Notes under the pieces: model-generated
Told to the model about the DNA's origin: nothing
Databases searched by the model: none
What the model saw: the letters and a program-made list of their open reading frames with translations, nothing else
Part shown: one piece after another, positions 1 to 64,000 of the stretch
Layout: the number at the start of each line of letters is the position of its first letter
How positions within the stretch are numbered: position 1 is the first letter of the stretch
Source of the DNA: Hydrotalea sp.
GTDB lineage: Bacteria; Bacteroidota; Bacteroidia; Chitinophagales; Chitinophagaceae
Direction: 5' to 3'
Assembly (NCBI GenBank): GCA_027364735.1
Contig: DAHXOT010000045.1
Span: forward strand, 186,001 to 250,000
Length of the DNA: 64,000 nucleotides
Position numbers and translations under genes: made by a program

Positions 1-353
1 CAGCAAGTGATATTGAAGGAGGATATACTGCAAGCTCACCTACAAACGATGTAGGCGTAATTGCACCTACTGCCGCTATTGCTTCTATGCCATATACTCC
101 TGTAGAATCTATTAATGCATTAAAATTTTTCTATTACAAGTTGGGCGATAAGTTATGGGGCAATTATGGCTTTTATGATGCTTTTAATTTAACCAATCCT
201 TGGTTTGCAACTTCAACATTGGCAATAGATCAAGGACCAATTATTTGCATGATTGAAAATTACAGAACAGGATTATTGTGGAACTTATTTATGAGTTGCC
301 CCGAAATAAAAAACGGAATGAAAAACTTAGGATTTAGTAGCCCTAATTTATAA
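1..353 (+). CDS. GH144-like secreted glucanase, 5' end outside window
   Basis: The reading frame is open from the first bases of the window, so the gene starts upstream and only about the last 117 residues are visible. The fragment aligns with the C-termini of the next two genes: it shares the SPTND block, the YTP turn, the LAIDQGPIICMIENYRTGLL segment and the ending in LFMSCPE. It is therefore the third member of a tandem family of glucoamylase-like proteins (PF10091, the fold that includes GH144 endo-beta-1,2-glucanases of Chitinophaga). The catalytic acidic residues lie in the missing part and cannot be checked. Only 10 bases separate it from the next gene, so all three are probably co-transcribed. 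Confidence 0.85.
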   Translation, partial: ASDIEGGYTASSPTNDVGVIAPTAAIASMPYTPVESINALKFFYYKLGDKLWGNYGFYDAFNLTNPWFATSTLAIDQGPIICMIENYRTGLLWNLFMSCPEIKNGMKNLGFSSPNL

Positions 354-363
354 AACTATCAAT

Positions 364-1653
364 ATGAAAAAATTGGTTCTTTCATTCATAACGCTATTTT
401 TTTCTTTGGCGGTAATTGCCCAAAAAAATTTGTCGGATAATGAATTACTCGATGTAGTACAAAAACAAACATTTAAATATTTTTGGAATTTTGCTCATCC
501 CGTTAGTGGAATGGCAAGAGAAAGAAGTAATACAACTTTTGGATATGGTAACGAAGTTGTAACAACCGGAGGAACCGGCTTTGGCGTAATGAGCATTATT
601 GTTGCCACAGAACGAAAATGGATAGAAAGAGATACTGCAGCAAAACAAATACTTAAAATAATTAATTTTCTTTTAAAAGCTAATTCGTATCATGGGGCTT
701 TCCCACATTGGATGAATGGCACAACCGGCAAAACAATTCCTTTTAGCAGAAAAGATGATGGAGCCGATTTAGTTGAAACATCTTTTTTATTTGAAGGATT
801 ATTATGTGCTAAACAATATTTTAATGCAAATAACGAAGCAGAAAATGAAGTAAGAAATAAAATTGGTTGGTTGTGGAATGATGTTGAGTGGAATTGGTTT
901 ACAAAAGGTGAAGATGTACTATATTGGCATTGGAGCCCCAATAACGGATGGGCAATGAACTTTCCGGTACATGGCTTTAATGAATGCTTAATAATGTATG
1001 TATTGGCTGCATCGGCCGAAAAATATGCTATCAATCCTTCGGTATATCATAAAGGTTGGGCAAGTGGAAGTTTTTTTAAAAATGGTAAAACCTTTTATGG
1101 ATACCAATTGCCATTAGGTTTCGATTATGGCGGGCCCTTATTTTTTTCGCATTATTCTTTTTTAGGATTAAAGCCTAAAGGCTTAAAAGATCAATACGCC
1201 GATTACTGGATACAAAACTGTCATCATACATTAATAAATCATGCCTATTGTGTGGCTAATCCAAAAAAATTTAAAGGCTATGGAGAAGATTGTTGGGGAT
1301 TAACTGCCAGCGATACCTATAATGGCTACGATGCTCATTCACCAACCAACGACCATGGAACTATTTCTCCTACAGCTGCATTATCTGCATTTCCTTATAC
1401 ACCTAATTTTTCGATGAAAGCATTAAAACACTTTTACTACGATTTGGGCAATAAAATATGGGGCGAATATGGTTTTACCGATGCATTTAACGAAACTAAA
1501 AATTGGTATGCTACATCGTATTTGGCAATAGATCAAGGACCTATTATTTGTATGATAGAAAATTACAGAACAGGATTATTATGGAACTTATTTATGAGTT
1601 GCCCCGAAGTACAAAAAGGCTTAAAAAAATTAGGATTTCAATATTCTAAATAA
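364..1653 (+). CDS. GH144-like secreted glucanase (glucoamylase-fold family)
   Basis: A 429-residue protein with a signal peptide (hydrophobic core in residues 3-19, likely cleaved after AQ at 20). The rest matches the glucoamylase-like family PF10091, an (alpha/alpha)6 barrel that includes GH144 endo-beta-1,2-glucanases characterised from Chitinophaga. The acidic pattern D131-x3-D135-x2-E138 and E207 in HGFNECL has the same spacing as the catalytic-region acids reported for the Chitinophaga enzyme, as I recall them. The likely role is periplasmic or extracellular cleavage of a beta-glucan; activity on beta-1,2-linkages is inferred, since the family has other members. It is the middle gene of three tandem paralogues. 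Length is normal for the family. Confidence 0.85.
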   Translation: MKKLVLSFITLFFSLAVIAQKNLSDNELLDVVQKQTFKYFWNFAHPVSGMARERSNTTFGYGNEVVTTGGTGFGVMSIIVATERKWIERDTAAKQILKIINFLLKANSYHGAFPHWMNGTTGKTIPFSRKDDGADLVETSFLFEGLLCAKQYFNANNEAENEVRNKIGWLWNDVEWNWFTKGEDVLYWHWSPNNGWAMNFPVHGFNECLIMYVLAASAEKYAINPSVYHKGWASGSFFKNGKTFYGYQLPLGFDYGGPLFFSHYSFLGLKPKGLKDQYADYWIQNCHHTLINHAYCVANPKKFKGYGEDCWGLTASDTYNGYDAHSPTNDHGTISPTAALSAFPYTPNFSMKALKHFYYDLGNKIWGEYGFTDAFNETKNWYATSYLAIDQGPIICMIENYRTGLLWNLFMSCPEVQKGLKKLGFQYSK

Positions 1654-1661
1654 TTATAGTT

Positions 1662-3074
1662 ATGAAGCAATATTTTCTCATCAGCATTTCATTGCTATCT
1701 ATAAATTTATTGGCACAACAACCCTCTAATAAACCAGTTCATTCAAAAAATGCTATTGCTCCGGTTGGTATTATAAAAAATATTCCCGATTCTATATTAT
1801 TAGACATTGTTCAACGACAAACATTTCGTTATTTCTGGCACTATGCACATCCTATAAGCAGATTGGCAAGAGAAAGAGATAATACTGTAAAAGCCGAATA
1901 TTATTGGGATTATATTAATGAAGCCGAAGATGAACCCAATTTAAGTAAACATACTTTTGGCGAAGAGGCATGTGCTATTGGTGGTACAGGTTTTGGCATT
2001 ATGGCTACTATTGTTGCCGTAGAACGAAAATGGATTGATAGAGATACTGCCATAAAACGGTTAATTAAAATAGTTGATTTTTTAATTAAGGCAGATTGTT
2101 ATCATGGAATATATCCGCATTTTATGAATGGAGCTACGGGCAAAACAATTGCTTTTGGGCGATTGGATGATGGTGCCGATATTGTAGAAACCTCTTATTT
2201 AATGATGGGATTATTATCTGCTAAACAATATTTTAATGATAATAATATACAAGAAAAATATTTTAGAAATCGGGTACAACAAATGTGGGATGCAGCCAAT
2301 TGGAATTGGCATAGTAAAGGCACAAATAAATTGTTATACTGGCATTGGAGTCCTGACAATGATTTCGATATGAATTTTCCTGTGTATGGTTGGGATGAAG
2401 CATTGATTACATACATTGTTGCTGCATCATCGCCTTATCATTCTATATCAAAAGAATTATACGAGAACTCTTGGGTAAAAAGTGCCGGCTGGAAGAATGG
2501 AAATAAGTATTATAATATTGAATTGCCTTTAGGAAATTTTGATAAAGGTGGCCCATTGTTTTTTGAACAATATACTTTCATGGGAATTAATCCTAATGGG
2601 CTAATAGATGATAAAGGAATTAATTATGGAATGCAAACTAAAAATCATACACTAATTAATCGGGCTTACTGTATTGATAATCCTAAACATTTTAAAGGTT
2701 ATGGAGAAAATTGTTGGGGATTAACTGCCGGCGATAGTTACAAAGGGTATGTTGCACATTGTCCACAAGATGATAGGGGTGTAATTCAGCCCACTGCAGC
2801 TTTATCTTCTTTTCCATATACTCCCGAATATTCTATGCAAGCTTTAAAACATTTTTATTACGATTTAGGTAATAAAATTTGGGGTGAATATGGTTTTGCC
2901 GACGGGTTTAGCGAAACAAATAATTGGTATGCCAAAACACATTTAGCTATAGATGAAGGCCCCATTATTGTAATGATAGAAAATTATAGAACAGGTTTAT
3001 TATGGAAACTATTTATGTCTGTTCCTGACATACAAAATGGATTAAAAAAATTAGGATTTTCTACTTCATTTTAA
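1662..3074 (+). CDS. GH144-like secreted glucanase, paralogue with insertion
   Basis: A 470-residue secreted protein with a signal peptide ending near LAQQ (residue 20) and a linker of about 20 residues before the catalytic barrel. It is clearly homologous to the previous gene: the DDGADIVE acid cluster, the GWDEALI glutamate and the C-terminal LAIDEGPIIVMIENYRTGLL block are all retained. Relative to its neighbour it has an insertion of about 20 residues after the ARERDNT segment, rich in Tyr, Glu and Asp, which might alter the substrate cleft. It starts 8 bases after the upstream stop, so it is in the same operon. The last 4 bases overlap the end of the convergent lipoprotein gene. Confidence 0.85.
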   Translation: MKQYFLISISLLSINLLAQQPSNKPVHSKNAIAPVGIIKNIPDSILLDIVQRQTFRYFWHYAHPISRLARERDNTVKAEYYWDYINEAEDEPNLSKHTFGEEACAIGGTGFGIMATIVAVERKWIDRDTAIKRLIKIVDFLIKADCYHGIYPHFMNGATGKTIAFGRLDDGADIVETSYLMMGLLSAKQYFNDNNIQEKYFRNRVQQMWDAANWNWHSKGTNKLLYWHWSPDNDFDMNFPVYGWDEALITYIVAASSPYHSISKELYENSWVKSAGWKNGNKYYNIELPLGNFDKGGPLFFEQYTFMGINPNGLIDDKGINYGMQTKNHTLINRAYCIDNPKHFKGYGENCWGLTAGDSYKGYVAHCPQDDRGVIQPTAALSSFPYTPEYSMQALKHFYYDLGNKIWGEYGFADGFSETNNWYAKTHLAIDEGPIIVMIENYRTGLLWKLFMSVPDIQNGLKKLGFSTSF

Positions 3075-3685
3075 TTATTAATGGGCGTAGCAGATTTTTT
3101 TGTCATTGTTTTTAAATGATCAATAGTTTCTCTTATTTCTTTTATACTCCAAAACCTATATACTTCCGGATCGGCATTTCCTTGCTTTTCAATAGATGTC
3201 ATTCTATGATAAGGAGCAACAATAAATGCATCAATATTATCGGTAATTTTTACAGCATGATAAGGAAGAATAAAATAATTTTTATTAGCTGATGATACAT
3301 TTTTATTTTCTGTAAGAGCTATCAGCGAATCAATATCTTTTGCCAATTCGGCTTGAGTAATAATTTTTGTTTCTTTAGGTACGGCTCCATATTGCTGATA
3401 ACTGCCAATAATAGTATCATTTTTTCCATTTAACATATATAAGCCTTTATCGGCAATGTTAATTGTGGTAGTGCCATCTTCTTTTTTAAGTTCTATATTT
3501 AAAGCACCTGATTGATTAAAATCGGCAGTTTTTTCATCTGTTCCACCACCATCTTTTAATGTAATAGTTTTAGTATCGGTATTAATTATGGCAGAACCTT
3601 TAGCAATAACCATAATTCTTTTGGTATGAGATGAGCAGGCACTAAATACAGTAATTAATAATAAAAACGGGATACTATTTTTCAT
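3071..3685 (-). CDS. putative lipoprotein, function unknown
   Basis: A 204-residue protein with a lipoprotein signal: hydrophobic residues 5-14 followed by the lipobox FSAC with Cys17. The mature part is hydrophilic, with a segment of likely beta strands (residues 25-95) and a C-terminal helix. I do not recognise a named domain. It lies downstream of superoxide dismutase on the same strand, but a strong hairpin separates the two, so linkage is weak. Its stop overlaps the convergent glucanase gene by 4 bases. Confidence 0.7.
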   Translation of the reverse strand: MKNSIPFLLLITVFSACSSHTKRIMVIAKGSAIINTDTKTITLKDGGGTDEKTADFNQSGALNIELKKEDGTTTINIADKGLYMLNGKNDTIIGSYQQYGAVPKETKIITQAELAKDIDSLIALTENKNVSSANKNYFILPYHAVKITDNIDAFIVAPYHRMTSIEKQGNADPEVYRFWSIKEIRETIDHLKTMTKKSATPINN

Positions 3686-3703
3686 AAAAAAATGTTTAAT
3701 AAA

Positions 3704-3727
3704 AAATCCTCTTATAAAAGAGGATTT
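3704..3727 (-). terminator. intrinsic terminator after superoxide dismutase gene
   Basis: A perfect 10-bp stem (arms 3704-3713 and 3718-3727, AAATCCTCTT and its complement) with a 4-base loop, followed on the minus strand by a run of T. It lies 25 bases beyond the sod stop codon and just before the lipoprotein start. Confidence 0.8.
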
Positions 3728-3751
3728 AAAAGTAGTTTATTTTTCGATTGC

Positions 3752-4357
3752 TTATTTCGCTGCAGCAAAACGCTCTGCTACTTTATGCCAATTAACTACA
3801 TTCCAAAAAGCAGCTAAATAATCGGCTCTGCGGTTTTGATATTTTAAATAATAAGCATGTTCCCAAACATCTACACCTAAAATAGGCGTACCTTTTATTT
3901 CGGCAACATCCATTAAAGGATTATCTTGATTGGGAGTTGAACTTATTTCTAATTTATCGTTGCTTACAATTAACCAAGCCCATCCACTTCCAAATCTTGT
4001 CATACCTGCAGCTGCAAATTTTTCTTTAAATGAATCGAAAGAGCCAAATGTACCGTTAATAGCTTCGGCAAAAATGCCAGTTGGAGTTCCTCCGGCATTT
4101 GGTGCTAAAGTTTCCCAGAAAAAACTATGGTTCCAATGGCCACCACCATTATTACGAACTGCGGGAGAAATTGATCCTGCCACTTTAACCAACTCTTCTA
4201 AAGTTTTTCCTTCATTTGCTGTTCCTGCAATAGCCTTATTTAAATTATCTACATAAGCTTGATGATGTTTTCCATGATGAATTTGCATGGTAAGTGTATC
4301 AATGTGTGGCTCCAATGCATCGTATGCATAAGGTAAAGCCGGTAATGTAAAAGCCAT
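3752..4357 (-). CDS. sodA: superoxide dismutase, Mn-type
   Basis: A 201-residue cytosolic enzyme that converts superoxide to hydrogen peroxide and oxygen. The family is evident from the N-terminal [16 protein letters not shown] and the metal ligands H27, H77 (in NHSFFW), D163 and H167 (in DVWEHAY). Metal preference can be read from the second-shell residues. The GGGHWNHS segment and Q144 in the PNQDNPL segment are the pattern of manganese enzymes, whereas iron enzymes carry the glutamine earlier. A cambialistic enzyme cannot be excluded. There is no signal peptide. A Bacteroidota -7 element lies 36 bases upstream, and a terminator follows, so it is likely transcribed alone. Confidence 0.95.
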
Positions 4358-4392
4358 AACTATTTATATTTAAGATTTGAAATTAAAGAGCA

Positions 4393-4400
4393 CAAAAGTA
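4393..4400 (-). promoter_or_regulatory. -7 promoter element for superoxide dismutase gene
   Basis: Read on the minus strand this is TACTTTTG, an exact match to the Bacteroidota -7 consensus TAnnTTTG, 36 bases before the sod ATG. No clear TTTG is seen at the -33 position, so the call rests on the -7 box and its placement. Confidence 0.5.
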
Positions 4401-4454
4401 GTTAATGATGAACTATTGTACAGTATATTATTAAATTCTTTCTTAACTCGAAAG

Positions 4455-4901
4455 CTATCGTTTCTTTTTAAAGAACGATTTAATAATAAACGAACATTCT
4501 TGTTCTAATATACCCTTTGTTACTATTGTTTTAGGATGAAAAGGCCATTCTTCTTTTGTGATACGTTTAAAACCATTTTTTTCATCGCTTGCACCATATA
4601 CAATTCTTCCTATTTTACTCCAGTATAATGCTCCGCAACACATTAAGCAAGGCTCTAAAGTAACATATAAAGTAGCTTCGGGTAAGTATTTTGATCCAAG
4701 TGCATTAAATGCCGATGTTAATGCTAATATTTCTGCATGTGCCGTACTATCGTGTAACAATTCCACTTGATTATGTGCTCTTGCAATTATTTTATTATTT
4801 ACAACTATTATGGCGCCAACAGGTACTTCATCGTTATCAAAAGCTTGTTCTGCTTCTTTTAATGCCTGTTGCATAAAATATTCGTCATTAGGTAAAAGCA
4901 T
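4455..4901 (-). CDS. tadA: tRNA-specific adenosine deaminase
   Basis: A 148-residue zinc-dependent deaminase of the CMP/dCMP deaminase superfamily, which converts adenosine 34 of tRNA-Arg(ACG) to inosine. The zinc site is complete: H55-A-E57 supplies a ligand and the catalytic glutamate, and P84-C85-L-M-C88 supplies the two cysteines. The N-terminal MQQALKEAEQA and VPVGAIIV segments are typical of TadA. Guanine deaminases are related, but length and motifs favour TadA. It is flanked by sod on the same strand and a divergent lipoprotein gene. Confidence 0.88.
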   Translation of the reverse strand: MLLPNDEYFMQQALKEAEQAFDNDEVPVGAIIVVNNKIIARAHNQVELLHDSTAHAEILALTSAFNALGSKYLPEATLYVTLEPCLMCCGALYWSKIGRIVYGASDEKNGFKRITKEEWPFHPKTIVTKGILEQECSFIIKSFFKKKR

Positions 4902-5014
4902 TTAACTAAGGTAGAAAAGAAACTAGTAAGCAAAATATTTTTTGAACAAGAAAATTTTAATAGCCAACCTTTTTTTATTAATCAGCATCTTTTATTTAAA
5001 CAAACTATCATAAA

Positions 5015-5398
5015 ATGAAAAACAGCATTTTATTTTTATTGGCACTGATAGTATTTTTTGCATGTAAAAAAGAAGGAGATGCAGAACGAGAAATGAAACC
5101 TGCTAATTTATGTACTATTGTTCTTGCCGATTCGGTACCTGTTGCAGTTAAAAATGCTTTTGCAGTAAAATATTCTAAGCAAACAGTAATTAAGTGGTAT
5201 AGTAAAACAGGTGCAGGATATGTTGCCTACTTTAAAAATTTTGGAGTAAATATGTTAGCTCTTTTTACAGCAGATGGAACTTTTGTAAAAGATGAAACAG
5301 AAATTAATAATCAGCAACAAGGTCAATATACCGATAGTGCATCTTTTGCCGGAAAAAATTTAGGAATTGGTTGTGAATGTGATCTTGATGGCGATTAA
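5015..5398 (+). CDS. PepSY-like lipoprotein
   Basis: A 127-residue protein with a lipoprotein signal (hydrophobic residues 4-15, lipobox FFAC, Cys17). The rest resembles the PepSY-like family (PF11396, called putative beta-lactamase-inhibitor-like): a helix with VKNAFAVKYSKQ, then strands around KWYSKTGAGYVAYFK and the DGTFVKDETEI turn. It carries one such unit and ends in a short acidic Cys-containing tail. It is a distant relative of the gene at 24482-24910. No ligand or partner can be read from the sequence. It appears to be a single transcription unit. Confidence 0.7.
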   Translation: MKNSILFLLALIVFFACKKEGDAEREMKPANLCTIVLADSVPVAVKNAFAVKYSKQTVIKWYSKTGAGYVAYFKNFGVNMLALFTADGTFVKDETEINNQQQGQYTDSASFAGKNLGIGCECDLDGD

Positions 5399-5556
5399 TT
5401 ATTGAAATTGTTTTTTATGGCAAAAAAATAACCAGTCTGTTTAAAAATGGAGTATATGCACAAGCTTATAGTTTAAATAATATTGTTCAACAATTTATAG
5501 CAATATTCCTTTTTTTATTCTTTCTTAAAATTATTCTTGCTTAAATTGCTTTTTTA

Positions 5557-6804
5557 ATGAGCAATTTATTATTAACAAATATCAAGCAATTAGTAGGCGT
5601 ACATGGCAATAATAATTTATTGCGTGGAAAAGAATTAGCACAATTACCTTCTATTGAAAATGCCTATTTATTATTGAAAGATGGGTATATTGTAGCATTT
5701 GGAAAGATGCAAGAAATTGGTCATCTACAAATACCAATTTCTAATACACTCAATCTTCAAAATCAATTGGTATTACCCACTTGGTGTGATAGCCATACAC
5801 ATTTAGTATTTGCCGCATCGAGAGAAAATGAATTTATAGATAAATTAAAAGGATTAAGTTATGCCGAAATTGCAGCAAATGGCGGAGGTATTTTAAATTC
5901 TGCTAAACTATTAAACGAAACATCGGAAGAAGTTTTATTTAATATAGCATGGCAACGGTTACAAGAAATTATTGCATTAGGAACAGGTGCTGTTGAAATA
6001 AAAAGCGGCTATGGTTTATGCGTAGCCGGCGAACTAAAAATGTTGCGTGTTATACAAAAATTGAAAAAAAAATCTCCTATTCCTATTAAAGCAAGTTTTT
6101 TGGGTGCGCATACTTATCCGCTCGATTTTAAAGAAAATCATCAGGCATATATTCAAATTATTATCAATGAAATGTTGCCTATAATTGCCAAAGAAAAATT
6201 GGCCGATTATGTTGATGTGTTTTGTGAAACCGGTTTTTTTTCGCCTGAAGAAACAAAACAAATTTGTACTGCTGCAATGCAATACGGATTAAAGCCTAAG
6301 TTGCATGTTAATCAGCTAAACAGTATTGGCGGAATAAAGGCAGGAATTGAACTTAAATCCATATCGTTAGATCATTTAGAAGTTATGGAAGAAGAGGATA
6401 TTAAATTATTAGCTTCGGCTAATTCTATAGGTACGTTGTTGCCTACGGCTGCGTATTTTTTACGCATGCCTTTTCAGCCAGCAAGAAAAATGATTGATAG
6501 TAATTGTGCAATAGCATTGGCAAGCGATTATAATCCCGGATCATCACCCAGCGGCAATATGAATACAGTAGTGAGTATGAGTTGTATTCAAATGAAAATG
6601 TTACCGGAAGAAGCCATCAATGCTGCAACTATTAATGGAGCACATGCCATGGAATTAGCAAACGAGTTAGGAAGTATTGCAGTTGGGAAAAGAGCCAATT
6701 TAATTGTTACAAAAAAAATTCCTTCATTAGCTTATTTACCTTATTCATTTGGCACTAATTTAATTGATAAGGTTTTCATTAATGGAGAAATTTATAAGTC
6801 GTAA
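5557..6804 (+). CDS. hutI: imidazolonepropionase
   Basis: A 415-residue cytosolic amidohydrolase that opens 4-imidazolone-5-propanoate to N-formimidoyl-L-glutamate, the third step of histidine degradation. Zinc ligands are H80 and H82 in the DSHTH motif, H250 in KLH and D324 in ALASDYNPGSSPSGN. The substrate-binding R89-E90 and the GGGI loop at 109-112 are typical of HutI. Length matches the family. The next gene, 29 bases downstream, encodes the following step, so the pair forms a partial hut operon. No histidine ammonia-lyase or urocanase gene is in the window. Confidence 0.95.
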   Translation: MSNLLLTNIKQLVGVHGNNNLLRGKELAQLPSIENAYLLLKDGYIVAFGKMQEIGHLQIPISNTLNLQNQLVLPTWCDSHTHLVFAASRENEFIDKLKGLSYAEIAANGGGILNSAKLLNETSEEVLFNIAWQRLQEIIALGTGAVEIKSGYGLCVAGELKMLRVIQKLKKKSPIPIKASFLGAHTYPLDFKENHQAYIQIIINEMLPIIAKEKLADYVDVFCETGFFSPEETKQICTAAMQYGLKPKLHVNQLNSIGGIKAGIELKSISLDHLEVMEEEDIKLLASANSIGTLLPTAAYFLRMPFQPARKMIDSNCAIALASDYNPGSSPSGNMNTVVSMSCIQMKMLPEEAINAATINGAHAMELANELGSIAVGKRANLIVTKKIPSLAYLPYSFGTNLIDKVFINGEIYKS

Positions 6805-6833
6805 ATTGAGGAACACTTTATTAAAAAATATAC

Positions 6834-7892
6834 ATGCAATATTTTAAAACATACAGTAAGAAAGATATTTTATCTTTTACCAAAATAAGAAAGTTTGAAA
6901 CAAAAATTGGTGAGCATGTTGTATGTGCCAATTCTGCTGTTTCTTTAGCTGACAATATTAAAAACACTTCGGCATCGTTTATACTTTTCGGAATTCCGGA
7001 AGATATTGGTATAAAAGCCAATTTGGGAATTGGTGGTGCCAATACCGCATGGGAACCATTTTTATACTCATTTTTAAATATTCAAAGCAATGACTTTCTT
7101 AATGGGGAAGAAATTTTATTGCTTGGCTATTTTGATTTTAATGAATTAGAAAAATTAATTCAAACACATGCTGCAACGTTTGATGAAACAACAGATGCTT
7201 TTAGGCATGCCGTAAATACTATAGATAATGAAATAGAATATTTAGTAAAAATTATTACAGAGAATAAAAAAATTCCGATAGCTATTGGGGGCGGACATAA
7301 CAACGCCTATCCTTTAATGAAGGGTGCTGCAAAAGGTTTATATAAAGCTGGCATACTTGAATTAGCCCAGTTAAATTGTATTAATTTGGATGCTCATACC
7401 GATTATCGGCCTTTGGAAGGAAGACATAGTGGCAACGCATTTCGTTATACAGAAGAAGATGGATTTTTACAGAAATATTGTGTAATTGGTGTTCACGAAA
7501 ATTATCTTCCTCAAAATGTTTGGTTGGACATTGTAAACAATCCTTTTATTGACTGTATTTTTTATGAAGATATTTTTATTCACGAAAAAAGGAGCTTTGT
7601 TCAATCTATTGCTCATGCCATTTCTTTTACTGAAGATACACTTTGCGGCATTGAGTTAGATTTGGATAGTATTGAAAATATAACCAGTAGTGCACTAACA
7701 CCGGCTGGCATTTCAACCAATCAGGCAAGGCAATATATTGCATTAACAGCATCGGCCTGTAAAGCGGCTTATTTGCATATTTGCGAAGGAGCAGTTGTTT
7801 TAGAAAACGGAATATCTAATTTGAATACCGGAAAATTAATAAGTTATTTAGTAAGCGATTTTATTAAAGCAATTGAAGAAGAAAAAAATTAA
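6834..7892 (+). CDS. hutG: formimidoylglutamase (arginase family)
   Basis: A 352-residue member of the ureohydrolase superfamily. The di-manganese site is visible: H155 in GGGHNN, D186, H188 and D190 in the DAHTD motif, and D276 and D278 in ELDLDSI. Ureohydrolases include arginase, agmatinase and formimidoylglutamase. Because the gene directly follows hutI, hydrolysis of N-formimidoyl-L-glutamate to glutamate and formamide is the most likely reaction. The N-terminal 100 residues are more divergent than usual. The gene converges on the dihydrouridine synthase gene, with a 15-base gap between the stops. Confidence 0.85.
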   Translation: MQYFKTYSKKDILSFTKIRKFETKIGEHVVCANSAVSLADNIKNTSASFILFGIPEDIGIKANLGIGGANTAWEPFLYSFLNIQSNDFLNGEEILLLGYFDFNELEKLIQTHAATFDETTDAFRHAVNTIDNEIEYLVKIITENKKIPIAIGGGHNNAYPLMKGAAKGLYKAGILELAQLNCINLDAHTDYRPLEGRHSGNAFRYTEEDGFLQKYCVIGVHENYLPQNVWLDIVNNPFIDCIFYEDIFIHEKRSFVQSIAHAISFTEDTLCGIELDLDSIENITSSALTPAGISTNQARQYIALTASACKAAYLHICEGAVVLENGISNLNTGKLISYLVSDFIKAIEEEKN

Positions 7893-7907
7893 AACAAAAA
7901 CATTTAT

Positions 7908-8945
7908 TTATAACGCACATTTTTCGTGATAATTTATGAGTTCTATCGGAGTACGTTCAATAATAAATCCGGTATAATATTTTTCAATTTCGGTAAGAAT
8001 AACTTCAAGTTCTTCTATTGTTTTTAAGGTAACCAATTTGTTGCGAAATTCTTTAATGTTGGGTAAGCCTTTTAAATAATTGGTGTAATGCCTTCTCATT
8101 TCTAAAATACCTACTATTGCTCCTTTCCATTCAACACTTTTTTGTAAATGATTTTTGATAACAGTTATTCTTTGTGTAATAGTAGGTGGTGGCAATAATT
8201 CTCCGCTTGCAATAAAATGTTTTATTTCATTAAATATCCATGGGTAACCAATGGCTGCACGGCCAATCATTATTCCATCTACACCATAATTATTTTTATA
8301 GTCTAATGCTTTTTGAGCAGAGTCAATATCACCATTACCAAATACCGGAATATGTATTCGTTGATTATTTTTTACTTTTGCAATTAATTGCCAATCGGCA
8401 TTGCCTTTATACATTTGAGAACGGGTGCGGCCATGAATACTGATAGCTTTTATGCCTACATCTTGCAAGCGTTCTGCAAATTCTTCAATATTTTTTGTTG
8501 CATCATCCCATCCTAATCTTGTTTTAACTGTAACTGGTAAATGGGTTGATTTTACAACGGCTTCGGTTAATTTAACCATTAAATCAATATCTTTTAAAAC
8601 ACCTGCACCGGCTCCTTTACTTACTACTTTTTTAACCGGGCATCCAAAATTAATATCAACTAAATCCGGATTAACGGTTGATACAATTTTAGAGCTTAAT
8701 GCCATTGCCTCTTCATCGCCACCAAAAATTTGAATGCCAATTGGCCGCTCTTCTTCAAATATGTCTAACTTTTGTCTACTTTTTATTGCATCCCGAATTA
8801 ATCCTTCACTCGAAATAAATTCGGTGTACATTAAATCGGCACCGTTGCTTTTGCAAACGGCTCTAAATGGCGGATCGCTTACATCCTCCATTGGAGCTAA
8901 TAATAAAGGAAAATCGGGAAGTGTTATGTTTCCTATTTTTACCAT
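7908..8945 (-). CDS. dusB: tRNA-dihydrouridine synthase, DusB-like
   Basis: A flavoenzyme that reduces uridine in the tRNA D-loop. Visible motifs are the FMN-binding LLAPMEDVSDPPF at the N-terminus, DINFGCPVKKVV with the catalytic cysteine, KTRLGWD, SIHGRTRSQMYKG and the FGNGDI turn with GRAAIGYPWIF. The frame stays open to an ATG at 8975, but I place the start at the internal ATG 8945 (345 residues). This start begins directly before the barrel, and a good -7 promoter box at 8983-8990 would leave no leader for the longer form. It is divergent from the CPBP gene, with 68 bases between the starts. Confidence 0.9.
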   Translation of the reverse strand: MVKIGNITLPDFPLLLAPMEDVSDPPFRAVCKSNGADLMYTEFISSEGLIRDAIKSRQKLDIFEEERPIGIQIFGGDEEAMALSSKIVSTVNPDLVDINFGCPVKKVVSKGAGAGVLKDIDLMVKLTEAVVKSTHLPVTVKTRLGWDDATKNIEEFAERLQDVGIKAISIHGRTRSQMYKGNADWQLIAKVKNNQRIHIPVFGNGDIDSAQKALDYKNNYGVDGIMIGRAAIGYPWIFNEIKHFIASGELLPPPTITQRITVIKNHLQKSVEWKGAIVGILEMRRHYTNYLKGLPNIKEFRNKLVTLKTIEELEVILTEIEKYYTGFIIERTPIELINYHEKCAL

Positions 8946-8982
8946 TGATACAAAGTTCTCTGATGTATATTGCAAAGAATTG

Positions 8983-8990
8983 CAAATTTA
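8983..8990 (-). promoter_or_regulatory. -7 promoter element for dihydrouridine synthase gene
   Basis: On the minus strand this reads TAAATTTG, an exact TAnnTTTG match, 38 bases before the ATG at 8945 and only 8 bases before the alternative ATG at 8975. It therefore supports the shorter start. Confidence 0.4.
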
Positions 8991-9013
8991 CACTATCAAT
9001 TTTAGATATAAAT

Positions 9014-10054
9014 ATGAATGAAGAAAATCAATTAGAACAAATGGATCAGCCCATATCTGAAAATAGATCCAATCAACCACAATCGTCTTCAAAACCCAAT
9101 ATTGGTTATGGTGCACAATTTGGAATATTAATTGGTTTATTTGGGTTTGGAATGATAGTAAGCACAATTGTAGCTGCTTTTTTATGGATAGCCATTACGC
9201 ATACCGATATTTTTTCTTTGCAAAAAAACATGAGCAATCCTGTATACGCTAATCAACTTAAAATTGTTCAAACAGTATCTACCATACTTATGTTTTTTTT
9301 ACCTGCATTGGTTTATGCAGCTATTGTTAATCGAAAACCCTTACGCCATTTGGGTTTTATTAGTGTTTTTAGTAAAAAGCAATTACTAATAATTACAGGT
9401 ATTGTTGTTGCGGGTTTATTTTTAAGCGAAGGTTTAGGAGAAATAAATCAAATCATTCCTATTCCCAAAAAATGGGAACTTATTTTTCGGAATATGGAAA
9501 ATAGTTATTCGGATAGTGTTGTAGCAATGGCAACTATGAAAAATTTTGCAGAGTATATTTCTGTTTTAATTGTAATTGCTTTAATACCTGCTGTTGTAGA
9601 AGAATCTTTTTTTAGAGGTGCTTTGCAACAATTATTTGTAAAATGGTTTAAAAATGCATGGGTTGGAATTATTGTTACTTCTATTATTTTTAGTGCTATT
9701 CATATCAGTTATTATGGTTTTATTGCAAGAGCCTCATTGGGTATTATTTTAGGCCTACTATTTTATTATGGAAAAAATATTTGGTTAAATATTCTGGCTC
9801 ATTTTTTAAATAATGCGATTGCTGTAACACAATTATATATTGCTACTAAAAACGGAAAAATTCCTAAAGAAATAATGAATAGTAATGTACCTATTATTCC
9901 CACAGGTGGTTCTTTTTTAATAACCTTACTTAGTACTGCAGTAGCTTTGCTAATAGTTATTTGGTTAATAAAACTATTTAAAACAGAAAGTATACATATT
10001 GGTGCTGCAGAAATAGATACTACCATTTCGCCAAGTAATAATCCTTTTGAATGA
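9014..10054 (+). CDS. CPBP family intramembrane metalloprotease
   Basis: A 346-residue membrane protein of the CPBP (Abi/Rce1-like) glutamic-type intramembrane protease family. The signature is complete: E196-E197-x3-R201, H230 in FSAIHISYY, and H263 with N266/N267 in LAHFLNNAIA. About eight hydrophobic segments are visible, after a hydrophilic, Gln-rich N-terminal 30 residues. The frame extends upstream to 8867 but overlaps the dus gene, and those extra residues look non-coding, so the start is set at ATG 9014. The substrate is unknown. It overlaps the next gene by 4 bases and probably heads the operon with cdsA and psd. Confidence 0.88.
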   Translation: MNEENQLEQMDQPISENRSNQPQSSSKPNIGYGAQFGILIGLFGFGMIVSTIVAAFLWIAITHTDIFSLQKNMSNPVYANQLKIVQTVSTILMFFLPALVYAAIVNRKPLRHLGFISVFSKKQLLIITGIVVAGLFLSEGLGEINQIIPIPKKWELIFRNMENSYSDSVVAMATMKNFAEYISVLIVIALIPAVVEESFFRGALQQLFVKWFKNAWVGIIVTSIIFSAIHISYYGFIARASLGIILGLLFYYGKNIWLNILAHFLNNAIAVTQLYIATKNGKIPKEIMNSNVPIIPTGGSFLITLLSTAVALLIVIWLIKLFKTESIHIGAAEIDTTISPSNNPFE

Positions 10055-10260
10055 TGCAAAATTGGTTCTTATTATTAATTACTAATAATATTGCCGAAGC
10101 AAATATTATTCAAGGAATGTTAGAAGAAAATAATATTCCTGCACAAATTTTAAATAAAATTGATAGTAGCTATTTAAGCTTTGGCCAGATAGAAATTTAT
10201 GTTCCTTTGCATTTAAAAGATATTGCAAAAGAACTATTACATAAAGCATTATTAAATTAA
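10051..10260 (+). CDS. DUF2007-like small protein
   Basis: A 69-residue soluble protein. The pattern of a strand, then a helix containing NIAEANIIQGMLEENNIPA, then IEIYVPLHLKDIAKELL is that of the DUF2007 family (putative signal transducing protein, PF09413), a small ferredoxin-like fold of unknown function. It overlaps the stop of the CPBP gene (ATGATG around the TGA), which implies translational coupling. An equally good second ATG is at 10054. Confidence 0.75.
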   Translation: MMQNWFLLLITNNIAEANIIQGMLEENNIPAQILNKIDSSYLSFGQIEIYVPLHLKDIAKELLHKALLN

Positions 10261-10319
10261 TACACAATAAAAAATGTAAGTAAAAAGTTCAATTTTTTGC
10301 TTTCTGATAATTATTTTTT

Positions 10320-11207
10320 ATGGCATTTAATATACAAACTTTTAAAACCAGAACTCTTACTGCAATTGTATTTGCTGTTGTAATGTTAAGCGGATTATTT
10401 ATTAATCATTGGAGTTTTTTTATTTTATTTTCTATAATTCATTTTGGCTGTTGGATAGAATATCAAAAATTAATTGGCTTAATCGATCCTACGTATAAGC
10501 AAATAAAATCATCGCATAAATATGGCATTATTTTATTAGGATGGTGCTTTATGATGTATATGAGCAATAGCCAATATAAATTGCAACAATCTGAATTAAG
10601 AGGAATTGGTTGGTTATTTATGATTATTATTTCTATCATACTATTAGCCACAGAAATAGTTATTAAAAAAGATATTGCAATAAAGCCAATTGCGTATTCT
10701 TTAATAGGGTTAATATACATCTCCTTAAGCTGGGGTATGATGATTAACTTGCGAGGTGGATTTGAAACTACTGCTTTGAAATTTTCTATTGATTATGGTG
10801 TGATAATTCCGGCAGGACTTATTTTTTCAATCTGGATTAATGATACAATGGCCTATATTGTTGGATCTGTTTTTGGTAAAACACCACTTTCTGCAATATC
10901 GCCTAAAAAAACTTGGGAAGGTACAATTGGCGGTGCAATACTTTGTATAATAGCTATTGCATGGCTAAGTAAAATTGTACCTGTAGCTTCTTATTATTCA
11001 ATGAGTACTTGGGTGGTAATTGCAGCTATTGCTGCGGTAATTGGTACAATTGGCGATTTAATAGAAAGTAAATTAAAACGAATGGCTAATGTAAAAGATA
11101 GTGGCAATTTTATGCCGGGGCATGGTGGTTTTTTAGACAGATTTGATTCTTTATTATTAGCTACACCATTTGTTTGGTTGTATGTACATTTGTTGCTCAA
11201 TAATTAA
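10320..11207 (+). CDS. cdsA: phosphatidate cytidylyltransferase
   Basis: A 295-residue polytopic membrane enzyme that makes CDP-diacylglycerol from phosphatidate and CTP, the branch point of phospholipid synthesis. The CDP-synthetase signature is at the C-terminus, from SKLKRMANVKDSGNF through MPGHGGFLDRFDS, with the conserved Lys, Arg and Asp residues. About eight membrane segments precede and surround it. The preceding region around PKKTWEG is also characteristic. The next gene, 5 bases downstream, is phosphatidylserine decarboxylase, so these two steps of phosphatidylethanolamine synthesis share an operon. Confidence 0.95.
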   Translation: MAFNIQTFKTRTLTAIVFAVVMLSGLFINHWSFFILFSIIHFGCWIEYQKLIGLIDPTYKQIKSSHKYGIILLGWCFMMYMSNSQYKLQQSELRGIGWLFMIIISIILLATEIVIKKDIAIKPIAYSLIGLIYISLSWGMMINLRGGFETTALKFSIDYGVIIPAGLIFSIWINDTMAYIVGSVFGKTPLSAISPKKTWEGTIGGAILCIIAIAWLSKIVPVASYYSMSTWVVIAAIAAVIGTIGDLIESKLKRMANVKDSGNFMPGHGGFLDRFDSLLLATPFVWLYVHLLLNN

Positions 11208-11212
11208 TAAGT

Positions 11213-11872
11213 ATGACTATTCATCGAGAAGGATATAGAACCATCGGAATTTCGGCTTTACTATTTGGTGCATTAAATATTATTTCTTTTACTTTTATTA
11301 GTAGCACTTTTAGTTGGTTAACTATTTTAATTTTTATAGTTACATTGTTGCTATTATTATTTATTATTTCATTTTTTCGTATTCCTTCAAGAGTATTAAC
11401 AGTTAACAATCATCAAATTATTGCTCCTGCCGATGGTAAAGTGGTAGTTATTGAAGAAACATTTGATGAAGAGTTTTTTAAAACTAAAGTAATTCAGATA
11501 AGTGTATTTATGAGTCCTGCCAATGTTCATGTTAATAGAAACCCTGTAAGTGGCGAGGTAATATATAGCCAATATCATAAAGGAAAATATTTGGTAGCAT
11601 GGCATCCTAAAAGTTCTACCGAAAATGAACGATGGAGTGTAGCCGTAAAAAATAATTTTGGTGTTATTTTATATAAGCAAATTGCTGGTGCATTAGCAAA
11701 AAGAATTTGCAACTATACATCGGTTGGGCAAATTATTCAACAAACCGATGAGTTTGGATTTATAAAATTTGGTAGCCGTGTTGATATTCTAATTCCATTA
11801 AGCTCTGCAATTAAGGTAACTTTAAACCAGAAAGTTAAAGGCGGTGTTACTGTTTTAGCAAGCTGGAATTAA
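11213..11872 (+). CDS. psd: phosphatidylserine decarboxylase proenzyme
   Basis: A 219-residue protein of the short Psd type common in Bacteroidota. It decarboxylates phosphatidylserine to phosphatidylethanolamine at the inner membrane. Two hydrophobic segments occupy residues 12-60. Conserved motifs are APADGKVV, MSPANVHVNRNP with the active-site histidine, and FIKFGSRVDILIP, in which the Gly-Ser bond is the expected self-cleavage site that generates the pyruvoyl cofactor. It follows cdsA by 5 bases. The intervening enzyme, phosphatidylserine synthase, is not in this window. Confidence 0.93.
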   Translation: MTIHREGYRTIGISALLFGALNIISFTFISSTFSWLTILIFIVTLLLLLFIISFFRIPSRVLTVNNHQIIAPADGKVVVIEETFDEEFFKTKVIQISVFMSPANVHVNRNPVSGEVIYSQYHKGKYLVAWHPKSSTENERWSVAVKNNFGVILYKQIAGALAKRICNYTSVGQIIQQTDEFGFIKFGSRVDILIPLSSAIKVTLNQKVKGGVTVLASWN

Positions 11873-11881
11873 ATAATAAAC

Positions 11882-12577
11882 TTATAAAATTACTTCTAAC
11901 TCTTGCAAGTGAAAAATTGTGTAAGTGGCCTGTATTGTGGGTTTTACATTTAAATGATTTACAAAAATTGTATCCAATCCCGCATTCATTCCTCCACGAA
12001 TATCTGCATCTAAATTATCGCCAATCATAATACTTTCAGATTGCAGTGCTCCTGCTTTTTGTAAAGCAAATTCAAATATTTCTTTATTGGGTTTTAAGCT
12101 ATTACAACCTTCTGATGTAATTACTTCAATAAAATATTTTTGCAAATTGCTGTTATGTATTTTGTTGTATTGCACAGTTTCAAAGCCATTGGTTACCAAA
12201 TGCATTTTATATCCTTTGTTAAGTAAGTATTCTAAAATTTCTATGGTATAAGGGAAAAGATTTTTTTTAGAAGGCAATAATTCTAAAAATTCTACCGACA
12301 GTTTTTTAGATAATGCTTCATTGGCAATTTTAAAATCTAATAAAGCCAACCACATACGCTTCCACCTTAATTCATCTTGTTTAATAAAACCCTTTGTATA
12401 TCTGTCCCATAGTTTTTCGTTATGATAACTGTACCATTTAAAAAATATTTCAAAATCGGTAACTCCCTTTTCATTTAAATTATTCAATGTATATAAATCA
12501 TGTAAAGTTTCTTTCGCATTCATTTCAAAATCCCATAGTGTATGATCTAAGTCAAAAAATAAATGTTTGTATTTCAT
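11882..12577 (-). CDS. yjjG: HAD hydrolase, YjjG-type pyrimidine nucleotidase
   Basis: A 231-residue cytosolic HAD-superfamily phosphatase. Motif I is FFDLDHTLWDF with nucleophile D9 and D11, motif II is LVTNGF, and motif IV is MIGDNLDADIRGG. The WDF segment after motif I and the overall length fit the YjjG family, 5'-nucleotidases that remove non-canonical pyrimidine nucleotides. Other HAD phosphatases remain possible. It converges on psd with a 9-base gap and is divergent from the SDR gene. Confidence 0.8.
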   Translation of the reverse strand: MKYKHLFFDLDHTLWDFEMNAKETLHDLYTLNNLNEKGVTDFEIFFKWYSYHNEKLWDRYTKGFIKQDELRWKRMWLALLDFKIANEALSKKLSVEFLELLPSKKNLFPYTIEILEYLLNKGYKMHLVTNGFETVQYNKIHNSNLQKYFIEVITSEGCNSLKPNKEIFEFALQKAGALQSESIMIGDNLDADIRGGMNAGLDTIFVNHLNVKPTIQATYTIFHLQELEVIL

Positions 12578-12652
12578 TTGCCGAAAATACGAGCTAACAT
12601 TTAAAATATTGAATCAAAAAAAAATCGTACTTCGTATCTCTAAATTTTTTGT

Positions 12653-13348
12653 ATGATAATTGTTATTACAGGAGCATCTAAAGGATTGGGAAAATCATTT
12701 GCCGAAATATTTGCCGAGCAAAATACTTTATTATTATGTGCAAGAAATGAAGTTGTTTTAAAGCAAACCGCTACTCAATTGCAACAGCAATATCCATCTG
12801 CCAATATTCATTATAAAAAAACCGATATGCGTAATAAGCAAGAAGTTATTGAATTTGCTAATTGGTGTAATAGTTTTGGCACAACCGATATTTTAATTAA
12901 TAATGCCGGTAAGTTTGTTGCAGGTTCTATTTGTACCGAAGATGATACTACTTTAGAAATGATGATGGAAACCAATGTATACAGTGCCTATTACTTAACA
13001 AAATTGCTTGTACCGAAGATGAAAGAAAATAAACAAGGGCATATTTTTAATATTTGTTCTATTGCATCTTTACATGCCTATTCAAATGGAGGTAGTTATA
13101 GTATTAGCAAATTTGCATTATTAGGATTTAGTAAAAATTTAAGAGAAGAACTAAAGCCGTATGGTATTAAAGTAACCGCAGTAATGCCGGGAGCCGTTTA
13201 TACAGATAGTTGGAGTGGAACCGGTGTTTCGGAAGAAAGAATAATGGAAGTAAAAGATATTGCTAAAATGGTAGAAGCCGCATCACAATTATCTTTTAAC
13301 GCTTGCGTAGAAGAAATTGTAATACGGCCTCAGTTGGGGGATATTTAA
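12653..13348 (+). CDS. SDR family oxidoreductase
   Basis: A 231-residue short-chain dehydrogenase/reductase. The NAD(P)-binding TGASKGLGKSFAEIF is at the N-terminus, NNAG is present, and the active site comprises the serine of ICSIAS and the tyrosine and lysine of YSISK. R28 and N29 after the second strand suggest NADP preference, though weakly. The substrate cannot be inferred. It stands alone, between divergent and convergent neighbours. Confidence 0.88.
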   Translation: MIIVITGASKGLGKSFAEIFAEQNTLLLCARNEVVLKQTATQLQQQYPSANIHYKKTDMRNKQEVIEFANWCNSFGTTDILINNAGKFVAGSICTEDDTTLEMMMETNVYSAYYLTKLLVPKMKENKQGHIFNICSIASLHAYSNGGSYSISKFALLGFSKNLREELKPYGIKVTAVMPGAVYTDSWSGTGVSEERIMEVKDIAKMVEAASQLSFNACVEEIVIRPQLGDI

Positions 13349-13382
13349 TAACTACAAATAAAAACAATACTATTCTTCAATT

Positions 13383-14258
13383 TTAGAATGTATACTTACG
13401 CATATATTCTGCATCGGCTTTAGCACTTTCTAATGGGTTAGTTCCGGTAAATGCTTCTTGTTCAACAATAAAATAATGAACACCATTTTCTTTGGCAGCA
13501 TGAATTATGGATGTATAATCAATAGTTCCTTTACCTAATATGCAAGATTCGTGGTTGCCATTTGCCGTTTTGGTTAAATCTTTTACATGGCATAATCTAA
13601 ACCGATCTTTGTATTTTTTTAAATAGGTTTCGGGGTTTACATCTGCTGCAACAACCCAATAAATATCCATTTCAAAGTCAACTAAATTTTTATCTGTATT
13701 ATTCATCATTACCTCTTGTGGTATTTCGCCGTCTATAGGTTTCCAAGAATAATCGTGATTGTGATAAGCAAATCGAATACCGTTTTTTTTGCAAATTTCT
13801 CCTTTTGTATTAAAGTCATCTGCAATGCGTTTAAAATCGTCAATGGTTTTTTGGGGGCCTTTCCAAGGGCAAATTAAATAGCTCATACCAATAGCTGCAG
13901 CTTCTTCGGCTTTTCGTTCAAAATCTTTATTAATATCGCAATGGCTCGAAACAATTTTTATATGTAAATCGTCTAAATATTTTTTAAATTCTTTATAATT
14001 CATTCCCCAAAACATTCCTTGTTTGCCTTCAAAACTTTCTATAAAGCCATAACCATCCGATGCAATACTTTTTAAAGTTTCTTTGGCGTTGGCAGCCATA
14101 TCTTCTTTTACGGTCCATAATTGAATGCCATAATTAGAGGCTTTTTTATGAAAGAAATTTTCTTGCATAAAAGCGGAGGATAGTTTTTTAATAGGTGTAG
14201 TTAAACCTAATACACCTAAACCTCCTAATTTTAAAAATGCTCTTCTTGAGTTTGACAT
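13383..14258 (-). CDS. Tat-exported sugar phosphate isomerase/epimerase-like protein
   Basis: A 291-residue TIM-barrel protein of the xylose isomerase-like family (AP endonuclease 2 fold). The N-terminus has a twin-arginine signal (SRRAFLKLGGLG), so the protein should fold in the cytoplasm and be exported. Barrel motifs include SSHCDINKD, RFAYHNHDYSW, DIYWVVAAD, LCHVKDLTK and FIVEQE, with the metal-binding His, Glu and Asp residues expected of the fold. It is the last gene of a minus-strand run with the GMC dehydrogenase and its small subunit, which points to processing of an oxidised sugar in the periplasm. The exact reaction is unknown. Confidence 0.85.
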   Translation of the reverse strand: MSNSRRAFLKLGGLGVLGLTTPIKKLSSAFMQENFFHKKASNYGIQLWTVKEDMAANAKETLKSIASDGYGFIESFEGKQGMFWGMNYKEFKKYLDDLHIKIVSSHCDINKDFERKAEEAAAIGMSYLICPWKGPQKTIDDFKRIADDFNTKGEICKKNGIRFAYHNHDYSWKPIDGEIPQEVMMNNTDKNLVDFEMDIYWVVAADVNPETYLKKYKDRFRLCHVKDLTKTANGNHESCILGKGTIDYTSIIHAAKENGVHYFIVEQEAFTGTNPLESAKADAEYMRKYTF

Positions 14259-14291
14259 AATTTTTGTTTTAAGAAATGGATGAAATATTTT

Positions 14292-14855
14292 TTATGCCCA
14301 AGCTTTTTCGCCTTTTGTATATGGAACACAACCATCCCATCTTCCGGGAACGGCTATGTAGCGTAATGCTTGTGTGGCACCCGGTTTTGAAGTAAAATAT
14401 CCAAATAAAGTTAGTTGTTTTATCATGGTATAGTAATAAGGAGGGTCTTCTTTCTTTTTCTTTTGTTGATATTCTTTTGCAACTTTATCTATTTCAATCA
14501 AAACCTTTTCGCGTTGTTCTTTGGTACATTGCATAAACGAGGTGTTAAATTGCTTGTTACACACATCGTTTAATTGATTGATACCTTCTTTAAATATTTT
14601 TTGATTTTTTTCTTCGTAGCAATCGTGTACAATCAGGTCCATAAATTTTCCAACTTCTGCATCTTTAGCACCGGGTGTATTGGTTCTGGGAATGATAGTT
14701 TCTGCTACTTCATCTAAAAAAGCAATTTCATCGGCAGAAAATAATAATCCTTTTCCGGCATTTTTATTTTTGCAACCGCTTAATAAAAATTCGCCGCCAA
14801 TAAGTGCACTACCGGTTGCCAGTGTAATTATTTTTATCAGTTCTCTACGGTTCAT
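14292..14855 (-). CDS. gluconate 2-dehydrogenase subunit 3-like protein, Tat lipoprotein
   Basis: A 187-residue protein with an RR motif (MNRRELIKI), a hydrophobic stretch and the lipobox LSGC, hence a Tat-exported lipoprotein. The mature domain, with LDEVAETIIPRTNTPGAKDA, belongs to the gluconate 2-dehydrogenase subunit 3 family. These small subunits escort the signal-less FAD subunit through the Tat system. It lies 32 bases downstream of the GMC subunit gene. Together they resemble glucoside 3-dehydrogenases, which oxidise the C3 hydroxyl of sugars. Confidence 0.9.
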   Translation of the reverse strand: MNRRELIKIITLATGSALIGGEFLLSGCKNKNAGKGLLFSADEIAFLDEVAETIIPRTNTPGAKDAEVGKFMDLIVHDCYEEKNQKIFKEGINQLNDVCNKQFNTSFMQCTKEQREKVLIEIDKVAKEYQQKKKKEDPPYYYTMIKQLTLFGYFTSKPGATQALRYIAVPGRWDGCVPYTKGEKAWA

Positions 14856-14887
14856 AAAATATTTTTTAGTAATTGGTGTTAGGTTAA

Positions 14888-16567
14888 TTATAAATTTCCT
14901 TTTTTTAATTCTTCTACTGCATAGTTAGCAGCACGAGCTGTTAATGCCATATAAGTTAATGAAGGATTAACACAAGATGCCGAGGTCATACAAGCGCCAT
15001 CGGTTACAAAAACATTTTTTGCATCCCATACTTGATTCCATTGGTTTAATACCGATGTTTTAGGACTGTGTCCCATTCTTGCTGTACCCATTTCATGTAT
15101 ACCTCTTCCCGGTGTACCATCGCCTTCATGTCCTTTTACGTTTTTAACACCTGCTATTTCTAACATTTCAATAGCATCGGTTAAAATATCTTTCCGCATT
15201 TTTAATTCATTTTCTTTCAGCTCGCAATCAATTGCCAAAACAGGTAGCCCCCATTTATCTTTTTTATTTTTATCGAGAGATATTTTGTTAGAGTAATCGG
15301 GCAACATTTCTCCAAATCCACCAATTCCCATACTCCAATTGCCGGGTTCTGTTAGCGCTTCTTTAAAAGCAGTGCCCACATTAAGTTCTGCAATCTCTTT
15401 ATTCCATCCATCTCTATGGCCTCCACCTTGATAACCAAATCCGCGTAAATAGTCTCTTTTTTCTCCAAATAAATTTCTATATCGAGGAATATAAATGCCA
15501 TTGGGTCTTTTGCCATAATAATATTTATCTTCATAACCTTCCATAATGCCCGAAGCTCCAATACCTAAATGATGATCCATTAAATTATGACCTAATTGTC
15601 CGCTGCTACTTCCTAATCCATCGGGCCAAATATCTGTGGCACTATTCATCAATATCCATGCAGAGTTTAGGGTTGAAGCATTTACAAAAACAATTTTACT
15701 GTAATATTCATAGGTTTGATTGGTTTCGGCATCAATTACTTCAACACCTTTTGCTTTTTGAGTGTTTTTATCGTATAAAATTTTTGTAACAATTGAGAAG
15801 AGACGTAGGGTTAAATTTCCTGTAGCTTGTGCAGCCGGTAAAGTTGATGATTGTGTACTAAAATAGCCACCAAAAGGGCATCCCATCCAACATTTATTTC
15901 TAAATTGACATTTAGTTCTTCCGGGAATGGGTGCGGTTAAATTAGCACTTCTGCCAATTATCATGGTTCTGTTTCCTTTGTAGTGTGCTTTAATTCTGGC
16001 TGCTACATCTTTTTCTACGCAAGTCATATCCATTGGTGGCAAAAATTTGCCATCTGGTAATTGGGGTAAATTTTCTATTGATCCGTTAACACCTGCAAAG
16101 GTTTCTACATGATCGTACCATTGTGCAACATCTTTATATCGAATAGGCCAATCAACGGCAATACCATCTTTTGCATTAGCTTCAAAATCAAAATCACTCC
16201 AACGGTAACTTTGTCGGCCCCATGTTAAAGACCTTCCTCCTACATGGTATCCTCTAAACCAATCGAATCTTTTTATTTCTGTATAAGGACAATCTTTTTC
16301 GTTTACCCAAAAATGTACATTGGGTTCGTAAAGAACATAATCTCTACTTAATACAGGATGTTCTTCAATTAAATGTCTCGATGTCATTCCTCTATGTTCC
16401 AGTTCCCATGGGTCTTTTGAGGTATTGGTGTAGTCTTTAATATGCTCTACATTTCTGCCACGCTCGAGCATTAAAACTTTTAAACCTTTTTCTGTTAGTT
16501 CTTTGGCTGCCCAACCGCCACTAATGCCTGAGCCTATTACAATTGCATCGAAAGTTTGATTTGCCAT
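14888..16567 (-). CDS. GMC oxidoreductase, FAD subunit (glucoside 3-dehydrogenase-like)
   Basis: A 559-residue flavoprotein. The FAD-binding Rossmann motif DAIVIGSGISGGWAAKEL is at residues 8-25, and the C-terminal GMC domain carries the catalytic His of GIHEMGTARMG and the Asn of CVNPSLTYMAL. A Cys cluster (KCQFRNKCWMGCPFGG) in the middle is reminiscent of the metal-binding cysteines of related dehydrogenases. It has no signal peptide, which fits export bound to the Tat-carrying small subunit encoded next. The likely role is oxidation of a sugar or glycoside, with electrons passed to a cytochrome c. A substrate oxidised at C3 is inferred from the DUF1080 gene across the divergent region. Confidence 0.9.
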   Translation of the reverse strand: MANQTFDAIVIGSGISGGWAAKELTEKGLKVLMLERGRNVEHIKDYTNTSKDPWELEHRGMTSRHLIEEHPVLSRDYVLYEPNVHFWVNEKDCPYTEIKRFDWFRGYHVGGRSLTWGRQSYRWSDFDFEANAKDGIAVDWPIRYKDVAQWYDHVETFAGVNGSIENLPQLPDGKFLPPMDMTCVEKDVAARIKAHYKGNRTMIIGRSANLTAPIPGRTKCQFRNKCWMGCPFGGYFSTQSSTLPAAQATGNLTLRLFSIVTKILYDKNTQKAKGVEVIDAETNQTYEYYSKIVFVNASTLNSAWILMNSATDIWPDGLGSSSGQLGHNLMDHHLGIGASGIMEGYEDKYYYGKRPNGIYIPRYRNLFGEKRDYLRGFGYQGGGHRDGWNKEIAELNVGTAFKEALTEPGNWSMGIGGFGEMLPDYSNKISLDKNKKDKWGLPVLAIDCELKENELKMRKDILTDAIEMLEIAGVKNVKGHEGDGTPGRGIHEMGTARMGHSPKTSVLNQWNQVWDAKNVFVTDGACMTSASCVNPSLTYMALTARAANYAVEELKKGNL

Positions 16568-16667
16568 AAGTATAATTATTTTAACTATTGATGGTTGATG
16601 TTGAATTTAGTTACTAATACTTGCTGTGTAAACCTTTACAAGAAGGAGGTATATTTTATTAAATTGG

Positions 16668-17564
16668 TTAAACATCGCAAATATTAATTGCTTTTTTTAA
16701 TGAGCCTATTTTATCATTTCCTGTTGGAATAAATTCTTGAGCAACATAATCTTTAAAACCTGTTGCAACAATCGCTTTCATAATAGCAGGATAATATAAT
16801 TCTTGTGTTTCATCTATTTCATGCCGGCCGGGAACACCACCTGTGTGGTAATGCCCAAAATAGGGATGATAGGTATCGATGGTTCTTATTACATCGCCTT
16901 CATCAATTTGCATGTGATAGATATCGTACAATAATTTAAAGTTGGGAGAATCAATTTGTTTACATAGTTCAACGCCCCATTGATGATTATCGCACATATA
17001 ATCTTTATGATCTATTTTACTGTTTAATAATTCCATTTGAATTATTACATTATTTTTTTCTGCAAGCGATAAAATTTTTTTTAAACCGGTTACACAATTT
17101 TTTAATCCTGTTTCATTATCTTTTCCTCTTCTACTTCCACTGAAACAGATTAAATTTTTATATCCATTTTTAGTAACTAAAGGAATTAATTCGGAATAAT
17201 TTTTAATTAGTGTATCATGAAAATTGGTATCGTTCCAGCCATCGGTTAAATTTATTTCGGCACCATTGCACATAGAACTAAATACATCATGCTTTTGCAA
17301 TACAGGCCAATCTTTTGGCCCAACTAAATCAATTGCATTAAATCCAATTTGTTTTATTGTTAAGCATAATTCTTCTATCGATAAAAAATCGTAAGTCCAT
17401 CTGCAAACAGCATGATGAATATTTCCTTTTAATGAAGTATATTTTTTTGTATTGCACGATGAAGCGGCAAAAGTTAGGTTACTGCCTGTAATAAAACCCA
17501 AGGTGCTTAATGCCATATTTTTAATAGCATTTCTGCGAGAAGAAGGTGAATGCTGTTTTTTCAT
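16668..17564 (-). CDS. Tat-exported TIM-barrel isomerase/epimerase
   Basis: A 298-residue protein from ATG 17564; a TTG two codons earlier, directly after the upstream stop, is also possible. The N-terminus has a twin-arginine motif (SSRRNAIKNMALS) and a hydrophobic segment. The mature part is a xylose isomerase-like TIM barrel with LLYDIYHMQIDEGD, FGHYHTGGVPGRHE and AQEFIPTG, similar to hydroxypyruvate isomerase-like proteins. Its start follows the MFS stop by 6 bases. It is the second TIM-barrel protein of this cluster, so successive isomerisation or ring-handling steps on an oxidised sugar are plausible, but the substrate is not known. Confidence 0.83.
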   Translation of the reverse strand: MKKQHSPSSRRNAIKNMALSTLGFITGSNLTFAASSCNTKKYTSLKGNIHHAVCRWTYDFLSIEELCLTIKQIGFNAIDLVGPKDWPVLQKHDVFSSMCNGAEINLTDGWNDTNFHDTLIKNYSELIPLVTKNGYKNLICFSGSRRGKDNETGLKNCVTGLKKILSLAEKNNVIIQMELLNSKIDHKDYMCDNHQWGVELCKQIDSPNFKLLYDIYHMQIDEGDVIRTIDTYHPYFGHYHTGGVPGRHEIDETQELYYPAIMKAIVATGFKDYVAQEFIPTGNDKIGSLKKAINICDV

Positions 17565-17570
17565 TGGCAA

Positions 17571-18770
17571 TTACTTAATTTTTTTTGGTTCTTTAAATAA
17601 TATACCAAAAACCAGTATTAAAATACCCGAAATAGCGGCAGGTATTAGCCATATATTTCTCCAAGCATGTCCATCTGTTGTTTTAAAATGATCGGTTATT
17701 AAACCTGCAAACCAAAAACCAATTAGCATTCCTACACCATAAGTGGCTAAGGTTATCATTCCTTGAGCAGATGAGCGAATAGCAATGCCGGCTTTTTCAT
17801 CGGTATAAATTTGTCCGGTAACAAAAAAGAAATCATAACAAACGCCATGTAGTATAATGCCTAAATATAATAGCCAAGCACTTTCATTAATATTTCCGTA
17901 AGCAAAAAAGAGATAACGTAATAGCCATGCAATCATTCCAACCAATAGCATTTTTTTTACGCCTAATCTGGTAAAAAATAAGGGCATTAAAAATAAGAAT
18001 ATCGTTTCGCTCATTTGTCCCATCGACATTTTAGCGGCGGCTCCTTCTACTTTAATTTCATTTAAAAATACATTGGTTTCTTGATAGTAAAATGCCAATG
18101 GAATGCATATCAATAGAGAAGATAAAAAGAATATTAAAAAATTCTTATCCTTTAATAATTTTAAAGCATCTAATCCAATTATTTCACCAATGGTAACTTT
18201 TTTATTTGTATTGGTTGGTGGTGTATTGGGTAATGAAAAACTAAACAGCCCTAATGCTACAGAAACAGCAGCACTAATACGAAATGTATTGGCTAATGCA
18301 TGTTTTTGTTCTAATGCTAACCATCCAATAAGTAATCCGGCAGCAATCCAGCCAATAGTTCCCCAAACACGAATAAAAGAAAATTCCTTTTCAGGGTTAT
18401 TCATCTGTTTAAATGAAATGGCGTTAACCAATGCCAAAGTGGGCATATACACAATCATATAAACCAATATTACCGGATAAAAAGCATTAAAATCTGTTAG
18501 GGTAGATATGTAATACATTAATCCGGCCCCGGCAATATGCAATAGGCCTAATATTTTTTGAGCTGCAAAAAATTTATCGGCAATTAGTCCAATAATAAAT
18601 GGAGCAATAATGGCACCTAATGATTGTGTTCCATAAGCTAAACCATTTTGCACATCAGTAGCATGTAAGCTTTTCGATAAATAAGTACCCATGGTAACAA
18701 ACCAAATACCCCAAACAAAAAAATTTAAAAACATCATTACCGAAAGCTGAATTCGTGTAGCAAATTTCAT
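17571..18770 (-). CDS. MFS transporter, nucleoside/H+ symporter-like
   Basis: A 399-residue membrane protein with about 12 hydrophobic segments, from ATG 18770 (a TTG two codons upstream extends the frame). The N-terminal LSVMMFLNFFVWGIWFVTMG segment and the overall pattern resemble the NupG/XapB nucleoside:H+ symporter family. In Bacteroidota this family often sits in sugar-oxidation clusters and probably carries sugars or keto-sugars rather than nucleosides. It is the first gene of the minus-strand half of the 3-keto-glycoside-like cluster, divergent from the Gfo/Idh/MocA gene. Confidence 0.85.
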   Translation of the reverse strand: MKFATRIQLSVMMFLNFFVWGIWFVTMGTYLSKSLHATDVQNGLAYGTQSLGAIIAPFIIGLIADKFFAAQKILGLLHIAGAGLMYYISTLTDFNAFYPVILVYMIVYMPTLALVNAISFKQMNNPEKEFSFIRVWGTIGWIAAGLLIGWLALEQKHALANTFRISAAVSVALGLFSFSLPNTPPTNTNKKVTIGEIIGLDALKLLKDKNFLIFFLSSLLICIPLAFYYQETNVFLNEIKVEGAAAKMSMGQMSETIFLFLMPLFFTRLGVKKMLLVGMIAWLLRYLFFAYGNINESAWLLYLGIILHGVCYDFFFVTGQIYTDEKAGIAIRSSAQGMITLATYGVGMLIGFWFAGLITDHFKTTDGHAWRNIWLIPAAISGILILVFGILFKEPKKIK

Positions 18771-18940
18771 AAACAAGCAATTTTTTTAATACTATGGCAA
18801 TAGAAGAAATGAATCTAAAAATAATTTTTTATTTCTACAATTGGCAGTAAGATTTATTTTTTGATGAATATCAATTCAATTTTAAATCACCAATTCTTTG
18901 TCTATTTTTATTGTTCAACTTTTATATTTAACGATTTGCT

Positions 18941-20107
18941 ATGAACAGAAAATTACGATATGGAATGATTGGCGGCGGTAAAGATGCTTTTATAGGAGCC
19001 GTACATCGCATTGCCACAAATATGGATGGATTAATTGAACTAAAATGCGGAGCACTTAGTATTAATCCTGATATAGCTGTAGATTCGGGGAAATCACTTT
19101 TTTTAGAGGAAGAAAGAATTTATTTGAATTATCAAGAAATGATTTTAAAAGAAAGTAGGTTACCCGAAAATAAACGAATTGATTTTATAACCATTGTAAC
19201 GCCCAATTTTGCCCATTTTGCACCGGCAATGATGGCTTTAGAATATGGCTTTAATGTGGTAATAGAAAAGCCCATTGCATTTACACTAACCGAAGCCAAA
19301 CAATTACAACAAAAAGTAAACGAAACCGGATTAACACTTTGCTTAACACATACCTATTCGGGTTATCCAATGGTAAAACAAGCCAGAGCTATGGTAGCCG
19401 ATGGTGTGTTCGGAAAAATTAGAAAAGTTTGGGTAGAATATCCTCAAGGATGGTTAAGTAAATTAACCGAAAAAGAAGGGAATGCTCAAGCAGCATGGAG
19501 AACAGATCCTACCAAAAGCGGTAAAAGCGGCTCTATGGGCGATATTGGAACCCATGCTGCTCACTTAGCCGAATACATTTCCGGTTTACAAATTACAGAA
19601 CTCTGTGCCGATTTAAATACGATGGTTACGGGCAGAGCATTGGATGATGATGGCAATATTTTATTACACTTTAATAATGGTGCAGCCGGTGTTTTAATGG
19701 CATCGCAAGTTGCAGCCGGTGAAGAAAATGCCTTAAAAATTAGGATATATGGAGAAAAGGGTGGCTTGGAATGGTATCAGCACGAGCCCAATACTTTATT
19801 AGTAAAATGGTTGGATGCACCTGCTCAAATTTTGCGTGCAGGTACTAATTATACCAATTGGTTAAGTACTTATGCAACACATAATGCCAGAGTGCCGGGA
19901 GGGCATCCGGAAGGATATTTGGAAGCATTTGCTAATATTTACAGAAACTTTGCTTTAACGCTAACTGCGAAAATGAACGGAACAATGCCCTCAAAAGAAA
20001 TGTTAGATTTCCCTTCGGTACAGGATGGTGTTAGGGGAATGGCTTTTATAGATGTGGCTGTGGCTTCTGCGCAATCGGATAAAAAATGGACAAAATTTGA
20101 AATATAA
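18941..20107 (+). CDS. Gfo/Idh/MocA family oxidoreductase
   Basis: A 388-residue NAD(P)-dependent oxidoreductase. The N-terminal MIGGGKDAFIGAVHRIA is the nucleotide-binding loop, EKPIAFTLTEAKQL is the signature lysine motif (EKP), and GSMGDIGTHAAHLAEY carries the catalytic His region. There is no signal peptide, so it acts in the cytoplasm. In 3-keto-sugar pathways such enzymes reduce the keto-sugar or interconvert it with the parent sugar. It starts the plus-strand half of the cluster, and the next gene is 82 bases downstream. Confidence 0.88.
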   Translation: MNRKLRYGMIGGGKDAFIGAVHRIATNMDGLIELKCGALSINPDIAVDSGKSLFLEEERIYLNYQEMILKESRLPENKRIDFITIVTPNFAHFAPAMMALEYGFNVVIEKPIAFTLTEAKQLQQKVNETGLTLCLTHTYSGYPMVKQARAMVADGVFGKIRKVWVEYPQGWLSKLTEKEGNAQAAWRTDPTKSGKSGSMGDIGTHAAHLAEYISGLQITELCADLNTMVTGRALDDDGNILLHFNNGAAGVLMASQVAAGEENALKIRIYGEKGGLEWYQHEPNTLLVKWLDAPAQILRAGTNYTNWLSTYATHNARVPGGHPEGYLEAFANIYRNFALTLTAKMNGTMPSKEMLDFPSVQDGVRGMAFIDVAVASAQSDKKWTKFEI

Positions 20108-20131
20108 AAGCTGAATAATTTGTTGCCGTAC

Positions 20132-20147
20132 AAGTGTGCGACGCAAC
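20132..20147. repeat. intergenic repeat unit, copy 1
   Basis: The 16-mer AAGTGTGCGACGCAAC occurs here and again at 41172-41187. Both copies are intergenic and richer in G+C than the surrounding DNA. Flanks share only loose similarity (TGAATAA upstream, GAAGCT-GATA downstream). Confidence 0.5.
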
Positions 20148-20189
20148 GAAGCTTGATAGTAGTTCTATTGCCAAATAAATAATAAAATT

Positions 20190-21245
20190 ATGACTACAAT
20201 AAAAGGCCCTGCAATTTTTTTAGCTCAATTTATGGGTGATACAGCACCATTTAACAGTTTGGATGCTATTTGTAAATGGGCGGCAGCATTGGGTTATAAG
20301 GCTATTCAAATTCCTACATGGGATACAAGATTAATTGATTTACAAAAGGCGGCCGAAAGTAAAATGTATGCCGATGAGTTGAAAGGAAAAATTAATAGTT
20401 ATGGGTTAGAAATTTCGGAACTATCAACACATTTACAAGGACAATTAGTTGCTGTTAATCCGGCGTATGATGATTTATTTGATGCATTTGCACCAGATAC
20501 AATTAAAAAAAATCCGAAAGCAAGGCAAGCATGGGCTGTTCAGCAACTTATGTATGCTGCAAAAGCATCGCAAAATTTGGGATTAAAAGCACATGCAACT
20601 TTTAGTGGTGCATTATTATGGCATACTTTTCATCCATGGCCACAAAGGCCCGAAGGTTTGGTAGAGCAAGGTTTTACAGAATTAGCCAAGCGATGGGCAC
20701 CTATTTTAAATTATTTTGATGAATGCGGAGTGGATGTTTGTTACGAAATACATCCGGGCGAAGATTTGTTTGATGGAATAACATACGAAATGTTTTTAGA
20801 AAAGGTAAACAATCATCCACGGGCATGCCTTTTATACGATCCTTCTCATTTTGTTTTGCAACAATTAGATTATATACAATACATAGATTTTTATCATGAA
20901 CGCATTAAAGCTTTTCATGTAAAAGATGCTGAATTTCATTCAACCGGAAAGCAAGGAACTTTTGGCGGGTTTCAAAGTTGGATAAATAGAGCAGGGCGTT
21001 ATCGCTCACCTGGCGATGGGCAGGTTAATTTTAAAAGAATATTCAGTAAGCTTGCCCAATATAATTATACAGGATGGGCAGTGTTAGAATGGGAGTGTTG
21101 CATTAAACATCCGGAAGATGGTGCAAAAGAAGGAGCAGCATTTATTAACAATCATATTATTCGTGTAACAGAAAAAGCATTCGATGATTTTGCGGGAGCA
21201 AAAGCAGATGAAAATTTTAATAAACAAATTTTAGGAATTAGCTAA
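20190..21245 (+). CDS. sugar phosphate isomerase/epimerase family protein
   Basis: A 351-residue cytosolic TIM-barrel protein of the xylose isomerase-like superfamily, with no signal peptide. Characteristic stretches are the SELSTHLQGQLVAVNP strand, VCYEIHPGEDLFDG with a metal-binding Glu and His, LLYDPSHFVLQQLDY, AFHVKDAEFH and AVLEWECC. It lies between a Gfo/Idh/MocA gene and a cytochrome c gene, an arrangement common in Bacteroidota keto-sugar clusters, where it probably isomerises the oxidised sugar. The specific substrate is not evident. Confidence 0.87.
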   Translation: MTTIKGPAIFLAQFMGDTAPFNSLDAICKWAAALGYKAIQIPTWDTRLIDLQKAAESKMYADELKGKINSYGLEISELSTHLQGQLVAVNPAYDDLFDAFAPDTIKKNPKARQAWAVQQLMYAAKASQNLGLKAHATFSGALLWHTFHPWPQRPEGLVEQGFTELAKRWAPILNYFDECGVDVCYEIHPGEDLFDGITYEMFLEKVNNHPRACLLYDPSHFVLQQLDYIQYIDFYHERIKAFHVKDAEFHSTGKQGTFGGFQSWINRAGRYRSPGDGQVNFKRIFSKLAQYNYTGWAVLEWECCIKHPEDGAKEGAAFINNHIIRVTEKAFDDFAGAKADENFNKQILGIS

Positions 21246-21267
21246 TTATTATTTGCCTATTTAAAAA

Positions 21268-21275
21268 TACATTTG
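21268..21275 (+). promoter_or_regulatory. -7 promoter element before cytochrome c gene
   Basis: TACATTTG, an exact TAnnTTTG match, 17 bases before the cytochrome c ATG. A TTTG lies upstream, but at only 12 bases, which is shorter than usual. It may be an internal promoter of the cluster. Confidence 0.35.
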
Positions 21276-21292
21276 TACAAAAATTAGCATTA

Positions 21293-21664
21293 ATGAAAAA
21301 ATACTTTATAGTTATTGTAGCTGCAACAGTAATAGCCGCTTGCGGAAGTAATGAAACTAAACAAGCACCGGGAACAGAGCAAACTACCGATTTAAGTTCA
21401 AACCCCGATTATCAGAAAGGATTGGCATTAATTGCAAAGTCTGATTGTTTAACTTGTCATAAAGTATCGGAAAAATTAGTTGGTCCGGCTTATAAAGATG
21501 TTGCCAAAAAATATACCGAAAAAGATATTAGTACATTGGCAGAAAAAGTAATTAAAGGCGGCCAAGGTAATTGGGGTGCTATTCCTATGACACCCCATCC
21601 TACATTGTCTCAAGCCGATGCCGAACAAATGGTAAAATATATTTTATTACTTAAAAATTCATAA
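21293..21664 (+). CDS. cytochrome c lipoprotein
   Basis: A 123-residue protein with a lipoprotein signal (lipobox IAAC, Cys17) and a single class I cytochrome c domain. Haem is attached at CLTCH (around residues 53-57), and the distal methionine is likely the one in GAIPMTPH. It is anchored in the periplasm and probably takes electrons from the GMC dehydrogenase encoded at 14888-16567. Such GMC, subunit 3 and cytochrome c sets form glucoside 3-dehydrogenase complexes. It overlaps the DUF1080 gene by one base (TAATG). Confidence 0.9.
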   Translation: MKKYFIVIVAATVIAACGSNETKQAPGTEQTTDLSSNPDYQKGLALIAKSDCLTCHKVSEKLVGPAYKDVAKKYTEKDISTLAEKVIKGGQGNWGAIPMTPHPTLSQADAEQMVKYILLLKNS

Positions 21665-22350
21665 TGCGCATACTCTTTCTTTTCATATTATTTTCATCCA
21701 TACACTTATTTTGTTCAGCTCAATCAAATAAAGGTTGGATAAAATTGTTGAATGGAAAAAATTTAAACGGATGGCATACTTACGGAAAGCAAGTAGCTGG
21801 CAATTCTTGGATGGTTGAGAAAGATGGTTCGTTACATTTAAATACCTCAAGTAACAATAGAGTTGCAGGCGATTTGGTTACAACCGATGAGTATAAAAAT
21901 TTTGATTTAAAAGTAGAATGGAAAATATCGAAAAATGGAAATAGTGGTATTCTTTTTTTAGTACATGAAGATACTGCTAAGTATGATTATACATTTAGAA
22001 CAGGACCTGAAATGCAGGTTTTAGATAATGATGGACATGAAGATGGTAAAATTTATAAACATCGGGCAGGCGATTTATACGATTTAATTGCCTGTAGTAA
22101 AGAAACCGTAAAACCTGTGGGAGAATGGAATAAAGCCGAAATAATTTGTAATAATGGAAATCTTCAACTATTTCTAAACGGAACAAAAGTGGTTGAAACA
22201 ACTTTATGGAACGATGAATGGAATAAAATGGTATCTAAAAGTAAATTTAAAACCATGCCCGGATTTGGAAGATACCATGAGGGAAAAATTGCATTACAAG
22301 ATCATGGTAATGATGTTTGGTTTAGAAATATTGAAATAAAAAAATTGTAG
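21664..22350 (+). CDS. DUF1080 family 3-keto-glycoside hydrolase-like protein
   Basis: A 228-residue secreted protein with a signal peptide ending near FCSA (residue 18). The mature part is the DUF1080 (PF06439) jelly-roll: WIKLLNGKNLNGWHTYGK at the start, GNSGILFLVHED in the middle and KIALQDHGNDVWFRNIEIK at the end. Members have been shown to cleave 3-keto-glycosides after dehydrogenase oxidation of the sugar. The position directly after cytochrome c and near the GMC dehydrogenase strongly suggests that role here. The single-domain length is typical. Linkage specificity cannot be predicted. Confidence 0.88.
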   Translation: MRILFLFILFSSIHLFCSAQSNKGWIKLLNGKNLNGWHTYGKQVAGNSWMVEKDGSLHLNTSSNNRVAGDLVTTDEYKNFDLKVEWKISKNGNSGILFLVHEDTAKYDYTFRTGPEMQVLDNDGHEDGKIYKHRAGDLYDLIACSKETVKPVGEWNKAEIICNNGNLQLFLNGTKVVETTLWNDEWNKMVSKSKFKTMPGFGRYHEGKIALQDHGNDVWFRNIEIKKL

Positions 22351-22380
22351 TAATTAAATCATCAATCAACAATTTAATTA
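22351..22380. terminator. weak AT-only hairpin between convergent genes
   Basis: Arms 22351-22359 (TAATTAAAT) and 22372-22380 are complementary over 9 bp with a 12-base loop. All pairs are A-T, so as a terminator between the DUF1080 gene and the convergent beta-barrel gene it is only tentative. Confidence 0.3.
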
Positions 22381-22388
22381 AGTAGCAG

Positions 22389-23783
22389 TTATTTAAATTG
22401 ATACATAATACCGGCAGCTATTGCAAAGCTATAAGGGAATGATTGCACAATATTATTTTTATTAATAGAGTTAATTGCAAAATTATATAGTGGTGTAAAA
22501 CTCAGCGATACTTTATTGCTAATTGGGTATTGCACATTTACCGACAAAAGCATATTGATATACGATTTTCTTAATCCTTCTATATTGCTTAGTGTTTCAC
22601 TTTCTCGTTGAGAACTATTCTCGAAATTAGTTTCAATTAATCCCGAGGTTAAAAAATTAAAACCTATTCCAACACCGGGCGTAATAGCAAATTTTTGTTT
22701 TTGAAAAGTATAACCCATTGTTACAGGAATATTAATATACTGTAAAGTGTGTTTAGCAGATGTTGTAAATAAACTATCACCAATTTTTGGGTTACTACTA
22801 AATGCCGGTAAAACATATACATAACCAGATGAAACATTGTACCTATATTTTACAGCACCATTTCCATCGGCACTGGCATAAATAATAGAAGGGTTAATAT
22901 CTATAACAGTAGATGAAAAATTGATACCCGTTTGTACACTCCATTTTTTTGTAAACTTATAAGTAAGCGATAAACCTGCAGAAAATGAAGACGGCAGTTG
23001 TTTTTCTTCTTCTTCTATTTGCTGATATACTTGCGTTTGGTAGGGTACTATTATAGCGGGATTAGTTTTTAAATTGTATTGTGTAATTTGAGGTGCTACA
23101 AAAGCTGTTACTGAAAGTTGTGGTTGAAATTTTTTGCGATGTATAAGAGATGAATTGCTTTTATTAATTTGAAAAGTTACTGGTTGTATAATTTGATTAA
23201 TAATTTCTGCTTGATGTACAATAGGTAAACTATAATTATTGAGTTTAATTGTTGCCAACTTTTGATGAGAAATAGAATTTGTATTGTTGAAAGAAATCTC
23301 CTTTTCTGCAATGGCATTCCATTCGTTTTTTTCAATAGAATTTATGGTAGATGATATTTCTGTAGAATTATTTTTTATGGGTATAATTTCTTTGTGGCTA
23401 CCAACGGAGATTATTTTATTATGTAACATAGTAGCAATACCCTTGTTAGCAGATAAAATATTTTTATGAGTAGAGTAATTTTTTTGCTTTTTTTCTACAC
23501 TCAACTTATTTTGATGTAGTGGTATATTATTGGGTTGAACTAAAGTAATATTGTTTTTTTCGGTTTTATTTTGGTTAGTTAGCTCATACACACCAATTAA
23601 AATTAATAATATTGATAGAGCCAAAGAAATACGTTTAAATAGAATAAATTTTCGTTTATAATTTTCTGCATTTTTTTGATCTAGTGCAGATTCAACAGTT
23701 TGCCAAACTTGTTCCGAAGGTTGTTCTTGCAATGGTTCAATTGCATTTTTAAATAGCTTATCAATATCGTTTAGGTTGTTCAT
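22389..23783 (-). CDS. membrane-anchored protein with C-terminal beta-barrel, sigma-factor partner
   Basis: A 464-residue protein. Residues 1-45 are hydrophilic and cytoplasmic-looking, and contain EQVWQTVESALDQ, similar to anti-sigma-type N-termini. One hydrophobic segment follows at about 47-66 (ISLALSILLILIGVYEL), then a Ser/Asn/Lys-rich stretch to about 210. The C-terminal 240 residues resemble a PorT-type outer-membrane beta-barrel (SAGLSLTYKFTKKWSVQTG, alternating strands, final residue in MYQFK). It starts 8 bases after the ECF sigma gene. I infer a role in sensing and sigma control, but how an inner-membrane helix and a barrel coexist is unclear. Confidence 0.7.
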   Translation of the reverse strand: MNNLNDIDKLFKNAIEPLQEQPSEQVWQTVESALDQKNAENYKRKFILFKRISLALSILLILIGVYELTNQNKTEKNNITLVQPNNIPLHQNKLSVEKKQKNYSTHKNILSANKGIATMLHNKIISVGSHKEIIPIKNNSTEISSTINSIEKNEWNAIAEKEISFNNTNSISHQKLATIKLNNYSLPIVHQAEIINQIIQPVTFQINKSNSSLIHRKKFQPQLSVTAFVAPQITQYNLKTNPAIIVPYQTQVYQQIEEEEKQLPSSFSAGLSLTYKFTKKWSVQTGINFSSTVIDINPSIIYASADGNGAVKYRYNVSSGYVYVLPAFSSNPKIGDSLFTTSAKHTLQYINIPVTMGYTFQKQKFAITPGVGIGFNFLTSGLIETNFENSSQRESETLSNIEGLRKSYINMLLSVNVQYPISNKVSLSFTPLYNFAINSINKNNIVQSFPYSFAIAAGIMYQFK

Positions 23784-23791
23784 AAAAAAAA

Positions 23792-24328
23792 TTATTTAGC
23801 TATTTTTAATTGAGATGTAATTAACTTTTGCAAAATATTTCTGGCATCGGAGAGATTAGATTTTGATGTTCCTTCAGTAATAGATAGCAATTGTGCAATT
23901 TCTTTGTGTTTATATCCTTCAAAAACATATAGGTTAAAAACCATTCTATAGGCTGTTGGCAGCTTTTGCACTAAGTATAATAATTCTTTTGCACTTAAAT
24001 TGGTAATAGCAGTATTATTAAGGAACAATGATTCTTCTACGGTTTCCAATGCATATATTGGCCTAAGTGTAGCTTTTTTTCTTATTCTTTGTAATGCTGT
24101 ATTTACCATTATTTTTCTTACCCATCCTTCAAAAGAGCCAATATTTTTATATTGATGTAAGGCAACAAATATTTTTATAAATCCTTCTTGTAAAATATCT
24201 TCAGCCTCTTGTCTGTCATTTGCATAGCGTAAACAAACAATTAGCATTGTAGGAGAGAATAAATTATACAATGCCAATTGGGCACCCCTATCGCCGGCAA
24301 TACATTTTTTGATTAGCATTAAATCCAT
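23792..24328 (-). CDS. ECF-type RNA polymerase sigma factor
   Basis: A 178-residue sigma-70 family protein. Region 2 (LYNLFSPTMLIVCLRYANDRQEAEDILQ segment, with the DILQEGFIKIF motif) and region 4 (VFNLYVFEGYKHKEIAQLL plus SKSNLSDARNIL helix-turn-helix) are both present, without region 1 or 3. This is typical of extracytoplasmic-function sigma factors in Bacteroidota. The immediately downstream gene has an anti-sigma-like N-terminus and likely restrains it. Targets cannot be read from the window. Confidence 0.92.
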   Translation of the reverse strand: MDLMLIKKCIAGDRGAQLALYNLFSPTMLIVCLRYANDRQEAEDILQEGFIKIFVALHQYKNIGSFEGWVRKIMVNTALQRIRKKATLRPIYALETVEESLFLNNTAITNLSAKELLYLVQKLPTAYRMVFNLYVFEGYKHKEIAQLLSITEGTSKSNLSDARNILQKLITSQLKIAK

Positions 24329-24427
24329 TTCAATTGGGCATTTTAATTATTAGATGATTAGATGTACTAAAAGGTTGGCTTGCAAATTGTTTTTTCTGTA
24401 AACGGCTTATTGCGGGTATAAAAAATA

Positions 24428-24460
24428 AAAGCCACCTATACATAAGTAATAGGCAGCTTT
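24428..24460 (-). terminator. terminator after PepSY-like gene
   Basis: A 12-position stem (arms 24428-24439 and 24449-24460) that pairs fully on the minus strand if two G-U pairs are allowed, with a 9-base loop and a T-rich tail. It begins 22 bases beyond the stop at 24482. Confidence 0.6.
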
Positions 24461-24481
24461 GATAATTTTTATTTGTACGAA

Positions 24482-24910
24482 TTAAGCTTTTACCGATTTG
24501 ATAAAATCGCCATTATTAGTAAAAATCAAATCTTTGCCATTTACTTCTGCTTCATAATTTATTTCGCCGGAGCTTTTGGTAATTTTAGAAGCCTCTTTAA
24601 TGGTAGCATTAGGGAAATTTTTCTTAACGTAATCTGTTACTGCTTTAGGTAATTCGGACGTTTTAATTTCCATTTCTGTTTCGGTAATAGTACCATTTGG
24701 TTCAAGCATAGCACTCATTTCATGTCCCATTTTTTTAAATCCTGCTTCATATTTTCCATCTTCCATTTCCCATTTTGCTTCTACTCCGGGAAATTGTTTA
24801 GCGAAGCTTGCTTTAACTACAGCAGGTACTTGGCTTTCTTTTAATTTTTGTGCATGTGCAAAGCATACTAATCCAATGCTTAGTACTGAAAGGCTGATTA
24901 ATTTTTTCAT
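24482..24910 (-). CDS. secreted PepSY-like protein
   Basis: A 142-residue protein with a signal peptide (cleavage likely after AHA at residue 20). Two PepSY-like units of the PF11396 type follow: one with VKASFAKQFPGVEAKWEMEDGKYEA and the DGTITETEMEI-like turn, and one with VTDYVKKNFPNATIKEASK and a NGKDLIF strand. These small periplasmic proteins are common in Bacteroidota, and their function is not established. A -7 promoter and a terminator bracket it, so it is transcribed alone. Confidence 0.78.
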   Translation of the reverse strand: MKKLISLSVLSIGLVCFAHAQKLKESQVPAVVKASFAKQFPGVEAKWEMEDGKYEAGFKKMGHEMSAMLEPNGTITETEMEIKTSELPKAVTDYVKKNFPNATIKEASKITKSSGEINYEAEVNGKDLIFTNNGDFIKSVKA

Positions 24911-24943
24911 AATTTGATTTTTGTATTAATTAATTTAATACTG

Positions 24944-24951
24944 CAAACCTA
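24944..24951 (-). promoter_or_regulatory. -7 promoter element for PepSY-like gene
   Basis: On the minus strand this reads TAGGTTTG, an exact TAnnTTTG match, 34 bases before the ATG at 24910. No clear -33 TTTG is seen. Confidence 0.45.
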
Positions 24952-25038
24952 AAAGGCAATTTTGAGGAAATTTTGAAGAGTATATTTTATTTCTGCTATA
25001 TATGTACAAAACATTGTTAATGGTATAACATAGAAATA

Positions 25039-25079
25039 AATAAAAGAAAGATTCTGTTAATCAGAATCTTTCTTTTATT
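25039..25079. terminator. strong terminator hairpin after deoxyhypusine-synthase-like gene
   Basis: A perfect stem of 18 bp (arms 25039-25056 and 25062-25079) with loop TTAAT; the arms contain AAAGAAAGATTCTG and its complement. It lies 36 bases beyond the stop at 25115 on the minus strand and is flanked by A- and T-rich sequence on both sides. Confidence 0.8.
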
Positions 25080-25114
25080 CAATAAGCTATCAAAAAATGT
25101 AAGATAAATTTATA

Positions 25115-26089
25115 TTACCAACCTAAAATCCATGCAAAAATTAAAGGAGCAACAATAGTAGCATCGCTTTCAACAATAAATTTTGGTGTATGAATATCTA
25201 ATTTTCCCCAGGTAATTTTTTCATTTGGTACAGCGCCACTATAAGAGCCATAAGAAGTAGTACTATCGCTGATTTGACAGAAATAACTCCAAAAAGGAAC
25301 ATCGTGCCATTCTAAATCTTGATACATCATTGGTACTACACAAATAGGAAAGTCTCCGGCAATACCACCCCCAATTTGAAAAAAGCCAACGCCTTTACCA
25401 CCACTATTAGCCCTATACCATTCGGTTAAATACACCATATATTCTATACCCGATTTAACAGTGTTTGCTTTTAATTCGCCTTTAATAACATAGCTGGCAA
25501 AAATATTTCCGGTAGTGCTATCTTCCCATCCCGGAACAATAATAGGAATATTTTTTTCTGCCGCAGCCACTATCCAGCTATCTTTTGGGTCAATTTCGTA
25601 ATACTGTTCCAGCTCTTTACTTAAAACTGTTTTGTATAAAAATTCGTGTGGAAAATAACGTTCGCCTTTTGATTCTGCTTCTTTCCATTGTTTTACCAAA
25701 TGTTTTTGCAAACGCCTAAAAGCTTCCTCTTCCGGTATGCAGGTATCGGTAACTCTATTGTAATGGTGTTCTAATAAATCCCATTCTTCCTGAGGTGTTA
25801 AATCTCTATAATTCGGAACTCTTTTATAATGTGAGTGAGCTACTAAATTCATTACATCTTCTTCTAAATTAGCTCCGGTACACGATATGATATCAATCTT
25901 TCCTTGTCTAATCATTTCTGCTAATGAAATACCTAATTCTGCAGTACTCATTGCTCCAGCCAATGTAACCATCATTTTACCACCTTCGGTTAAATGTGTT
26001 TCATAACCTTTGGCGGCATCCATTAATGCCGCTGCGTTAAAATGGCGATAATGGTGTTGTATAAATGTAGAAATAGGTCCTTTATTCAT
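25115..26089 (-). CDS. deoxyhypusine synthase family protein
   Basis: A 324-residue cytosolic protein of the deoxyhypusine synthase fold. Family segments are LAGAMSTAELGISLAEMI (NAD site), CTGANLEEDV, VPGWEDSTTGNIFA, the GGGIAGDF loop and ITWGKLDIH with K296, the position of the catalytic lysine in eukaryotic enzymes. The GGGVVKHH loop of true deoxyhypusine synthases is changed to GGGIAGDF. Bacteria lack the eIF5A substrate, and bacterial homologues are linked to polyamine metabolism, for example homospermidine synthesis; that role is an inference here. It is flanked by its own promoter and terminator. Confidence 0.88.
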   Translation of the reverse strand: MNKGPISTFIQHHYRHFNAAALMDAAKGYETHLTEGGKMMVTLAGAMSTAELGISLAEMIRQGKIDIISCTGANLEEDVMNLVAHSHYKRVPNYRDLTPQEEWDLLEHHYNRVTDTCIPEEEAFRRLQKHLVKQWKEAESKGERYFPHEFLYKTVLSKELEQYYEIDPKDSWIVAAAEKNIPIIVPGWEDSTTGNIFASYVIKGELKANTVKSGIEYMVYLTEWYRANSGGKGVGFFQIGGGIAGDFPICVVPMMYQDLEWHDVPFWSYFCQISDSTTSYGSYSGAVPNEKITWGKLDIHTPKFIVESDATIVAPLIFAWILGW

Positions 26090-26108
26090 ATAAAATATTT
26101 TATGGCGG

Positions 26109-26116
26109 CAAAAGTA
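26109..26116 (-). promoter_or_regulatory. -7 promoter element for deoxyhypusine-synthase-like gene
   Basis: On the minus strand this reads TACTTTTG, an exact TAnnTTTG match, 20 bases before the ATG at 26089. The same octamer precedes the sod gene. Confidence 0.45.
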
Positions 26117-26228
26117 ATTTTTTTGTTTGGTTTTAAAATCAATAAAATCAAGCGTAACATTTACTAAAAATAAAATTTTATAATTTTATTTGCATAAGTT
26201 AACCCAACCTATTCGACATTTGTTGCAT

Positions 26229-26249
26229 CATTTTGTACAACACAAAATG
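26229..26249. promoter_or_regulatory. inverted repeat just upstream of a glycosyltransferase gene
   Basis: CATTTTGT and ACAAAATG flank a 5-base spacer (ACAAC), an exact 8-bp dyad that ends 14 bases before the ATG at 26264. It could be an operator or a leader hairpin occluding the start; there is no T-tract, so it is not a terminator. Confidence 0.35.
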
Positions 26250-26263
26250 AATTAAGTTGTACC

Positions 26264-27196
26264 ATGGCTCATAAAATAAGCATATTAATACCTGTTTTTA
26301 ACGAAGAAAATAATATAACCATTATTGCCGATGCAATTAATAAGGTATTTCAAGAAATTGATAGCGAGTATGAAATATTATTTGTAAATGATGGCAGTAC
26401 CGACAATAGCCTAACTGCTATTAAGCAATTAATAATAAGTAATAAGCAAATAAAATATATCTCGTTCTCAAGAAATTTTGGAAAAGATAATGCCCTACTT
26501 GCAGGGTTTAAATATGCCAAAGGCGATGCACTTATAACCATTGATGCCGATATGCAACATCCTCCGGAAATGATTCCGGAAATGATTGAATTATGGAAAA
26601 AAGGAAATGATGTGGTGTATACTTATAGGGCTGATAGAAATGAGCATGTCAGTAACTTTAATCAGCTTTCTTCCAAAATGTTTTACAAAATTGTAAATAA
26701 CCTTTCGGATGTTGAATTGGAAGATGGCATTGCCGATTATAGATTGTTGGATAAAAAAGTAGTAAATGTTTTTAATAACCTTCATGAAGATCGTCCCTTT
26801 TTTAGAGGATTAATTAAGTGGGTAGGGTTTACCCAAACCGGTATTCCTTATATACCCCATGCAAGAGTTTCGGGTACTTCAAAATATAGTACCAAAGCAT
26901 TGGTACGTTTGGCATTGCAAGGTATTACCTCTTTTAGTGTAAAACCTTTATTAATTGCTATTTATTTAGGATTAACTTTTTCTCTTCTTTCGTTATTATA
27001 TATTCCTTACGTTATTTTTAGTTTATATTATCATCTTGCTATTTCGGGCTGGACATCAACCATTGTTACCATTGCATTTTTTGGAGGATTACAATTAATG
27101 ATTCTGGGTATCTTAGGAATTTATTTAGGTAAATTGTTTATGCAAAGTAAACAGCGTCCAAATTTTATTGTTAAAGAAACTAATATTATTGAATAA
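26264..27196 (+). CDS. GT2 glycosyltransferase, DPM1/ArnC/GtrB-like
   Basis: A 310-residue membrane-bound glycosyltransferase. The GT-A domain opens with ISILIPVFNEENNI, and has FVNDGSTDNSL, ITIDADMQHPPEMIPEMIE (the metal-binding DAD) and FSRNFGKDNALLAG. Two C-terminal transmembrane segments cover about 225-250 and 265-290. This architecture transfers a sugar from a nucleotide donor to polyprenyl phosphate. The next gene, 11 bases downstream, encodes a GT87-like polytopic transferase that could use that lipid-linked sugar. Confidence 0.9.
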   Translation: MAHKISILIPVFNEENNITIIADAINKVFQEIDSEYEILFVNDGSTDNSLTAIKQLIISNKQIKYISFSRNFGKDNALLAGFKYAKGDALITIDADMQHPPEMIPEMIELWKKGNDVVYTYRADRNEHVSNFNQLSSKMFYKIVNNLSDVELEDGIADYRLLDKKVVNVFNNLHEDRPFFRGLIKWVGFTQTGIPYIPHARVSGTSKYSTKALVRLALQGITSFSVKPLLIAIYLGLTFSLLSLLYIPYVIFSLYYHLAISGWTSTIVTIAFFGGLQLMILGILGIYLGKLFMQSKQRPNFIVKETNIIE

Positions 27197-27207
27197 TTAT
27201 ATCATAC

Positions 27208-28392
27208 ATGAATTGGAATAAAATAAAGCAATGGTTTAGTTCTGGAGCGTTTTTGTTTGATAAAGTATTGGCAAATGTGCTTTGGTTTGGTTTATCTTTT
27301 ATTGCTATACTCCTCGACTTTTTGCACAATAAAATAAATAACTACATTATTTTTAAGCATGTTTATATTCATTCAATTCAGCAGATTAATCTTTATTTAG
27401 AATATCCACAGCAATATGCCGATGTTAATTTATACGGGCCGTTTTTTGCTTTAGTTATTGCACCATTTGCATTATTGCCCAATACTATTGCTATTGTACT
27501 ATGGGAAATTTTTAATACTGCCATTTTATATATAGCAATTAAAAAATTACCCATTGCATCGAAGTGGCAAAATGCTATATTAATTTTATGTTCCCACGAA
27601 ATGATGAATACTGCTTCATGGTTACAAAGTAATGCCTTAATTGCGGCTTGTATTATTCTTGGATTCGATTTTATTAATAAGCGAAAAGAAATATGGGCTT
27701 TGTTTTTTATTATGCTGGCAACGTTTATTAAAATATATGGTATAGTAGGTTTTGCTTTCTTTTTCTTTAGTAAAGACAAATTGAAATTTATAGGTTGGGC
27801 AATAGTTTGGTCGGTTATATTTTTTATTTTACCAATGATTATTTCTTCCCCTCATTTCATTATTCAATCTTATTCCGATTGGCTTCATGCTTTACAATTT
27901 AAAGCCGCTAAAAATGTAAACCCTAATGATACCAATGATTATCAAGATATTTGTGTAATGGGTATGATACGAAGAATTTTTAATATACCCTATTTCAAGA
28001 ATTATTATGTTACCGTTTCGGCAGTTATTTTATTTGGATTACAATATCTAAGGTTTAATTATTTTAGCGATGTTAGGTATAGATTATACTTGTTATGTTC
28101 TGTACTAATTACAACAGTAATTTTTACCACCAGTGCCGAATCTCCTACGTATATCATTGCATTTCCGGCCATGTGTATTTGGTATGTATTACAAGAGCAT
28201 ACAAAAAAGGTAAATGCACTATTTATTTTCACTTTACTTTTAACAAGCTTTTCTTATTCCGATCTTTTTACGCCTTGGTTGCGAGAAAATATTATTAGGC
28301 CATATGCTTTAAAAGCTTTGCCCGGATTTATTTTTGTGGTTAATTATATTAAAACAAATTTATTCAAAGCAATTTTTAACAATCCAGGGTGA
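27208..28392 (+). CDS. GT87-like polytopic glycosyltransferase (DUF2029)
   Basis: A 394-residue membrane protein with about ten hydrophobic segments. The arrangement resembles the DUF2029/GT87 family of polyprenyl-phosphate-sugar-dependent mannosyltransferases: an early loop with YLEYPQQYADVNLYGPFFAL, then LQSNALIAACIILG, and AAKNVNPNDTNDYQD. It follows the GtrB-like gene in the same direction, and the pair likely adds a sugar to an envelope glycan on the periplasmic side. Acceptor and donor are unknown. Confidence 0.78.
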   Translation: MNWNKIKQWFSSGAFLFDKVLANVLWFGLSFIAILLDFLHNKINNYIIFKHVYIHSIQQINLYLEYPQQYADVNLYGPFFALVIAPFALLPNTIAIVLWEIFNTAILYIAIKKLPIASKWQNAILILCSHEMMNTASWLQSNALIAACIILGFDFINKRKEIWALFFIMLATFIKIYGIVGFAFFFFSKDKLKFIGWAIVWSVIFFILPMIISSPHFIIQSYSDWLHALQFKAAKNVNPNDTNDYQDICVMGMIRRIFNIPYFKNYYVTVSAVILFGLQYLRFNYFSDVRYRLYLLCSVLITTVIFTTSAESPTYIIAFPAMCIWYVLQEHTKKVNALFIFTLLLTSFSYSDLFTPWLRENIIRPYALKALPGFIFVVNYIKTNLFKAIFNNPG

Positions 28393-28405
28393 TAGAGTAA
28401 AAAAC

Positions 28406-29098
28406 TTATTTATTGCTTAATTTAAAATAATCATAAAAATATTCGGCAGGTTTTAAATTAAGAAACTGTTGCCTGTTTTCTGCTAAATCTTCATAGTTTA
28501 ATTTATTAATTTCATCTGCAGAAAATTGCAAACCATTTTCTTTTTTTGCTTTAGTAATAATTCCTAAACCGTGATCGCAGTTTAAAACAAAAACATTTAT
28601 ATCGTTTCGCAAAGAGCGTAAATGTACAATAGCTTTCCAAACATCACCATTCCAAAATCCGGCTTCATTTCTTTCCTGCCACTCATCCCATGTACCGGAA
28701 GCCGCCTTTGTTTGTGGATTACAATCGTGTACAACAATTACTCCATCATCACTCAAATATTTCAAGGTGTTTTCTATATCACGCAATGCAAAATCGTATT
28801 GGTGCATACCATCTACCAAAGCAATTTCAATTTTTTTATTGCCAATTATAGTAGCAGCATCTTCGGCAAAAAAAGCATCACTGCTTTTTTCGAAATATTG
28901 ATTGTATAAGTTGTATGGATTTAAAATGATTTTCCCGAATTTTCTTGTTGTATCGAAAGCAAATTTTGGATCTATAGCAATTTTAAAATTGCTTTTAATT
29001 CTAAATAAAATATGACCGTTATGTACACCAATTTCTAAATAATTGTTCAATTTCTTTTGGCTCATTAAGGTTTTAATTACTACTAATCTGTTTAACAT
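28406..29098 (-). CDS. class I SAM-dependent methyltransferase-like protein
   Basis: A 230-residue soluble protein. The Rossmann-like methyltransferase fold is suggested by YLEIGVHNGHILF (motif I), FKIAIDPKFAFD, IEIALVDGMHQYDFALRDIE and GVIVVHDCNPQ. This pattern fits the Methyltransf_24 group often found near glycan genes. The substrate is unknown. It converges on the GT87-like gene with a 13-base gap and is divergent from the polysaccharide deacetylase. Confidence 0.82.
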   Translation of the reverse strand: MLNRLVVIKTLMSQKKLNNYLEIGVHNGHILFRIKSNFKIAIDPKFAFDTTRKFGKIILNPYNLYNQYFEKSSDAFFAEDAATIIGNKKIEIALVDGMHQYDFALRDIENTLKYLSDDGVIVVHDCNPQTKAASGTWDEWQERNEAGFWNGDVWKAIVHLRSLRNDINVFVLNCDHGLGIITKAKKENGLQFSADEINKLNYEDLAENRQQFLNLKPAEYFYDYFKLSNK

Positions 29099-29223
29099 AC
29101 ACTAAAAATTAAAAAATAAAAATAAGCAGTTGCGGGTACATAAAATATTTTATTTCCCGCATTAGCATATAATGGCAAAGCCATTAAAGCCAAAATAATA
29201 GCGTTAATTTGCAATTGATTAGT

Positions 29224-29997
29224 ATGGTTGAGAACAGATACATATTATTTTCATTTGATGTAGAAGAGTTTGATCTTCCATTGGAATATAAGCATCCCCT
29301 TCCGTTGGATGAGCAATTAGAAATTGGGAAATTAGGGTTAGATGCTATTATGCCAATTCTACATAGCAGTTCTTTTAAATCTACACTTTTTACTACTGCC
29401 AATTTCGCTATTCATTTTCCCGAAACAATTAAGTTATTAGCAATGCAACACGAAATTGGATCACATACTTTTTATCATTCCAATTTTAGCAACGAGCATT
29501 TACTTCAATCAAAACAAAAACTTGAAACTATTTCTAATACCGAAGTAGTTGGTTTACGAATGCCAAGAATGAGAAAGGTAAATTTAAATGAAGTAAAAAA
29601 AGCTGGTTATACATACGATTCATCCATTAATCCAACACTTCTTCCGGGGCGGTATAATAATTTGCATCTACCAAGAACTGTATATGAAGAGGAAGGCATA
29701 CAACGTTTACCTGCTTCGGTTTCGCCAAATTTTAGAATACCATTATTTTGGTTATCATTTAAAAATTTACCCTACTTTTTATTTAAACAATTGGCTATAC
29801 AAACTTTAAAAAAAGATGGTTATTTATGTTTGTATTTTCATCCATGGGAGTTTATAAATATTAATCAGTATGGTCTTCCCGGATATGTAAAAAAATTGTG
29901 TGGGCAACCTTTACAGGATAGGCTAATTCGTTTAATAGCAGACCTAAAAAAGCAAGGAGAATTTATGACAATTAAAGATTACATTGGCTTGCAATAA
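29224..29997 (+). CDS. polysaccharide deacetylase family protein
   Basis: A 257-residue protein from ATG 29224; a TTG at 29209 is an alternative start. It has the NodB-homology fold of carbohydrate esterase family 4: FSFDVEEFD with the catalytic and metal-binding aspartates, IGSHTFYHSNF with the HxxxH metal histidines, VVGLRMPR with the conserved arginine, and YFHPWEF near the end. No signal peptide is visible, so it may act in the cytoplasm on a lipid-linked or nucleotide-linked sugar. The neighbourhood of glycosyltransferase and methyltransferase genes suggests glycan modification. Confidence 0.88.
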   Translation: MVENRYILFSFDVEEFDLPLEYKHPLPLDEQLEIGKLGLDAIMPILHSSSFKSTLFTTANFAIHFPETIKLLAMQHEIGSHTFYHSNFSNEHLLQSKQKLETISNTEVVGLRMPRMRKVNLNEVKKAGYTYDSSINPTLLPGRYNNLHLPRTVYEEEGIQRLPASVSPNFRIPLFWLSFKNLPYFLFKQLAIQTLKKDGYLCLYFHPWEFININQYGLPGYVKKLCGQPLQDRLIRLIADLKKQGEFMTIKDYIGLQ

Positions 29998-30037
29998 CAA
30001 CTATCCAACCTCTTCGTTTATTAATTAATTTACTTAA

Positions 30038-30634
30038 ATGAATTATCTCGCTCACGCATATTTATCCTTTAACAATGAAGGCATTTTAGTGGGCAATATG
30101 ATTAGCGATTATGTAAAGGGGAAGAAAAAATTCGACTATCCAATTATTATTCAAAAAGGCATTATGCTGCATAGGGCTATTGATGCTTTTACCGATGCAC
30201 ACTCTGCAACAAGAGAAGCAGAAAAACTGTTGAAACCTTTTGTGGGTTTATATGCAGGTCCTTTGCTCGATGTTATTTACGATCACTTTTTGGCAGTAGA
30301 TAATACTGAATTTGAAAATGACAATGCGTTAATGAATTTTACTAAAAAAACCTATTGTTTATTGAAACCGTATGAAAATTTGTTTCCGGAAAAATTTGCT
30401 GCCATGTTTCCAAATATGATATTGCATAATTGGTTATACCATTATCAATTTCATTGGGGTATTGAAAGAAGTTTTATAGGTGTAGTAAAAAGAGCAAAAT
30501 ATTTAAACGATAGCTCCGATGCGTTTAAAGTATTTGAAAAAGAATACGATAGTTTTAAAAACTATTATCAATTATTTTTTCCTGAATTAAAATTGTTTGC
30601 AAAAAATAAAATGACCGAATTGTTGGCCGAATAA
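30038..30634 (+). CDS. acyl carrier protein phosphodiesterase-like protein
   Basis: A 198-residue soluble protein of the AcpH/DUF479 family. It has the family's N-terminal MNYLAHAYLSF and GNMISDYVKGK, then GIMLHRAIDAFTDAH and LLDVIYDHFLA, with the His and Asp residues of the HD-like metal site. E. coli AcpH removes the phosphopantetheine arm from acyl carrier protein; Bacteroidota homologues are assumed to do the same. It is a monocistronic gene or loosely linked to the deacetylase 40 bases upstream. Confidence 0.87.
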   Translation: MNYLAHAYLSFNNEGILVGNMISDYVKGKKKFDYPIIIQKGIMLHRAIDAFTDAHSATREAEKLLKPFVGLYAGPLLDVIYDHFLAVDNTEFENDNALMNFTKKTYCLLKPYENLFPEKFAAMFPNMILHNWLYHYQFHWGIERSFIGVVKRAKYLNDSSDAFKVFEKEYDSFKNYYQLFFPELKLFAKNKMTELLAE

Positions 30635-30744
30635 AAATTTGTTATATAGTTGTATATGTTTGTATGCAAATGCAACAATACTAATACCACTATATTTAAA
30701 AGAGTTAAATTTAAAATTGCATATTTGTAACTAAATAAAACACC

Positions 30745-31884
30745 ATGAAACTTGCTACCAAATTCATTCATGCAGGTACAGAACCTGATGCATCTACCGG
30801 TGCTATTATGACGCCCATTTATCAAACATCAACATTTGTTCAATCGGCTCCGGGCGTGCATAAAGGATATGATTATTCTAGAGCAGGTAATCCAACAAGA
30901 GCTGCACTCGAAGCTGCTTATGCCAAAATTGAAAATGGTAAATTCGGATTGGCATTTAGTAGTGGTGTAGCAGCAACAGATGCAGTTATAAAACTTTTAG
31001 AGCCGGGCGATGAAGTAATTGCATCTAATGATATGTATGGCGGTACCTATAGATTGTTTACTAAAATTTTTCAAAAATTTGGTATAGTATTTCATTTTGT
31101 GGATATGAAAGATGCCAATAACATTATTCCGTTTATTAATCAAAATACCAAACTTATTTGGACAGAAACGCCTACCAATCCTCTAATGAATATTATTGAT
31201 ATTGAAGCAACTGCTTTCATTGCTAAGCAACATAATATTCTACTGTGTGTTGATAATACTTTCGCATCGCCCTATTTGCAAAATCCGTTACAGTTGGGTG
31301 CCGATATTGTAATGCATTCTGCTACTAAATATTTGGGAGGTCATAGCGATGTTATTCAAGGATGTTTGGTAATGAATGATGAAGCGTTAAGAGAAAAATT
31401 ATTTTTCATTCAAAAAAGTAGTGGTGCTGTTCCTGGTCCACAAGATTGTTTTTTAGTATTACGCGGTATAAAAACATTGCATGTTCGTATGCAACGTCAT
31501 TGCGAGAATGGAGAAAAAATAGCACATTTTTTATACCATCATCCAAAGGTTGAAAAAGTATATTGGTGTGGTTTTGAAAATCATCCCGGTTATGAAATTG
31601 CCAAAAAACAAATGCGAGGTTTTGGCGGAATGATGAGTTTTACTTTAAAAGATGATAGCATTGACAATGCAATACGTGTGTTAACTGCTACTAAATTATT
31701 TGCATTAGCAGAAAGTTTAGGAGGTGTTGAAAGTTTAATTAATCATCCGGCTACTATGACGCATGCTTCTATTCCCAAAGAAGAAAGGTTAAAGAATGGC
31801 TTAACAGATTCTTTAATTCGGTTAAGTGTAGGAATTGAAGATGCAGATGATTTAATTGATGACTTAAAAAATGCAATTGGATAA
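30745..31884 (+). CDS. cystathionine gamma-synthase/lyase, PLP-dependent
   Basis: A 379-residue enzyme of the Cys/Met metabolism PLP family. The PLP lysine is K195 in MHSATKYLGGHSD. Other family motifs are YDYSRAGNPTRAALE, FSSGVAATDAV, ASNDMYGGTYRLF, ETPTNPLM, CVDNTFASPYLQNP and the C-terminal SLGGVESLINHPATMTH. These cannot separate cystathionine gamma-synthase (O-acylhomoserine plus cysteine) from cystathionine gamma-lyase, so both are left open. The next small gene follows at once. Confidence 0.9.
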   Translation: MKLATKFIHAGTEPDASTGAIMTPIYQTSTFVQSAPGVHKGYDYSRAGNPTRAALEAAYAKIENGKFGLAFSSGVAATDAVIKLLEPGDEVIASNDMYGGTYRLFTKIFQKFGIVFHFVDMKDANNIIPFINQNTKLIWTETPTNPLMNIIDIEATAFIAKQHNILLCVDNTFASPYLQNPLQLGADIVMHSATKYLGGHSDVIQGCLVMNDEALREKLFFIQKSSGAVPGPQDCFLVLRGIKTLHVRMQRHCENGEKIAHFLYHHPKVEKVYWCGFENHPGYEIAKKQMRGFGGMMSFTLKDDSIDNAIRVLTATKLFALAESLGGVESLINHPATMTHASIPKEERLKNGLTDSLIRLSVGIEDADDLIDDLKNAIG

Positions 31885-31885
31885 T

Positions 31886-32137
31886 ATGGCAGAAGTACTA
31901 ATTGAAACAGTTGGATGGATGGGTTCGTTATTAATATTAGGTGCTTATTATTTAAATATGCGTCATAAAATATTGGCTACATCTCCTCTATACATTTGGG
32001 GAAATTTAATTGGCGGAATGTGCTTTATTGTCAACACGTATTATCATCATGCATTTCCTTCAATGGCCTTAAATATTGTATGGGTATTAATAGCCATAAT
32101 TTCTTTATTTAATTCAAAATCTTTGCGAACTAAGTAA
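31886..32137 (+). CDS. small membrane protein, CBU_0592-like
   Basis: An 83-residue protein from ATG 31886, directly after the preceding stop; an ATG at 31871 overlaps that stop and is less likely. Three hydrophobic segments are visible, with GWMGSLLILGAYYLN, YIWGNLIGGMCFIVNTYY and ALNIVWVLIAIISL. The layout matches the small CBU_0592-like membrane family of unknown function. A shared terminator follows. Confidence 0.7.
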   Translation: MAEVLIETVGWMGSLLILGAYYLNMRHKILATSPLYIWGNLIGGMCFIVNTYYHHAFPSMALNIVWVLIAIISLFNSKSLRTK

Positions 32138-32143
32138 TAATAA

Positions 32144-32175
32144 AAAAGGCAATTGCCAATTGGTAACTGCCTTTT
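32144..32175. terminator. bidirectional terminator
   Basis: Arms 32144-32157 and 32162-32175 pair over 14 positions with one mismatch and one G-U pair, around an AATT loop. Runs of A on the left and T on the right suit termination from both strands. It sits between the convergent small membrane protein and aldo/keto reductase genes. Confidence 0.75.
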
Positions 32176-32198
32176 GCATTGCTATCTGTTTGTTAAAT

Positions 32199-33188
32199 TT
32201 AATATTCGGGTAGTTTAGGTTTTGTTTGCATAATAGCTTCTATGCTTTGCAATACTTCGTTAGTTAGTAATGGTAAGGCGTCAAGTGCTTTTAAATTATC
32301 TTCTAATTGATCTTTTTTTGTAGCACCCAAAATGGCTGTGGTAACATTGGGGTTTTTGATAGTCCATGCAATACTTAGTGCTGCAACAGAAATACCTAAT
32401 GCTTTAGCAAGTACCGATAATTGTTTAACTTTTTCTACTTTATCATTCAGCATCCATCTATCTCTTAACCATTCAAAACCTTCCATTCCTAAGCGGCTTC
32501 CTTCGGGTATGCCATCGTTATATTTGCCACTTAAAAGACCCGCAGCCAAAGGGCTCCAGATGGTTGTGCCCATTTCAACATTTTTAAATATTTCCAGAAA
32601 TTCGTTTTCTATTTTATTTCTTTCAAATAAATTGTATTGAGGTTGTTCTACTTGTGGCCCAATTAATTTATAGTGATGGGCTATACGATGGGCTTCCATA
32701 ATTTCAACACCACTCCATTCGCTGGTACCCCAATATAAAATTTTTCCTTGTTGAATAAGATGATTCATTGTTAAAACCACTTCTTCAATAGGTACATTTT
32801 TATCTGGGCGATGACAAAAATATATATCAAGATAATCTGTTTGTAAACGTTGCAATGCCTCGTTACAGGCTTCGGTTAAGTGTTTGCGGCTAAGCCCTGT
32901 TTGGTTAGGTTTATTATGTTTTCCTCTCCAACCAAAAAATGCTTTCGATGAAATTGTGTAAGAAGTTCTATCCCAATTTTTCTTTTGTAAAATACGTCCC
33001 ATCATTTTTTCACTTTCTCCCAATGCATACACTTCTGCATTGTCGAAAAAGTTAATGCCATTATCATACGCTATGCCCATTAATTCATCGGCTATGCCAT
33101 CGTTAATTTGTTTATGGAAAGTTACCCAACTTCCAAAACTTAAAACACTTAGTTGTAAACCCGTGCGACCCATTCTTCTGTATTCCAT
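32199..33188 (-). CDS. aldo/keto reductase, voltage-gated K+ channel beta-subunit-like
   Basis: A 329-residue NADPH-dependent TIM-barrel oxidoreductase. Motifs are MEYRRMGRTGLQLSVLSFG at the N-terminus, NFFDNAEVYALGESE carrying the catalytic Asp-Tyr pair, DYLDIYFCHRPD, GTSEWS, QYNLFERN, WSPLAAGLLSGKYN and the C-terminal ILGATKKDQLEDNLKA NADP loop. The order and WSPLA motif match the Kv-beta/YghZ subgroup. The likely role is reduction of aldehydes, possibly methylglyoxal. It is a single gene following lptC with a 51-base gap. Confidence 0.9.
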   Translation of the reverse strand: MEYRRMGRTGLQLSVLSFGSWVTFHKQINDGIADELMGIAYDNGINFFDNAEVYALGESEKMMGRILQKKNWDRTSYTISSKAFFGWRGKHNKPNQTGLSRKHLTEACNEALQRLQTDYLDIYFCHRPDKNVPIEEVVLTMNHLIQQGKILYWGTSEWSGVEIMEAHRIAHHYKLIGPQVEQPQYNLFERNKIENEFLEIFKNVEMGTTIWSPLAAGLLSGKYNDGIPEGSRLGMEGFEWLRDRWMLNDKVEKVKQLSVLAKALGISVAALSIAWTIKNPNVTTAILGATKKDQLEDNLKALDALPLLTNEVLQSIEAIMQTKPKLPEY

Positions 33189-33239
33189 AAAAATTTATTT
33201 GATATGAATTTAATAATAACTGATAAGTAATTAAATTAT

Positions 33240-33830
33240 TTAGTAAGTACTGTCGGCTACGTGTAAAAGACTTTCATAGCCATTGTATATTTTACCAATA
33301 GTATCAATTGTAAACCATTTAAAATTTTGATCGGCAGTTAGGCCTTTGCCATAAATAATTTGGCGTGGTTCGTGCTGGCTTAAATGTACCGGTTTATTGG
33401 TATAAAACTGTTGTTTAGATTGATCCCAATACAATTCATTACACCATAGTGTATCTTTTTTTACATTAAATACAAGCACACTATCTTTTAAAAAAACAAC
33501 TTGTTCGTTTTCTAAATAATTGCCGTATTTGGCAAAAAGCTGGCTTTCAACTCGGTTAAGGCTATCGTAAAAATCAACATGTAAAGTTTTAGGAAACTCA
33601 ATACGGGCAGTATCTAATAAATATTTATACATTACCGGAGCGGTGAGTTTGGCTCTTATTTTTCCATTTTGACTTTGATATGCTTCAACATTTTTTCCTT
33701 CTTCAACGCCCAATCTTTTTTGTCCTAACGATTGTACTACTTTAATATCGTTTTCGCAAGCCGATAGTATTATTGCTACAACAATAGTTGCACTAACTTT
33801 TTTACATATTTGTTTGAACAAAAAATTCAT
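33240..33830 (-). CDS. lptC: LPS export protein LptC
   Basis: A 196-residue envelope protein with a lipoprotein signal (hydrophobic residues 14-23, lipobox LSAC). The mature part has the beta-jellyroll pattern of LptC: AYQSQNGKIRAKLTAPVMYKY, LHVDFYDSLNRVESQLFAKYG and DTLWCNELYWDQSKQQFYTN, as in the Bacteroidota form. LptC receives lipopolysaccharide from the inner-membrane LptBFG extractor and passes it to LptA. In E. coli LptC has a transmembrane helix; the lipobox form is usual in this phylum. A -7 element lies just upstream. Confidence 0.88.
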   Translation of the reverse strand: MNFLFKQICKKVSATIVVAIILSACENDIKVVQSLGQKRLGVEEGKNVEAYQSQNGKIRAKLTAPVMYKYLLDTARIEFPKTLHVDFYDSLNRVESQLFAKYGNYLENEQVVFLKDSVLVFNVKKDTLWCNELYWDQSKQQFYTNKPVHLSQHEPRQIIYGKGLTADQNFKWFTIDTIGKIYNGYESLLHVADSTY

Positions 33831-33841
33831 AAATGCTATTG

Positions 33842-33849
33842 CAAACTTA
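33842..33849 (-). promoter_or_regulatory. -7 promoter element for lptC
   Basis: On the minus strand this reads TAAGTTTG, an exact TAnnTTTG match, but only 12 bases before the ATG, so the leader would be very short. An 11-base direct repeat (TGTTATAGTAA) occurs twice just upstream, near 33850 and 33891. Confidence 0.3.
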
Positions 33850-33961
33850 TGTTATAGTAACGATTATGTTGTTATGAAATATTGAAAGTTGTTATAGTAA
33901 TGGTGTAAGTAAATGCTTTAGCTTATTGTAATTGAATTTTTGTAAGTATTATTTTTCGATA

Positions 33962-34687
33962 TTAATTGTTTAATTCGCTTATGGCAAATAAACCTTTATA
34001 CAATAAATATGGATCGGCAATAACTGCATTTTTTAAGTGTGGAAGAAAAAAATCCATATCCCCACCGGTTAAAAAAACTTTTAGGTGATTATATTTTTCT
34101 TTGTAGGCATCAATAATTCCATCAATTTCTTTTGCCATTCCCATAATAACGCCACTTAGCAAATTAGTTTTAGTATCGTAACCAATTAGCGGAAAATTAT
34201 GTTCTGCTTTTACCAGTGGTAAAAGTGCAGTTTGCTCGCTCATTGCCCTAAATCGCATTGTCATTCCCGGTGAAATACTGCCACCCAAAAATTCATGAAA
34301 TGTATTAACATAATTGTATGTTATGCAAGTGCCCAAGCCAATTGCCAAACAATGATGATGTGGATGAATTGTACTGGCAGCGGAACATATTGCCAACCTA
34401 TCGGCACCAATAGTTTCGGGCTTTCCAACGGGCGAAGAAATAGGCAGTTTGCTCCGATGGTTTAATAAGTGAAATTTAGTTTTTGCAGCCAATATTTCTT
34501 CAATAGCTTCATAATGTTTAATAACTGATGATAGAATAGATTTTTGTGGTTGAAATATTTTAAGTAATTGTTCAATAGTGGCAATATCATCTCCTTCTAA
34601 AACCAATAAATCTTGTAGTTCATTTTCTTTAAAAATAGCACACTTTAAACGAGTATTGCCAAAGTCTAAACATAAGGTGGTTTGCAT
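33962..34687 (-). CDS. coaX: type III pantothenate kinase
   Basis: A 241-residue cytosolic enzyme that phosphorylates pantothenate with ATP, the first step of coenzyme A synthesis. The ASKHA-fold motifs of CoaX are clear: LDFGNTRLKCAIF (phosphate 1), GADRLAICSAAS, LAIGLGTCITYNYV (phosphate 2) and GGSISPGMTMRFRAM, and LTGGDMDFF near the end. Length is normal, slightly short. It lies 10 bases downstream of a LON-domain gene, so the two are probably co-transcribed. Confidence 0.93.
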   Translation of the reverse strand: MQTTLCLDFGNTRLKCAIFKENELQDLLVLEGDDIATIEQLLKIFQPQKSILSSVIKHYEAIEEILAAKTKFHLLNHRSKLPISSPVGKPETIGADRLAICSAASTIHPHHHCLAIGLGTCITYNYVNTFHEFLGGSISPGMTMRFRAMSEQTALLPLVKAEHNFPLIGYDTKTNLLSGVIMGMAKEIDGIIDAYKEKYNHLKVFLTGGDMDFFLPHLKNAVIADPYLLYKGLFAISELNN

Positions 34688-34697
34688 GTGCAGTTAT

Positions 34698-35339
34698 TTA
34701 TTGTTCAAAGTTAAATCCTTTTAATTCTTTAAAATGGCCGTTTAATTTAATTTTTTCTTTTAAAAGTTCAATTCCCTTAACCATTGGAAGCGTTTTTTTT
34801 AAGTGCCGTTTTATAAATTCTAATCGTTGATTTTCGTTTAATAAAGTTAATAACCGAAACTCATCATCGAGCGATAAACCAATATGATGGGCAATATCAT
34901 AACTGCATATATTTTCGTTATTGGTTGTAAATTTTTTTGAAACATGCAATAGCGTATGTAGTTCACTTATTTTTTGAAGCAAATGTTTTATCATTACAGG
35001 ATGTAGGAGTTTATTATTTAATGGATAATTTACAATTGCTCCATGATAAAGCTTATTCGGAATATTTTTTACAATTTCTAATATTGTAAAAACTTCAAGT
35101 CCTCTGGTAGTGATATCCATTTTTCCATCGTTATATAATTTTACAATTTCAGTAATTTCAATTAGTGTGCCCATATCGGTAATTCCTTTTGCTAAAACTG
35201 TTGGAATGCCAAATGGTTTTTTTTCTTTAAAACAGTCAATAATTAATTGTTGATACCTTGGCTCAAAAATATGTAGGTTAAGGTTTTCACCAGGGAATAC
35301 TACAATATTTAATGGAAATATGGGAATGAAATTGATCAT
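34698..35339 (-). CDS. LON peptidase substrate-binding domain protein
   Basis: A 213-residue protein from ATG 35339; an ATG four codons earlier (35351) is equally possible. It contains only the N-terminal domain of Lon (PUA-like): FIPIFPLNIVVFPGE, HIFEPRYQQLI, FGIPTV, GTLIEI and TTRGLEVFTI, followed by a helical part. The ATPase and protease domains of Lon are absent. Such stand-alone proteins are common and their role is unclear. It precedes coaX by 10 bases. Confidence 0.87.
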   Translation of the reverse strand: MINFIPIFPLNIVVFPGENLNLHIFEPRYQQLIIDCFKEKKPFGIPTVLAKGITDMGTLIEITEIVKLYNDGKMDITTRGLEVFTILEIVKNIPNKLYHGAIVNYPLNNKLLHPVMIKHLLQKISELHTLLHVSKKFTTNNENICSYDIAHHIGLSLDDEFRLLTLLNENQRLEFIKRHLKKTLPMVKGIELLKEKIKLNGHFKELKGFNFEQ

Positions 35340-35422
35340 ATAATTATGCAATTAATTTACAGAAATAAAATGAAATTTTATGAAGCAGAAAATTTTATGT
35401 TCTTTGCATTGAATTTTTAGCT

Positions 35423-36322
35423 ATGAAAATATCGGGATTTTCTTTTGTACGAAATGGTTTTGATTATGGAGTACCTTTTTTAGAAGCCATTCAATCTATT
35501 TTACCCATTTGCGATGAATTTATAATGGTGGTTGGAGATTCGGCAGATGGTACCAGAGAAGCAGTACAAAATTTACACTCTCCTAAAATAAAAATTATAG
35601 ATACTATTTGGAATATGAACTTGCGAGAAGGTGGAAAAATTTTTGCCGAGCAAACCAATATAGGATTAGATGCTGTTTCGGGCGATTGGGCTTTTCATAT
35701 TCAAGCAGATGAAGTTATTCATGAAAATGCTGTTTTGAAAATTAAAAAAGCAATTGAACAAAACCATTACGAACAAAAAGTGGAAGGATTTATTTTACCC
35801 TTTTATCATTTTTGGGGCGGATATAATTATATTAGAAATTCGAGACGCATTCATTTGCACGAAGTAAGAATTTTTAGAACCGCATTAGGTGTTAGATCGT
35901 ATAGAGATTCTCAGGGATTTAGAAAATTTACTTCAATTGAAAATTATATGCATCAAAAAGAAAAGGGGAAAAAGTTACAGGTAAAAAAAATTGATGCTCC
36001 TATTTTTCATTATAATGGAATAAGGCCGCCACAAGATTTTAGGAAAAAAGCGGAGCAAATGGGTATCTTTTATCAATCGGAAGAAAAAGTACAACAAGAG
36101 TTAAATGAAAGAGAATATCATTGGGATAAAATAGATAGAGTAGCACCATTTACAGGAACACATCCGGCAGTAATGCAACCAAAAGTAGATGCTCAAAATT
36201 GGGAATATGTGTATCGGCCTGAAAAATCTGTTTGGAAAATAAAAGATAGAATTATGCAACCTATTGAAGATGTTTTAGGATTTAAAATAGGAGAATATAA
36301 AAATTATAAGCTTTTAAAATGA
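35423..36322 (+). CDS. GT2 glycosyltransferase
   Basis: A 299-residue cytosolic protein with a GT-A fold. The start MKISGFSFVRNG, the CDEFIMVVGDSADGTRE segment and IQADEVIHENAVL in place of a canonical DxD are visible. It resembles family 2 proteins of glycan loci in Bacteroidota. It has no transmembrane segment. The following gene overlaps by 4 bases and is another glycosyltransferase, so the pair likely builds one glycan, perhaps the lipopolysaccharide core or O-chain, given the O-antigen ligase-like gene opposite. Confidence 0.85.
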   Translation: MKISGFSFVRNGFDYGVPFLEAIQSILPICDEFIMVVGDSADGTREAVQNLHSPKIKIIDTIWNMNLREGGKIFAEQTNIGLDAVSGDWAFHIQADEVIHENAVLKIKKAIEQNHYEQKVEGFILPFYHFWGGYNYIRNSRRIHLHEVRIFRTALGVRSYRDSQGFRKFTSIENYMHQKEKGKKLQVKKIDAPIFHYNGIRPPQDFRKKAEQMGIFYQSEEKVQQELNEREYHWDKIDRVAPFTGTHPAVMQPKVDAQNWEYVYRPEKSVWKIKDRIMQPIEDVLGFKIGEYKNYKLLK

Positions 36323-37071
36323 ATAATCTTTTATCGGTAGTAATAATCACGTATAATGAAGAAAAGAATATTGAACGCTGTTTAAAAAGTGTTCAATCTG
36401 TTGCCGATGAAATAATAATTGTTGATTCTTTTTCAACAGATGCTACAGAAAAAATATGCATGCAGTATAAGGTAAAATTTATTCAACAATCTTTTTTAGG
36501 TTATATTGAACAAAAGAATTTTGCCCTTGAAAATACAAGTAACATGTATGTTTTATGTTTAGATGCCGATGAAGCTTTAAGTATAGAACTTCAGAAAAGT
36601 ATTGTACTTCAAAAGCAAAATAATTTTATGTATGATGCCTACTTTATGAATCGCTGCACTAATTTTTGTGGAAGATGGATTAAACATGGTTATTGGTATC
36701 CTGATACAAAAATTAGATTAATTAATAAGCAAAAAGGCAAATGGGGTGGCACCAACCCGCACGATAAAATTGAAATGTGTGAAAAGTATTCTTCTCATTT
36801 TTTAAAAGGAGATATTTTACATTACAGCTATTATAGTTTAGATGAAGTTATTACGCAGAATAATAAATTTACTACCATTCAGGCTGAAGCAATGTTTAAG
36901 AGTGGTAAAAGAGCACCTTTATATAAACTATTCATTAACCCATTCATCGCTTTTGTTAATGGGTATATTTTAAAATTAGGTTTTTTAGATGGGGTAGATG
37001 GTTTTTTTATTGCATCATCAGTTGCTTATCAAACAATGACTAAATATGCCAAGCTCCGAAAGTTGCAGTAA
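36319..37071 (+). CDS. GT2 glycosyltransferase, WaaE/KdtX-like
   Basis: A 250-residue protein with LSVVIITYNEEKNIERCL at the N-terminus, VADEIIIVDSFSTDATE, and LCLDADEALS as the metal-binding segment. The order matches the WaaE/KdtX beta-1,4-glucosyltransferase group, which adds a sugar to the lipopolysaccharide inner core. Its start codon overlaps the stop of the preceding transferase (ATGA), so translation is coupled. It converges with the O-antigen ligase-like gene with a one-base gap. Confidence 0.88.
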   Translation: MNNLLSVVIITYNEEKNIERCLKSVQSVADEIIIVDSFSTDATEKICMQYKVKFIQQSFLGYIEQKNFALENTSNMYVLCLDADEALSIELQKSIVLQKQNNFMYDAYFMNRCTNFCGRWIKHGYWYPDTKIRLINKQKGKWGGTNPHDKIEMCEKYSSHFLKGDILHYSYYSLDEVITQNNKFTTIQAEAMFKSGKRAPLYKLFINPFIAFVNGYILKLGFLDGVDGFFIASSVAYQTMTKYAKLRKLQ

Positions 37072-37072
37072 G

Positions 37073-38284
37073 CTAATTAAGTTTTTTTAATACAGAATAA
37101 CCCAAACTTATTGCTAAAGAAAATATGGCTACGCCAAATTGCCCTTCTAAAGAGTCGTCGGTAATTATTGGAAGAAGTGTGGTGGTTAATAAGCAAACGG
37201 CAAAAATATTTTTTGAAAAAATGAGGCTGCAAATAAAATATATGCCAATAGAAAAAACAATCATTCCTAACCATCCGCTGGCAGCTGCATAAGTAAGCCA
37301 TTCGTTTGTAGGATTAAATCTTTCATATTCTTCCGATTGAGGATGATGTTGTTGATGCCAATTATTTATTTCACTTTTTAAATCTCCAAAGCCTACACCA
37401 ATAAAAGGGTGCGTATTGGCAATATCAATTGCTGCTTTAAATGAAAGAATTCTATCGCCATCGGCAGAGCCATTTAAAAATTTACCTGCAGTATATTGTT
37501 TAAAATCCCAAACAACATACTGAATTCTGTTTCTTAATGTTGTAAAAGAATAATAAGCAATGCTGCTAAAACCGATGATGATTAGTAAAAGGCCGAATCC
37601 CCATTTTTTGTTTTTATATAAAAAAATATTGTAAAAAATAAAAATAGCAATTGAAGCATATAAGCAAACTAATCCGGTTTTGGCGGCCAAAAAATGTAAA
37701 AATATAATTAAGAAAACAACTAAAAAGCTTCCAATAATTTTTTCGTATTTCAAGGATTGAAGAAGTAGCTGTTGTATCAGTAAAATGATTGTTATTACAA
37801 TTAGCCAACTAAATCTAATATGGTCATCATCTAATGGTGTGGGCATTACTTTAGCAACTAAATAAGAATTGGTAATGGCAATGCTATTATTGAAAAAAAA
37901 CAACAAACTCCAAATGCAGGCTGCGGTAACTGTTATCGCTAAAATTTCTATTATTCTTTTAAGTGTATTATTTTTTAAATTAAAGCTAATTAAGGCAGTA
38001 GGAATAGTAAGTAAAGGTATTTTATTTGTAAAAGCTATTAACCAAAGCTGTTTATTGTGGCTCCAAAAAAAGGATAATAGTAGCGGAAGAATAATCAATA
38101 TAAATCCAATAACTATTTTTTTTGCCTCAGGTACATTTCTTTTTTGATTGAAAAAAACAGGTAAAATAATTATTATTGAAAGTATAGATAAACCGGCTCT
38201 GCTAATAAAAAGACTTATAATGAGCAATGCAATTAATATCAATTGCCAATGGTGTTTTATACTATTTTTCAACAAATCATTCAT
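37073..38284 (-). CDS. O-antigen ligase/polymerase-like membrane protein
   Basis: A 403-residue polytopic protein with about eleven hydrophobic segments. A large extracytoplasmic loop (around 265-330) with DGDRILSFKAAIDIANTHP, FIGVGFGDLKSE, and FNPTNEWLTYAAASGWLG is typical of the Wzy_C/WaaL family, including the conserved His and the RxxxW-like residues. It could ligate O-antigen to lipid A core or polymerise repeat units; sequence alone cannot decide. It converges on two glycosyltransferase genes with which it may share a pathway. Confidence 0.85.
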   Translation of the reverse strand: MNDLLKNSIKHHWQLILIALLIISLFISRAGLSILSIIIILPVFFNQKRNVPEAKKIVIGFILIILPLLLSFFWSHNKQLWLIAFTNKIPLLTIPTALISFNLKNNTLKRIIEILAITVTAACIWSLLFFFNNSIAITNSYLVAKVMPTPLDDDHIRFSWLIVITIILLIQQLLLQSLKYEKIIGSFLVVFLIIFLHFLAAKTGLVCLYASIAIFIFYNIFLYKNKKWGFGLLLIIIGFSSIAYYSFTTLRNRIQYVVWDFKQYTAGKFLNGSADGDRILSFKAAIDIANTHPFIGVGFGDLKSEINNWHQQHHPQSEEYERFNPTNEWLTYAAASGWLGMIVFSIGIYFICSLIFSKNIFAVCLLTTTLLPIITDDSLEGQFGVAIFSLAISLGYSVLKKLN

Positions 38285-38325
38285 TCTTGTTTTAAATTCG
38301 GTTTTACAAATTACATTAGCAATTA

Positions 38326-39216
38326 ATGTGGCATCAGTTACTTCAAGAAATTCAACAGGGCAATATTAAATCATTAGCTCGAACCATTTCCTTAGTTGAA
38401 AATGAATATGAAAATTATTTTCAATTATTGCAGCAATTGCCATCTTCCAATACAAAAATAATTGGTATTACCGGTTCGCCGGGTGCAGGAAAAAGTACGC
38501 TAACCGATGCACTAATTGCAGAAATAGTTATGCAAAATAAAAAAGTGGGTGTGCTTTGTGTTGACCCATCTTCTCCATTTAATTTCGGTGCATTATTGGG
38601 TGATAGAATTAGAATGAGTGAATGGTATAACCATCCTAATGTTTTTATTCGTTCATTGGCAACACGGGGAAGTTTAGGCGGATTGCATCCTAAAATAATT
38701 GAAATAGCCGATATAATGAAAGCTGCTTTGTTCGATTATATTATTATAGAAACAGTGGGTGTTGGGCAAAGTGAAGTAGAAATTGCAGGTCTTGCCAATA
38801 CAACGGTGGTGGTAGTTGTACCCGAATCGGGCGATGAAGTACAAACTATGAAAGCGGGTATAATGGAAATTGCAGATGTATTTGTAGTGAATAAAGCCGA
38901 TAGACCCGGTGCAGATGAATTTGTAAAAAATTTGCGATTAATGTTGATGCCCAATTCAACTGAAACTGTTTGCGAAATTGCTGTTGTTAAAACTATTGCT
39001 TCGCAAAAACAAGGTATTAAAGAATTGTTCGAAAAAATTTGTTTGCATTTAGATCATGTAGAAAATTCGGATAGAAAATATTATTTACTTACCGAAAAAG
39101 CATATCATATCATTCAACAATATCGAATGAAAAATGTTAGTAAGGTAGATTTGCTTAATAAAATTAGAACCATACAAAATTTCAATATTTACCAATTTAT
39201 ACAACACTATATTTAA
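38326..39216 (+). CDS. meaB: methylmalonyl-CoA mutase-associated GTPase MeaB
   Basis: A 296-residue cytosolic GTPase that protects and reloads adenosylcobalamin in methylmalonyl-CoA mutase. It has the Walker A IIGITGSPGAGKSTL, VDPSSPFNFGALLGDRIRM (the family signature), SLATRGSLGGL, IETVGVGQSE and VNKADRPGAD (NKAD). The mutase genes are not in the window. The next gene starts 1 base after its stop. Confidence 0.93.
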   Translation: MWHQLLQEIQQGNIKSLARTISLVENEYENYFQLLQQLPSSNTKIIGITGSPGAGKSTLTDALIAEIVMQNKKVGVLCVDPSSPFNFGALLGDRIRMSEWYNHPNVFIRSLATRGSLGGLHPKIIEIADIMKAALFDYIIIETVGVGQSEVEIAGLANTTVVVVVPESGDEVQTMKAGIMEIADVFVVNKADRPGADEFVKNLRLMLMPNSTETVCEIAVVKTIASQKQGIKELFEKICLHLDHVENSDRKYYLLTEKAYHIIQQYRMKNVSKVDLLNKIRTIQNFNIYQFIQHYI

Positions 39217-39217
39217 A

Positions 39218-39493
39218 ATGGATAAACCTATTATAGCCAAAACAGAACCTTCGGTAATTAAAGTGGAGAAAGGAAAAACCTATTCTTGGTGTACTTGTGG
39301 GTTAAGTGAAAAAAATCCTCTTTGCGATGGCTCACATAAAAAAACTTGGTACGAAGAAAATGGCGAAACGGTAATGCCCTTTAGAAGTTTAAAATTTACT
39401 GCTGATGAGGATGGAGAAGTTTGGTTATGTAATTGTAAACAAACAAAAAAAGCTCCATTCTGCGATGGAAGCCATAAATTAATTATTCCGTAA
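39218..39493 (+). CDS. CDGSH iron-sulfur domain protein, two motifs
   Basis: A 91-residue soluble protein with two CDGSH-type motifs: CTCGLSEKNPLCDGSH in the first half and CNCKQTKKAPFCDGSH in the second. Each would bind one [2Fe-2S] cluster through three cysteines and one histidine. This is the tandem type, as in MitoNEET-related bacterial proteins. It follows meaB by one base, so the two are co-transcribed. The redox partner is not known. Confidence 0.92.
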   Translation: MDKPIIAKTEPSVIKVEKGKTYSWCTCGLSEKNPLCDGSHKKTWYEENGETVMPFRSLKFTADEDGEVWLCNCKQTKKAPFCDGSHKLIIP

Positions 39494-39497
39494 TTTA

Positions 39498-39710
39498 TTA
39501 ATTGTTATTCTGCTCGGTTTTTATCCATTTATATGCAATAAAGCCAATAATAGCAAAAGGCATAATCATTAAGTACACAATAGCGCCGTTTAATGCTTTA
39601 GCCGGCCCTTCGCCCAATTGCGAAGCAGTTTTACTGCAAATAGAACATTGGGCAAACGAGTACAAACAGAAAAATATACTTACCAATAGTGCTGCTATTT
39701 TTTTCTTCAT
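39498..39710 (-). CDS. small secreted membrane protein with CxxC
   Basis: A 70-residue protein from ATG 39710. The frame stays open to an ATG at 39731, but a -7 promoter box at 39729-39736 overlaps that start, so the shorter form is preferred. It has a signal peptide (residues 4-19), then a CSIC motif in the mature N-terminus, then a transmembrane helix (about 43-63). The motif CSICSKTASQLGEGPAKALN is common to small proteins in Bacteroidota genomes, but I know no function. Confidence 0.7.
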   Translation of the reverse strand: MKKKIAALLVSIFFCLYSFAQCSICSKTASQLGEGPAKALNGAIVYLMIMPFAIIGFIAYKWIKTEQNNN

Positions 39711-39728
39711 TACTTTAATATTTCGGCA

Positions 39729-39736
39729 CAAAGATA
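39729..39736 (-). promoter_or_regulatory. -7 promoter element for small CxxC protein
   Basis: On the minus strand this reads TATCTTTG, an exact TAnnTTTG match, 19 bases before the ATG at 39710. It decides against the ATG at 39731. Confidence 0.45.
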
Positions 39737-39782
39737 CTAGTTGCTAAAATATTTTTTAATTTACTTGCTCAAGAATAATAAT

Positions 39783-41078
39783 ATGCAACATCGAAGGCAA
39801 TTTATTCAGCACATGAGTTTATTAGCCGGAGCTTTTTCTGCTAATAGCTTATTTAATCAATTATATGCTGCTTCTTTTAAAAATGCAAATGAAAGGGTAA
39901 AACATCTTTCAGATGAAGTCATTGCAGCCGATGAGGATTATTGGAGTGTAATTCAGCAAGCATATACGGTTAGTGCTACTATTATTAATTTAAATAATGG
40001 TGGAGTTAGTCCGGCACCCCGTGTTGTGCAGGAGGCATTAGATAGATATAATAAATTAACCAACGAAGGGCCATCTTATTTTATGTGGCGCATTTTAGAT
40101 CAAGGACGAGAACCTTTGCGTCAAAAATTAGCCGATTTAGCTGGCGTAAATGCAGAAGAAATTGCCATCAACAGAAATGCAACCGAAGCGTTAACAACCA
40201 TCATTTATGGGTTAAATTTAAAATCGGGTGATGAAGTGATTGGTACTAAGCAAGATTATCCGAATATGATAAATGCTTGGCGTCAGCGAGCTGAAAGAGA
40301 AGGAATTGTTTACAAACAAATTAATTTCAATTTTCCAATTGAGAATGATGATGAAATTGTAAAAGCGTATGAAAATGCTATTACAGTAAACACCAAAATT
40401 ATTCATGTAACACATATTATTAATTGGGTGGGGCAAATTATGCCTGTTCAAAAAATTGCCGATATGGCCCATCAACACGGAATAGAAGTGATTTGCGATG
40501 GGGCTCATAGTTTTGGGTTACTTGACTTTACAATTTCCGATTTGCATTGCGAATATTTTGGCACATCGTTGCATAAATTTTTAAGTGCTCCTATAGGCAG
40601 CGGAATGCTCTGGATTAAAAAAGAAAAAATTGAAAAAATTTGGCCATTAGTTTGTAATGATCATCCTAAAAGCTCCGATATAAGAAAGTTCGAAACCCTT
40701 GGTACAAGAAGCTTTCCAATTGAACAAGCTATTGGAGAAGCAATTAATTTTCATACGGCAATTGGCAGCAAGCGAAAGGAAGAACGAATACGGTATTTAA
40801 AAGATTATTGGGCAATGAAAGTGAAAGATATTCCTAACGTTGCTATTCATACCTCTTTAAAATCGCAGTATTCTTGTGCAATTTGTGGTGTTAGCATTAA
40901 AGGAATGACTCCTGGAGAATTAGATGCAGCTTTATTTAATACTTATAAAATTCATACGGTAGGTATTGTTTGGGAAAATATTAGTTGTGTGCGTGTAACG
41001 CCGCATGTGTACACACGTTTGCAAGATTTGGACAAGTTTGCCAGAGCTATTGAAGAGTTGGCTGCAAAAAAGAATTAA
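39783..41078 (+). CDS. class V aminotransferase family protein, exported
   Basis: A 431-residue protein from ATG 39783; an ATG 14 codons upstream gives an unlikely N-terminus. It begins MQHRRQFIQHMSLLAGAFS, a Tat-like signal with RR and a modest hydrophobic stretch. The rest is a type V PLP-fold: NLNNGGVSPAPRVV, AINRNATEALTTIIYGLNL, ICDGAHSFGLLDF, FGTSLHKFLSAPIGSGML with the PLP lysine, and GTRSFPIEQAIGEA. Such isopenicillin-N-epimerase/cysteine-desulfurase-like proteins with Tat signals occur widely; their substrate is unknown. Confidence 0.83.
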   Translation: MQHRRQFIQHMSLLAGAFSANSLFNQLYAASFKNANERVKHLSDEVIAADEDYWSVIQQAYTVSATIINLNNGGVSPAPRVVQEALDRYNKLTNEGPSYFMWRILDQGREPLRQKLADLAGVNAEEIAINRNATEALTTIIYGLNLKSGDEVIGTKQDYPNMINAWRQRAEREGIVYKQINFNFPIENDDEIVKAYENAITVNTKIIHVTHIINWVGQIMPVQKIADMAHQHGIEVICDGAHSFGLLDFTISDLHCEYFGTSLHKFLSAPIGSGMLWIKKEKIEKIWPLVCNDHPKSSDIRKFETLGTRSFPIEQAIGEAINFHTAIGSKRKEERIRYLKDYWAMKVKDIPNVAIHTSLKSQYSCAICGVSIKGMTPGELDAALFNTYKIHTVGIVWENISCVRVTPHVYTRLQDLDKFARAIEELAAKKN

Positions 41079-41171
41079 TATTTTGTACTTAGCAACAGTA
41101 AGGCTATTTAACTTTTTGTATTACGCACTTTACAAATTGACATGTATGGTTGAATAAAGCGATGAATGTTG

Positions 41172-41187
41172 AAGTGTGCGACGCAAC
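41172..41187. repeat. intergenic repeat unit, copy 2
   Basis: Second occurrence of the 16-mer AAGTGTGCGACGCAAC, first seen at 20132-20147, in the same orientation. It lies in the 200-base gap between the aminotransferase gene and the THX terminator. Confidence 0.5.
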
Positions 41188-41227
41188 CATTGCTACATAA
41201 GGGTTTGAAGCTGGATATCAAAATAAA

Positions 41228-41253
41228 AAAGTCTTGCTATAGAACAAGACTTT
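41228..41253 (-). terminator. terminator after THX gene
   Basis: A 9-bp stem (arms 41228-41236 and 41245-41253, containing AAGTCTTG) with an 8-base loop and a T run beyond it on the minus strand, 25 bases after the stop at 41279. Confidence 0.75.
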
Positions 41254-41278
41254 ATAATAATTTGTACTTCTAATTGTA

Positions 41279-41395
41279 TTAAGAAGCTTTAACTTCTGTT
41301 TTTTTTACAGTAGTTGTTGTTTTGTGTGGTCTGCTTTTACCAAAAGAACCTTTAAAACGTTTTCCTTTAGCAGTTTTTTTGTCACCTCTACCCAT
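41279..41395 (-). CDS. 30S ribosomal protein THX
   Basis: A 38-residue basic protein beginning MGRGDKKTAKGKRFKGSFG and continuing with KSRPHKTTTTVKK. This is the THX (bTHX/PSRP-4) family, a small peptide bound in the head of the 30S subunit. It has its own -7 promoter (41426-41433) and terminator (41228-41253), so it is an independent unit next to the HU gene. Confidence 0.88.
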   Translation of the reverse strand: MGRGDKKTAKGKRFKGSFGKSRPHKTTTTVKKTEVKAS

Positions 41396-41425
41396 AATAA
41401 TATTTTTATAAATTATTTTGAAAGG

Positions 41426-41433
41426 CAAAGGTA
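41426..41433 (-). promoter_or_regulatory. -7 promoter element for THX gene
   Basis: On the minus strand this reads TACCTTTG, an exact TAnnTTTG match, 31 bases before the THX ATG. It starts immediately after the T-tract of the HU terminator, so the two signals are fused. Confidence 0.55.
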
Positions 41434-41439
41434 AAAAAA

Positions 41440-41465
41440 ATCCTGCCTTAAAATACAGACAGGAT
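41440..41465 (-). terminator. terminator after HU gene
   Basis: Arms 41440-41446 and 41459-41465 (ATCCTG plus one G-U pair) form a 7-bp stem with a 12-base loop; 8 T residues follow on the minus strand. It lies 24 bases beyond the HU stop. Confidence 0.7.
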
Positions 41466-41488
41466 AAGAATTTAATGTTGGTTACGAA

Positions 41489-41758
41489 TTAGAGTTTTGC
41501 ACTTAATTCTTTGCCGGCTTTAAAGCGTGCAACTTTTTTAGCTTTAATTTTAATAGTAGCTCCGGTTTGAGGATTACGTCCTGTACGAGCAGCACGTTTA
41601 GAAACTGAAAAAGTTCCGAAACCTACTAAAGTTACTTTGCCACCGCCTTTTAAAGTTTTAGTTACAGCTTCAATAAAAGAATCTAATGAGGCATTAGCTT
41701 GTGTTTTAGTAACGCCTGCATCTTCGGCAATTTTTGCAATCAATTCAGCTTTGTTCAT
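41489..41758 (-). CDS. HU family DNA-binding protein
   Basis: An 89-residue histone-like protein that binds and bends DNA as a dimer. It has [18 protein letters not shown] at the N-terminus, the [20 protein letters not shown] turn, the RNPQTGATI arm sequence and [15 protein letters not shown] at the C-terminus. Length is exactly typical. The upstream region carries a complete promoter with -33 and -7 boxes, consistent with strong expression. Confidence 0.96.
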
Positions 41759-41790
41759 ACATGAAATTTTAATGAGTTATTTATCGTTAA

Positions 41791-41820
41791 CAAATGTATA
41801 TGCTTTTATGCATCAACAAA
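41791..41820 (-). promoter_or_regulatory. Bacteroidota promoter for HU gene
   Basis: The -33 box TTTG (41817-41820) and the -7 box TACATTTG (41791-41798) on the minus strand are 18 bases apart, the usual spacing for the major sigma factor of this phylum. The -7 box is 32 bases from the HU ATG. Confidence 0.75.
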
Positions 41821-41856
41821 ATATTTTTTCATGGTGTATAAAATCTTGTCTTTCTG

Positions 41857-41883
41857 TAAAAGCCTTTCGTGTAAAGGCTTTTA
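41857..41883. terminator. hairpin upstream of HU, possible terminator
   Basis: An 11-bp perfect stem (arms 41857-41867 and 41873-41883, with AAAAGCCTTT) around the loop CGTGT. It lies between the DUF4286 stop (42056) and the HU promoter. It is 173 bases after that stop, so it may stop read-through rather than act as the primary terminator. Confidence 0.55.
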
Positions 41884-41933
41884 TAAGATTAAAGGAGATT
41901 GCGATGTGAAATAAAAAAAGTTAAAAATCTTCT

Positions 41934-41998
41934 AAAAGCCTTATCAGTATTGAATTGTAGAAATATTTTTATTGAAATACAATGCCTGTAAGGGTTTT
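41934..41998. other. imperfect long hairpin after DUF4286 gene
   Basis: Arms 41934-41952 and 41980-41998 pair at about 15 of 19 positions (counting G-U pairs) around a 27-base loop. It starts 58 bases beyond the DUF4286 stop. It could be the 3' structure of that transcript or a relic; there is no clean T-tract. Confidence 0.3.
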
Positions 41999-42055
41999 AG
42001 AGAAATATAATAAAGATTTTTGACTGGCAAAACTATCTTCAAAAAATTTCCACAC

Positions 42056-42361
42056 TTAATGCACAACCTGCATTACTGTTCTAAAAGCAATAAATTGATT
42101 GTCCCATTTTATGAAAGCTTTTTTTTGTAATAATGGTGCATACTGATTAACATAATTGTGGTAATGTTCTATATCTGTAGCAAAGTATTGTATAATATAG
42201 GTTATTCCATCACTTTCCTCTATTTCTAATAATTTAAATAGTTTGTGTCCTGAAAATTGTTGTGTAGCCAATATTTCCGGAATATGTTCTTCTTTTTGCC
42301 ACTTTAACCAATCTGCTTCAATAGCGGCATTTATTTTTACTGTAATATTATACACTATCAT
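42056..42361 (-). CDS. DUF4286 family protein
   Basis: A 101-residue soluble protein with the pattern of DUF4286: MIVYNITVKINAAIEADWLKW at the N-terminus, then EEHIPEILATQQFSGHKLFKL, a central TYIIQYFATDIEHYHNY and a C-terminal FRTVMQVVH. It looks like a small dimeric ferredoxin-fold (ABM-like) protein. Function unknown. Its start overlaps the stop of exonuclease III by 4 bases. Confidence 0.82.
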   Translation of the reverse strand: MIVYNITVKINAAIEADWLKWQKEEHIPEILATQQFSGHKLFKLLEIEESDGITYIIQYFATDIEHYHNYVNQYAPLLQKKAFIKWDNQFIAFRTVMQVVH

Positions 42362-43134
42362 AATTCGGTTTTAAGTTCGAGATAAATAGGGCAATGATCG
42401 CTATGCTTTACATCCGGAAATATTGTTGCATCAAGCAGATTATTCTTTAGCGTATCTGTAACGCATATATAATCTATTCTCCAGCCTTTATTTTGTAATC
42501 GAACACTTGGAAAACGCTGGCTCCACCAACTATATGCACCAATAGTTGTTGGGTGAATAAAACGAAAAGTATCAATAAACCCATTTGATAAAAATTTTGT
42601 CATCCATGCTCTTTCTTCGGGTAAAAATCCGGATGAATTTTTATTTCCCTTTGGGTCATGAATATCTATTTCGGTATGTGCAATATTATAATCGCCTGTT
42701 ACAATTATTTGTGGTCTTGTTTTTTTGAGTTCATTTAAATAATCAAACATTTCATCTAACCATTGGTATTTGTAGGTTTGACGTTCATCGCCGCTGGTAC
42801 CCGATGGAAAATAGGCGTTAATTAAAGTAATTTTTCCAAAATCTAACCGTATCACTCTTCCTTCAAAATCACTCTGTTCGTTATTATGGCCATATTGCAC
42901 CAAACTTGGTTTTATTTTTGTAAATACTGCAACACCACTATAGCCTTTTTTTTGTGCCGAAAACCAATAAGTTTCAAAACCAAGTGCTTCAATTGCTTTA
43001 TAATCTACATCTTCTTTTGAAGCTTTGGTTTCTTGAATGCAAATAATATCGGCAGGATTAGATATAAGCCAATCTAATAGCCCCTTTTTTATGGCAGCTC
43101 TAATACCATTGGTATTATAAGAAATGATTCGCAT
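42358..43134 (-). CDS. xth: exodeoxyribonuclease III
   Basis: A 258-residue Mg-dependent nuclease of the EEP superfamily, acting at abasic sites and 3' ends in base-excision repair. Motifs are NTNGIRAAIKKGLLDWL, CIQETKAS (metal Glu), INAYFPSGTSGDERQ, GDYNIAHTEIDIHDPKG (catalytic Asp, Asn) and HSDHCPIYLEL (His-Asp). This is the Xth/ExoA family. It overlaps the DUF4286 gene by 4 bases, so the two are co-transcribed. Confidence 0.94.
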   Translation of the reverse strand: MRIISYNTNGIRAAIKKGLLDWLISNPADIICIQETKASKEDVDYKAIEALGFETYWFSAQKKGYSGVAVFTKIKPSLVQYGHNNEQSDFEGRVIRLDFGKITLINAYFPSGTSGDERQTYKYQWLDEMFDYLNELKKTRPQIIVTGDYNIAHTEIDIHDPKGNKNSSGFLPEERAWMTKFLSNGFIDTFRFIHPTTIGAYSWWSQRFPSVRLQNKGWRIDYICVTDTLKNNLLDATIFPDVKHSDHCPIYLELKTEL

Positions 43135-43221
43135 AAAATATGAATATATATTGCAAGATATACATCTTAATCTTTCACCGAACTTTATAGTCTATCTTTC
43201 ATAAAATGAAATAAAGTTGGT

Positions 43222-43965
43222 ATGAGTAAAAAACAAAAAAAAATTGAACGAATTATTCCTGCTAAGGTTCCGGTATATTTAGAAGGGCCCAAACATCCTG
43301 TGTACGAATTTGGATTTGCTTTTCATGTATTTAGAGAATTTATAAAAGCATTTAGGACATTACATTTTGTAGGCCCATGTATTACTGTTTTTGGTAGTGC
43401 CCGTTTCGATGAATTTCATCCGCACTATTTAGAAGCTGTTGAATTTGGCAAACGCATAGCCCAATTGGGTTTTACAACATTAACCGGTGGTGGCCCGGGC
43501 ATTATGGAAGCTGCTAATAAAGGTGCTTTCGAGGCCGGCGGAATTTCTGTAGGCTGCAATATTAAATTGCCCTTTGAGCAAAAACCCAATCCGTATGTAA
43601 ATGTAACAATCACTTTCAATCATTTTTTTACACGTAAGGTTGTGCTGGTAAAATATTCGTACGCTTTTATTATTATGCCCGGCGGTTTTGGTACTATGGA
43701 TGAATTTTTCGAAACATTAACTTTAGTACAAACAAAAAGTATTACAAGATTTCCAATTGTTTTATTTGGCGTTAAATATTTTCAGCCTTTAATGGATTAT
43801 ATGCACTTAATGGCCAATAAAGGAACTATTTCTCGAGAAGATTTAGATTTGGTTTTGATGACAGATGATTTTGACAATGCCATTTTACACATAAAAAAAT
43901 ATGTAATAGAAAATTATAAAATTAAAAGAAGAAAACGCATTTGGTGGTTATTTGAAAAACGGTAA
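43222..43965 (+). CDS. LOG family protein (TIGR00730 type)
   Basis: A 247-residue Rossmann-fold protein. The family's motif PGGFGTMDEFFETLTLVQT and the GGGPGIMEAANKGAFEAGG loop are both intact. LOG proteins hydrolyse cytokinin or nucleoside 5'-monophosphates to a base and ribose 5-phosphate; in bacteria the physiological substrate is usually unknown. The N-terminal 40 residues carry a basic extension (KKQKKIERIIPAK). It is divergent from exonuclease III and followed by 256 bases without a gene, in which I see only the tRNA-Asn terminator near the end. Confidence 0.9.
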   Translation: MSKKQKKIERIIPAKVPVYLEGPKHPVYEFGFAFHVFREFIKAFRTLHFVGPCITVFGSARFDEFHPHYLEAVEFGKRIAQLGFTTLTGGGPGIMEAANKGAFEAGGISVGCNIKLPFEQKPNPYVNVTITFNHFFTRKVVLVKYSYAFIIMPGGFGTMDEFFETLTLVQTKSITRFPIVLFGVKYFQPLMDYMHLMANKGTISREDLDLVLMTDDFDNAILHIKKYVIENYKIKRRKRIWWLFEKR

Positions 43966-44180
43966 AAAATAGGAGTAGTTAGTTTAGTGAGGGCATTCTT
44001 TATTTTTCCTTTTAGAAATGATTGGATAATTTTTAGTTACCTGCTTTAATCGGTTTGGATTGGTATGTTTAAAGCTGAATAGCAATTTTTTCTATGTATA
44101 ATTTTTATATTACAATTTTGAGGCTACTACTTCAGTGGGTATTTGGGTTAGAAATAATCAACCCGAGTCTATATTCGATT

Positions 44181-44221
44181 GCAAATAAAAAACAGGCCGA
44201 GTTTGACCTGTTTTTTATTTG
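44181..44221 (-). terminator. terminator after tRNA-Asn
   Basis: A perfect stem of 15-16 bp (arms from 44181 to 44196 and from 44207 to the tRNA end) with a 10-base loop and six T in the stem on the minus strand. It starts immediately after the tRNA 3' end. Confidence 0.75.
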
Positions 44222-44295
44222 CTCCTCAGACTGGACTTGAACCAGTGACCCTCTGATTAACAGTCAGATGCTCTAACCAACTGAGCTACTGAGGA
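44222..44295 (-). tRNA. tRNA-Asn (GTT)
   Basis: A 74-base cloverleaf. The acceptor stem TCCTCAG pairs with CTGAGGA, the discriminator base is G, the D-arm reads GCTC...GAGC, the anticodon stem is CTGA/TCAG with loop CTGTTAA, giving anticodon GTT, and the T-arm is ACTGG TTCAAGT CCAGT. CCA is not encoded. A textbook promoter precedes it and a long hairpin follows it. Confidence 0.97.
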
Positions 44296-44311
44296 ATTCC
44301 TTTAAGGGTTG

Positions 44312-44342
44312 CAAAAATAGGGGGATAAATTGCTTTAACAAA
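44312..44342 (-). promoter_or_regulatory. Bacteroidota promoter for tRNA-Asn
   Basis: On the minus strand, -33 TTTG (44339-44342) and -7 TATTTTTG (44312-44319) are 19 bases apart, and the -7 box ends 16 bases before the tRNA 5' end. Confidence 0.8.
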
Positions 44343-44349
44343 AAAAAAT

Positions 44350-44700
44350 TCAACTAAATAATCCTTTTGTTTCAATACCAATAAAAATCCCGTCTTTATT
44401 AGTTTGTACCGCATAGTTTTTTAAAAAAAAGCCCTCTCCACTGGTATTTCTGCCATTTTGCATGTTAAACTTATATCTGTGTAATGGGCAAACTATGTTT
44501 CCAATAGCATCAATAGTTCCATTGGCTAAAATGCCACTTGCATGTGGGCATTTATAAGCAAAAGCAAAAATTTTATTTTGAAAGATGGCTAATGTAATTT
44601 TTTTATTGTCTATTGTTATTACACACATATTATTAGTTTGCCAACTAATTTCTTCCGGAGTGGTTGCTATTTTATGCCATATAATTTTTGAAAAGCTCAT
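44350..44700 (-). CDS. Rieske [2Fe-2S] protein
   Basis: A 116-residue soluble ferredoxin-like protein. The Rieske ligands are YKCPHASGIL (Cys, His) and IVCPLHRYKFN (Cys, His), with the usual spacing of about 18 residues. No signal peptide or membrane segment is seen, so it is the soluble type, as in small nitrite reductase or dioxygenase ferredoxins. It starts directly after the hflX stop, so the two are likely co-transcribed. The redox partner is unknown. Confidence 0.9.
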   Translation of the reverse strand: MSFSKIIWHKIATTPEEISWQTNNMCVITIDNKKITLAIFQNKIFAFAYKCPHASGILANGTIDAIGNIVCPLHRYKFNMQNGRNTSGEGFFLKNYAVQTNKDGIFIGIETKGLFS

Positions 44701-45888
44701 TTAAAAATAAACGGTTTTGTATGGGTAGCGTATTTGATACATATCTCGTACTTTGTGTAAAATAAATAAGCGTAATGCATCTATATTTTTACGTTCTGTT
44801 GCCGAAATAAATACACAATTTTTATTGGTTTGTCTTTCCCATTTTTCTTTCATTTCTAATAAAATATTTTCTTTAACTGCATCATCAAGCCATTCATCAA
44901 AATAAACATGTTCGTATAAATCCATTTTATTAAAAATGGTAAGTACCGGTTTATTGTAGGCATTTAGTTCTTGTAAAGTTTTGTTTACGGTAGCCATTTG
45001 CTCTTCAAATTGCGGATGAGATGTATCTACTACATGTAATAAAATATCTGCTTCTCTCACTTCATCTAATGTGCTTTTAAAGCTTTCAATTAAGTGATGA
45101 GGAAGTTTACGAATAAAGCCAACCGTATCGCTTAATAAAAAAGGAGTATTTTCAAAAACTACTTTTCGGGTGGTGGTGTCTAATGTGGCAAATAATTTAT
45201 TTTCGGCAAATACGTCACTTTTGCTTAGCAAATTCATGGTAGTGCTTTTGCCCACATTGGTATAACCTACTAAGGATACGCGTATAAATTCTCCTCTATC
45301 TTTTCGTTGGGTGAAAGATTGTTTATCTATTTCGGATAATTTTTTTTTCAGTAACGATATTTTATCTTTTACAATTCGCCTATCGGTTTCAATTTCTGTT
45401 TCACCCGGGCCTCTTGTACCAATACCACCTCCTTGCCTTTCTAAATGTTGCCACATTCCTTTTAATCGGGGTAATAGGTACTGGTATTGTGCCAATTCAA
45501 CCTGTACTTTAGCTTGTGCTGTTCGGGCACGGCGAGCAAAAATATCCAGTATTAAATCGCTGCGATCGATAGTTTTTATGCCAATTGCTTTTTCGATATT
45601 GCTAATTTGCGAGCCGGTTAATTCATCATCAAAAATGGCAACATCAATTCCTTTTTGGGCGATATAGTTTTTTATTTCTTCTAATTTTCCTTTCCCTACA
45701 AAAGTTTTACTATCGGGATGTTGTAATTTTTGCGTAAATCTTTTTGTAGTAACAGCTCCTGCAGTTTCGGCTAAAAAAGATAATTCGTCTAAATATTCGG
45801 TTACTTGCTCTTCTGTTTGTTCTTTTTGAACTACACCAACTAAAATTGCTTTTTCTTGTTCTTTTATTTTTTGTTGTTTCTCTATCAA
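44701..45888 (-). CDS. hflX: GTPase HflX
   Basis: A 395-residue GTPase that binds and splits stalled ribosomes. The N-terminal HflX domain (SKTFVGKGKLEEIKNYI, DDELTGSQISNIEKA) precedes a coiled-coil region with GGGIGTRGPGETEIETDRR, then the G domain with LVGYTNVGKSTTMN (G1), DTVGFIRKLPHHL and NKMDL. The start is the TTG at 45888; the frame is closed upstream by a TGA a few codons away, and no ATG is near. A -7 element lies 15 bases upstream of it. Confidence 0.94.
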   Translation of the reverse strand: MIEKQQKIKEQEKAILVGVVQKEQTEEQVTEYLDELSFLAETAGAVTTKRFTQKLQHPDSKTFVGKGKLEEIKNYIAQKGIDVAIFDDELTGSQISNIEKAIGIKTIDRSDLILDIFARRARTAQAKVQVELAQYQYLLPRLKGMWQHLERQGGGIGTRGPGETEIETDRRIVKDKISLLKKKLSEIDKQSFTQRKDRGEFIRVSLVGYTNVGKSTTMNLLSKSDVFAENKLFATLDTTTRKVVFENTPFLLSDTVGFIRKLPHHLIESFKSTLDEVREADILLHVVDTSHPQFEEQMATVNKTLQELNAYNKPVLTIFNKMDLYEHVYFDEWLDDAVKENILLEMKEKWERQTNKNCVFISATERKNIDALRLFILHKVRDMYQIRYPYKTVYF

Positions 45889-45902
45889 ATCAAAAATTTT
45901 TA

Positions 45903-45910
45903 CAAATGTA
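45903..45910 (-). promoter_or_regulatory. -7 promoter element for hflX
   Basis: On the minus strand this reads TACATTTG, an exact TAnnTTTG match, 15 bases before the TTG start at 45888, and so supports that start. Confidence 0.4.
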
Positions 45911-45946
45911 ATTTATCCAATTCCCTTTTTAAAAACCTTTATTATT

Positions 45947-47089
45947 TTAAGGAATTACTTCGAATAACAATAATTGTGTTTTTTCGAGTGGATTAAAATT
46001 GTTGTCGGCAATAAACAATAGGGTATTATGGCCATTGGGTAATGTAGGGCCAAAGGTTACGCCTTCAATATTATCAATGTACATTTTTAAATCGTCCATG
46101 TTCAGTAATAATTGTTTAGTGGCAGCGGTAAAATGGGTATTTTTTTTAAGCGATTTATTATGGATAATATTTGTGGCATTACTTAAATTGGCCATATAAA
46201 CTTTAATAGTGCAAGCGGATATTCCGGTAGAAAATGAACGTTCAATAACCAATAATTGATGGTTGTTAATAAAAAGAATATCCGGAATACCGTTTATTTT
46301 AAATCCATTTTCGGGAATAGCAGCATGTGCCACTGGATCTAATAAATACGCATATTGTGCTGTGTTTTTTTTAGTTTCTACATCAAACTTATATAGGCGG
46401 ATAAAAGCTTTATTGGGTTGCACATTGGCTCTTGGTCCATCTTCGTACAAAGGTTCTTCAACATTTACCCAAAGTGTTTTATAATTGTTACTAAATGATA
46501 ATCCTTCTAATACACCATTTTGGCGTGGCCCATTTTCGGTGGCATGCATTAATAAATTGTGTGGTAAGGGAAAAGTATCCAAATATTTCCCTTGTTTAGA
46601 CATAATGGTAATTGCCGGATTCTCTAAAATGGTATCTTTTTTATTAACAATTCTTTCTCCTTCGCTTGTCCAATACAAAGTATTATTGGCACTATTAAGC
46701 CGTATATCTTCGGGGTCGGGTGTATGAAAAGGATTTTGTTTAGAATTAGGATATACGGTATCATTGCTTTGCAGCATATTTTGTACATCAACAAAAACAA
46801 TACTGTCTATTGAATTATTATGGATAAAAATATGGGCAGTATAAAATCGTGCAGGATTTATTGCACTTCTGTCATCGCTAATTAAGTAGTATATATTATC
46901 TTTTTTATCATAATCAATACCCGATAAACCACCAATAATAGAATTTTTAAAAGATTGGTTGTATGCAATATCCCGTTCGCTTAAAAATTTTAATTTACTG
47001 ATAGTTTTATTTTGTGTAATTCCTTTGCTATAACAAGTAAATACAATTAAAGGCAGTAGTATATAGTGGTAAATAGATGTTTTTTGCAT
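45947..47089 (-). CDS. esterase-like activity of phytase family protein
   Basis: A 380-residue secreted protein with a signal peptide (hydrophobic residues 8-20). The mature part has the beta-propeller pattern of PF13449 (phytase-like esterase): GGLSGIDYDKKDNIYYLISDD near the start, DPEDIRLNSANNTLYWTSEGER, GVLEGLSFSNNYKTLWVNVEE and IEGVTFGPTLPNGHNTLLFIADNN. The name reflects a domain, not a proved activity. It is not obviously linked to its neighbours. Confidence 0.87.
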   Translation of the reverse strand: MQKTSIYHYILLPLIVFTCYSKGITQNKTISKLKFLSERDIAYNQSFKNSIIGGLSGIDYDKKDNIYYLISDDRSAINPARFYTAHIFIHNNSIDSIVFVDVQNMLQSNDTVYPNSKQNPFHTPDPEDIRLNSANNTLYWTSEGERIVNKKDTILENPAITIMSKQGKYLDTFPLPHNLLMHATENGPRQNGVLEGLSFSNNYKTLWVNVEEPLYEDGPRANVQPNKAFIRLYKFDVETKKNTAQYAYLLDPVAHAAIPENGFKINGIPDILFINNHQLLVIERSFSTGISACTIKVYMANLSNATNIIHNKSLKKNTHFTAATKQLLLNMDDLKMYIDNIEGVTFGPTLPNGHNTLLFIADNNFNPLEKTQLLLFEVIP

Positions 47090-47184
47090 AACGATAATTT
47101 AACTAATACCTGTAAGAATAAAGCATTTGTATAAATAAACAGAAAAAATATTTTACTGAAGAGTATAATTTTAATAGGAATAAT

Positions 47185-47216
47185 AAAAACCACTTACAAT
47201 ACTATAAGTGGCTTTT
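47185..47216 (-). terminator. terminator after the CAT-anticodon tRNA
   Basis: A 12-position stem on the minus strand (arms 47205-47216 and 47185-47196, containing GCCACTTA) with one G-U pair, an 8-base loop and a T-rich tail, 6 bases after the tRNA 3' end. Confidence 0.75.
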
Positions 47217-47222
47217 ATTAAG

Positions 47223-47296
47223 TGGGCCCACCTGGGCTTGAACCAGGGACCCCCTGATTATGAGTCAGGTGCTCTAACCAGCTGAGCTATAGGCCC
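47223..47296 (-). tRNA. tRNA with CAT anticodon (Met elongator or Ile2)
   Basis: A 74-base cloverleaf. Acceptor stem GGGCCTA pairs with TGGGCCC (one G-U), discriminator A, D-arm GCTC/GAGC, anticodon stem CCTGA/TCAGG with loop CTCATAA, anticodon CAT, T-arm CCTGG TTCAAGC CCAGG. It is not an initiator, since the acceptor starts with a normal G-C pair and the stem lacks the three G-C pairs. Whether it reads AUG or, after lysidine modification, AUA cannot be settled by eye; the GACTCATAATC loop region resembles known tRNA-Ile2. Confidence 0.93.
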
Positions 47297-47297
47297 C

Positions 47298-47317
47298 GAA
47301 TCAAAGCATTTTGATTC
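47298..47317. other. hairpin in tRNA 5' leader
   Basis: A perfect 8-bp stem (GAATCAAA, loop GCAT, TTTGATTC) that starts 2 bases before the tRNA 5' end on the minus strand, between the promoter and the tRNA. It may affect 5' processing or simply be leader structure. Confidence 0.45.
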
Positions 47318-47326
47318 ATGAGGCCG

Positions 47327-47356
47327 CAAAAATAGTTAAATCGGTAGATTTTCAAA
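47327..47356 (-). promoter_or_regulatory. Bacteroidota promoter for the CAT-anticodon tRNA
   Basis: On the minus strand, -33 TTTG (47353-47356) and -7 TATTTTTG (47327-47334) are 18 bases apart. The -7 octamer is identical to that of tRNA-Asn. Confidence 0.8.
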
Positions 47357-47418
47357 CTAAAAAACAAATTATGCCATAAATTTTTTAAAATTATCTTTAT
47401 ATAGTAATAACTTTTGTG

Positions 47419-48663
47419 ATGCTTAAATCAATTCCAATCCTATTATTCTTTTCCTTTGGTTGCTTATATGTATTTTCTCAAACAAAATCCATTTCATCCG
47501 ATGAGTTATTGCAATTAGCTCGTCATGCAGCTTTTGATAAAAAAGATTATACCACCGCCAAAGCGTATTTATATTCGGCTTTGGCACAATCGCCCAATTA
47601 TGCCGATGTGCGAATTTTTTTAGGAAGAATTTTTTCGTGGACAAGTAACTATGATAGTGCATCAATTTGCTTTTCTTATGTTTTAAAGAATAATCCGGAT
47701 AATGAAGATGCAGCAATTGCATACACTGATTTAAATTACTGGAATGATAAAAACGATAGGGCATTAACTATTTGCAATAATGCATTAAAGTATCATCCAC
47801 AATCGCAAGAAATTTTGCTTCGTAAGACAAAAATACTTTTGGCTCAAAAAAATTTTAGTGAGGCAAATAGTATTATTCAATCGTTACTTTCTATTAATAA
47901 AAACAATACGCAAGCCCGAGAAATTGCCGATGCAATTAAAGATCAATCATCTAAAAATAAAATTGGCATTAGCTACGATTACACATCTTTCGATAAACAA
48001 TTTAACAATCCTTGGCATTTAACAAGTGTTTCTTACTATCGAAATACAAAATTGGGTACTGTTATAGGAAGAATTAATTATGCTAATAGGTTTGCCGAAA
48101 ATGGCTGGCAAGCAGAAATGGAAGCATATCCCAAAATTTCTAAAACCTTTTATAGTTATGTGAATGCAGGATACTCAGATAATATTGGAGTGTTTCCTCA
48201 TTGGCGCGCAGGATATTCGTTATATGCTAATCTTCCCAAAAGTTATGAAGCCGAATTAGGTTTTAGGTATTTAAATTTTTCTGCTGCTCCTATTTGGATT
48301 TATACTGCGTACCTTGGCAAATACTATAAAAGTTGGTTATTTGGATCGAGAGTATATATAACACCCGGACAAAATGGTTCGGCAGTTTCTTCCTCCTATG
48401 CACTTAATGCAAATTATTATTTATCCGATGCCGATAATTTTTGGTCGGCAACCATTGGTTATGGAATTTCTCCTGATGATAATGTCAACTCAATTCAGTT
48501 TAATCAGTTATTAAAAACGTATAAAGCATTGCTAATTTATCAAACCAAAATTTCTAAATTCAATATTTTGTATTTCAATATGGGATGGTATTATCAGGAG
48601 TATTTGCCTCAAACCTGGGGTAATCAATTTCAAACCGGTATATTATGGCAACATCGGTTTTAA
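47419..48663 (+). CDS. YaiO-like TPR and outer-membrane beta-barrel protein
   Basis: A 414-residue protein from ATG 47419 (a GTG codon lies just before). It has a signal peptide (residues 3-20). Residues 25-170 form TPR-like helices (LARHAAFDKKDYTTAKAYLY, FLGRIFSWTSNYDSA, DLNYWNDKNDRAL). The C-terminal 240 residues are a beta-barrel with alternating strands ending in GILWQHRF, the terminal aromatic expected for outer-membrane insertion. This is the YaiO layout; in E. coli yaiO neighbours a glycosyltransferase gene and may export a polysaccharide. The next gene overlaps by 19 bases. Confidence 0.8.
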   Translation: MLKSIPILLFFSFGCLYVFSQTKSISSDELLQLARHAAFDKKDYTTAKAYLYSALAQSPNYADVRIFLGRIFSWTSNYDSASICFSYVLKNNPDNEDAAIAYTDLNYWNDKNDRALTICNNALKYHPQSQEILLRKTKILLAQKNFSEANSIIQSLLSINKNNTQAREIADAIKDQSSKNKIGISYDYTSFDKQFNNPWHLTSVSYYRNTKLGTVIGRINYANRFAENGWQAEMEAYPKISKTFYSYVNAGYSDNIGVFPHWRAGYSLYANLPKSYEAELGFRYLNFSAAPIWIYTAYLGKYYKSWLFGSRVYITPGQNGSAVSSSYALNANYYLSDADNFWSATIGYGISPDDNVNSIQFNQLLKTYKALLIYQTKISKFNILYFNMGWYYQEYLPQTWGNQFQTGILWQHRF

Positions 48664-49829
48664 AATCTTGGTTCAAAATAATAAAAAGAATAGCCATTGT
48701 TGTTCTTGTATTAACACCTGTATTGATGTTTTTAATTTGGTTTTTTTGGCCAAAAAGAAAATTAACGGTAGCTATTATAGATAAAACAGTATTAACTACA
48801 CAAGCACAAGAACATATTTCTTTTAACTGGATTTTAAATCACGAAAAATTTGTAAAAAATAATGAACATCTGTACAATCCTTCAACAGATTATTTTGGTT
48901 TTTTTCCTGAAGAAAATGAAAAATTTCGTTTAAAGGGATTAGAGCGATTTACTAAAAATCAATTAATACAATTAAGTGCAGATGCCGATTTGGTTTATTT
49001 AACCGATGCGTACGGAATTTATAGAAATGAATGGATAAAACACAGCGATACTAAAGAAAGATCGGGAATTATTTATGGAGGAACCAGTGATGCCGATATG
49101 CAATTTTTGCAATTAATGCAACAAAATAAAAAACTTATAATTGCCGAATTTAATTCATTAGGATCGCCAACTTCTCCCATTGTTAGAAGTGAATTTGAAA
49201 AAACTTTTGGAATAAAATGGCTTAATTGGATTGGAAGATATTTTGCAGTATTGGATACTTCGATAAATACCGAATTGCCCAAATGGATGATTAAAAATTA
49301 TCTGTTACAGCATAATCACCAATGGTCTTTTAAAGGAAGTGGAATTGTATTTGTACGAAGCGATGATAGAATTGAAATTTTATCATACCCTATTAATTTA
49401 ACTGTTCAAACGCCATTAATTTATGCTACAGCAGAAGGTAAAAATTATTATCAATTACCCGAAAAAATAAAATACAATTATTGGTTTGAAGTAAATGAAA
49501 TAAACCAAACTTATAACCATTCTATTGCCAATTTTAGCATTGAAACTAATGTTGCCGGTACCGATTCTCTGCTGCGTTGGGGTATTCCAAAAACATTTCC
49601 GGCAGTTTCTGTTCATATTAATAACGGTTACAGATTTTTTTATTTTTCAGGCGATTTTTGCGATAATCCTATTCATCTTTTTTCTGCTTATTTTAAGTGG
49701 GTGCAATATTTTAAATGGATGTTTTATAACACGCAAGATCCTGAAGAAAGAAAAAGTTTTTTTTGGAAATTTTACAGCCCGTTGGTTACAAAAATTTTAA
49801 ATGATTATTATCAGTCGCGAATGCAATAA
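48645..49829 (+). CDS. unrecognised membrane-anchored periplasmic protein
   Basis: A 394-residue protein whose start overlaps the YaiO-like gene by 19 bases. Residues 1-12 are basic, 13-35 form one transmembrane helix (IAIVVLVLTPVLMFLIWFFW), and the rest is probably periplasmic. A mixed alpha/beta part (about 38-190) with KLTVAIIDKT, DADLVYLTDAYGIY and NKKLIIAEFNSLGSP resembles class I glutamine-amidotransferase-like or flavodoxin-like folds, though no catalytic triad is evident. The C-terminal half is rich in Tyr, Trp and Phe. I do not recognise the family. Gene overlap ties it to the YaiO-like protein and to the convergent glycan operon. Confidence 0.75.
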   Translation: MATSVLKSWFKIIKRIAIVVLVLTPVLMFLIWFFWPKRKLTVAIIDKTVLTTQAQEHISFNWILNHEKFVKNNEHLYNPSTDYFGFFPEENEKFRLKGLERFTKNQLIQLSADADLVYLTDAYGIYRNEWIKHSDTKERSGIIYGGTSDADMQFLQLMQQNKKLIIAEFNSLGSPTSPIVRSEFEKTFGIKWLNWIGRYFAVLDTSINTELPKWMIKNYLLQHNHQWSFKGSGIVFVRSDDRIEILSYPINLTVQTPLIYATAEGKNYYQLPEKIKYNYWFEVNEINQTYNHSIANFSIETNVAGTDSLLRWGIPKTFPAVSVHINNGYRFFYFSGDFCDNPIHLFSAYFKWVQYFKWMFYNTQDPEERKSFFWKFYSPLVTKILNDYYQSRMQ

Positions 49830-49834
49830 TTCTT

Positions 49835-52800
49835 TCAATTACTATTTTTAAGTAAGCTATCGGGCAATAATTTATAATTAGAAAGTAATTGGTTGTTCTT
49901 ATATTTAAACTTGTTTAAAGCATTATTGAGTTGTTGCTTTTTACTATCGTTTTGTATTAAACTTATATCCATGTTATTGCTTATTGCATATAAATTATTA
50001 CCCGAAAGCATATAGTCTTCCATTATAAAATCGTTTATTTCTGTTTTAGTTTGCATTAATGGATATGCATGAATATTTCTGAATGATCTTACAGTATCTA
50101 ATCCTGTTCCCATCCAACTTACTGTGGTTGGTATTTTTAAATGGTATGTATTGTGTAATAGCATTAGCAAGCTGGGTGTAATATCGAAATGAGTTGAAAC
50201 TGAAGAAAATTTTGCTGTACGCTTTAAGAGAGGAGAGTAAATAATTAATGGCACATGATAGCGATCTATTTTACTACTCATAGGTATTTCGGGCATTCTA
50301 TGATCTCCTGTAATTATAAAAATAGTATTATTAAATTCTTTGGTTTTGCTATACAGGTTAAAAAAGTATTTTATTGCATCGTCCATATATAAAATAGTGG
50401 CATAATTTTTTTCATAATTTCTATGTTCTTTTTTTTGTGTTTCATCTAAGCCAAGTTCATTCATTCTCTGTTCAAATTTTTGCAGGTATTTGTCTTCTTC
50501 ATTAATAATAAATGGATCATGTGTAGAAACCGTTAAGGCAATATCTATAAAAGGTAATTCGGTAGTGGTTTCTGATAATATTTTTTTAAAAAGATCTTTA
50601 TCGCCATAACCCCATGTAAAACCATTTGTTGCAGGCATTTTTTTATATAGTGAAGATGAGAAGCTTTGTTCATCATGCACGTTTGTTTTATTTTTTTGCA
50701 TGAAAAGATGCATATTATCGAAATCGGCATTTCCTCCATAATAGAAATTGCTTGTATAATTATTGTTATTTAAAATGCTCATTAAAGAAAAGTGTTGTGG
50801 CATTAAATTACCTAATTCGCAAAAACCATTTTTTGCAAATGGCAATGAAGCGGTTACTGAAGGCAATACTGCAAAAGTTCTTCCTCCTTCGCTTAAAAAA
50901 TTCTCCCAGTATAAACTCTTTTCAGATAATGAATCTATAAAAGGAGTAAAGCTTCCTAAATAAGCTCCTTTGTTCGAGAAAGCTCTGCCTAAACCTTCCA
51001 CTAAAATGATAACAATATTGGGCGGCTTTGCCGATGAATTAAAAAAATTGCTTAATACATCGGTGCTATCCATTGTATGTAGAAAAGGAAATTTTTTTTC
51101 ATCAATATAGTTTATAGAAGTTGTTACATTCTTTTCATTATCACTTCCATAATCCCCAATATAAGTATCAGCGTATATGTCGTTATACGGTGTGGAAGGA
51201 AAGAAATGTTGTATTGAAGTAGTTATAAAGTAATAAGGTTTATTAATGGTTAAATTGTTGCTAAACTCTTGCTGCAATTGAATTTGGTTAGTGTATTGTG
51301 AGGTATTAAACAGGAACGATAATAGAAAAATAGAAACAATTATGTAAGAAGTAATACCGTTGCACTTAATTAGTTTGGGTATAAAAATTAAAGCAGTAAC
51401 AGTAGCGGTAATTATTAATACTGCAAGCAAAATAATTTTAATGTTGAATATTCCGGATGAGCCAATTGTTTGCAAAATTTCTTGATAAGAATATCCCCAA
51501 AGATCACTTCCCAATAAAACAGAAGTTCGTAAAAAATATTGTGATAATGCCAATTGAAGTATTACGAGAGAGCTTGCACAAATAAGTAAAATAATTTTTG
51601 CAATAGTTTTATGAATGAATGCAAGCAGAAAGAAAAGTATGCAAAATGCTCCTGCAATTTGTGTGTAGAAACTTATGTCTTTTATTACTGATAGGGTATA
51701 TGTTTTTACTGTAAAATTTGAAAATCCATTATGTACTGAGTTTTGAATTAGTTCTACCAAACGGGATGCAAGCAGTAATAAAAATAATGTTATAGTAATT
51801 GAAATAAATTGTTTTGCTGAAGCAGTAAGGTTAAAAAAAATAGTGGTTATTGATAGTCTTTTTCTTTTCGTTTCCACAGGCAATAATTCTGTAAAAGTCT
51901 GTGCAATTGGTTGTGTTTTATTTTGTGTTGTAAAACCAACTCTTGTCATTTCTCCCCATCCTTTATTTCTTGTAATAAGACTACCAAATCCTTTTATAGA
52001 GCTCCATACAACTAATGGATGAAAATAAAAAGGTTCAAGTAAAGCAGCGATAATAAGTTGAACAATATCCGATTGCCGCCTGTATTGATTGTATGTAATA
52101 ATTTCTAAGCAAATTGCAAAAATAGAATACAGATAGCCTAATAAAATAATAAGAAATAAATAGGTAAAAAAAGTATTCCATTCAATTAACCCGGTTAATG
52201 CCGATAAGAGAAAAAAAGCTAAACCAAAGAATTCAACAAGTGGTGCACAAAGTTCAAATAAAAACCAATAAGGATAACTTAATAAACCGGTAATATGATA
52301 AGCAGGATTAAAGAATAATTTTTTGTGCAGTTTCAATGTTTCAAAAGTTCCTCTTAGCCATCTGTTTCTTTGTCGTTTTAATATTTCGGATGATGAAGGT
52401 ACTTCTGTCCAGCATAGCGGATCGGGAATAAAACTAACAACATATTTTTCTTTTTTCTCTTCCATATATCTACGCATTCTCACTACAAGTTCCATATCTT
52501 CTCCAACTGTATTTGGGTTATATCCTCCGCAGGCAATTACAATTTCTTTATCAAATGCGCCGAATGCACCCGATATAAGCAATAATCCATTTAAATGGCT
52601 CCATGCCATTCTTCCTAAAATAAAAGCTCGTATGTATTCAAGGCTTTGCATGCGAGCCAAAAAATTAGTTGGCAAATTTACTTTCACCAATCTTCCATGT
52701 TCAATAATGCAAGAGTTTGCTACGCGTACTACACCACCGGTTGCAATTACCCTTTTATCTGTTTGTTCTAAAAAGGGTTTTATCATTTTTAATAGCGCAT

Positions 52801-53344
52801 CATTTTCTAATACGCAATCAACATCAATACAAACTAAATATTTATTCGATGCGATATTGATACCTGTATTTAATGCATCGGCTTTTCCTCCATTTACTTT
52901 ATCTATAACAATTAATTTTTTATAAATAGGATTTTTACTTTTATAAACTGCTTTAACTTCTTTGGTATTAATTTGATAATTGATAAAGTAGTTGGCATTT
53001 TCTAATTCAAACTCTTGTATTAATTTTTGTAAACTATCATCTTTACTTCCATCATTAATAATAATTACTTCAAAATTGCTGTAATACAGCGATAGTAGTG
53101 AACGGGCATTTTCGATAATAGTTTGACCTTCATTATAAGCCGGAGCTAATATGCTGATAGATGGTGTATATTTTGATGCAGCAAGTAATGTGTAGTTGGT
53201 AAATTTATTTTTTTGTAAGTAACTTTTAATTTCAAGTATAGCAAAAAAGCTAATTGCAAAATAGGTAATTATTAAAAGAATGGAGTAAATAAAAATTACA
53301 TATTGCACCATCAACTGAATAATATATTGTATGTAGTATATCAA
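49835..53344 (-). CDS. fusion of processive GT2 glycosyltransferase and LtaS-type phosphotransferase
   Basis: A 1169-residue membrane protein. After two N-terminal helices, residues 55-345 form a GT2 domain: INDGS with D98, CIDVD with D174 and D176, TVGED with D283, and Q325-R-N-R-W329, the motif of processive synthases such as cellulose, hyaluronan and PNAG enzymes. Several helices span 350-460 and 510-680. Residues 770-1130 form an alkaline-phosphatase-fold domain of the LtaS/sulfatase type, with E783 in LVEGLG, T823 in GGRT (likely nucleophile) and D1014-H1015 in ITGDHR. It may polymerise a sugar chain and add phospho-groups. The start is a TTG overlapping the upstream TGA; ATG 53311 is an alternative. 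Confidence 0.85.
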   Translation of the reverse strand: MIYYIQYIIQLMVQYVIFIYSILLIITYFAISFFAILEIKSYLQKNKFTNYTLLAASKYTPSISILAPAYNEGQTIIENARSLLSLYYSNFEVIIINDGSKDDSLQKLIQEFELENANYFINYQINTKEVKAVYKSKNPIYKKLIVIDKVNGGKADALNTGINIASNKYLVCIDVDCVLENDALLKMIKPFLEQTDKRVIATGGVVRVANSCIIEHGRLVKVNLPTNFLARMQSLEYIRAFILGRMAWSHLNGLLLISGAFGAFDKEIVIACGGYNPNTVGEDMELVVRMRRYMEEKKEKYVVSFIPDPLCWTEVPSSSEILKRQRNRWLRGTFETLKLHKKLFFNPAYHITGLLSYPYWFLFELCAPLVEFFGLAFFLLSALTGLIEWNTFFTYLFLIILLGYLYSIFAICLEIITYNQYRRQSDIVQLIIAALLEPFYFHPLVVWSSIKGFGSLITRNKGWGEMTRVGFTTQNKTQPIAQTFTELLPVETKRKRLSITTIFFNLTASAKQFISITITLFLLLLASRLVELIQNSVHNGFSNFTVKTYTLSVIKDISFYTQIAGAFCILFFLLAFIHKTIAKIILLICASSLVILQLALSQYFLRTSVLLGSDLWGYSYQEILQTIGSSGIFNIKIILLAVLIITATVTALIFIPKLIKCNGITSYIIVSIFLLSFLFNTSQYTNQIQLQQEFSNNLTINKPYYFITTSIQHFFPSTPYNDIYADTYIGDYGSDNEKNVTTSINYIDEKKFPFLHTMDSTDVLSNFFNSSAKPPNIVIILVEGLGRAFSNKGAYLGSFTPFIDSLSEKSLYWENFLSEGGRTFAVLPSVTASLPFAKNGFCELGNLMPQHFSLMSILNNNNYTSNFYYGGNADFDNMHLFMQKNKTNVHDEQSFSSSLYKKMPATNGFTWGYGDKDLFKKILSETTTELPFIDIALTVSTHDPFIINEEDKYLQKFEQRMNELGLDETQKKEHRNYEKNYATILYMDDAIKYFFNLYSKTKEFNNTIFIITGDHRMPEIPMSSKIDRYHVPLIIYSPLLKRTAKFSSVSTHFDITPSLLMLLHNTYHLKIPTTVSWMGTGLDTVRSFRNIHAYPLMQTKTEINDFIMEDYMLSGNNLYAISNNMDISLIQNDSKKQQLNNALNKFKYKNNQLLSNYKLLPDSLLKNSN

Positions 53345-54495
53345 TTTAGTAGCATTTCTTTTTTTATATGCAAGTATATTTTTTCATATACAGTATTTAA
53401 AGCTTTTCCTTTTTCTTCTAAAATAGTTAATCCTGTTTTAAAGCAATGCGTTAAAGCTCTTGCGGCATAAAGTTTAATCATATCATTTTCATTCGATAGT
53501 TGGGTTAATAAAAAATCAAACTGGTCTTTATTGCCAATAGCCGATATGGCTTTTAAAATTTGAATTTTAATACTAAATATTTCTTCGTTGTATATGTTAA
53601 CTAACTCATTTGCGGTGGTTTCGTTGGCAATATGCAATAATGTTTCAATGGCTTGAGAGCGGATACGAGCATTTGTATGCGTTAAGCAATGTAAAACCTC
53701 GTTATGAAAATGTAGTTTTTGAAATATTTCAGCAAATCGCAAGGCTATTAATACAACCGAATCATTAGCCGATAAAAGCCATTTAGAAAGATTATCCGAT
53801 AATTGTCCATCCTCAGTATGTGCAGCCAATTGTTCTAATATTTTAAGTTGTTGCCATTCTGTAAGCGGATAAGTCAATGAATCTAAAAAATTCAATCCCT
53901 TAAATCCTAATAAATTAATGATACCTATTTGGGCTTCCATTCTAATTATTTCGTTATGGCTATCTACATTTTTGTATAATTCATGTATCATATCGGTTTG
54001 CCCAAACGTATATAATTCTATAATTCCTTTGGTTTTAATATTCCATTTTCGGCTATGTATTTTTTTTAGTGAATCTTGTTTTAGGTTTAATTGATTATAT
54101 AGTAATTGCACCTTTTGTTTTGCTGCTCCGGAAAGATTGTTAATAGTAGCTTCTAATTGATTAATTACATAATTGCGAGCATCTTTTTTATGTAATATTT
54201 TTTTTAATCTTATAATAGAGCTGTTATCTTCTTCCCAATTATCCCAAGTGCCAATAACAATACCTGCAATTAAATTTTCTGTTAGTGTAGATAATTTTTT
54301 TTTCCGAATAAAAATTTGTTTGCTGTTATTTAAAATTAAAAAAGCAAATAGTAATAAAATAAGCAATAAGGAAAGTAAAATAATAGTGGCTGTATTAATT
54401 GTAGCAGGAGTAATGATTTTAAGAAAAACATATTGCACACTCCCAAATTGAAGTGAAAAGGATATTGGGTTAATATGGATAAATGGAGAAAACAA
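53341..54495 (-). CDS. membrane-anchored HEAT-like repeat protein
   Basis: A 384-residue protein. One transmembrane helix (about 33-55, IILLSLLLILLLFAFLIL) follows a short N-terminus, so the repeats most likely lie in the cytoplasm. From about 160 to 370 there are paired helices of HEAT type, for example NEIIRMEAQIGIINLLGF, NARIRSQAIETLLHIANE and NDMIKLYAARALTHCFKTG. It could scaffold the glycosyltransferase encoded next. It begins with TTG at 54495 as no ATG occurs for over 150 codons, and its stop overlaps the start of the fusion gene. Confidence 0.8.
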   Translation of the reverse strand: MFSPFIHINPISFSLQFGSVQYVFLKIITPATINTATIILLSLLLILLLFAFLILNNSKQIFIRKKKLSTLTENLIAGIVIGTWDNWEEDNSSIIRLKKILHKKDARNYVINQLEATINNLSGAAKQKVQLLYNQLNLKQDSLKKIHSRKWNIKTKGIIELYTFGQTDMIHELYKNVDSHNEIIRMEAQIGIINLLGFKGLNFLDSLTYPLTEWQQLKILEQLAAHTEDGQLSDNLSKWLLSANDSVVLIALRFAEIFQKLHFHNEVLHCLTHTNARIRSQAIETLLHIANETTANELVNIYNEEIFSIKIQILKAISAIGNKDQFDFLLTQLSNENDMIKLYAARALTHCFKTGLTILEEKGKALNTVYEKIYLHIKKEMLLN

Positions 54496-54511
54496 TTAAA
54501 CTTTTGTTTAA

Positions 54512-54871
54512 TTATTTAAATTTTAGTAATCGGTTCATTCTAAAAACTAATTCATTTAAATTAAATGGTTTAGTTACATAATCGTCGGCACCAAGGTTAA
54601 ATGCTTCTTCAACATGATGTTCTTGCCCTAATGAGGTTAATACTATAATTTTTGCTTGTAATTTTTTTTGTTTCACTTTCACAATAATTTCTATTCCCGA
54701 AGAGTAAGGCAGCATTAAATCGGTAATAACAAGGTCGGGCTCTAACTTGTCTAATATCTCTAACGCATCTTTACCATTATCGCAGCAAATTACCTCAAAG
54801 CCTTCTCTTTGTAATTTTAGCTCAACGGTTTTTAGCATAATGGATTCATCTTCTACCAAAAGTATTTTCAT
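54512..54871 (-). CDS. single-domain response regulator
   Basis: A 119-residue CheY-like receiver from ATG 54871. The acidic pocket is E7-D8 (LLVEDES), the phospho-acceptor is D51 in ITDLMLP, the threonine or serine is in VLTSLG, and the lysine in VTKPF. No output domain is attached, so it must act through protein contact or pass phosphate on. It is second in the operon, between the HPt gene and the HEAT-like gene, 16 bases from the latter. Confidence 0.92.
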   Translation of the reverse strand: MKILLVEDESIMLKTVELKLQREGFEVICCDNGKDALEILDKLEPDLVITDLMLPYSSGIEIIVKVKQKKLQAKIIVLTSLGQEHHVEEAFNLGADDYVTKPFNLNELVFRMNRLLKFK

Positions 54872-54934
54872 ACATAAAGGATATTTTATAAGCAATAAAT
54901 TTAAGCAATTTTATACCGTAGGCAATATTTATTC

Positions 54935-55306
54935 CTATTGAAGCTTTGCCAAATATGCCGATAATAAAGGAATTGATGCATTGGTTTGTTGTTCTAATTT
55001 CTGTATTAAATTGGCAATAAGTGGTAATTGTTCGGCACTTTTGGCTAACTTTTCTATTTCGGTTGCAACCTGTAGTAAGTTATTTATTTGTATTACTGAT
55101 AAAGAAGATTTAGCAATATGTGCATTGCTCGAAAGGTTGTCCCATTCTTTATTCTCGTAATTTATTTTTATTTTCTCAATGGTTTTCGGCAAATTTTGTA
55201 TAAAAAGTGCTATAATAGTTCTTGCGGTAGTACCATTAAAATCTATAAATTCTCCTATAAAAGTTAAATCAATTTGTATATTATCGGCATCAATTATTTT
55301 TTTCAT
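54935..55306 (-). CDS. HPt domain protein
   Basis: A 123-residue helical protein. The segment AHIAKSSLSVI matches the HPt phosphorylation motif (HxxKSS), and the surrounding helices fit a four-helix bundle. HPt proteins shuttle phosphate between receivers. It is the first gene of the operon with the response regulator (63 bases away), the HEAT-like protein and the glycosyltransferase fusion. The upstream kinase is not adjacent; the nearest is at 61003-62964, on the other strand and probably unrelated. Confidence 0.85.
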   Translation of the reverse strand: MKKIIDADNIQIDLTFIGEFIDFNGTTARTIIALFIQNLPKTIEKIKINYENKEWDNLSSNAHIAKSSLSVIQINNLLQVATEIEKLAKSAEQLPLIANLIQKLEQQTNASIPLLSAYLAKLQ

Positions 55307-55420
55307 ATTATTGCTTGTATGGTAAATTTAATGAACTTAGTTAAAAGGGTTTTAGAAAAAGAAACTTATGGTCTTTGGTTTTTTGCTAATTTTTAACCCT
55401 TTTTGTGAGGGCATTTCTAC

Positions 55421-55428
55421 TATTTTTG
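55421..55428 (+). promoter_or_regulatory. -7 promoter element for beta-barrel protein
   Basis: TATTTTTG, an exact TAnnTTTG match and the same octamer as both tRNA promoters, 42 bases before the ATG at 55470. A TTTG lies 15 bases upstream, a little close. A small hairpin (ATGAAA/TTTCAT) follows in the leader. Confidence 0.5.
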
Positions 55429-55469
55429 CCACTCGCCATGAAATGGGTTTCATCCATTAAATAATAAAA

Positions 55470-56339
55470 ATGAGAAAAACGTTATTACTACTACTTTGCA
55501 TCATCTCTATCTCGTCGGCTAATGCCCAACTGAGTAAGCTTTTTAGTAAAAAGAAAAAACAAACAGATACTGTAAATACTGTTAATACAGCCAATACAGC
55601 CATTGCAACTGTTGTTAAGCCAAAAATAAAAACTGCTAAAACAAAAGTTATAATGCCTGCAGAAAAAAAAGTAAAAAGAGATTGGAGTAAAATTGATTTG
55701 AAGAAAAGACCAGCCGATCATTTAATGATTCAGTTTGGAAGTGATTCTTGGATTAATAGGCCCAACCCCGATACTATTAATACTATTGGCTCCGGTAGAT
55801 TTTTTAATATTTATGGAATGATTGATAAACCTTTTAAAACCGATCCGCATTTTAGTATTGCTTATGGTTTGGGTTTTTCTACCGATAATATCTACTTTGG
55901 AAATACCAATTATGTAAACTTTAAAGCAGTTAATAGTACACTTGCTTTTTTAAATTATAGTCCTTATTCGTTTAAGAAATTTAAAATGACTACTATATAT
56001 TTGGAAGCTCCTGTAGAAATAAGGTATTATTCTAATCCCGAGCATCCTAATAAATCTTGGAAGTTTGCAGCAGGTGCAAAGTTTGGTATTTTATGGAAAT
56101 CTTACACTAAAGGAAAAAATTATGTAGATAATGGCGGTAATAGTGTTTATGGCGTTTCTTATACCGAAAAAATAATTAATAAAACATACATTAATGGCTT
56201 TGATGTAAGATCTAGCTTAAGGGTTGGTTATGGTAATGTTAGCGTACATGCCGATTTACAATTATCTACCGTTATTAAACCAACTTATGGTCCAAATCTG
56301 CATACTGTTTCTGTTGGATTAACAATTAGTGGATTATAA
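55470..56339 (+). CDS. secreted outer-membrane beta-barrel-like protein
   Basis: A 289-residue protein with a signal peptide (likely cleaved after NAQ at 20). A Lys/Thr-rich linker (21-75) is followed by a beta-strand-rich part with FSIAYGLGFSTDNIYFG, FKMTTIYLEAPVEIRYY, WKFAAGAKFGILWKSY, SLRVGYGNVSVHADLQLST and a final LTISGL. This is the pattern of small PorT/outer-membrane barrels in the phylum. Function unknown. A terminator follows immediately. Confidence 0.77.
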   Translation: MRKTLLLLLCIISISSANAQLSKLFSKKKKQTDTVNTVNTANTAIATVVKPKIKTAKTKVIMPAEKKVKRDWSKIDLKKRPADHLMIQFGSDSWINRPNPDTINTIGSGRFFNIYGMIDKPFKTDPHFSIAYGLGFSTDNIYFGNTNYVNFKAVNSTLAFLNYSPYSFKKFKMTTIYLEAPVEIRYYSNPEHPNKSWKFAAGAKFGILWKSYTKGKNYVDNGGNSVYGVSYTEKIINKTYINGFDVRSSLRVGYGNVSVHADLQLSTVIKPTYGPNLHTVSVGLTISGL

Positions 56340-56363
56340 AAAATAACAAATTTGCAATATGCA

Positions 56364-56394
56364 AATAAGCCTTACTGTTACAGTAAGGCTTATT
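56364..56394. terminator. bidirectional terminator between convergent genes
   Basis: A perfect 14-bp stem (arms 56364-56377 and 56381-56394, with AAGCCTTACTG) around TTA, with a T-rich tail on the plus strand. It lies 24 bases after the beta-barrel stop and just beyond the stop of the convergent 757-residue gene. Confidence 0.82.
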
Positions 56395-56398
56395 TATT

Positions 56399-58672
56399 TT
56401 AGAAATGCTCTTTTTTTCTATTATTGTTGTTTCCTCCACCGTTAAATCCTCCAAATCTATTGCCACCTCCATTAGAGTTTCCTGCCGGTCTATTAAATAA
56501 AGGTGCCATAGCTCTTTGCGATTGAAAATTTTGGAATCTCGACATTCCTCTGTTTTGCATTTGTTGCTGACGCTCCAAATTTTGAATTACCTGTGGCCTT
56601 TGCATGGCATTCACCGGTTGCCACTGACGTGGTTGTCTTTGTTGCAACCATTGTCCTCTTTGATCTCTTTGAAAAACATTTCCCTCTCTATCGGTTGTAA
56701 TGGTATTAGATCTTGGGTTTGCCCTGTTATTATTATTTCTGCTTTCATCAAATATCGGTCTATTGGTATTGGATCTTGTGGAAATGTTATTGGAAATAAA
56801 TCTGTTGTTAGAATTGATATTGGTTATTGCATTATTATGGTTGATAACAGTTCTATTAATTACAACATCGTTTCTGTAATTATAAATATTAGTATTAAAG
56901 CTTCTTTCGTTTATAAAACGGTTATTTGAAAATCTATTACCGTAAAAACCATTTCTATAATATCCGCCAAAGCCATAACCATAACCGCCCCCCCATGGTC
57001 TCCAGCCAAATGGCGGATGATAAATAGATGGGCCCCACCAACCACCACCCCAACCATTCCAATAAGATGCTCCAAACCCTATATTAAACCAATTAAAACT
57101 ATAATCAAATCCTAAGCTCCATCCCATCCATGGGTTGTAATGCATTCCAAAACCCCATGTGTATGGGCGAGGATAGTAATAATTTCCCCACCAAGGATTA
57201 TAGTTATAGCCTGTTCCGTAAACAACGGTTGGTCCATCTATAAAAGCATTTAAGTAGCCGGGCGTATATCCCATATATACCCAATCGGGCGATACATCGT
57301 AGATGTACACATACTTCATATTATATACCGGATAGGAAGGTGGAATAATATCAACTTCATCGGGTCTTTGTGTAGCAACACTCCATGGTCCTGTTGCAGT
57401 TGGTGCCTCAAACCAAACCCCATTTTCAACGCAATAATAACTTCCTTTATAGGCTACTACCGAGCTTTGCGTATTTACGCCATATTGCATATTGGTGCCT
57501 TTAATATTCTCGAATTGTGGTGTGCCATCGTAAGTAACAGTAGCTTTTGCCTTTTTTCTATCTACTTTGGCTGTTTGAGGAATTTGTGCATCCATGATTG
57601 CTTCACGTGCGGCTGGTGTTCCTGCAACATTTGCCAACACATTATCTTTTGCCGAACCTTCGGGAATTCTGGAAAAATCGGCCGGTAAGTTATTCGATGC
57701 AATATATTGCCAATTGCCATTTTTTAGTTGTGGCGATTTGTACCATCTGCCGGAAATTAATAGATAATATTGTTGAGCAGAAGCATCCATAAAAATATCA
57801 TTATCGGAGTTGCTTACATATAGCAAATTAGTTCCGCTGATGGGTGTAAAGTTGGCTTCGCCATTTGATTGAACCAATTCGGCATTAGTGGTGCTTACTA
57901 TTATATCTGAAACAACGTTATGCTGTGCCGCTGCAGAGTCCGATTCGTATCCCGGTTCGGCATTGTTGTTGTTATTCAATGCTGTTTCTACTTTTTTTAC
58001 GGCTGCAGGAATATTATTTTCTGCATATTGATACGGGCCGGTTGCTGCTGCAGCTACATACCATCTTTTACCACCATATAAGTAAAAATTATTGGCAACT
58101 TTTACCATGGTAAATGGTGTATTTACTACTGCATCTACTCCCCAATCTTTGTTATGTTGTAATATAGGATTGCCATTTATTAGCACTAAAATTGATGGGC
58201 GTGTGGTATAAATAATTTTTGGCGGTGTATTATTAAGGTGGGTAGATAATTTTTTTTCTTCTACTCGCATATCGAGCGATGCTAAAACTTCATCTAATGG
58301 TAATTCTCCTGCAACCGATGGTATTTGTGATTGAAGTAGTGATTTTATATCATTGATTTGTGTTTCATCAGAATCTCCGGCTATTTTAAGGTTAGGAATT
58401 TTGGCCGATACAATGGTTATTTTTCTATTGTCTTTATCTGTTTCAACGGTGGCTACTGTCCAAAATGTTCCAAATAGCGGATCGGTATTACTATCGTTTT
58501 GAAAAGAAATAGCAGATCGGTATTTTAATATGTTGTTTGAAAACGATTCGGGTTGCGGTTGATATATTTTTATTATTGAACCATCGTTTGTCGCAATAAG
58601 TTTTGGCCATTCATTCTGTGCGGATACTGCCAATGTTGCGAATAATAAACAAAATGTAACAAGGGTTTTCAT
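56399..58672 (-). CDS. large secreted protein with internal repeats and W/G/Y-rich tail
   Basis: A 757-residue protein with a signal peptide (cleavage near SAQ at 19). The middle holds three related modules built around YGGKRWYVAAAATGPYQY, LISGRWYKSPQLKNGNWQY and VENGVWFEAPTATGPWSVA, each with an aromatic G-x-W-(Y/F) core, reminiscent of small carbohydrate-binding or SH3-like units. From about 470 to 610 it is rich in Trp, Gly, Tyr and Phe, then Asn/Arg-rich with a Gln-rich tail. I do not recognise a catalytic domain. An adhesin or matrix role is only a guess. Confidence 0.7.
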   Translation of the reverse strand: MKTLVTFCLLFATLAVSAQNEWPKLIATNDGSIIKIYQPQPESFSNNILKYRSAISFQNDSNTDPLFGTFWTVATVETDKDNRKITIVSAKIPNLKIAGDSDETQINDIKSLLQSQIPSVAGELPLDEVLASLDMRVEEKKLSTHLNNTPPKIIYTTRPSILVLINGNPILQHNKDWGVDAVVNTPFTMVKVANNFYLYGGKRWYVAAAATGPYQYAENNIPAAVKKVETALNNNNNAEPGYESDSAAAQHNVVSDIIVSTTNAELVQSNGEANFTPISGTNLLYVSNSDNDIFMDASAQQYYLLISGRWYKSPQLKNGNWQYIASNNLPADFSRIPEGSAKDNVLANVAGTPAAREAIMDAQIPQTAKVDRKKAKATVTYDGTPQFENIKGTNMQYGVNTQSSVVAYKGSYYCVENGVWFEAPTATGPWSVATQRPDEVDIIPPSYPVYNMKYVYIYDVSPDWVYMGYTPGYLNAFIDGPTVVYGTGYNYNPWWGNYYYPRPYTWGFGMHYNPWMGWSLGFDYSFNWFNIGFGASYWNGWGGGWWGPSIYHPPFGWRPWGGGYGYGFGGYYRNGFYGNRFSNNRFINERSFNTNIYNYRNDVVINRTVINHNNAITNINSNNRFISNNISTRSNTNRPIFDESRNNNNRANPRSNTITTDREGNVFQRDQRGQWLQQRQPRQWQPVNAMQRPQVIQNLERQQQMQNRGMSRFQNFQSQRAMAPLFNRPAGNSNGGGNRFGGFNGGGNNNNRKKEHF

Positions 58673-58816
58673 ACTACTATTTTTAATGAATAATTTTTGC
58701 TATCACTATTGTTGGCTTATGACCTTAAAACGGTATGCCAGATTAATTGGTAAATAAAAAATAAAATGGAATAACCATAGTTTAACAATTTATTGTATTA
58801 AAAACTATGCTGCCAT

Positions 58817-58860
58817 AACAACGGAACTGTGAACTGAGCGTAGCAAGCGGCGATGCCATA
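58817..58860. repeat. possible divergent copy of the intergenic repeat
   Basis: A G+C-rich stretch in an otherwise AT-rich 256-base gap. Read on the given strand, GAACTGAGCGTAGCAAGCGG and then CGATGCC partly match the reverse complement of the repeat flank near 20140-20170 (GAACTACTATCAAGC). The match is loose. Confidence 0.25.
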
Positions 58861-58928
58861 GAAAACAAATGCCCGATACAAAATACTTTTCATGGGCACA
58901 TTCGTTAATTTGCAGTGCAGAGTTATTT

Positions 58929-60962
58929 ATGAGTTTTCAATTACATGCACCATATCAACCCAGTGGCGACCAGCCCAATGCTATTCGGCAGCTTACAGAA
59001 GGTATTTTACAAGGCGAAAAATATCAAACCTTATTGGGTGTAACCGGCAGTGGTAAAACATTTACTATGGCTAATGTTATTGCCAATGTGCAAAGGCCAA
59101 CATTGGTATTAACACACAATAAAACTTTAGTTGCTCAATTATACGGAGAGTTTAAACAGTTTTTTCCGAATAATGCAGTGGGTTATTTTGTTTCTTATTA
59201 CGATTATTATCAGCCGGAAGCATATATGCCGGTAAGTGATGTTTATATTGAAAAAGATTTAAGTATTAATGAAGAGTTGGATAAACTTAGGTTGCAAGCT
59301 ACCAGTGAATTATTGAGCGGAAGACGCGATATTATTGTAGTAGCAAGTGTAAGTTGTATTTATGGTATGGGCAACCCTACGGAATATGAAAATGGTATTA
59401 TTAGAATTGCAAAAGGACAAATCATTTCTCGGCAGGCTTTTTTACATGCCTTGGTGAATAGTTTATACAATCGTTCTCAAGGCGATTTTACCCGAGGAAC
59501 TTTTAGAGTAAAAGGCGATACAATAGATATTAATTTGCCTTATGTAGATTATGGTTACCGCATTACTTTTTTTGGAGATGAAATTGAATTAATTGAAACC
59601 TTAGAATTAAGTAGCGGAAAACGAATTGGTACTATGGATAATGCCGCCATTTTTCCGGCTAATTTATACTTAGCACCGAAAGATATGTTGCAACAAGTAA
59701 TATTCGATATTCAGGATGAAATGAAATTACAAGTTGAATATTTTAAAAATGTAGGAAAAGCTATAGAAGCACAACGCATAAAAGAAAGAGTGGAGTACGA
59801 TGTAGAAATGATTCGAGAATTAGGTTATTGCACAGGTATTGAAAATTATTCTAGATTTTTTGATAGAAGAAATCCCGGCACAAGGCCTTTTTGTTTGTTA
59901 GATTATTTTCCGAAAGATTTTTTATGTGTTATTGATGAAAGTCATCAAACCATTCCGCAAGTGGCAGGCATGTATGGTGGCGATAGAAGCAGAAAATTGG
60001 TATTGGTTGATTATGGTTTTAGATTGCCTTCGGCTTTAGATAATAGGCCATTAAACTTTCATGAATTTGAAAATATTATTGGTCAAACTGTTTTTGTTAG
60101 CGCTACTCCTTCGGCGTATGAATTAGAAAAATCGGAAGGAGTTGTTGTAGAGCAAGTGGTACGACCAACCGGCTTATTAGATCCGCCTATTCAAGTTCGG
60201 CCTTCTGTTAATCAGATTGATGATTTGTTGAATGAAATTGATCAGCGTGTTACCAAAGGTGATAGGGTTTTAGTAACAACACTTACAAAACGTATGGCCG
60301 AAGAAATGGACAATTATTTGCATCGTATTAATATCAAATCAAAATATATTCATAGCGATGTAGATACTTTAGAACGCGTTGAAATTCTTCGCCAGCTTAG
60401 GTTAGGCGAAATTGATGTATTGGTGGGCGTAAATTTATTAAGAGAAGGATTAGATTTACCCGAAGTTTCTTTAGTGGCTATTTTAGATGCCGATAAAGAA
60501 GGTTTTTTACGTAACGAAAAATCGCTTACACAAACTGCAGGTCGTGCTGCCCGTAACGTAAATGGAGTAGTTATTTTTTATGCCGATACTATCACACAAA
60601 GTATGCAAAAAACGATTGACGAAACCAATAGAAGAAGGGATATACAAATTGCATATAATACTAAAAATAATATTATACCAACAACAATTATAAAAAGTAA
60701 AGATCAGGTATTTGCTCAAACATCTGTTTTGGATATTAAAGGTTTCGACCCAAAAAATCCGTATGCTTTGCCCGATGAGTATGCCTCCCTCGCTGCCGAA
60801 GAACAACCCATTTATAACACCATTCCTCAACTGGAAAAGGCAATAGTCAAAACAAAAAAGCAAATGGAAAAAGCTGCACGTGATTTAGATTTTATGCAAG
60901 CAGCTACTTTACGCGATGAAATGTTTAGACTTCAAGCGGAACTTGATAAAACAAAATTATAA
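58929..60962 (+). CDS. uvrB: excinuclease ABC subunit B
   Basis: A 677-residue DNA-repair helicase-like protein. The start is ATG 58929 (MSFQLHAPYQPSGDQPNAIR); an upstream frame from 58869 adds 20 residues with no family match. Motifs are GVTGSGKTFTMANVI (Walker A), YYDYYQPEAYMP (the beta-hairpin), CVIDESHQTIPQ, VFVSATPSAYELEKSEG, VGVNLLREGLDLPEVSLV and QTAGRAARNVNG, plus the C-terminal UVR motif with AARDLDFMQAATLRDEM. It is full length. Confidence 0.97.
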   Translation: MSFQLHAPYQPSGDQPNAIRQLTEGILQGEKYQTLLGVTGSGKTFTMANVIANVQRPTLVLTHNKTLVAQLYGEFKQFFPNNAVGYFVSYYDYYQPEAYMPVSDVYIEKDLSINEELDKLRLQATSELLSGRRDIIVVASVSCIYGMGNPTEYENGIIRIAKGQIISRQAFLHALVNSLYNRSQGDFTRGTFRVKGDTIDINLPYVDYGYRITFFGDEIELIETLELSSGKRIGTMDNAAIFPANLYLAPKDMLQQVIFDIQDEMKLQVEYFKNVGKAIEAQRIKERVEYDVEMIRELGYCTGIENYSRFFDRRNPGTRPFCLLDYFPKDFLCVIDESHQTIPQVAGMYGGDRSRKLVLVDYGFRLPSALDNRPLNFHEFENIIGQTVFVSATPSAYELEKSEGVVVEQVVRPTGLLDPPIQVRPSVNQIDDLLNEIDQRVTKGDRVLVTTLTKRMAEEMDNYLHRINIKSKYIHSDVDTLERVEILRQLRLGEIDVLVGVNLLREGLDLPEVSLVAILDADKEGFLRNEKSLTQTAGRAARNVNGVVIFYADTITQSMQKTIDETNRRRDIQIAYNTKNNIIPTTIIKSKDQVFAQTSVLDIKGFDPKNPYALPDEYASLAAEEQPIYNTIPQLEKAIVKTKKQMEKAARDLDFMQAATLRDEMFRLQAELDKTKL

Positions 60963-61002
60963 CCCTACCTTTAGTTACACCGTATCAAATGAAAGCTGAG
61001 AT

Positions 61003-62964
61003 TTGAGAAAATTAATATTTTTTATACTGATAGCTATTGCATTTGCAACTACTGCTACAGCTCAAACGAGTAACAAGCAAATAGAAGATAGCTTGCAAAG
61101 TGCTTTAGTGCATGCCACTACCGATAGTGTACAATGTATTGCTCATATAAACCTGTACAGGCACTATTTGTATTTTCAAATAAATTTTAATAAAGCTGCT
61201 TACCATGTTGCCGAAGCAGAAAAAATTGCTCAAAAATTAAAAAACCCTTATTTGTTGGCACGTACTATGTATTGGCATGGATTGTTGTACGATTTGCAGG
61301 GAAATCATTTAAAAGCAAGAACCCTTTTTTACAGTGCATTGAATTATGCGGTGCAATTAAAAAAGTTAGATGTAATTGAAACTGTTCAATCTTGCTTGGG
61401 CGTTTCGTATTATTACCAAAGCAAATACGATAGCTCTTTATTGTGGAGTTTTAAAGCATTGCAATTGGCCATTAAGTTAAATGACCAAAAAGAAATTGCC
61501 AATAACTATAACAATATTGGATTAGTATATGCTTTAAGCAATCAAAAGCAAAAAGCAATTGACTATTTTACAAAAACATTTACTGTTTCTATTGCTGTTA
61601 ACGAATATTATAATGCTGTTAATACGCTCAATAATATTGGAGATACGTATAAAGAAATGGGCATGTTCGATAGTGCTTTATTTCATATCAATAAAGCACT
61701 GCACTTTGCCCAAATCTATCATTTTCCTACACAAGAAAGATTTGCTTATACCGAATTGGGGCAATGTTACAATGCCATGCAACAATTTAGTACTGCGTTA
61801 GTGTATTTTAAGAAAGTTGAACATGATCCGGAAACAAAATTCGATAGTTTTACTTATGCCAATATTTTAACGGGCAGCAGCGAAGCGTATCTTGGCTTAG
61901 GCAATTATAATAAAGCCATTGAATTGGCAACTAAAGCAACCACCATTACATCTATTGCCGATAATAATTATTATGTTTTTTATACCGATGTTTATAAGGT
62001 TTTAGCCTTTGCGTACGAAGGAAAAAAAGACTATAAAAATGCTTTCTTTTTCTACAAAAAATACAAAGCCTATAGCGATTCTTTATTGAGTGAAAAAAAT
62101 ATCAATAGTATGAATGAGTTATCGGCTGAATTTGAGTTTAAGCAAAAACAATCATCAATTGCGTTATTGGAAAATGAAAATAAGTTAAAAAATATTACCA
62201 TTGCCGATGCCGAAAAAAAGAGTATTATTTATGTAATTATTGTTGTGTTTTTATTGATACTGCTTATTGCTTTGTTGGTATTTAGTTTTAAAAGAAAAAA
62301 AATGACGGAGGTATTGATAGAGAAAAATAATTTTATTGCTGCTGCTTTAAACGAACGAGAAATTTTAGTTCAAGAAATTCATCATCGTGTAAAAAACAAT
62401 TTACAAGTAATTAGCAGCCTGCTTAATTTACAAAGTAAAAAAATAAAAGATGCTGCCGCTTTAGAAGCTATTAAAGATGCCAAAAGCCGAATTAAAACAA
62501 TGGCATTAATACATCAAAACTTATACCTTAAAGAAAATATTACGCACGTTAATACCAAAGAATATGTTGAACATTTAGTACATCATTTATTTTTGTTGTA
62601 CCAATCGAATGCAAATGATATTACATTACATCTTGAAGTTGATGATACTATTTCTATTAATGCAGATAGTTTGGTATCGTTAGGTTTAATTTTAAATGAG
62701 TTAATTAGTAATGCGTTAAAACATGCTTTTAGTAACAATAAAAATGGCCGAATAGAAATAGTACTTAAAAAATACCAAGAAAATATTATGCTGCAAGTAA
62801 ACGATAATGGTATTGGATTAGCAAAAAATTGGGATAAAAAATCAACAAGCTTTGGGTATCATATTATTTATTCCATTATTAGAAAAGTAAATGGCAGTAT
62901 TCGCATTAACAGCAACAATGGCACTACTGTTCAAATTATAGTTCATCAAAGTAAATTAGCATAA
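61003..62964 (+). CDS. TPR-containing sensor histidine kinase
   Basis: A 653-residue protein. A signal peptide (residues 3-19) precedes about seven TPR-like helical repeats (50-360), a coiled segment and one transmembrane helix (408-428), so the TPRs are periplasmic. The cytoplasmic part is a HisKA_2 dimerisation domain with EIHHRVKNNLQVIS (H460/H461) and an HATPase with LGLILNELISNALKHAF and VNDNGIGL. The start is TTG at 61003; the ATG 13 bases upstream is out of frame. It follows uvrB by 40 bases. The response regulator gene lies 128 bases downstream. Confidence 0.9.
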   Translation: MRKLIFFILIAIAFATTATAQTSNKQIEDSLQSALVHATTDSVQCIAHINLYRHYLYFQINFNKAAYHVAEAEKIAQKLKNPYLLARTMYWHGLLYDLQGNHLKARTLFYSALNYAVQLKKLDVIETVQSCLGVSYYYQSKYDSSLLWSFKALQLAIKLNDQKEIANNYNNIGLVYALSNQKQKAIDYFTKTFTVSIAVNEYYNAVNTLNNIGDTYKEMGMFDSALFHINKALHFAQIYHFPTQERFAYTELGQCYNAMQQFSTALVYFKKVEHDPETKFDSFTYANILTGSSEAYLGLGNYNKAIELATKATTITSIADNNYYVFYTDVYKVLAFAYEGKKDYKNAFFFYKKYKAYSDSLLSEKNINSMNELSAEFEFKQKQSSIALLENENKLKNITIADAEKKSIIYVIIVVFLLILLIALLVFSFKRKKMTEVLIEKNNFIAAALNEREILVQEIHHRVKNNLQVISSLLNLQSKKIKDAAALEAIKDAKSRIKTMALIHQNLYLKENITHVNTKEYVEHLVHHLFLLYQSNANDITLHLEVDDTISINADSLVSLGLILNELISNALKHAFSNNKNGRIEIVLKKYQENIMLQVNDNGIGLAKNWDKKSTSFGYHIIYSIIRKVNGSIRINSNNGTTVQIIVHQSKLA

Positions 62965-63092
62965 CTATTCAAAAAAATAATGTTTCTTCTTCTCCAAAAT
63001 ATTATTGTTTTTACGCAATAATTCAATTAACTTAATGTATCAATTGCAATAGCACCTTAAAACAACTACAATTCTTAATCAAAAATCCAACT

Positions 63093-63710
63093 ATGAGTGC
63101 GATTAGAGTATTAGTGGTAGAAGATAATCCGTTAATTGCAGCCGATATTGAACAATGTTTAACCAATATTAACTTTCATATAGTGGCCACTGCTTTTACG
63201 GTAAACGAAGCTATTAGCGAGTTAGCTGCGCATACACCCGATATTGTTTTATTAGATATTAATTTGGGAGAAGAAAGAGATGGAATTGATATTGCCAAAA
63301 TAATAGCCGAAAAATATCAAATACCCTTTATTTATATTACCTCGTACAGCGATAATGCCACTATAGAAAGAGCCAAGCCAACCAAACCCGCAGGGTATAT
63401 TATTAAACCATTTGATGAGCGAGATTTATTGGCCGCTATTGAAATAGGTTTATATAATTTTTCTCAGCGGGCTATAATGTCAAAATCAAACATAACCATT
63501 GAAATAGTTAATAAACATATTTCAGATCCTTTAACCTTCCGAGAGTTTGAAGTATTACGGGCTATTTACGAAGGAAAAACAAATCAGCAAATGGCAAAAG
63601 AACTTTTTATCTCTATCAATACCGTTAAAACGCATATTGCTAATTTATACCAAAAATTAAATGTAACCTCACGTACGGCCGCTATTGCCCTTATACGCAC
63701 TTGGTTGTAA
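63093..63710 (+). CDS. LuxR-type response regulator
   Basis: A 205-residue protein. The receiver domain has D11 (VVEDNP), phospho-acceptor D55 in VLLDINLG, and the conserved lysine in IIKPFDE. The C-terminal NarL/LuxR helix-turn-helix (about 145-200) shows LTFREFEVLRAIYEG and NTVKTHIANLYQKLNV. It should bind DNA when phosphorylated by the histidine kinase encoded directly upstream. The 290 bases after it, to the window end, hold no gene that I can support. Confidence 0.93.
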   Translation: MSAIRVLVVEDNPLIAADIEQCLTNINFHIVATAFTVNEAISELAAHTPDIVLLDINLGEERDGIDIAKIIAEKYQIPFIYITSYSDNATIERAKPTKPAGYIIKPFDERDLLAAIEIGLYNFSQRAIMSKSNITIEIVNKHISDPLTFREFEVLRAIYEGKTNQQMAKELFISINTVKTHIANLYQKLNVTSRTAAIALIRTWL

Positions 63711-63848
63711 AATTGCTTAACAATCTTTTATTGATGGTAAAGTGGGTAGTTAGTTTTTTGCTTACAAAAACTACCGAATATTGCTTTGTGCAAAGCAGTT
63801 GTTTTATTAAAGTAATAGGCAATAAAATTTTGCTTAAAATATATAAAA

Positions 63849-63864
63849 TCACCCATTTGGGTGA
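63849..63864. other. small hairpin in terminal intergenic region
   Basis: TCACCC, loop ATTT, GGGTGA: a 6-bp stem in the 290-base region after the response regulator. There is no T-tract, so it is not an evident terminator. It may be an operator or chance. Confidence 0.25.
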
Positions 63865-64000
63865 ACGTTAATAGTTTGTAGCACCGTAGATTTGTAGAAG
63901 AAAGTTATTACAATCAACATTTTATAAGCAGTATTATCACTGCAAACTTTTGGTTTTTCATAGGATAAAGGATACAGGATTAAGGGCATCTATTTCTATA

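Follow-up and report, generated by a model that had tools for sequence, protein, structure and literature searches.

How the synthesis of surface polymers is switched in Bacteroidota, a phylum in which most of the genomes tested have no GGDEF enzyme, is the question raised by a gene cluster of Hydrotalea sp. For exopolysaccharide synthases, those for cellulose and PNAG among them, c-di-GMP is a common activator (excerpts of PMC8669469). The cluster, in which a polymer synthase gene lies next to genes for phosphorelay proteins, offers a candidate and testable answer. It is found on contig DAHXOT010000045.1 of assembly GCA_027364735.1, within positions 186,001-250,000 of the forward strand; all coordinates below refer to this 64,000-nt stretch (the window). 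On balance, we favor the view that the genes encode an exopolysaccharide system of the synthase-dependent type, which a phosphorelay switches by way of an output-less receiver and a HEAT-repeat co-subunit.

A preliminary description had placed six genes here in two tight, convergent groups, and regarded them as functionally tied. ORF calls, together with a Pfam scan of the six proteins and two flanking ones at curated cut-offs, confirmed every frame and named domain at its position. The two genes of the plus-strand group overlap by 19 bases, the fusion and HEAT ORFs of the minus-strand group overlap by 4 bases, and the stop codons of the two groups are 5 bases apart. Conservation was assessed in two samples: the best 80 of 558 relatives of the glycosyltransferase (GT2), drawn from five named Bacteroidota orders, and a separate HEAT-anchored sample of the phylum comprising 60 loci out of 80 places, chosen by taking the best 63 and leaving out G000, G015, and G032. 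GT2 is present at 56 of these 60 loci, or 55 of 59 without L175; the four loci lacking it (L186, L191, L193, and L192, which lies at a contig end) stand outside all tallies that require GT2. Two loci are counted among the 60 and omitted from the clustering, gap, coevolution, and length tallies: L149, which duplicates locus L086, and L175, which repeats the tally of L154. No further identical GT2 or HEAT ORFs are shared between the two sets.

BLAST clustering of neighbor families at 134 loci, in which gene picking favored profile hits, returned HEAT at 132 loci, two-component proteins at 125, YaiO at 108, LtaS-like enzymes at 81, and the membrane-anchored protein that we call PERI at 30, with the next family at 16. 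The set thus recurs across the compared loci while other neighbors vary, which upholds an association beyond chance, and HEAT, receiver, and YaiO accompany GT2 at most loci examined rather than being scattered. The clustering and the locus counts given below, for which genes were classed with profiles whose training drew in part on the 80 GT2-anchored loci, indicate that the core is likely receiver-HEAT-GT2-YaiO and that the other components are optional. The six-gene unit originally described therefore stands in part: these four members recur, and the HPt protein, the fusion, and PERI vary and had been given too much weight. The gene set appears to be widespread in bacteria and undescribed; among the matches listed by a literature search, whose coverage excludes most subscription journals, no title or abstract reported a HEAT-receiver-GT2 set.

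The center of the locus is a fusion protein of 1169 aa (49835-53344, minus strand), with a GT2 domain at residues 1 to ~480 and an LtaS/VP1736-like membrane phosphotransferase at ~500-1169. Both parts exceed their Pfam cut-offs (GT2, 4e-21; Sulfatase, of the LtaS superfamily, 3e-30). Residues D98, D174/D176, E282-D283, and Q325-R328-W329 of the GT2 are invariant in 10 rows and were assigned by eye to the DxD, TED-type, and QxxRW motifs, as these are named in excerpts of PMC8669469; the protein is accordingly a membrane GT2 with the motifs of a synthase-dependent exopolysaccharide system. Among the named GT2 families of NCBIfam, PgaC/IcaA (TIGR03937) scores best, at 120.8 bits against a cut-off of 422.3. 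Membership of PgaC was rejected on this score and, as no deacetylase was found among the eight proteins scanned either, so was a canonical PNAG system.

In the LtaS part, E288, T328, H447, D519, and H520 are conserved in 61, 59, 61, 61, and 61 of 61 rows, respectively, the rows having been chosen by profile score. LtaS-type enzymes have a catalytic Glu, a Thr nucleophile, and His and Asp-His metal ligands in these roles. A YGGxxxFDNM stretch like that of VP1736 replaces the FWNR of the Bacillus enzyme 2w8d, a type of stretch that forms the substrate stretch of lipoteichoic acid synthases. Because of this replacement, the LtaS part is unlikely to be a true lipoteichoic acid synthase, and lipoteichoic acid synthesis was discarded as a function. 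The enzyme varies across loci, being fused, encoded by its own gene beside GT2, or missing. At L038, L039, and L047, GT2 and LtaS are separate genes, adjacent or nearby, and no LtaS-like gene occurs within 8 genes at 23 of the 80 GT2-anchored and 30 of the 56 GT2-bearing HEAT-anchored loci (53 of 136 in all). The fusion therefore represents one arrangement of a two-enzyme pair whose LtaS-like member is optional. The proposal that the product is a phospho-modified polymer remains plausible given the conserved catalytic residues and the precedent of BcsA/BcsG, with the phospho-group itself being conjectural.

The convergent plus-strand group begins with a YaiO-family outer-membrane barrel with N-terminal TPRs (47416-48663, with an ATG at 47419 that the preliminary description took as the start). 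The protein belongs to the family according to both Pfam (PF19413, 9e-71, 237.8 bits against a cut-off of 23.9) and NCBIfam (TIGR04390, 172.3 against 32), and it combines TPRs (TPR_19, 2e-18) and barrel in one chain, as would suit a polymer exporter. By profile class, YaiO lies no more than 8 genes away at 67 of 80 GT2-anchored and 46 of 56 HEAT-anchored loci, and is absent from this range at 13 and 10, respectively.

PERI (48645-49829, plus strand), with its N-terminal membrane helix, is presumably periplasmic. No Pfam family exceeds its cut-off in this protein, the sole match being ATG7_N at a sub-threshold 0.0045, and a sequence search of the PDB gave one chance-level match only (E 1.7). 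Its AlphaFold2 model (pLDDT 90.3, from a 33-row alignment) superposes in VIA-align on the GATase1-like chains 3soz, 2gk3, and 3rht with Z scores of 14.8, 14.6, and 14.2, some 205 residues being aligned at an rmsd of 3.1-3.5; in Foldseek, TM-scores are low, with query TM of 0.28-0.34 across the six matches with E <= 0.001. The domain is thus predicted, from the model, to have a class-I glutamine-amidotransferase-like fold, in which the nucleophile elbow would fall at strand 164-168. No Cys, and hence no conserved catalytic Cys, appears among the columns conserved at >=90%; at residue 339, outside that strand, lies a column in which 19 of 33 rows have Cys. An LtaS-like gene is present at 27 of 31 PERI loci by profile class. 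As an obligate partner of the LtaS-like enzyme, PERI was rejected, there being no significant link among independent tree pairs (8 starred pairs). PERI is an optional accessory. A short form of the set, lacking both LtaS and PERI, is found at L119 and in Flavobacterium johnsoniae, and the form with LtaS in Sphingobacterium or Pedobacter.

The gene upstream of the fusion encodes a membrane-anchored HEAT-repeat protein (53341-54495, minus strand), a proposed synthase co-subunit and signal adaptor. HEAT_2 matches at 7e-8 (33.0 bits against a cut-off of 27.7), and the AlphaFold2 model (pLDDT 92.6) has a long helix at residues 30-81 followed by helical repeats; the 50 rows shown by a fold search with this model are diverse helical-repeat proteins. 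A hydrophobic segment occurs in 130 of 131 HEAT proteins, followed by net positive charge. One homologue (L040) has a LysM domain before the segment (2e-25), and that of L141 has a weak, sub-threshold LysM in the same place. The solenoid is probably cytosolic. HEAT was found in 52 of 395 sampled genomes of the phylum (E <= 2.7e-24). It lies directly upstream of GT2 at 77 of 80 GT2-anchored and all 56 GT2-bearing HEAT-anchored loci, and the two genes overlap at 91 of 131 loci, by exactly 4 bases at 49. Receiver-HEAT fusions were not found among the long HEAT ORFs, of which ten were read by eye and five scanned with Pfam. These long ORFs have extra HEAT-like or low-complexity stretches, membrane segments, or N-terminal LysM or weak SPOR-like parts.

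Upstream of HEAT lie a single-domain receiver without an output domain (54512-54895, minus strand; likely ATG 54871, ~119 aa) and a stand-alone HPt protein (54935-55306, minus strand), both above their Pfam cut-offs (Response_reg, 5e-28; Hpt, 6e-8). Among 91 rows chosen by profile score, receiver residues D16, D59 (the phospho-Asp), and K109 are present in 91, 90, and 91, respectively. The His of the HPt protein was located by eye within an AHxxKSSxSV stretch common to L055 and L092, so that the HPt His and the receiver Asp and Lys of a phosphorelay are all in place. The receiver has <=150 aa at 122 of 124 loci, and a short receiver is found near GT2 at 77 of 80 GT2-anchored loci; none occurs within 8 genes at the other 3, some of which are clipped by contig ends, or at 7 of 56 HEAT-anchored loci. 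In the GT2-anchored sample, a kinase adjoins a receiver in gene order at 49 of 80 loci and lies no more than 8 genes away at only 56; in the HEAT-anchored sample, the corresponding counts are 23 and 26 of 56. At L081 a kinase is present and the separate receiver absent. A local kinase is therefore an optional component.

The kinase of L038 ends in REC-HPt, and the window HPt matches the HPt parts of kinases and shortened kinases at these loci (best identity 32-36%, in a comparison covering the locus ORFs and 32 loci of its own genome). These findings bear out the phosphorelay of the preliminary description. Its HPt gene is present here and is not a constant separate gene across loci; the lone HPt is probably the leftover tail of a hybrid kinase, the locus kinase having shrunk to its HPt.

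A c-di-GMP-controlled synthase of the Bcs, Pga, or Nfr kind was rejected, as the six proteins have no match to PilZ or MshEN in Pfam and the genome itself has no GGDEF. GGDEF is missing from 56 of 59 genomes, this one included, and from 44 of 49 HEAT-positive genomes; it is rare among relatives anyway, and its absence is therefore not specific. In the mechanism that we propose, the GT2 domain would polymerize sugar, presumably processively, and pass the chain through the inner membrane. On the periplasmic side, the LtaS-like domain might take a phospho-headgroup from a membrane lipid and attach it to the chain as this emerges, with PERI perhaps assisting, and YaiO would export the chain through the outer membrane. 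The permanent partner of the synthase would be the membrane HEAT protein. A hybrid kinase, HPt, and the single-domain receiver would form the relay that sets receiver phosphorylation; in this genome, where the locus kinase seems reduced to HPt, another hybrid kinase may feed it, candidates being those at C1:45038 and C10:72875, which end in a receiver and lack an HPt. Docking of the receiver on the HEAT solenoid could then switch the synthase, in either direction, with receiver and HEAT taking the place of the c-di-GMP-binding parts of the cellulose, PNAG, and Nfr synthases. Both this contact and the glycan chemistry are conjectural. Switching by protein contact instead of transcription had been suggested before; it fits the short receivers, as well as the finding that no transcription factor recurs among the commonest neighbors (AraC-like at no more than 7 and Crp-like at 5 of 134 loci, named by eye).

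The relay might instead act on transcription or on another target elsewhere, being local only through co-expression, with HEAT as a structural or assembly subunit that takes no part in signaling. Output-less receivers are able to act via distant partners, the HEAT-GT2 coupling is far tighter than that of receiver and HEAT (partial correlation 0.74 vs 0.25; receiver-GT2 gives 0.165, and the subsample ranges of the two receiver pairings overlap), and at the 7 of 56 loci noted above HEAT-GT2 has no receiver nearby. However, at the 91 loci where the receiver sits two genes upstream, it directly precedes HEAT, the median gap being 10 bases; transcription factors are not among the commonest neighbor families; and at L054, L056, and L057 receiver and kinase have moved to the YaiO side yet still remain in the cluster. 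We consider this explanation unlikely.

Quite improbable, in our view, is that the product of GT2 is a short or lipid-linked glycan, with the LtaS-like enzyme modifying membrane lipid or lipid A and YaiO serving another envelope task. Membrane lipids are often the substrates of LtaS-superfamily enzymes, and the 53 GT2 loci without a nearby LtaS-like gene would agree with such a role, but the GT2 has the motifs of a processive synthase and scores best against PgaC/IcaA, 67 of 80 loci include a TPR/barrel protein, and the fusion would put the enzyme by the chain exit. Returning to the switched synthase, the fuller proposition is that a stand-alone receiver, when phosphorylated, binds a HEAT co-polymerase in the membrane and so switches the adjacent GT2 post-translationally, as an undescribed, phylum-wide replacement for c-di-GMP in Bacteroidota, with the synthase fused in some branches to a phospho-decorating enzyme; we regard it as evenly poised. 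It predicts a phosphate-bearing exopolysaccharide across many environmental genera.

Several known systems resemble parts of this set. The LtaS/VP1736 phosphotransferases share the sulfatase-fold catalytic residues, and VP1736 also the YGGxxxFDNM stretch, whereas the window enzyme is fused to GT2 and lacks the FWNR of 2w8d. PgaABCD/IcaA has the same TPR-barrel exporter layout and is the top-scoring named family for the GT2 (TIGR03937), but the score is far below the PgaC cut-off and the eight proteins scanned include no deacetylase. In the yaiO-yaiX-yaiP-yaiS locus of E. coli K-12, yaiO likewise lies near a putative glucosyltransferase gene, yaiP; that locus differs in having an IS-interrupted acyltransferase pseudogene and a putative deacetylase, and no receiver, HEAT protein, or LtaS is annotated within the 9 kb shown. 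E. coli Bcs with BcsG also pairs a processive synthase with a phosphoethanolamine transferase that modifies the polymer (excerpts of PMC11470070). There, however, BcsG is recruited rather than fused and the synthase is c-di-GMP-dependent, and the window LtaS part resembles VP1736/LtaS in sequence. NfrBA-YbcH, the synthase of the N4 glycan receptor in E. coli, shares with the window a GT2 synthase, a TPR/outer-membrane barrel, an inner-membrane-anchored periplasmic protein, and overlapping genes (excerpts of PMC8669469). Its switch, according to the same excerpts, is c-di-GMP binding to a C-terminal MshEN domain, whereas the window set, in which no MshEN was found, has a receiver, a HEAT protein, and an LtaS-like enzyme.

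The six open reading frames under study were found in the window at the positions assigned to them in the preliminary description; the source genome comprises 2.77 Mb in 54 contigs. On the minus strand, the genes for the HPt, the receiver, the HEAT protein and the GT2-LtaS fusion follow one another in this order; 39 and 16 bases separate the first three, and the last pair overlaps by 4 bases. On the plus strand, the genes for YaiO and for PERI, a presumably periplasmic anchored protein, overlap by 19 bases, and 5 bases separate the stops of the two convergent groups. A tRNA-Met (CAT) gene (47222-47296, minus strand) lies ~120 bases from the YaiO start, and past it a Phytase-like esterase-domain protein (PF13449, 1.5e-73) is encoded at 45947-47089, minus strand.

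The association of the gene set, read in the preliminary description as a candidate phosphorelay-controlled surface-glycan system, is very well supported across loci. Among 59 relatives, 17 match the fusion gene and 6 match PERI, and larger stretches around the matches contain the same neighbours as the window in varied order: kinase-receiver-HEAT-GT2-LtaS facing PERI-YaiO (L038), kinase-receiver-HEAT-GT2-YaiO-PERI with LtaS opposite (L039), or kinase-receiver-YaiO-HEAT-GT2 (L041). When genome contigs were scanned with a GT2 alignment, HEAT was directly upstream of GT2 in 77 of the best 80 loci of 558 relatives; within eight genes of GT2, these 80 best loci have a short receiver (77), a kinase (56) and YaiO (67), and PERI is present at 23. 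Since this sample is biased towards close GT2s, a second one was drawn by HEAT, which at 1e-8 is matched in 71 of 395 phylum genomes (52 of the 71 at 2.7e-24 or better). Sixty loci were fetched, of which 56 have GT2, including one repeat (L175 of L154). HEAT is directly upstream of GT2 in all 56, accompanied by a receiver in 49, YaiO in 46, a kinase in 26 and PERI in 8. BLAST clustering of neighbours up to eight genes away at 134 loci recovered HEAT (132), two-component proteins (125), YaiO (108), LtaS or the fusion (81) and PERI (30), the next families reaching 16, 12 and 12. One of the two 12-locus families is probably the DUF4838 family, to which both scanned glycosidase-like proteins (L044, L178) belong; such large proteins accompany the HEAT-GT2-YaiO cluster in a sub-branch (L044, L160, L178, L187, L188). 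A second GT2 occurs at L043 and L044, and a CotH-kinase-type protein (PF08757, 8.5e-55) lies between YaiO and HEAT at L040:3493-4917.

LtaS is fused, separate or absent at 35, 22 and 23 of the best 80 GT2-anchored loci, and at 12, 14 and 30 of the 56 HEAT-anchored loci, the repeat included. On the GT2 tree (147 rows) the fused state requires 8 changes, whereas 200 shuffles of the labels never needed fewer than 35; it is therefore mostly inherited, yet with several gains or losses. PERI loci also have LtaS in 20 of 23 cases (among the best 80 of 558) and 7 of 8 cases (HEAT-anchored); independent support for this link was sought on the tree and none was found. A separate GT2/LtaS-like pairing exists in the window's own genome, where a second LtaS-like gene (809 residues) is divergent from a 1140-residue GH18-deacetylase-GT2 protein (G000:C43:100873-106828; L051:5874-11829); similar pairs occur in two further genomes (G001, G025). 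A 65% identical copy of the window's PF13449 protein lies near the other LtaS pair (L052).

The receiver is at most 150 residues long in 122 of 124 cases and retains its phosphorylation residues. HEAT has a hydrophobic segment followed by net positive charge in 130 of 131 loci, and in its structure model a long helix precedes the helical repeats. In the L040 homologue a LysM precedes this segment, which argues for an external N-terminus and cytosolic HEAT repeats. A weak N-terminal LysM (L141) and sub-cut-off SPOR-like parts before the repeats (L117, L139) were also seen, and together with the L040 LysM they hint at a cell-wall link. At 91 of 131 loci the HEAT gene overlaps that of GT2, and overlapping genes are frequent among translationally coupled partners. 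Partial distance correlations are strong for HEAT-GT2 (0.74) and weak for receiver-HEAT (0.25), with 0.165 for receiver-GT2.

The L038 kinase has the domain order CHASE3-PAS-HisKA-HATPase-REC-HPt. In a search restricted to locus ORFs, the window's HPt matches the HPt parts of such kinases and of shortened forms of 287-288 (L086, L092, L149), 263 (L058) and 128 residues (L055), with 32-36% identity for the best matches; we read the lone HPt as the endpoint of kinase reduction. In its own genome HATPase_c is matched 38 times, not always in a kinase, and there is one other HPt, which lies within a hybrid kinase and is not close to it (E 0.99). Two of the hybrid kinases scanned there, L196 and L199, end in a receiver without HPt, and either could be the phosphate source; L196 is 46% identical over 545 residues to the kinase at a Chryseobacterium locus (L093). 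No GGDEF was found in 56 of the 59 genomes, the window's own included, or in 44 of 49 of the HEAT-anchored sample; of 14 well-known genomes that served as a built-in control, 8 gave a match, including E. coli, B. subtilis and Caulobacter. This scarcity fits a replacement for c-di-GMP but is no proof of one, because GGDEF is rare in these lineages anyway.

GT2 has the processive motifs, and its nearest-scoring family, PgaC/IcaA, is far below cut-off. The LtaS part conserves its catalytic residues; its match to VP1736 (2e-18), with which it has a YGGxxxFDNM stretch in common, is better than that to lipoteichoic acid synthases. The fold predicted for PERI is GATase1-like: VIA-align gives Z values between 13.1 and 14.8 against 3soz, 2gk3, 3rht, the Agd3 deacetylase (6nwz) and chain G of an oligosaccharyltransferase complex (6s7t), and the Foldseek E-values are modest (best 3.8e-5). 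No cysteine column in its alignment is conserved at 90% or more, that of residue 339 being Cys in 19 of 33 rows, and binding or scaffolding is expected more than amidotransfer.

We infer the switch and the chemistry of the system, and no description of this control module was found in the literature searched. NfrBA-YbcH likewise combines a GT2, a TPR-barrel and an anchored periplasmic protein and is under c-di-GMP control (PMC8669469), and BcsG is recruited by BcsA and modifies cellulose (PMC11470070). The system looks like these two, except that the switch differs and that a decorator is welded on in some branches.
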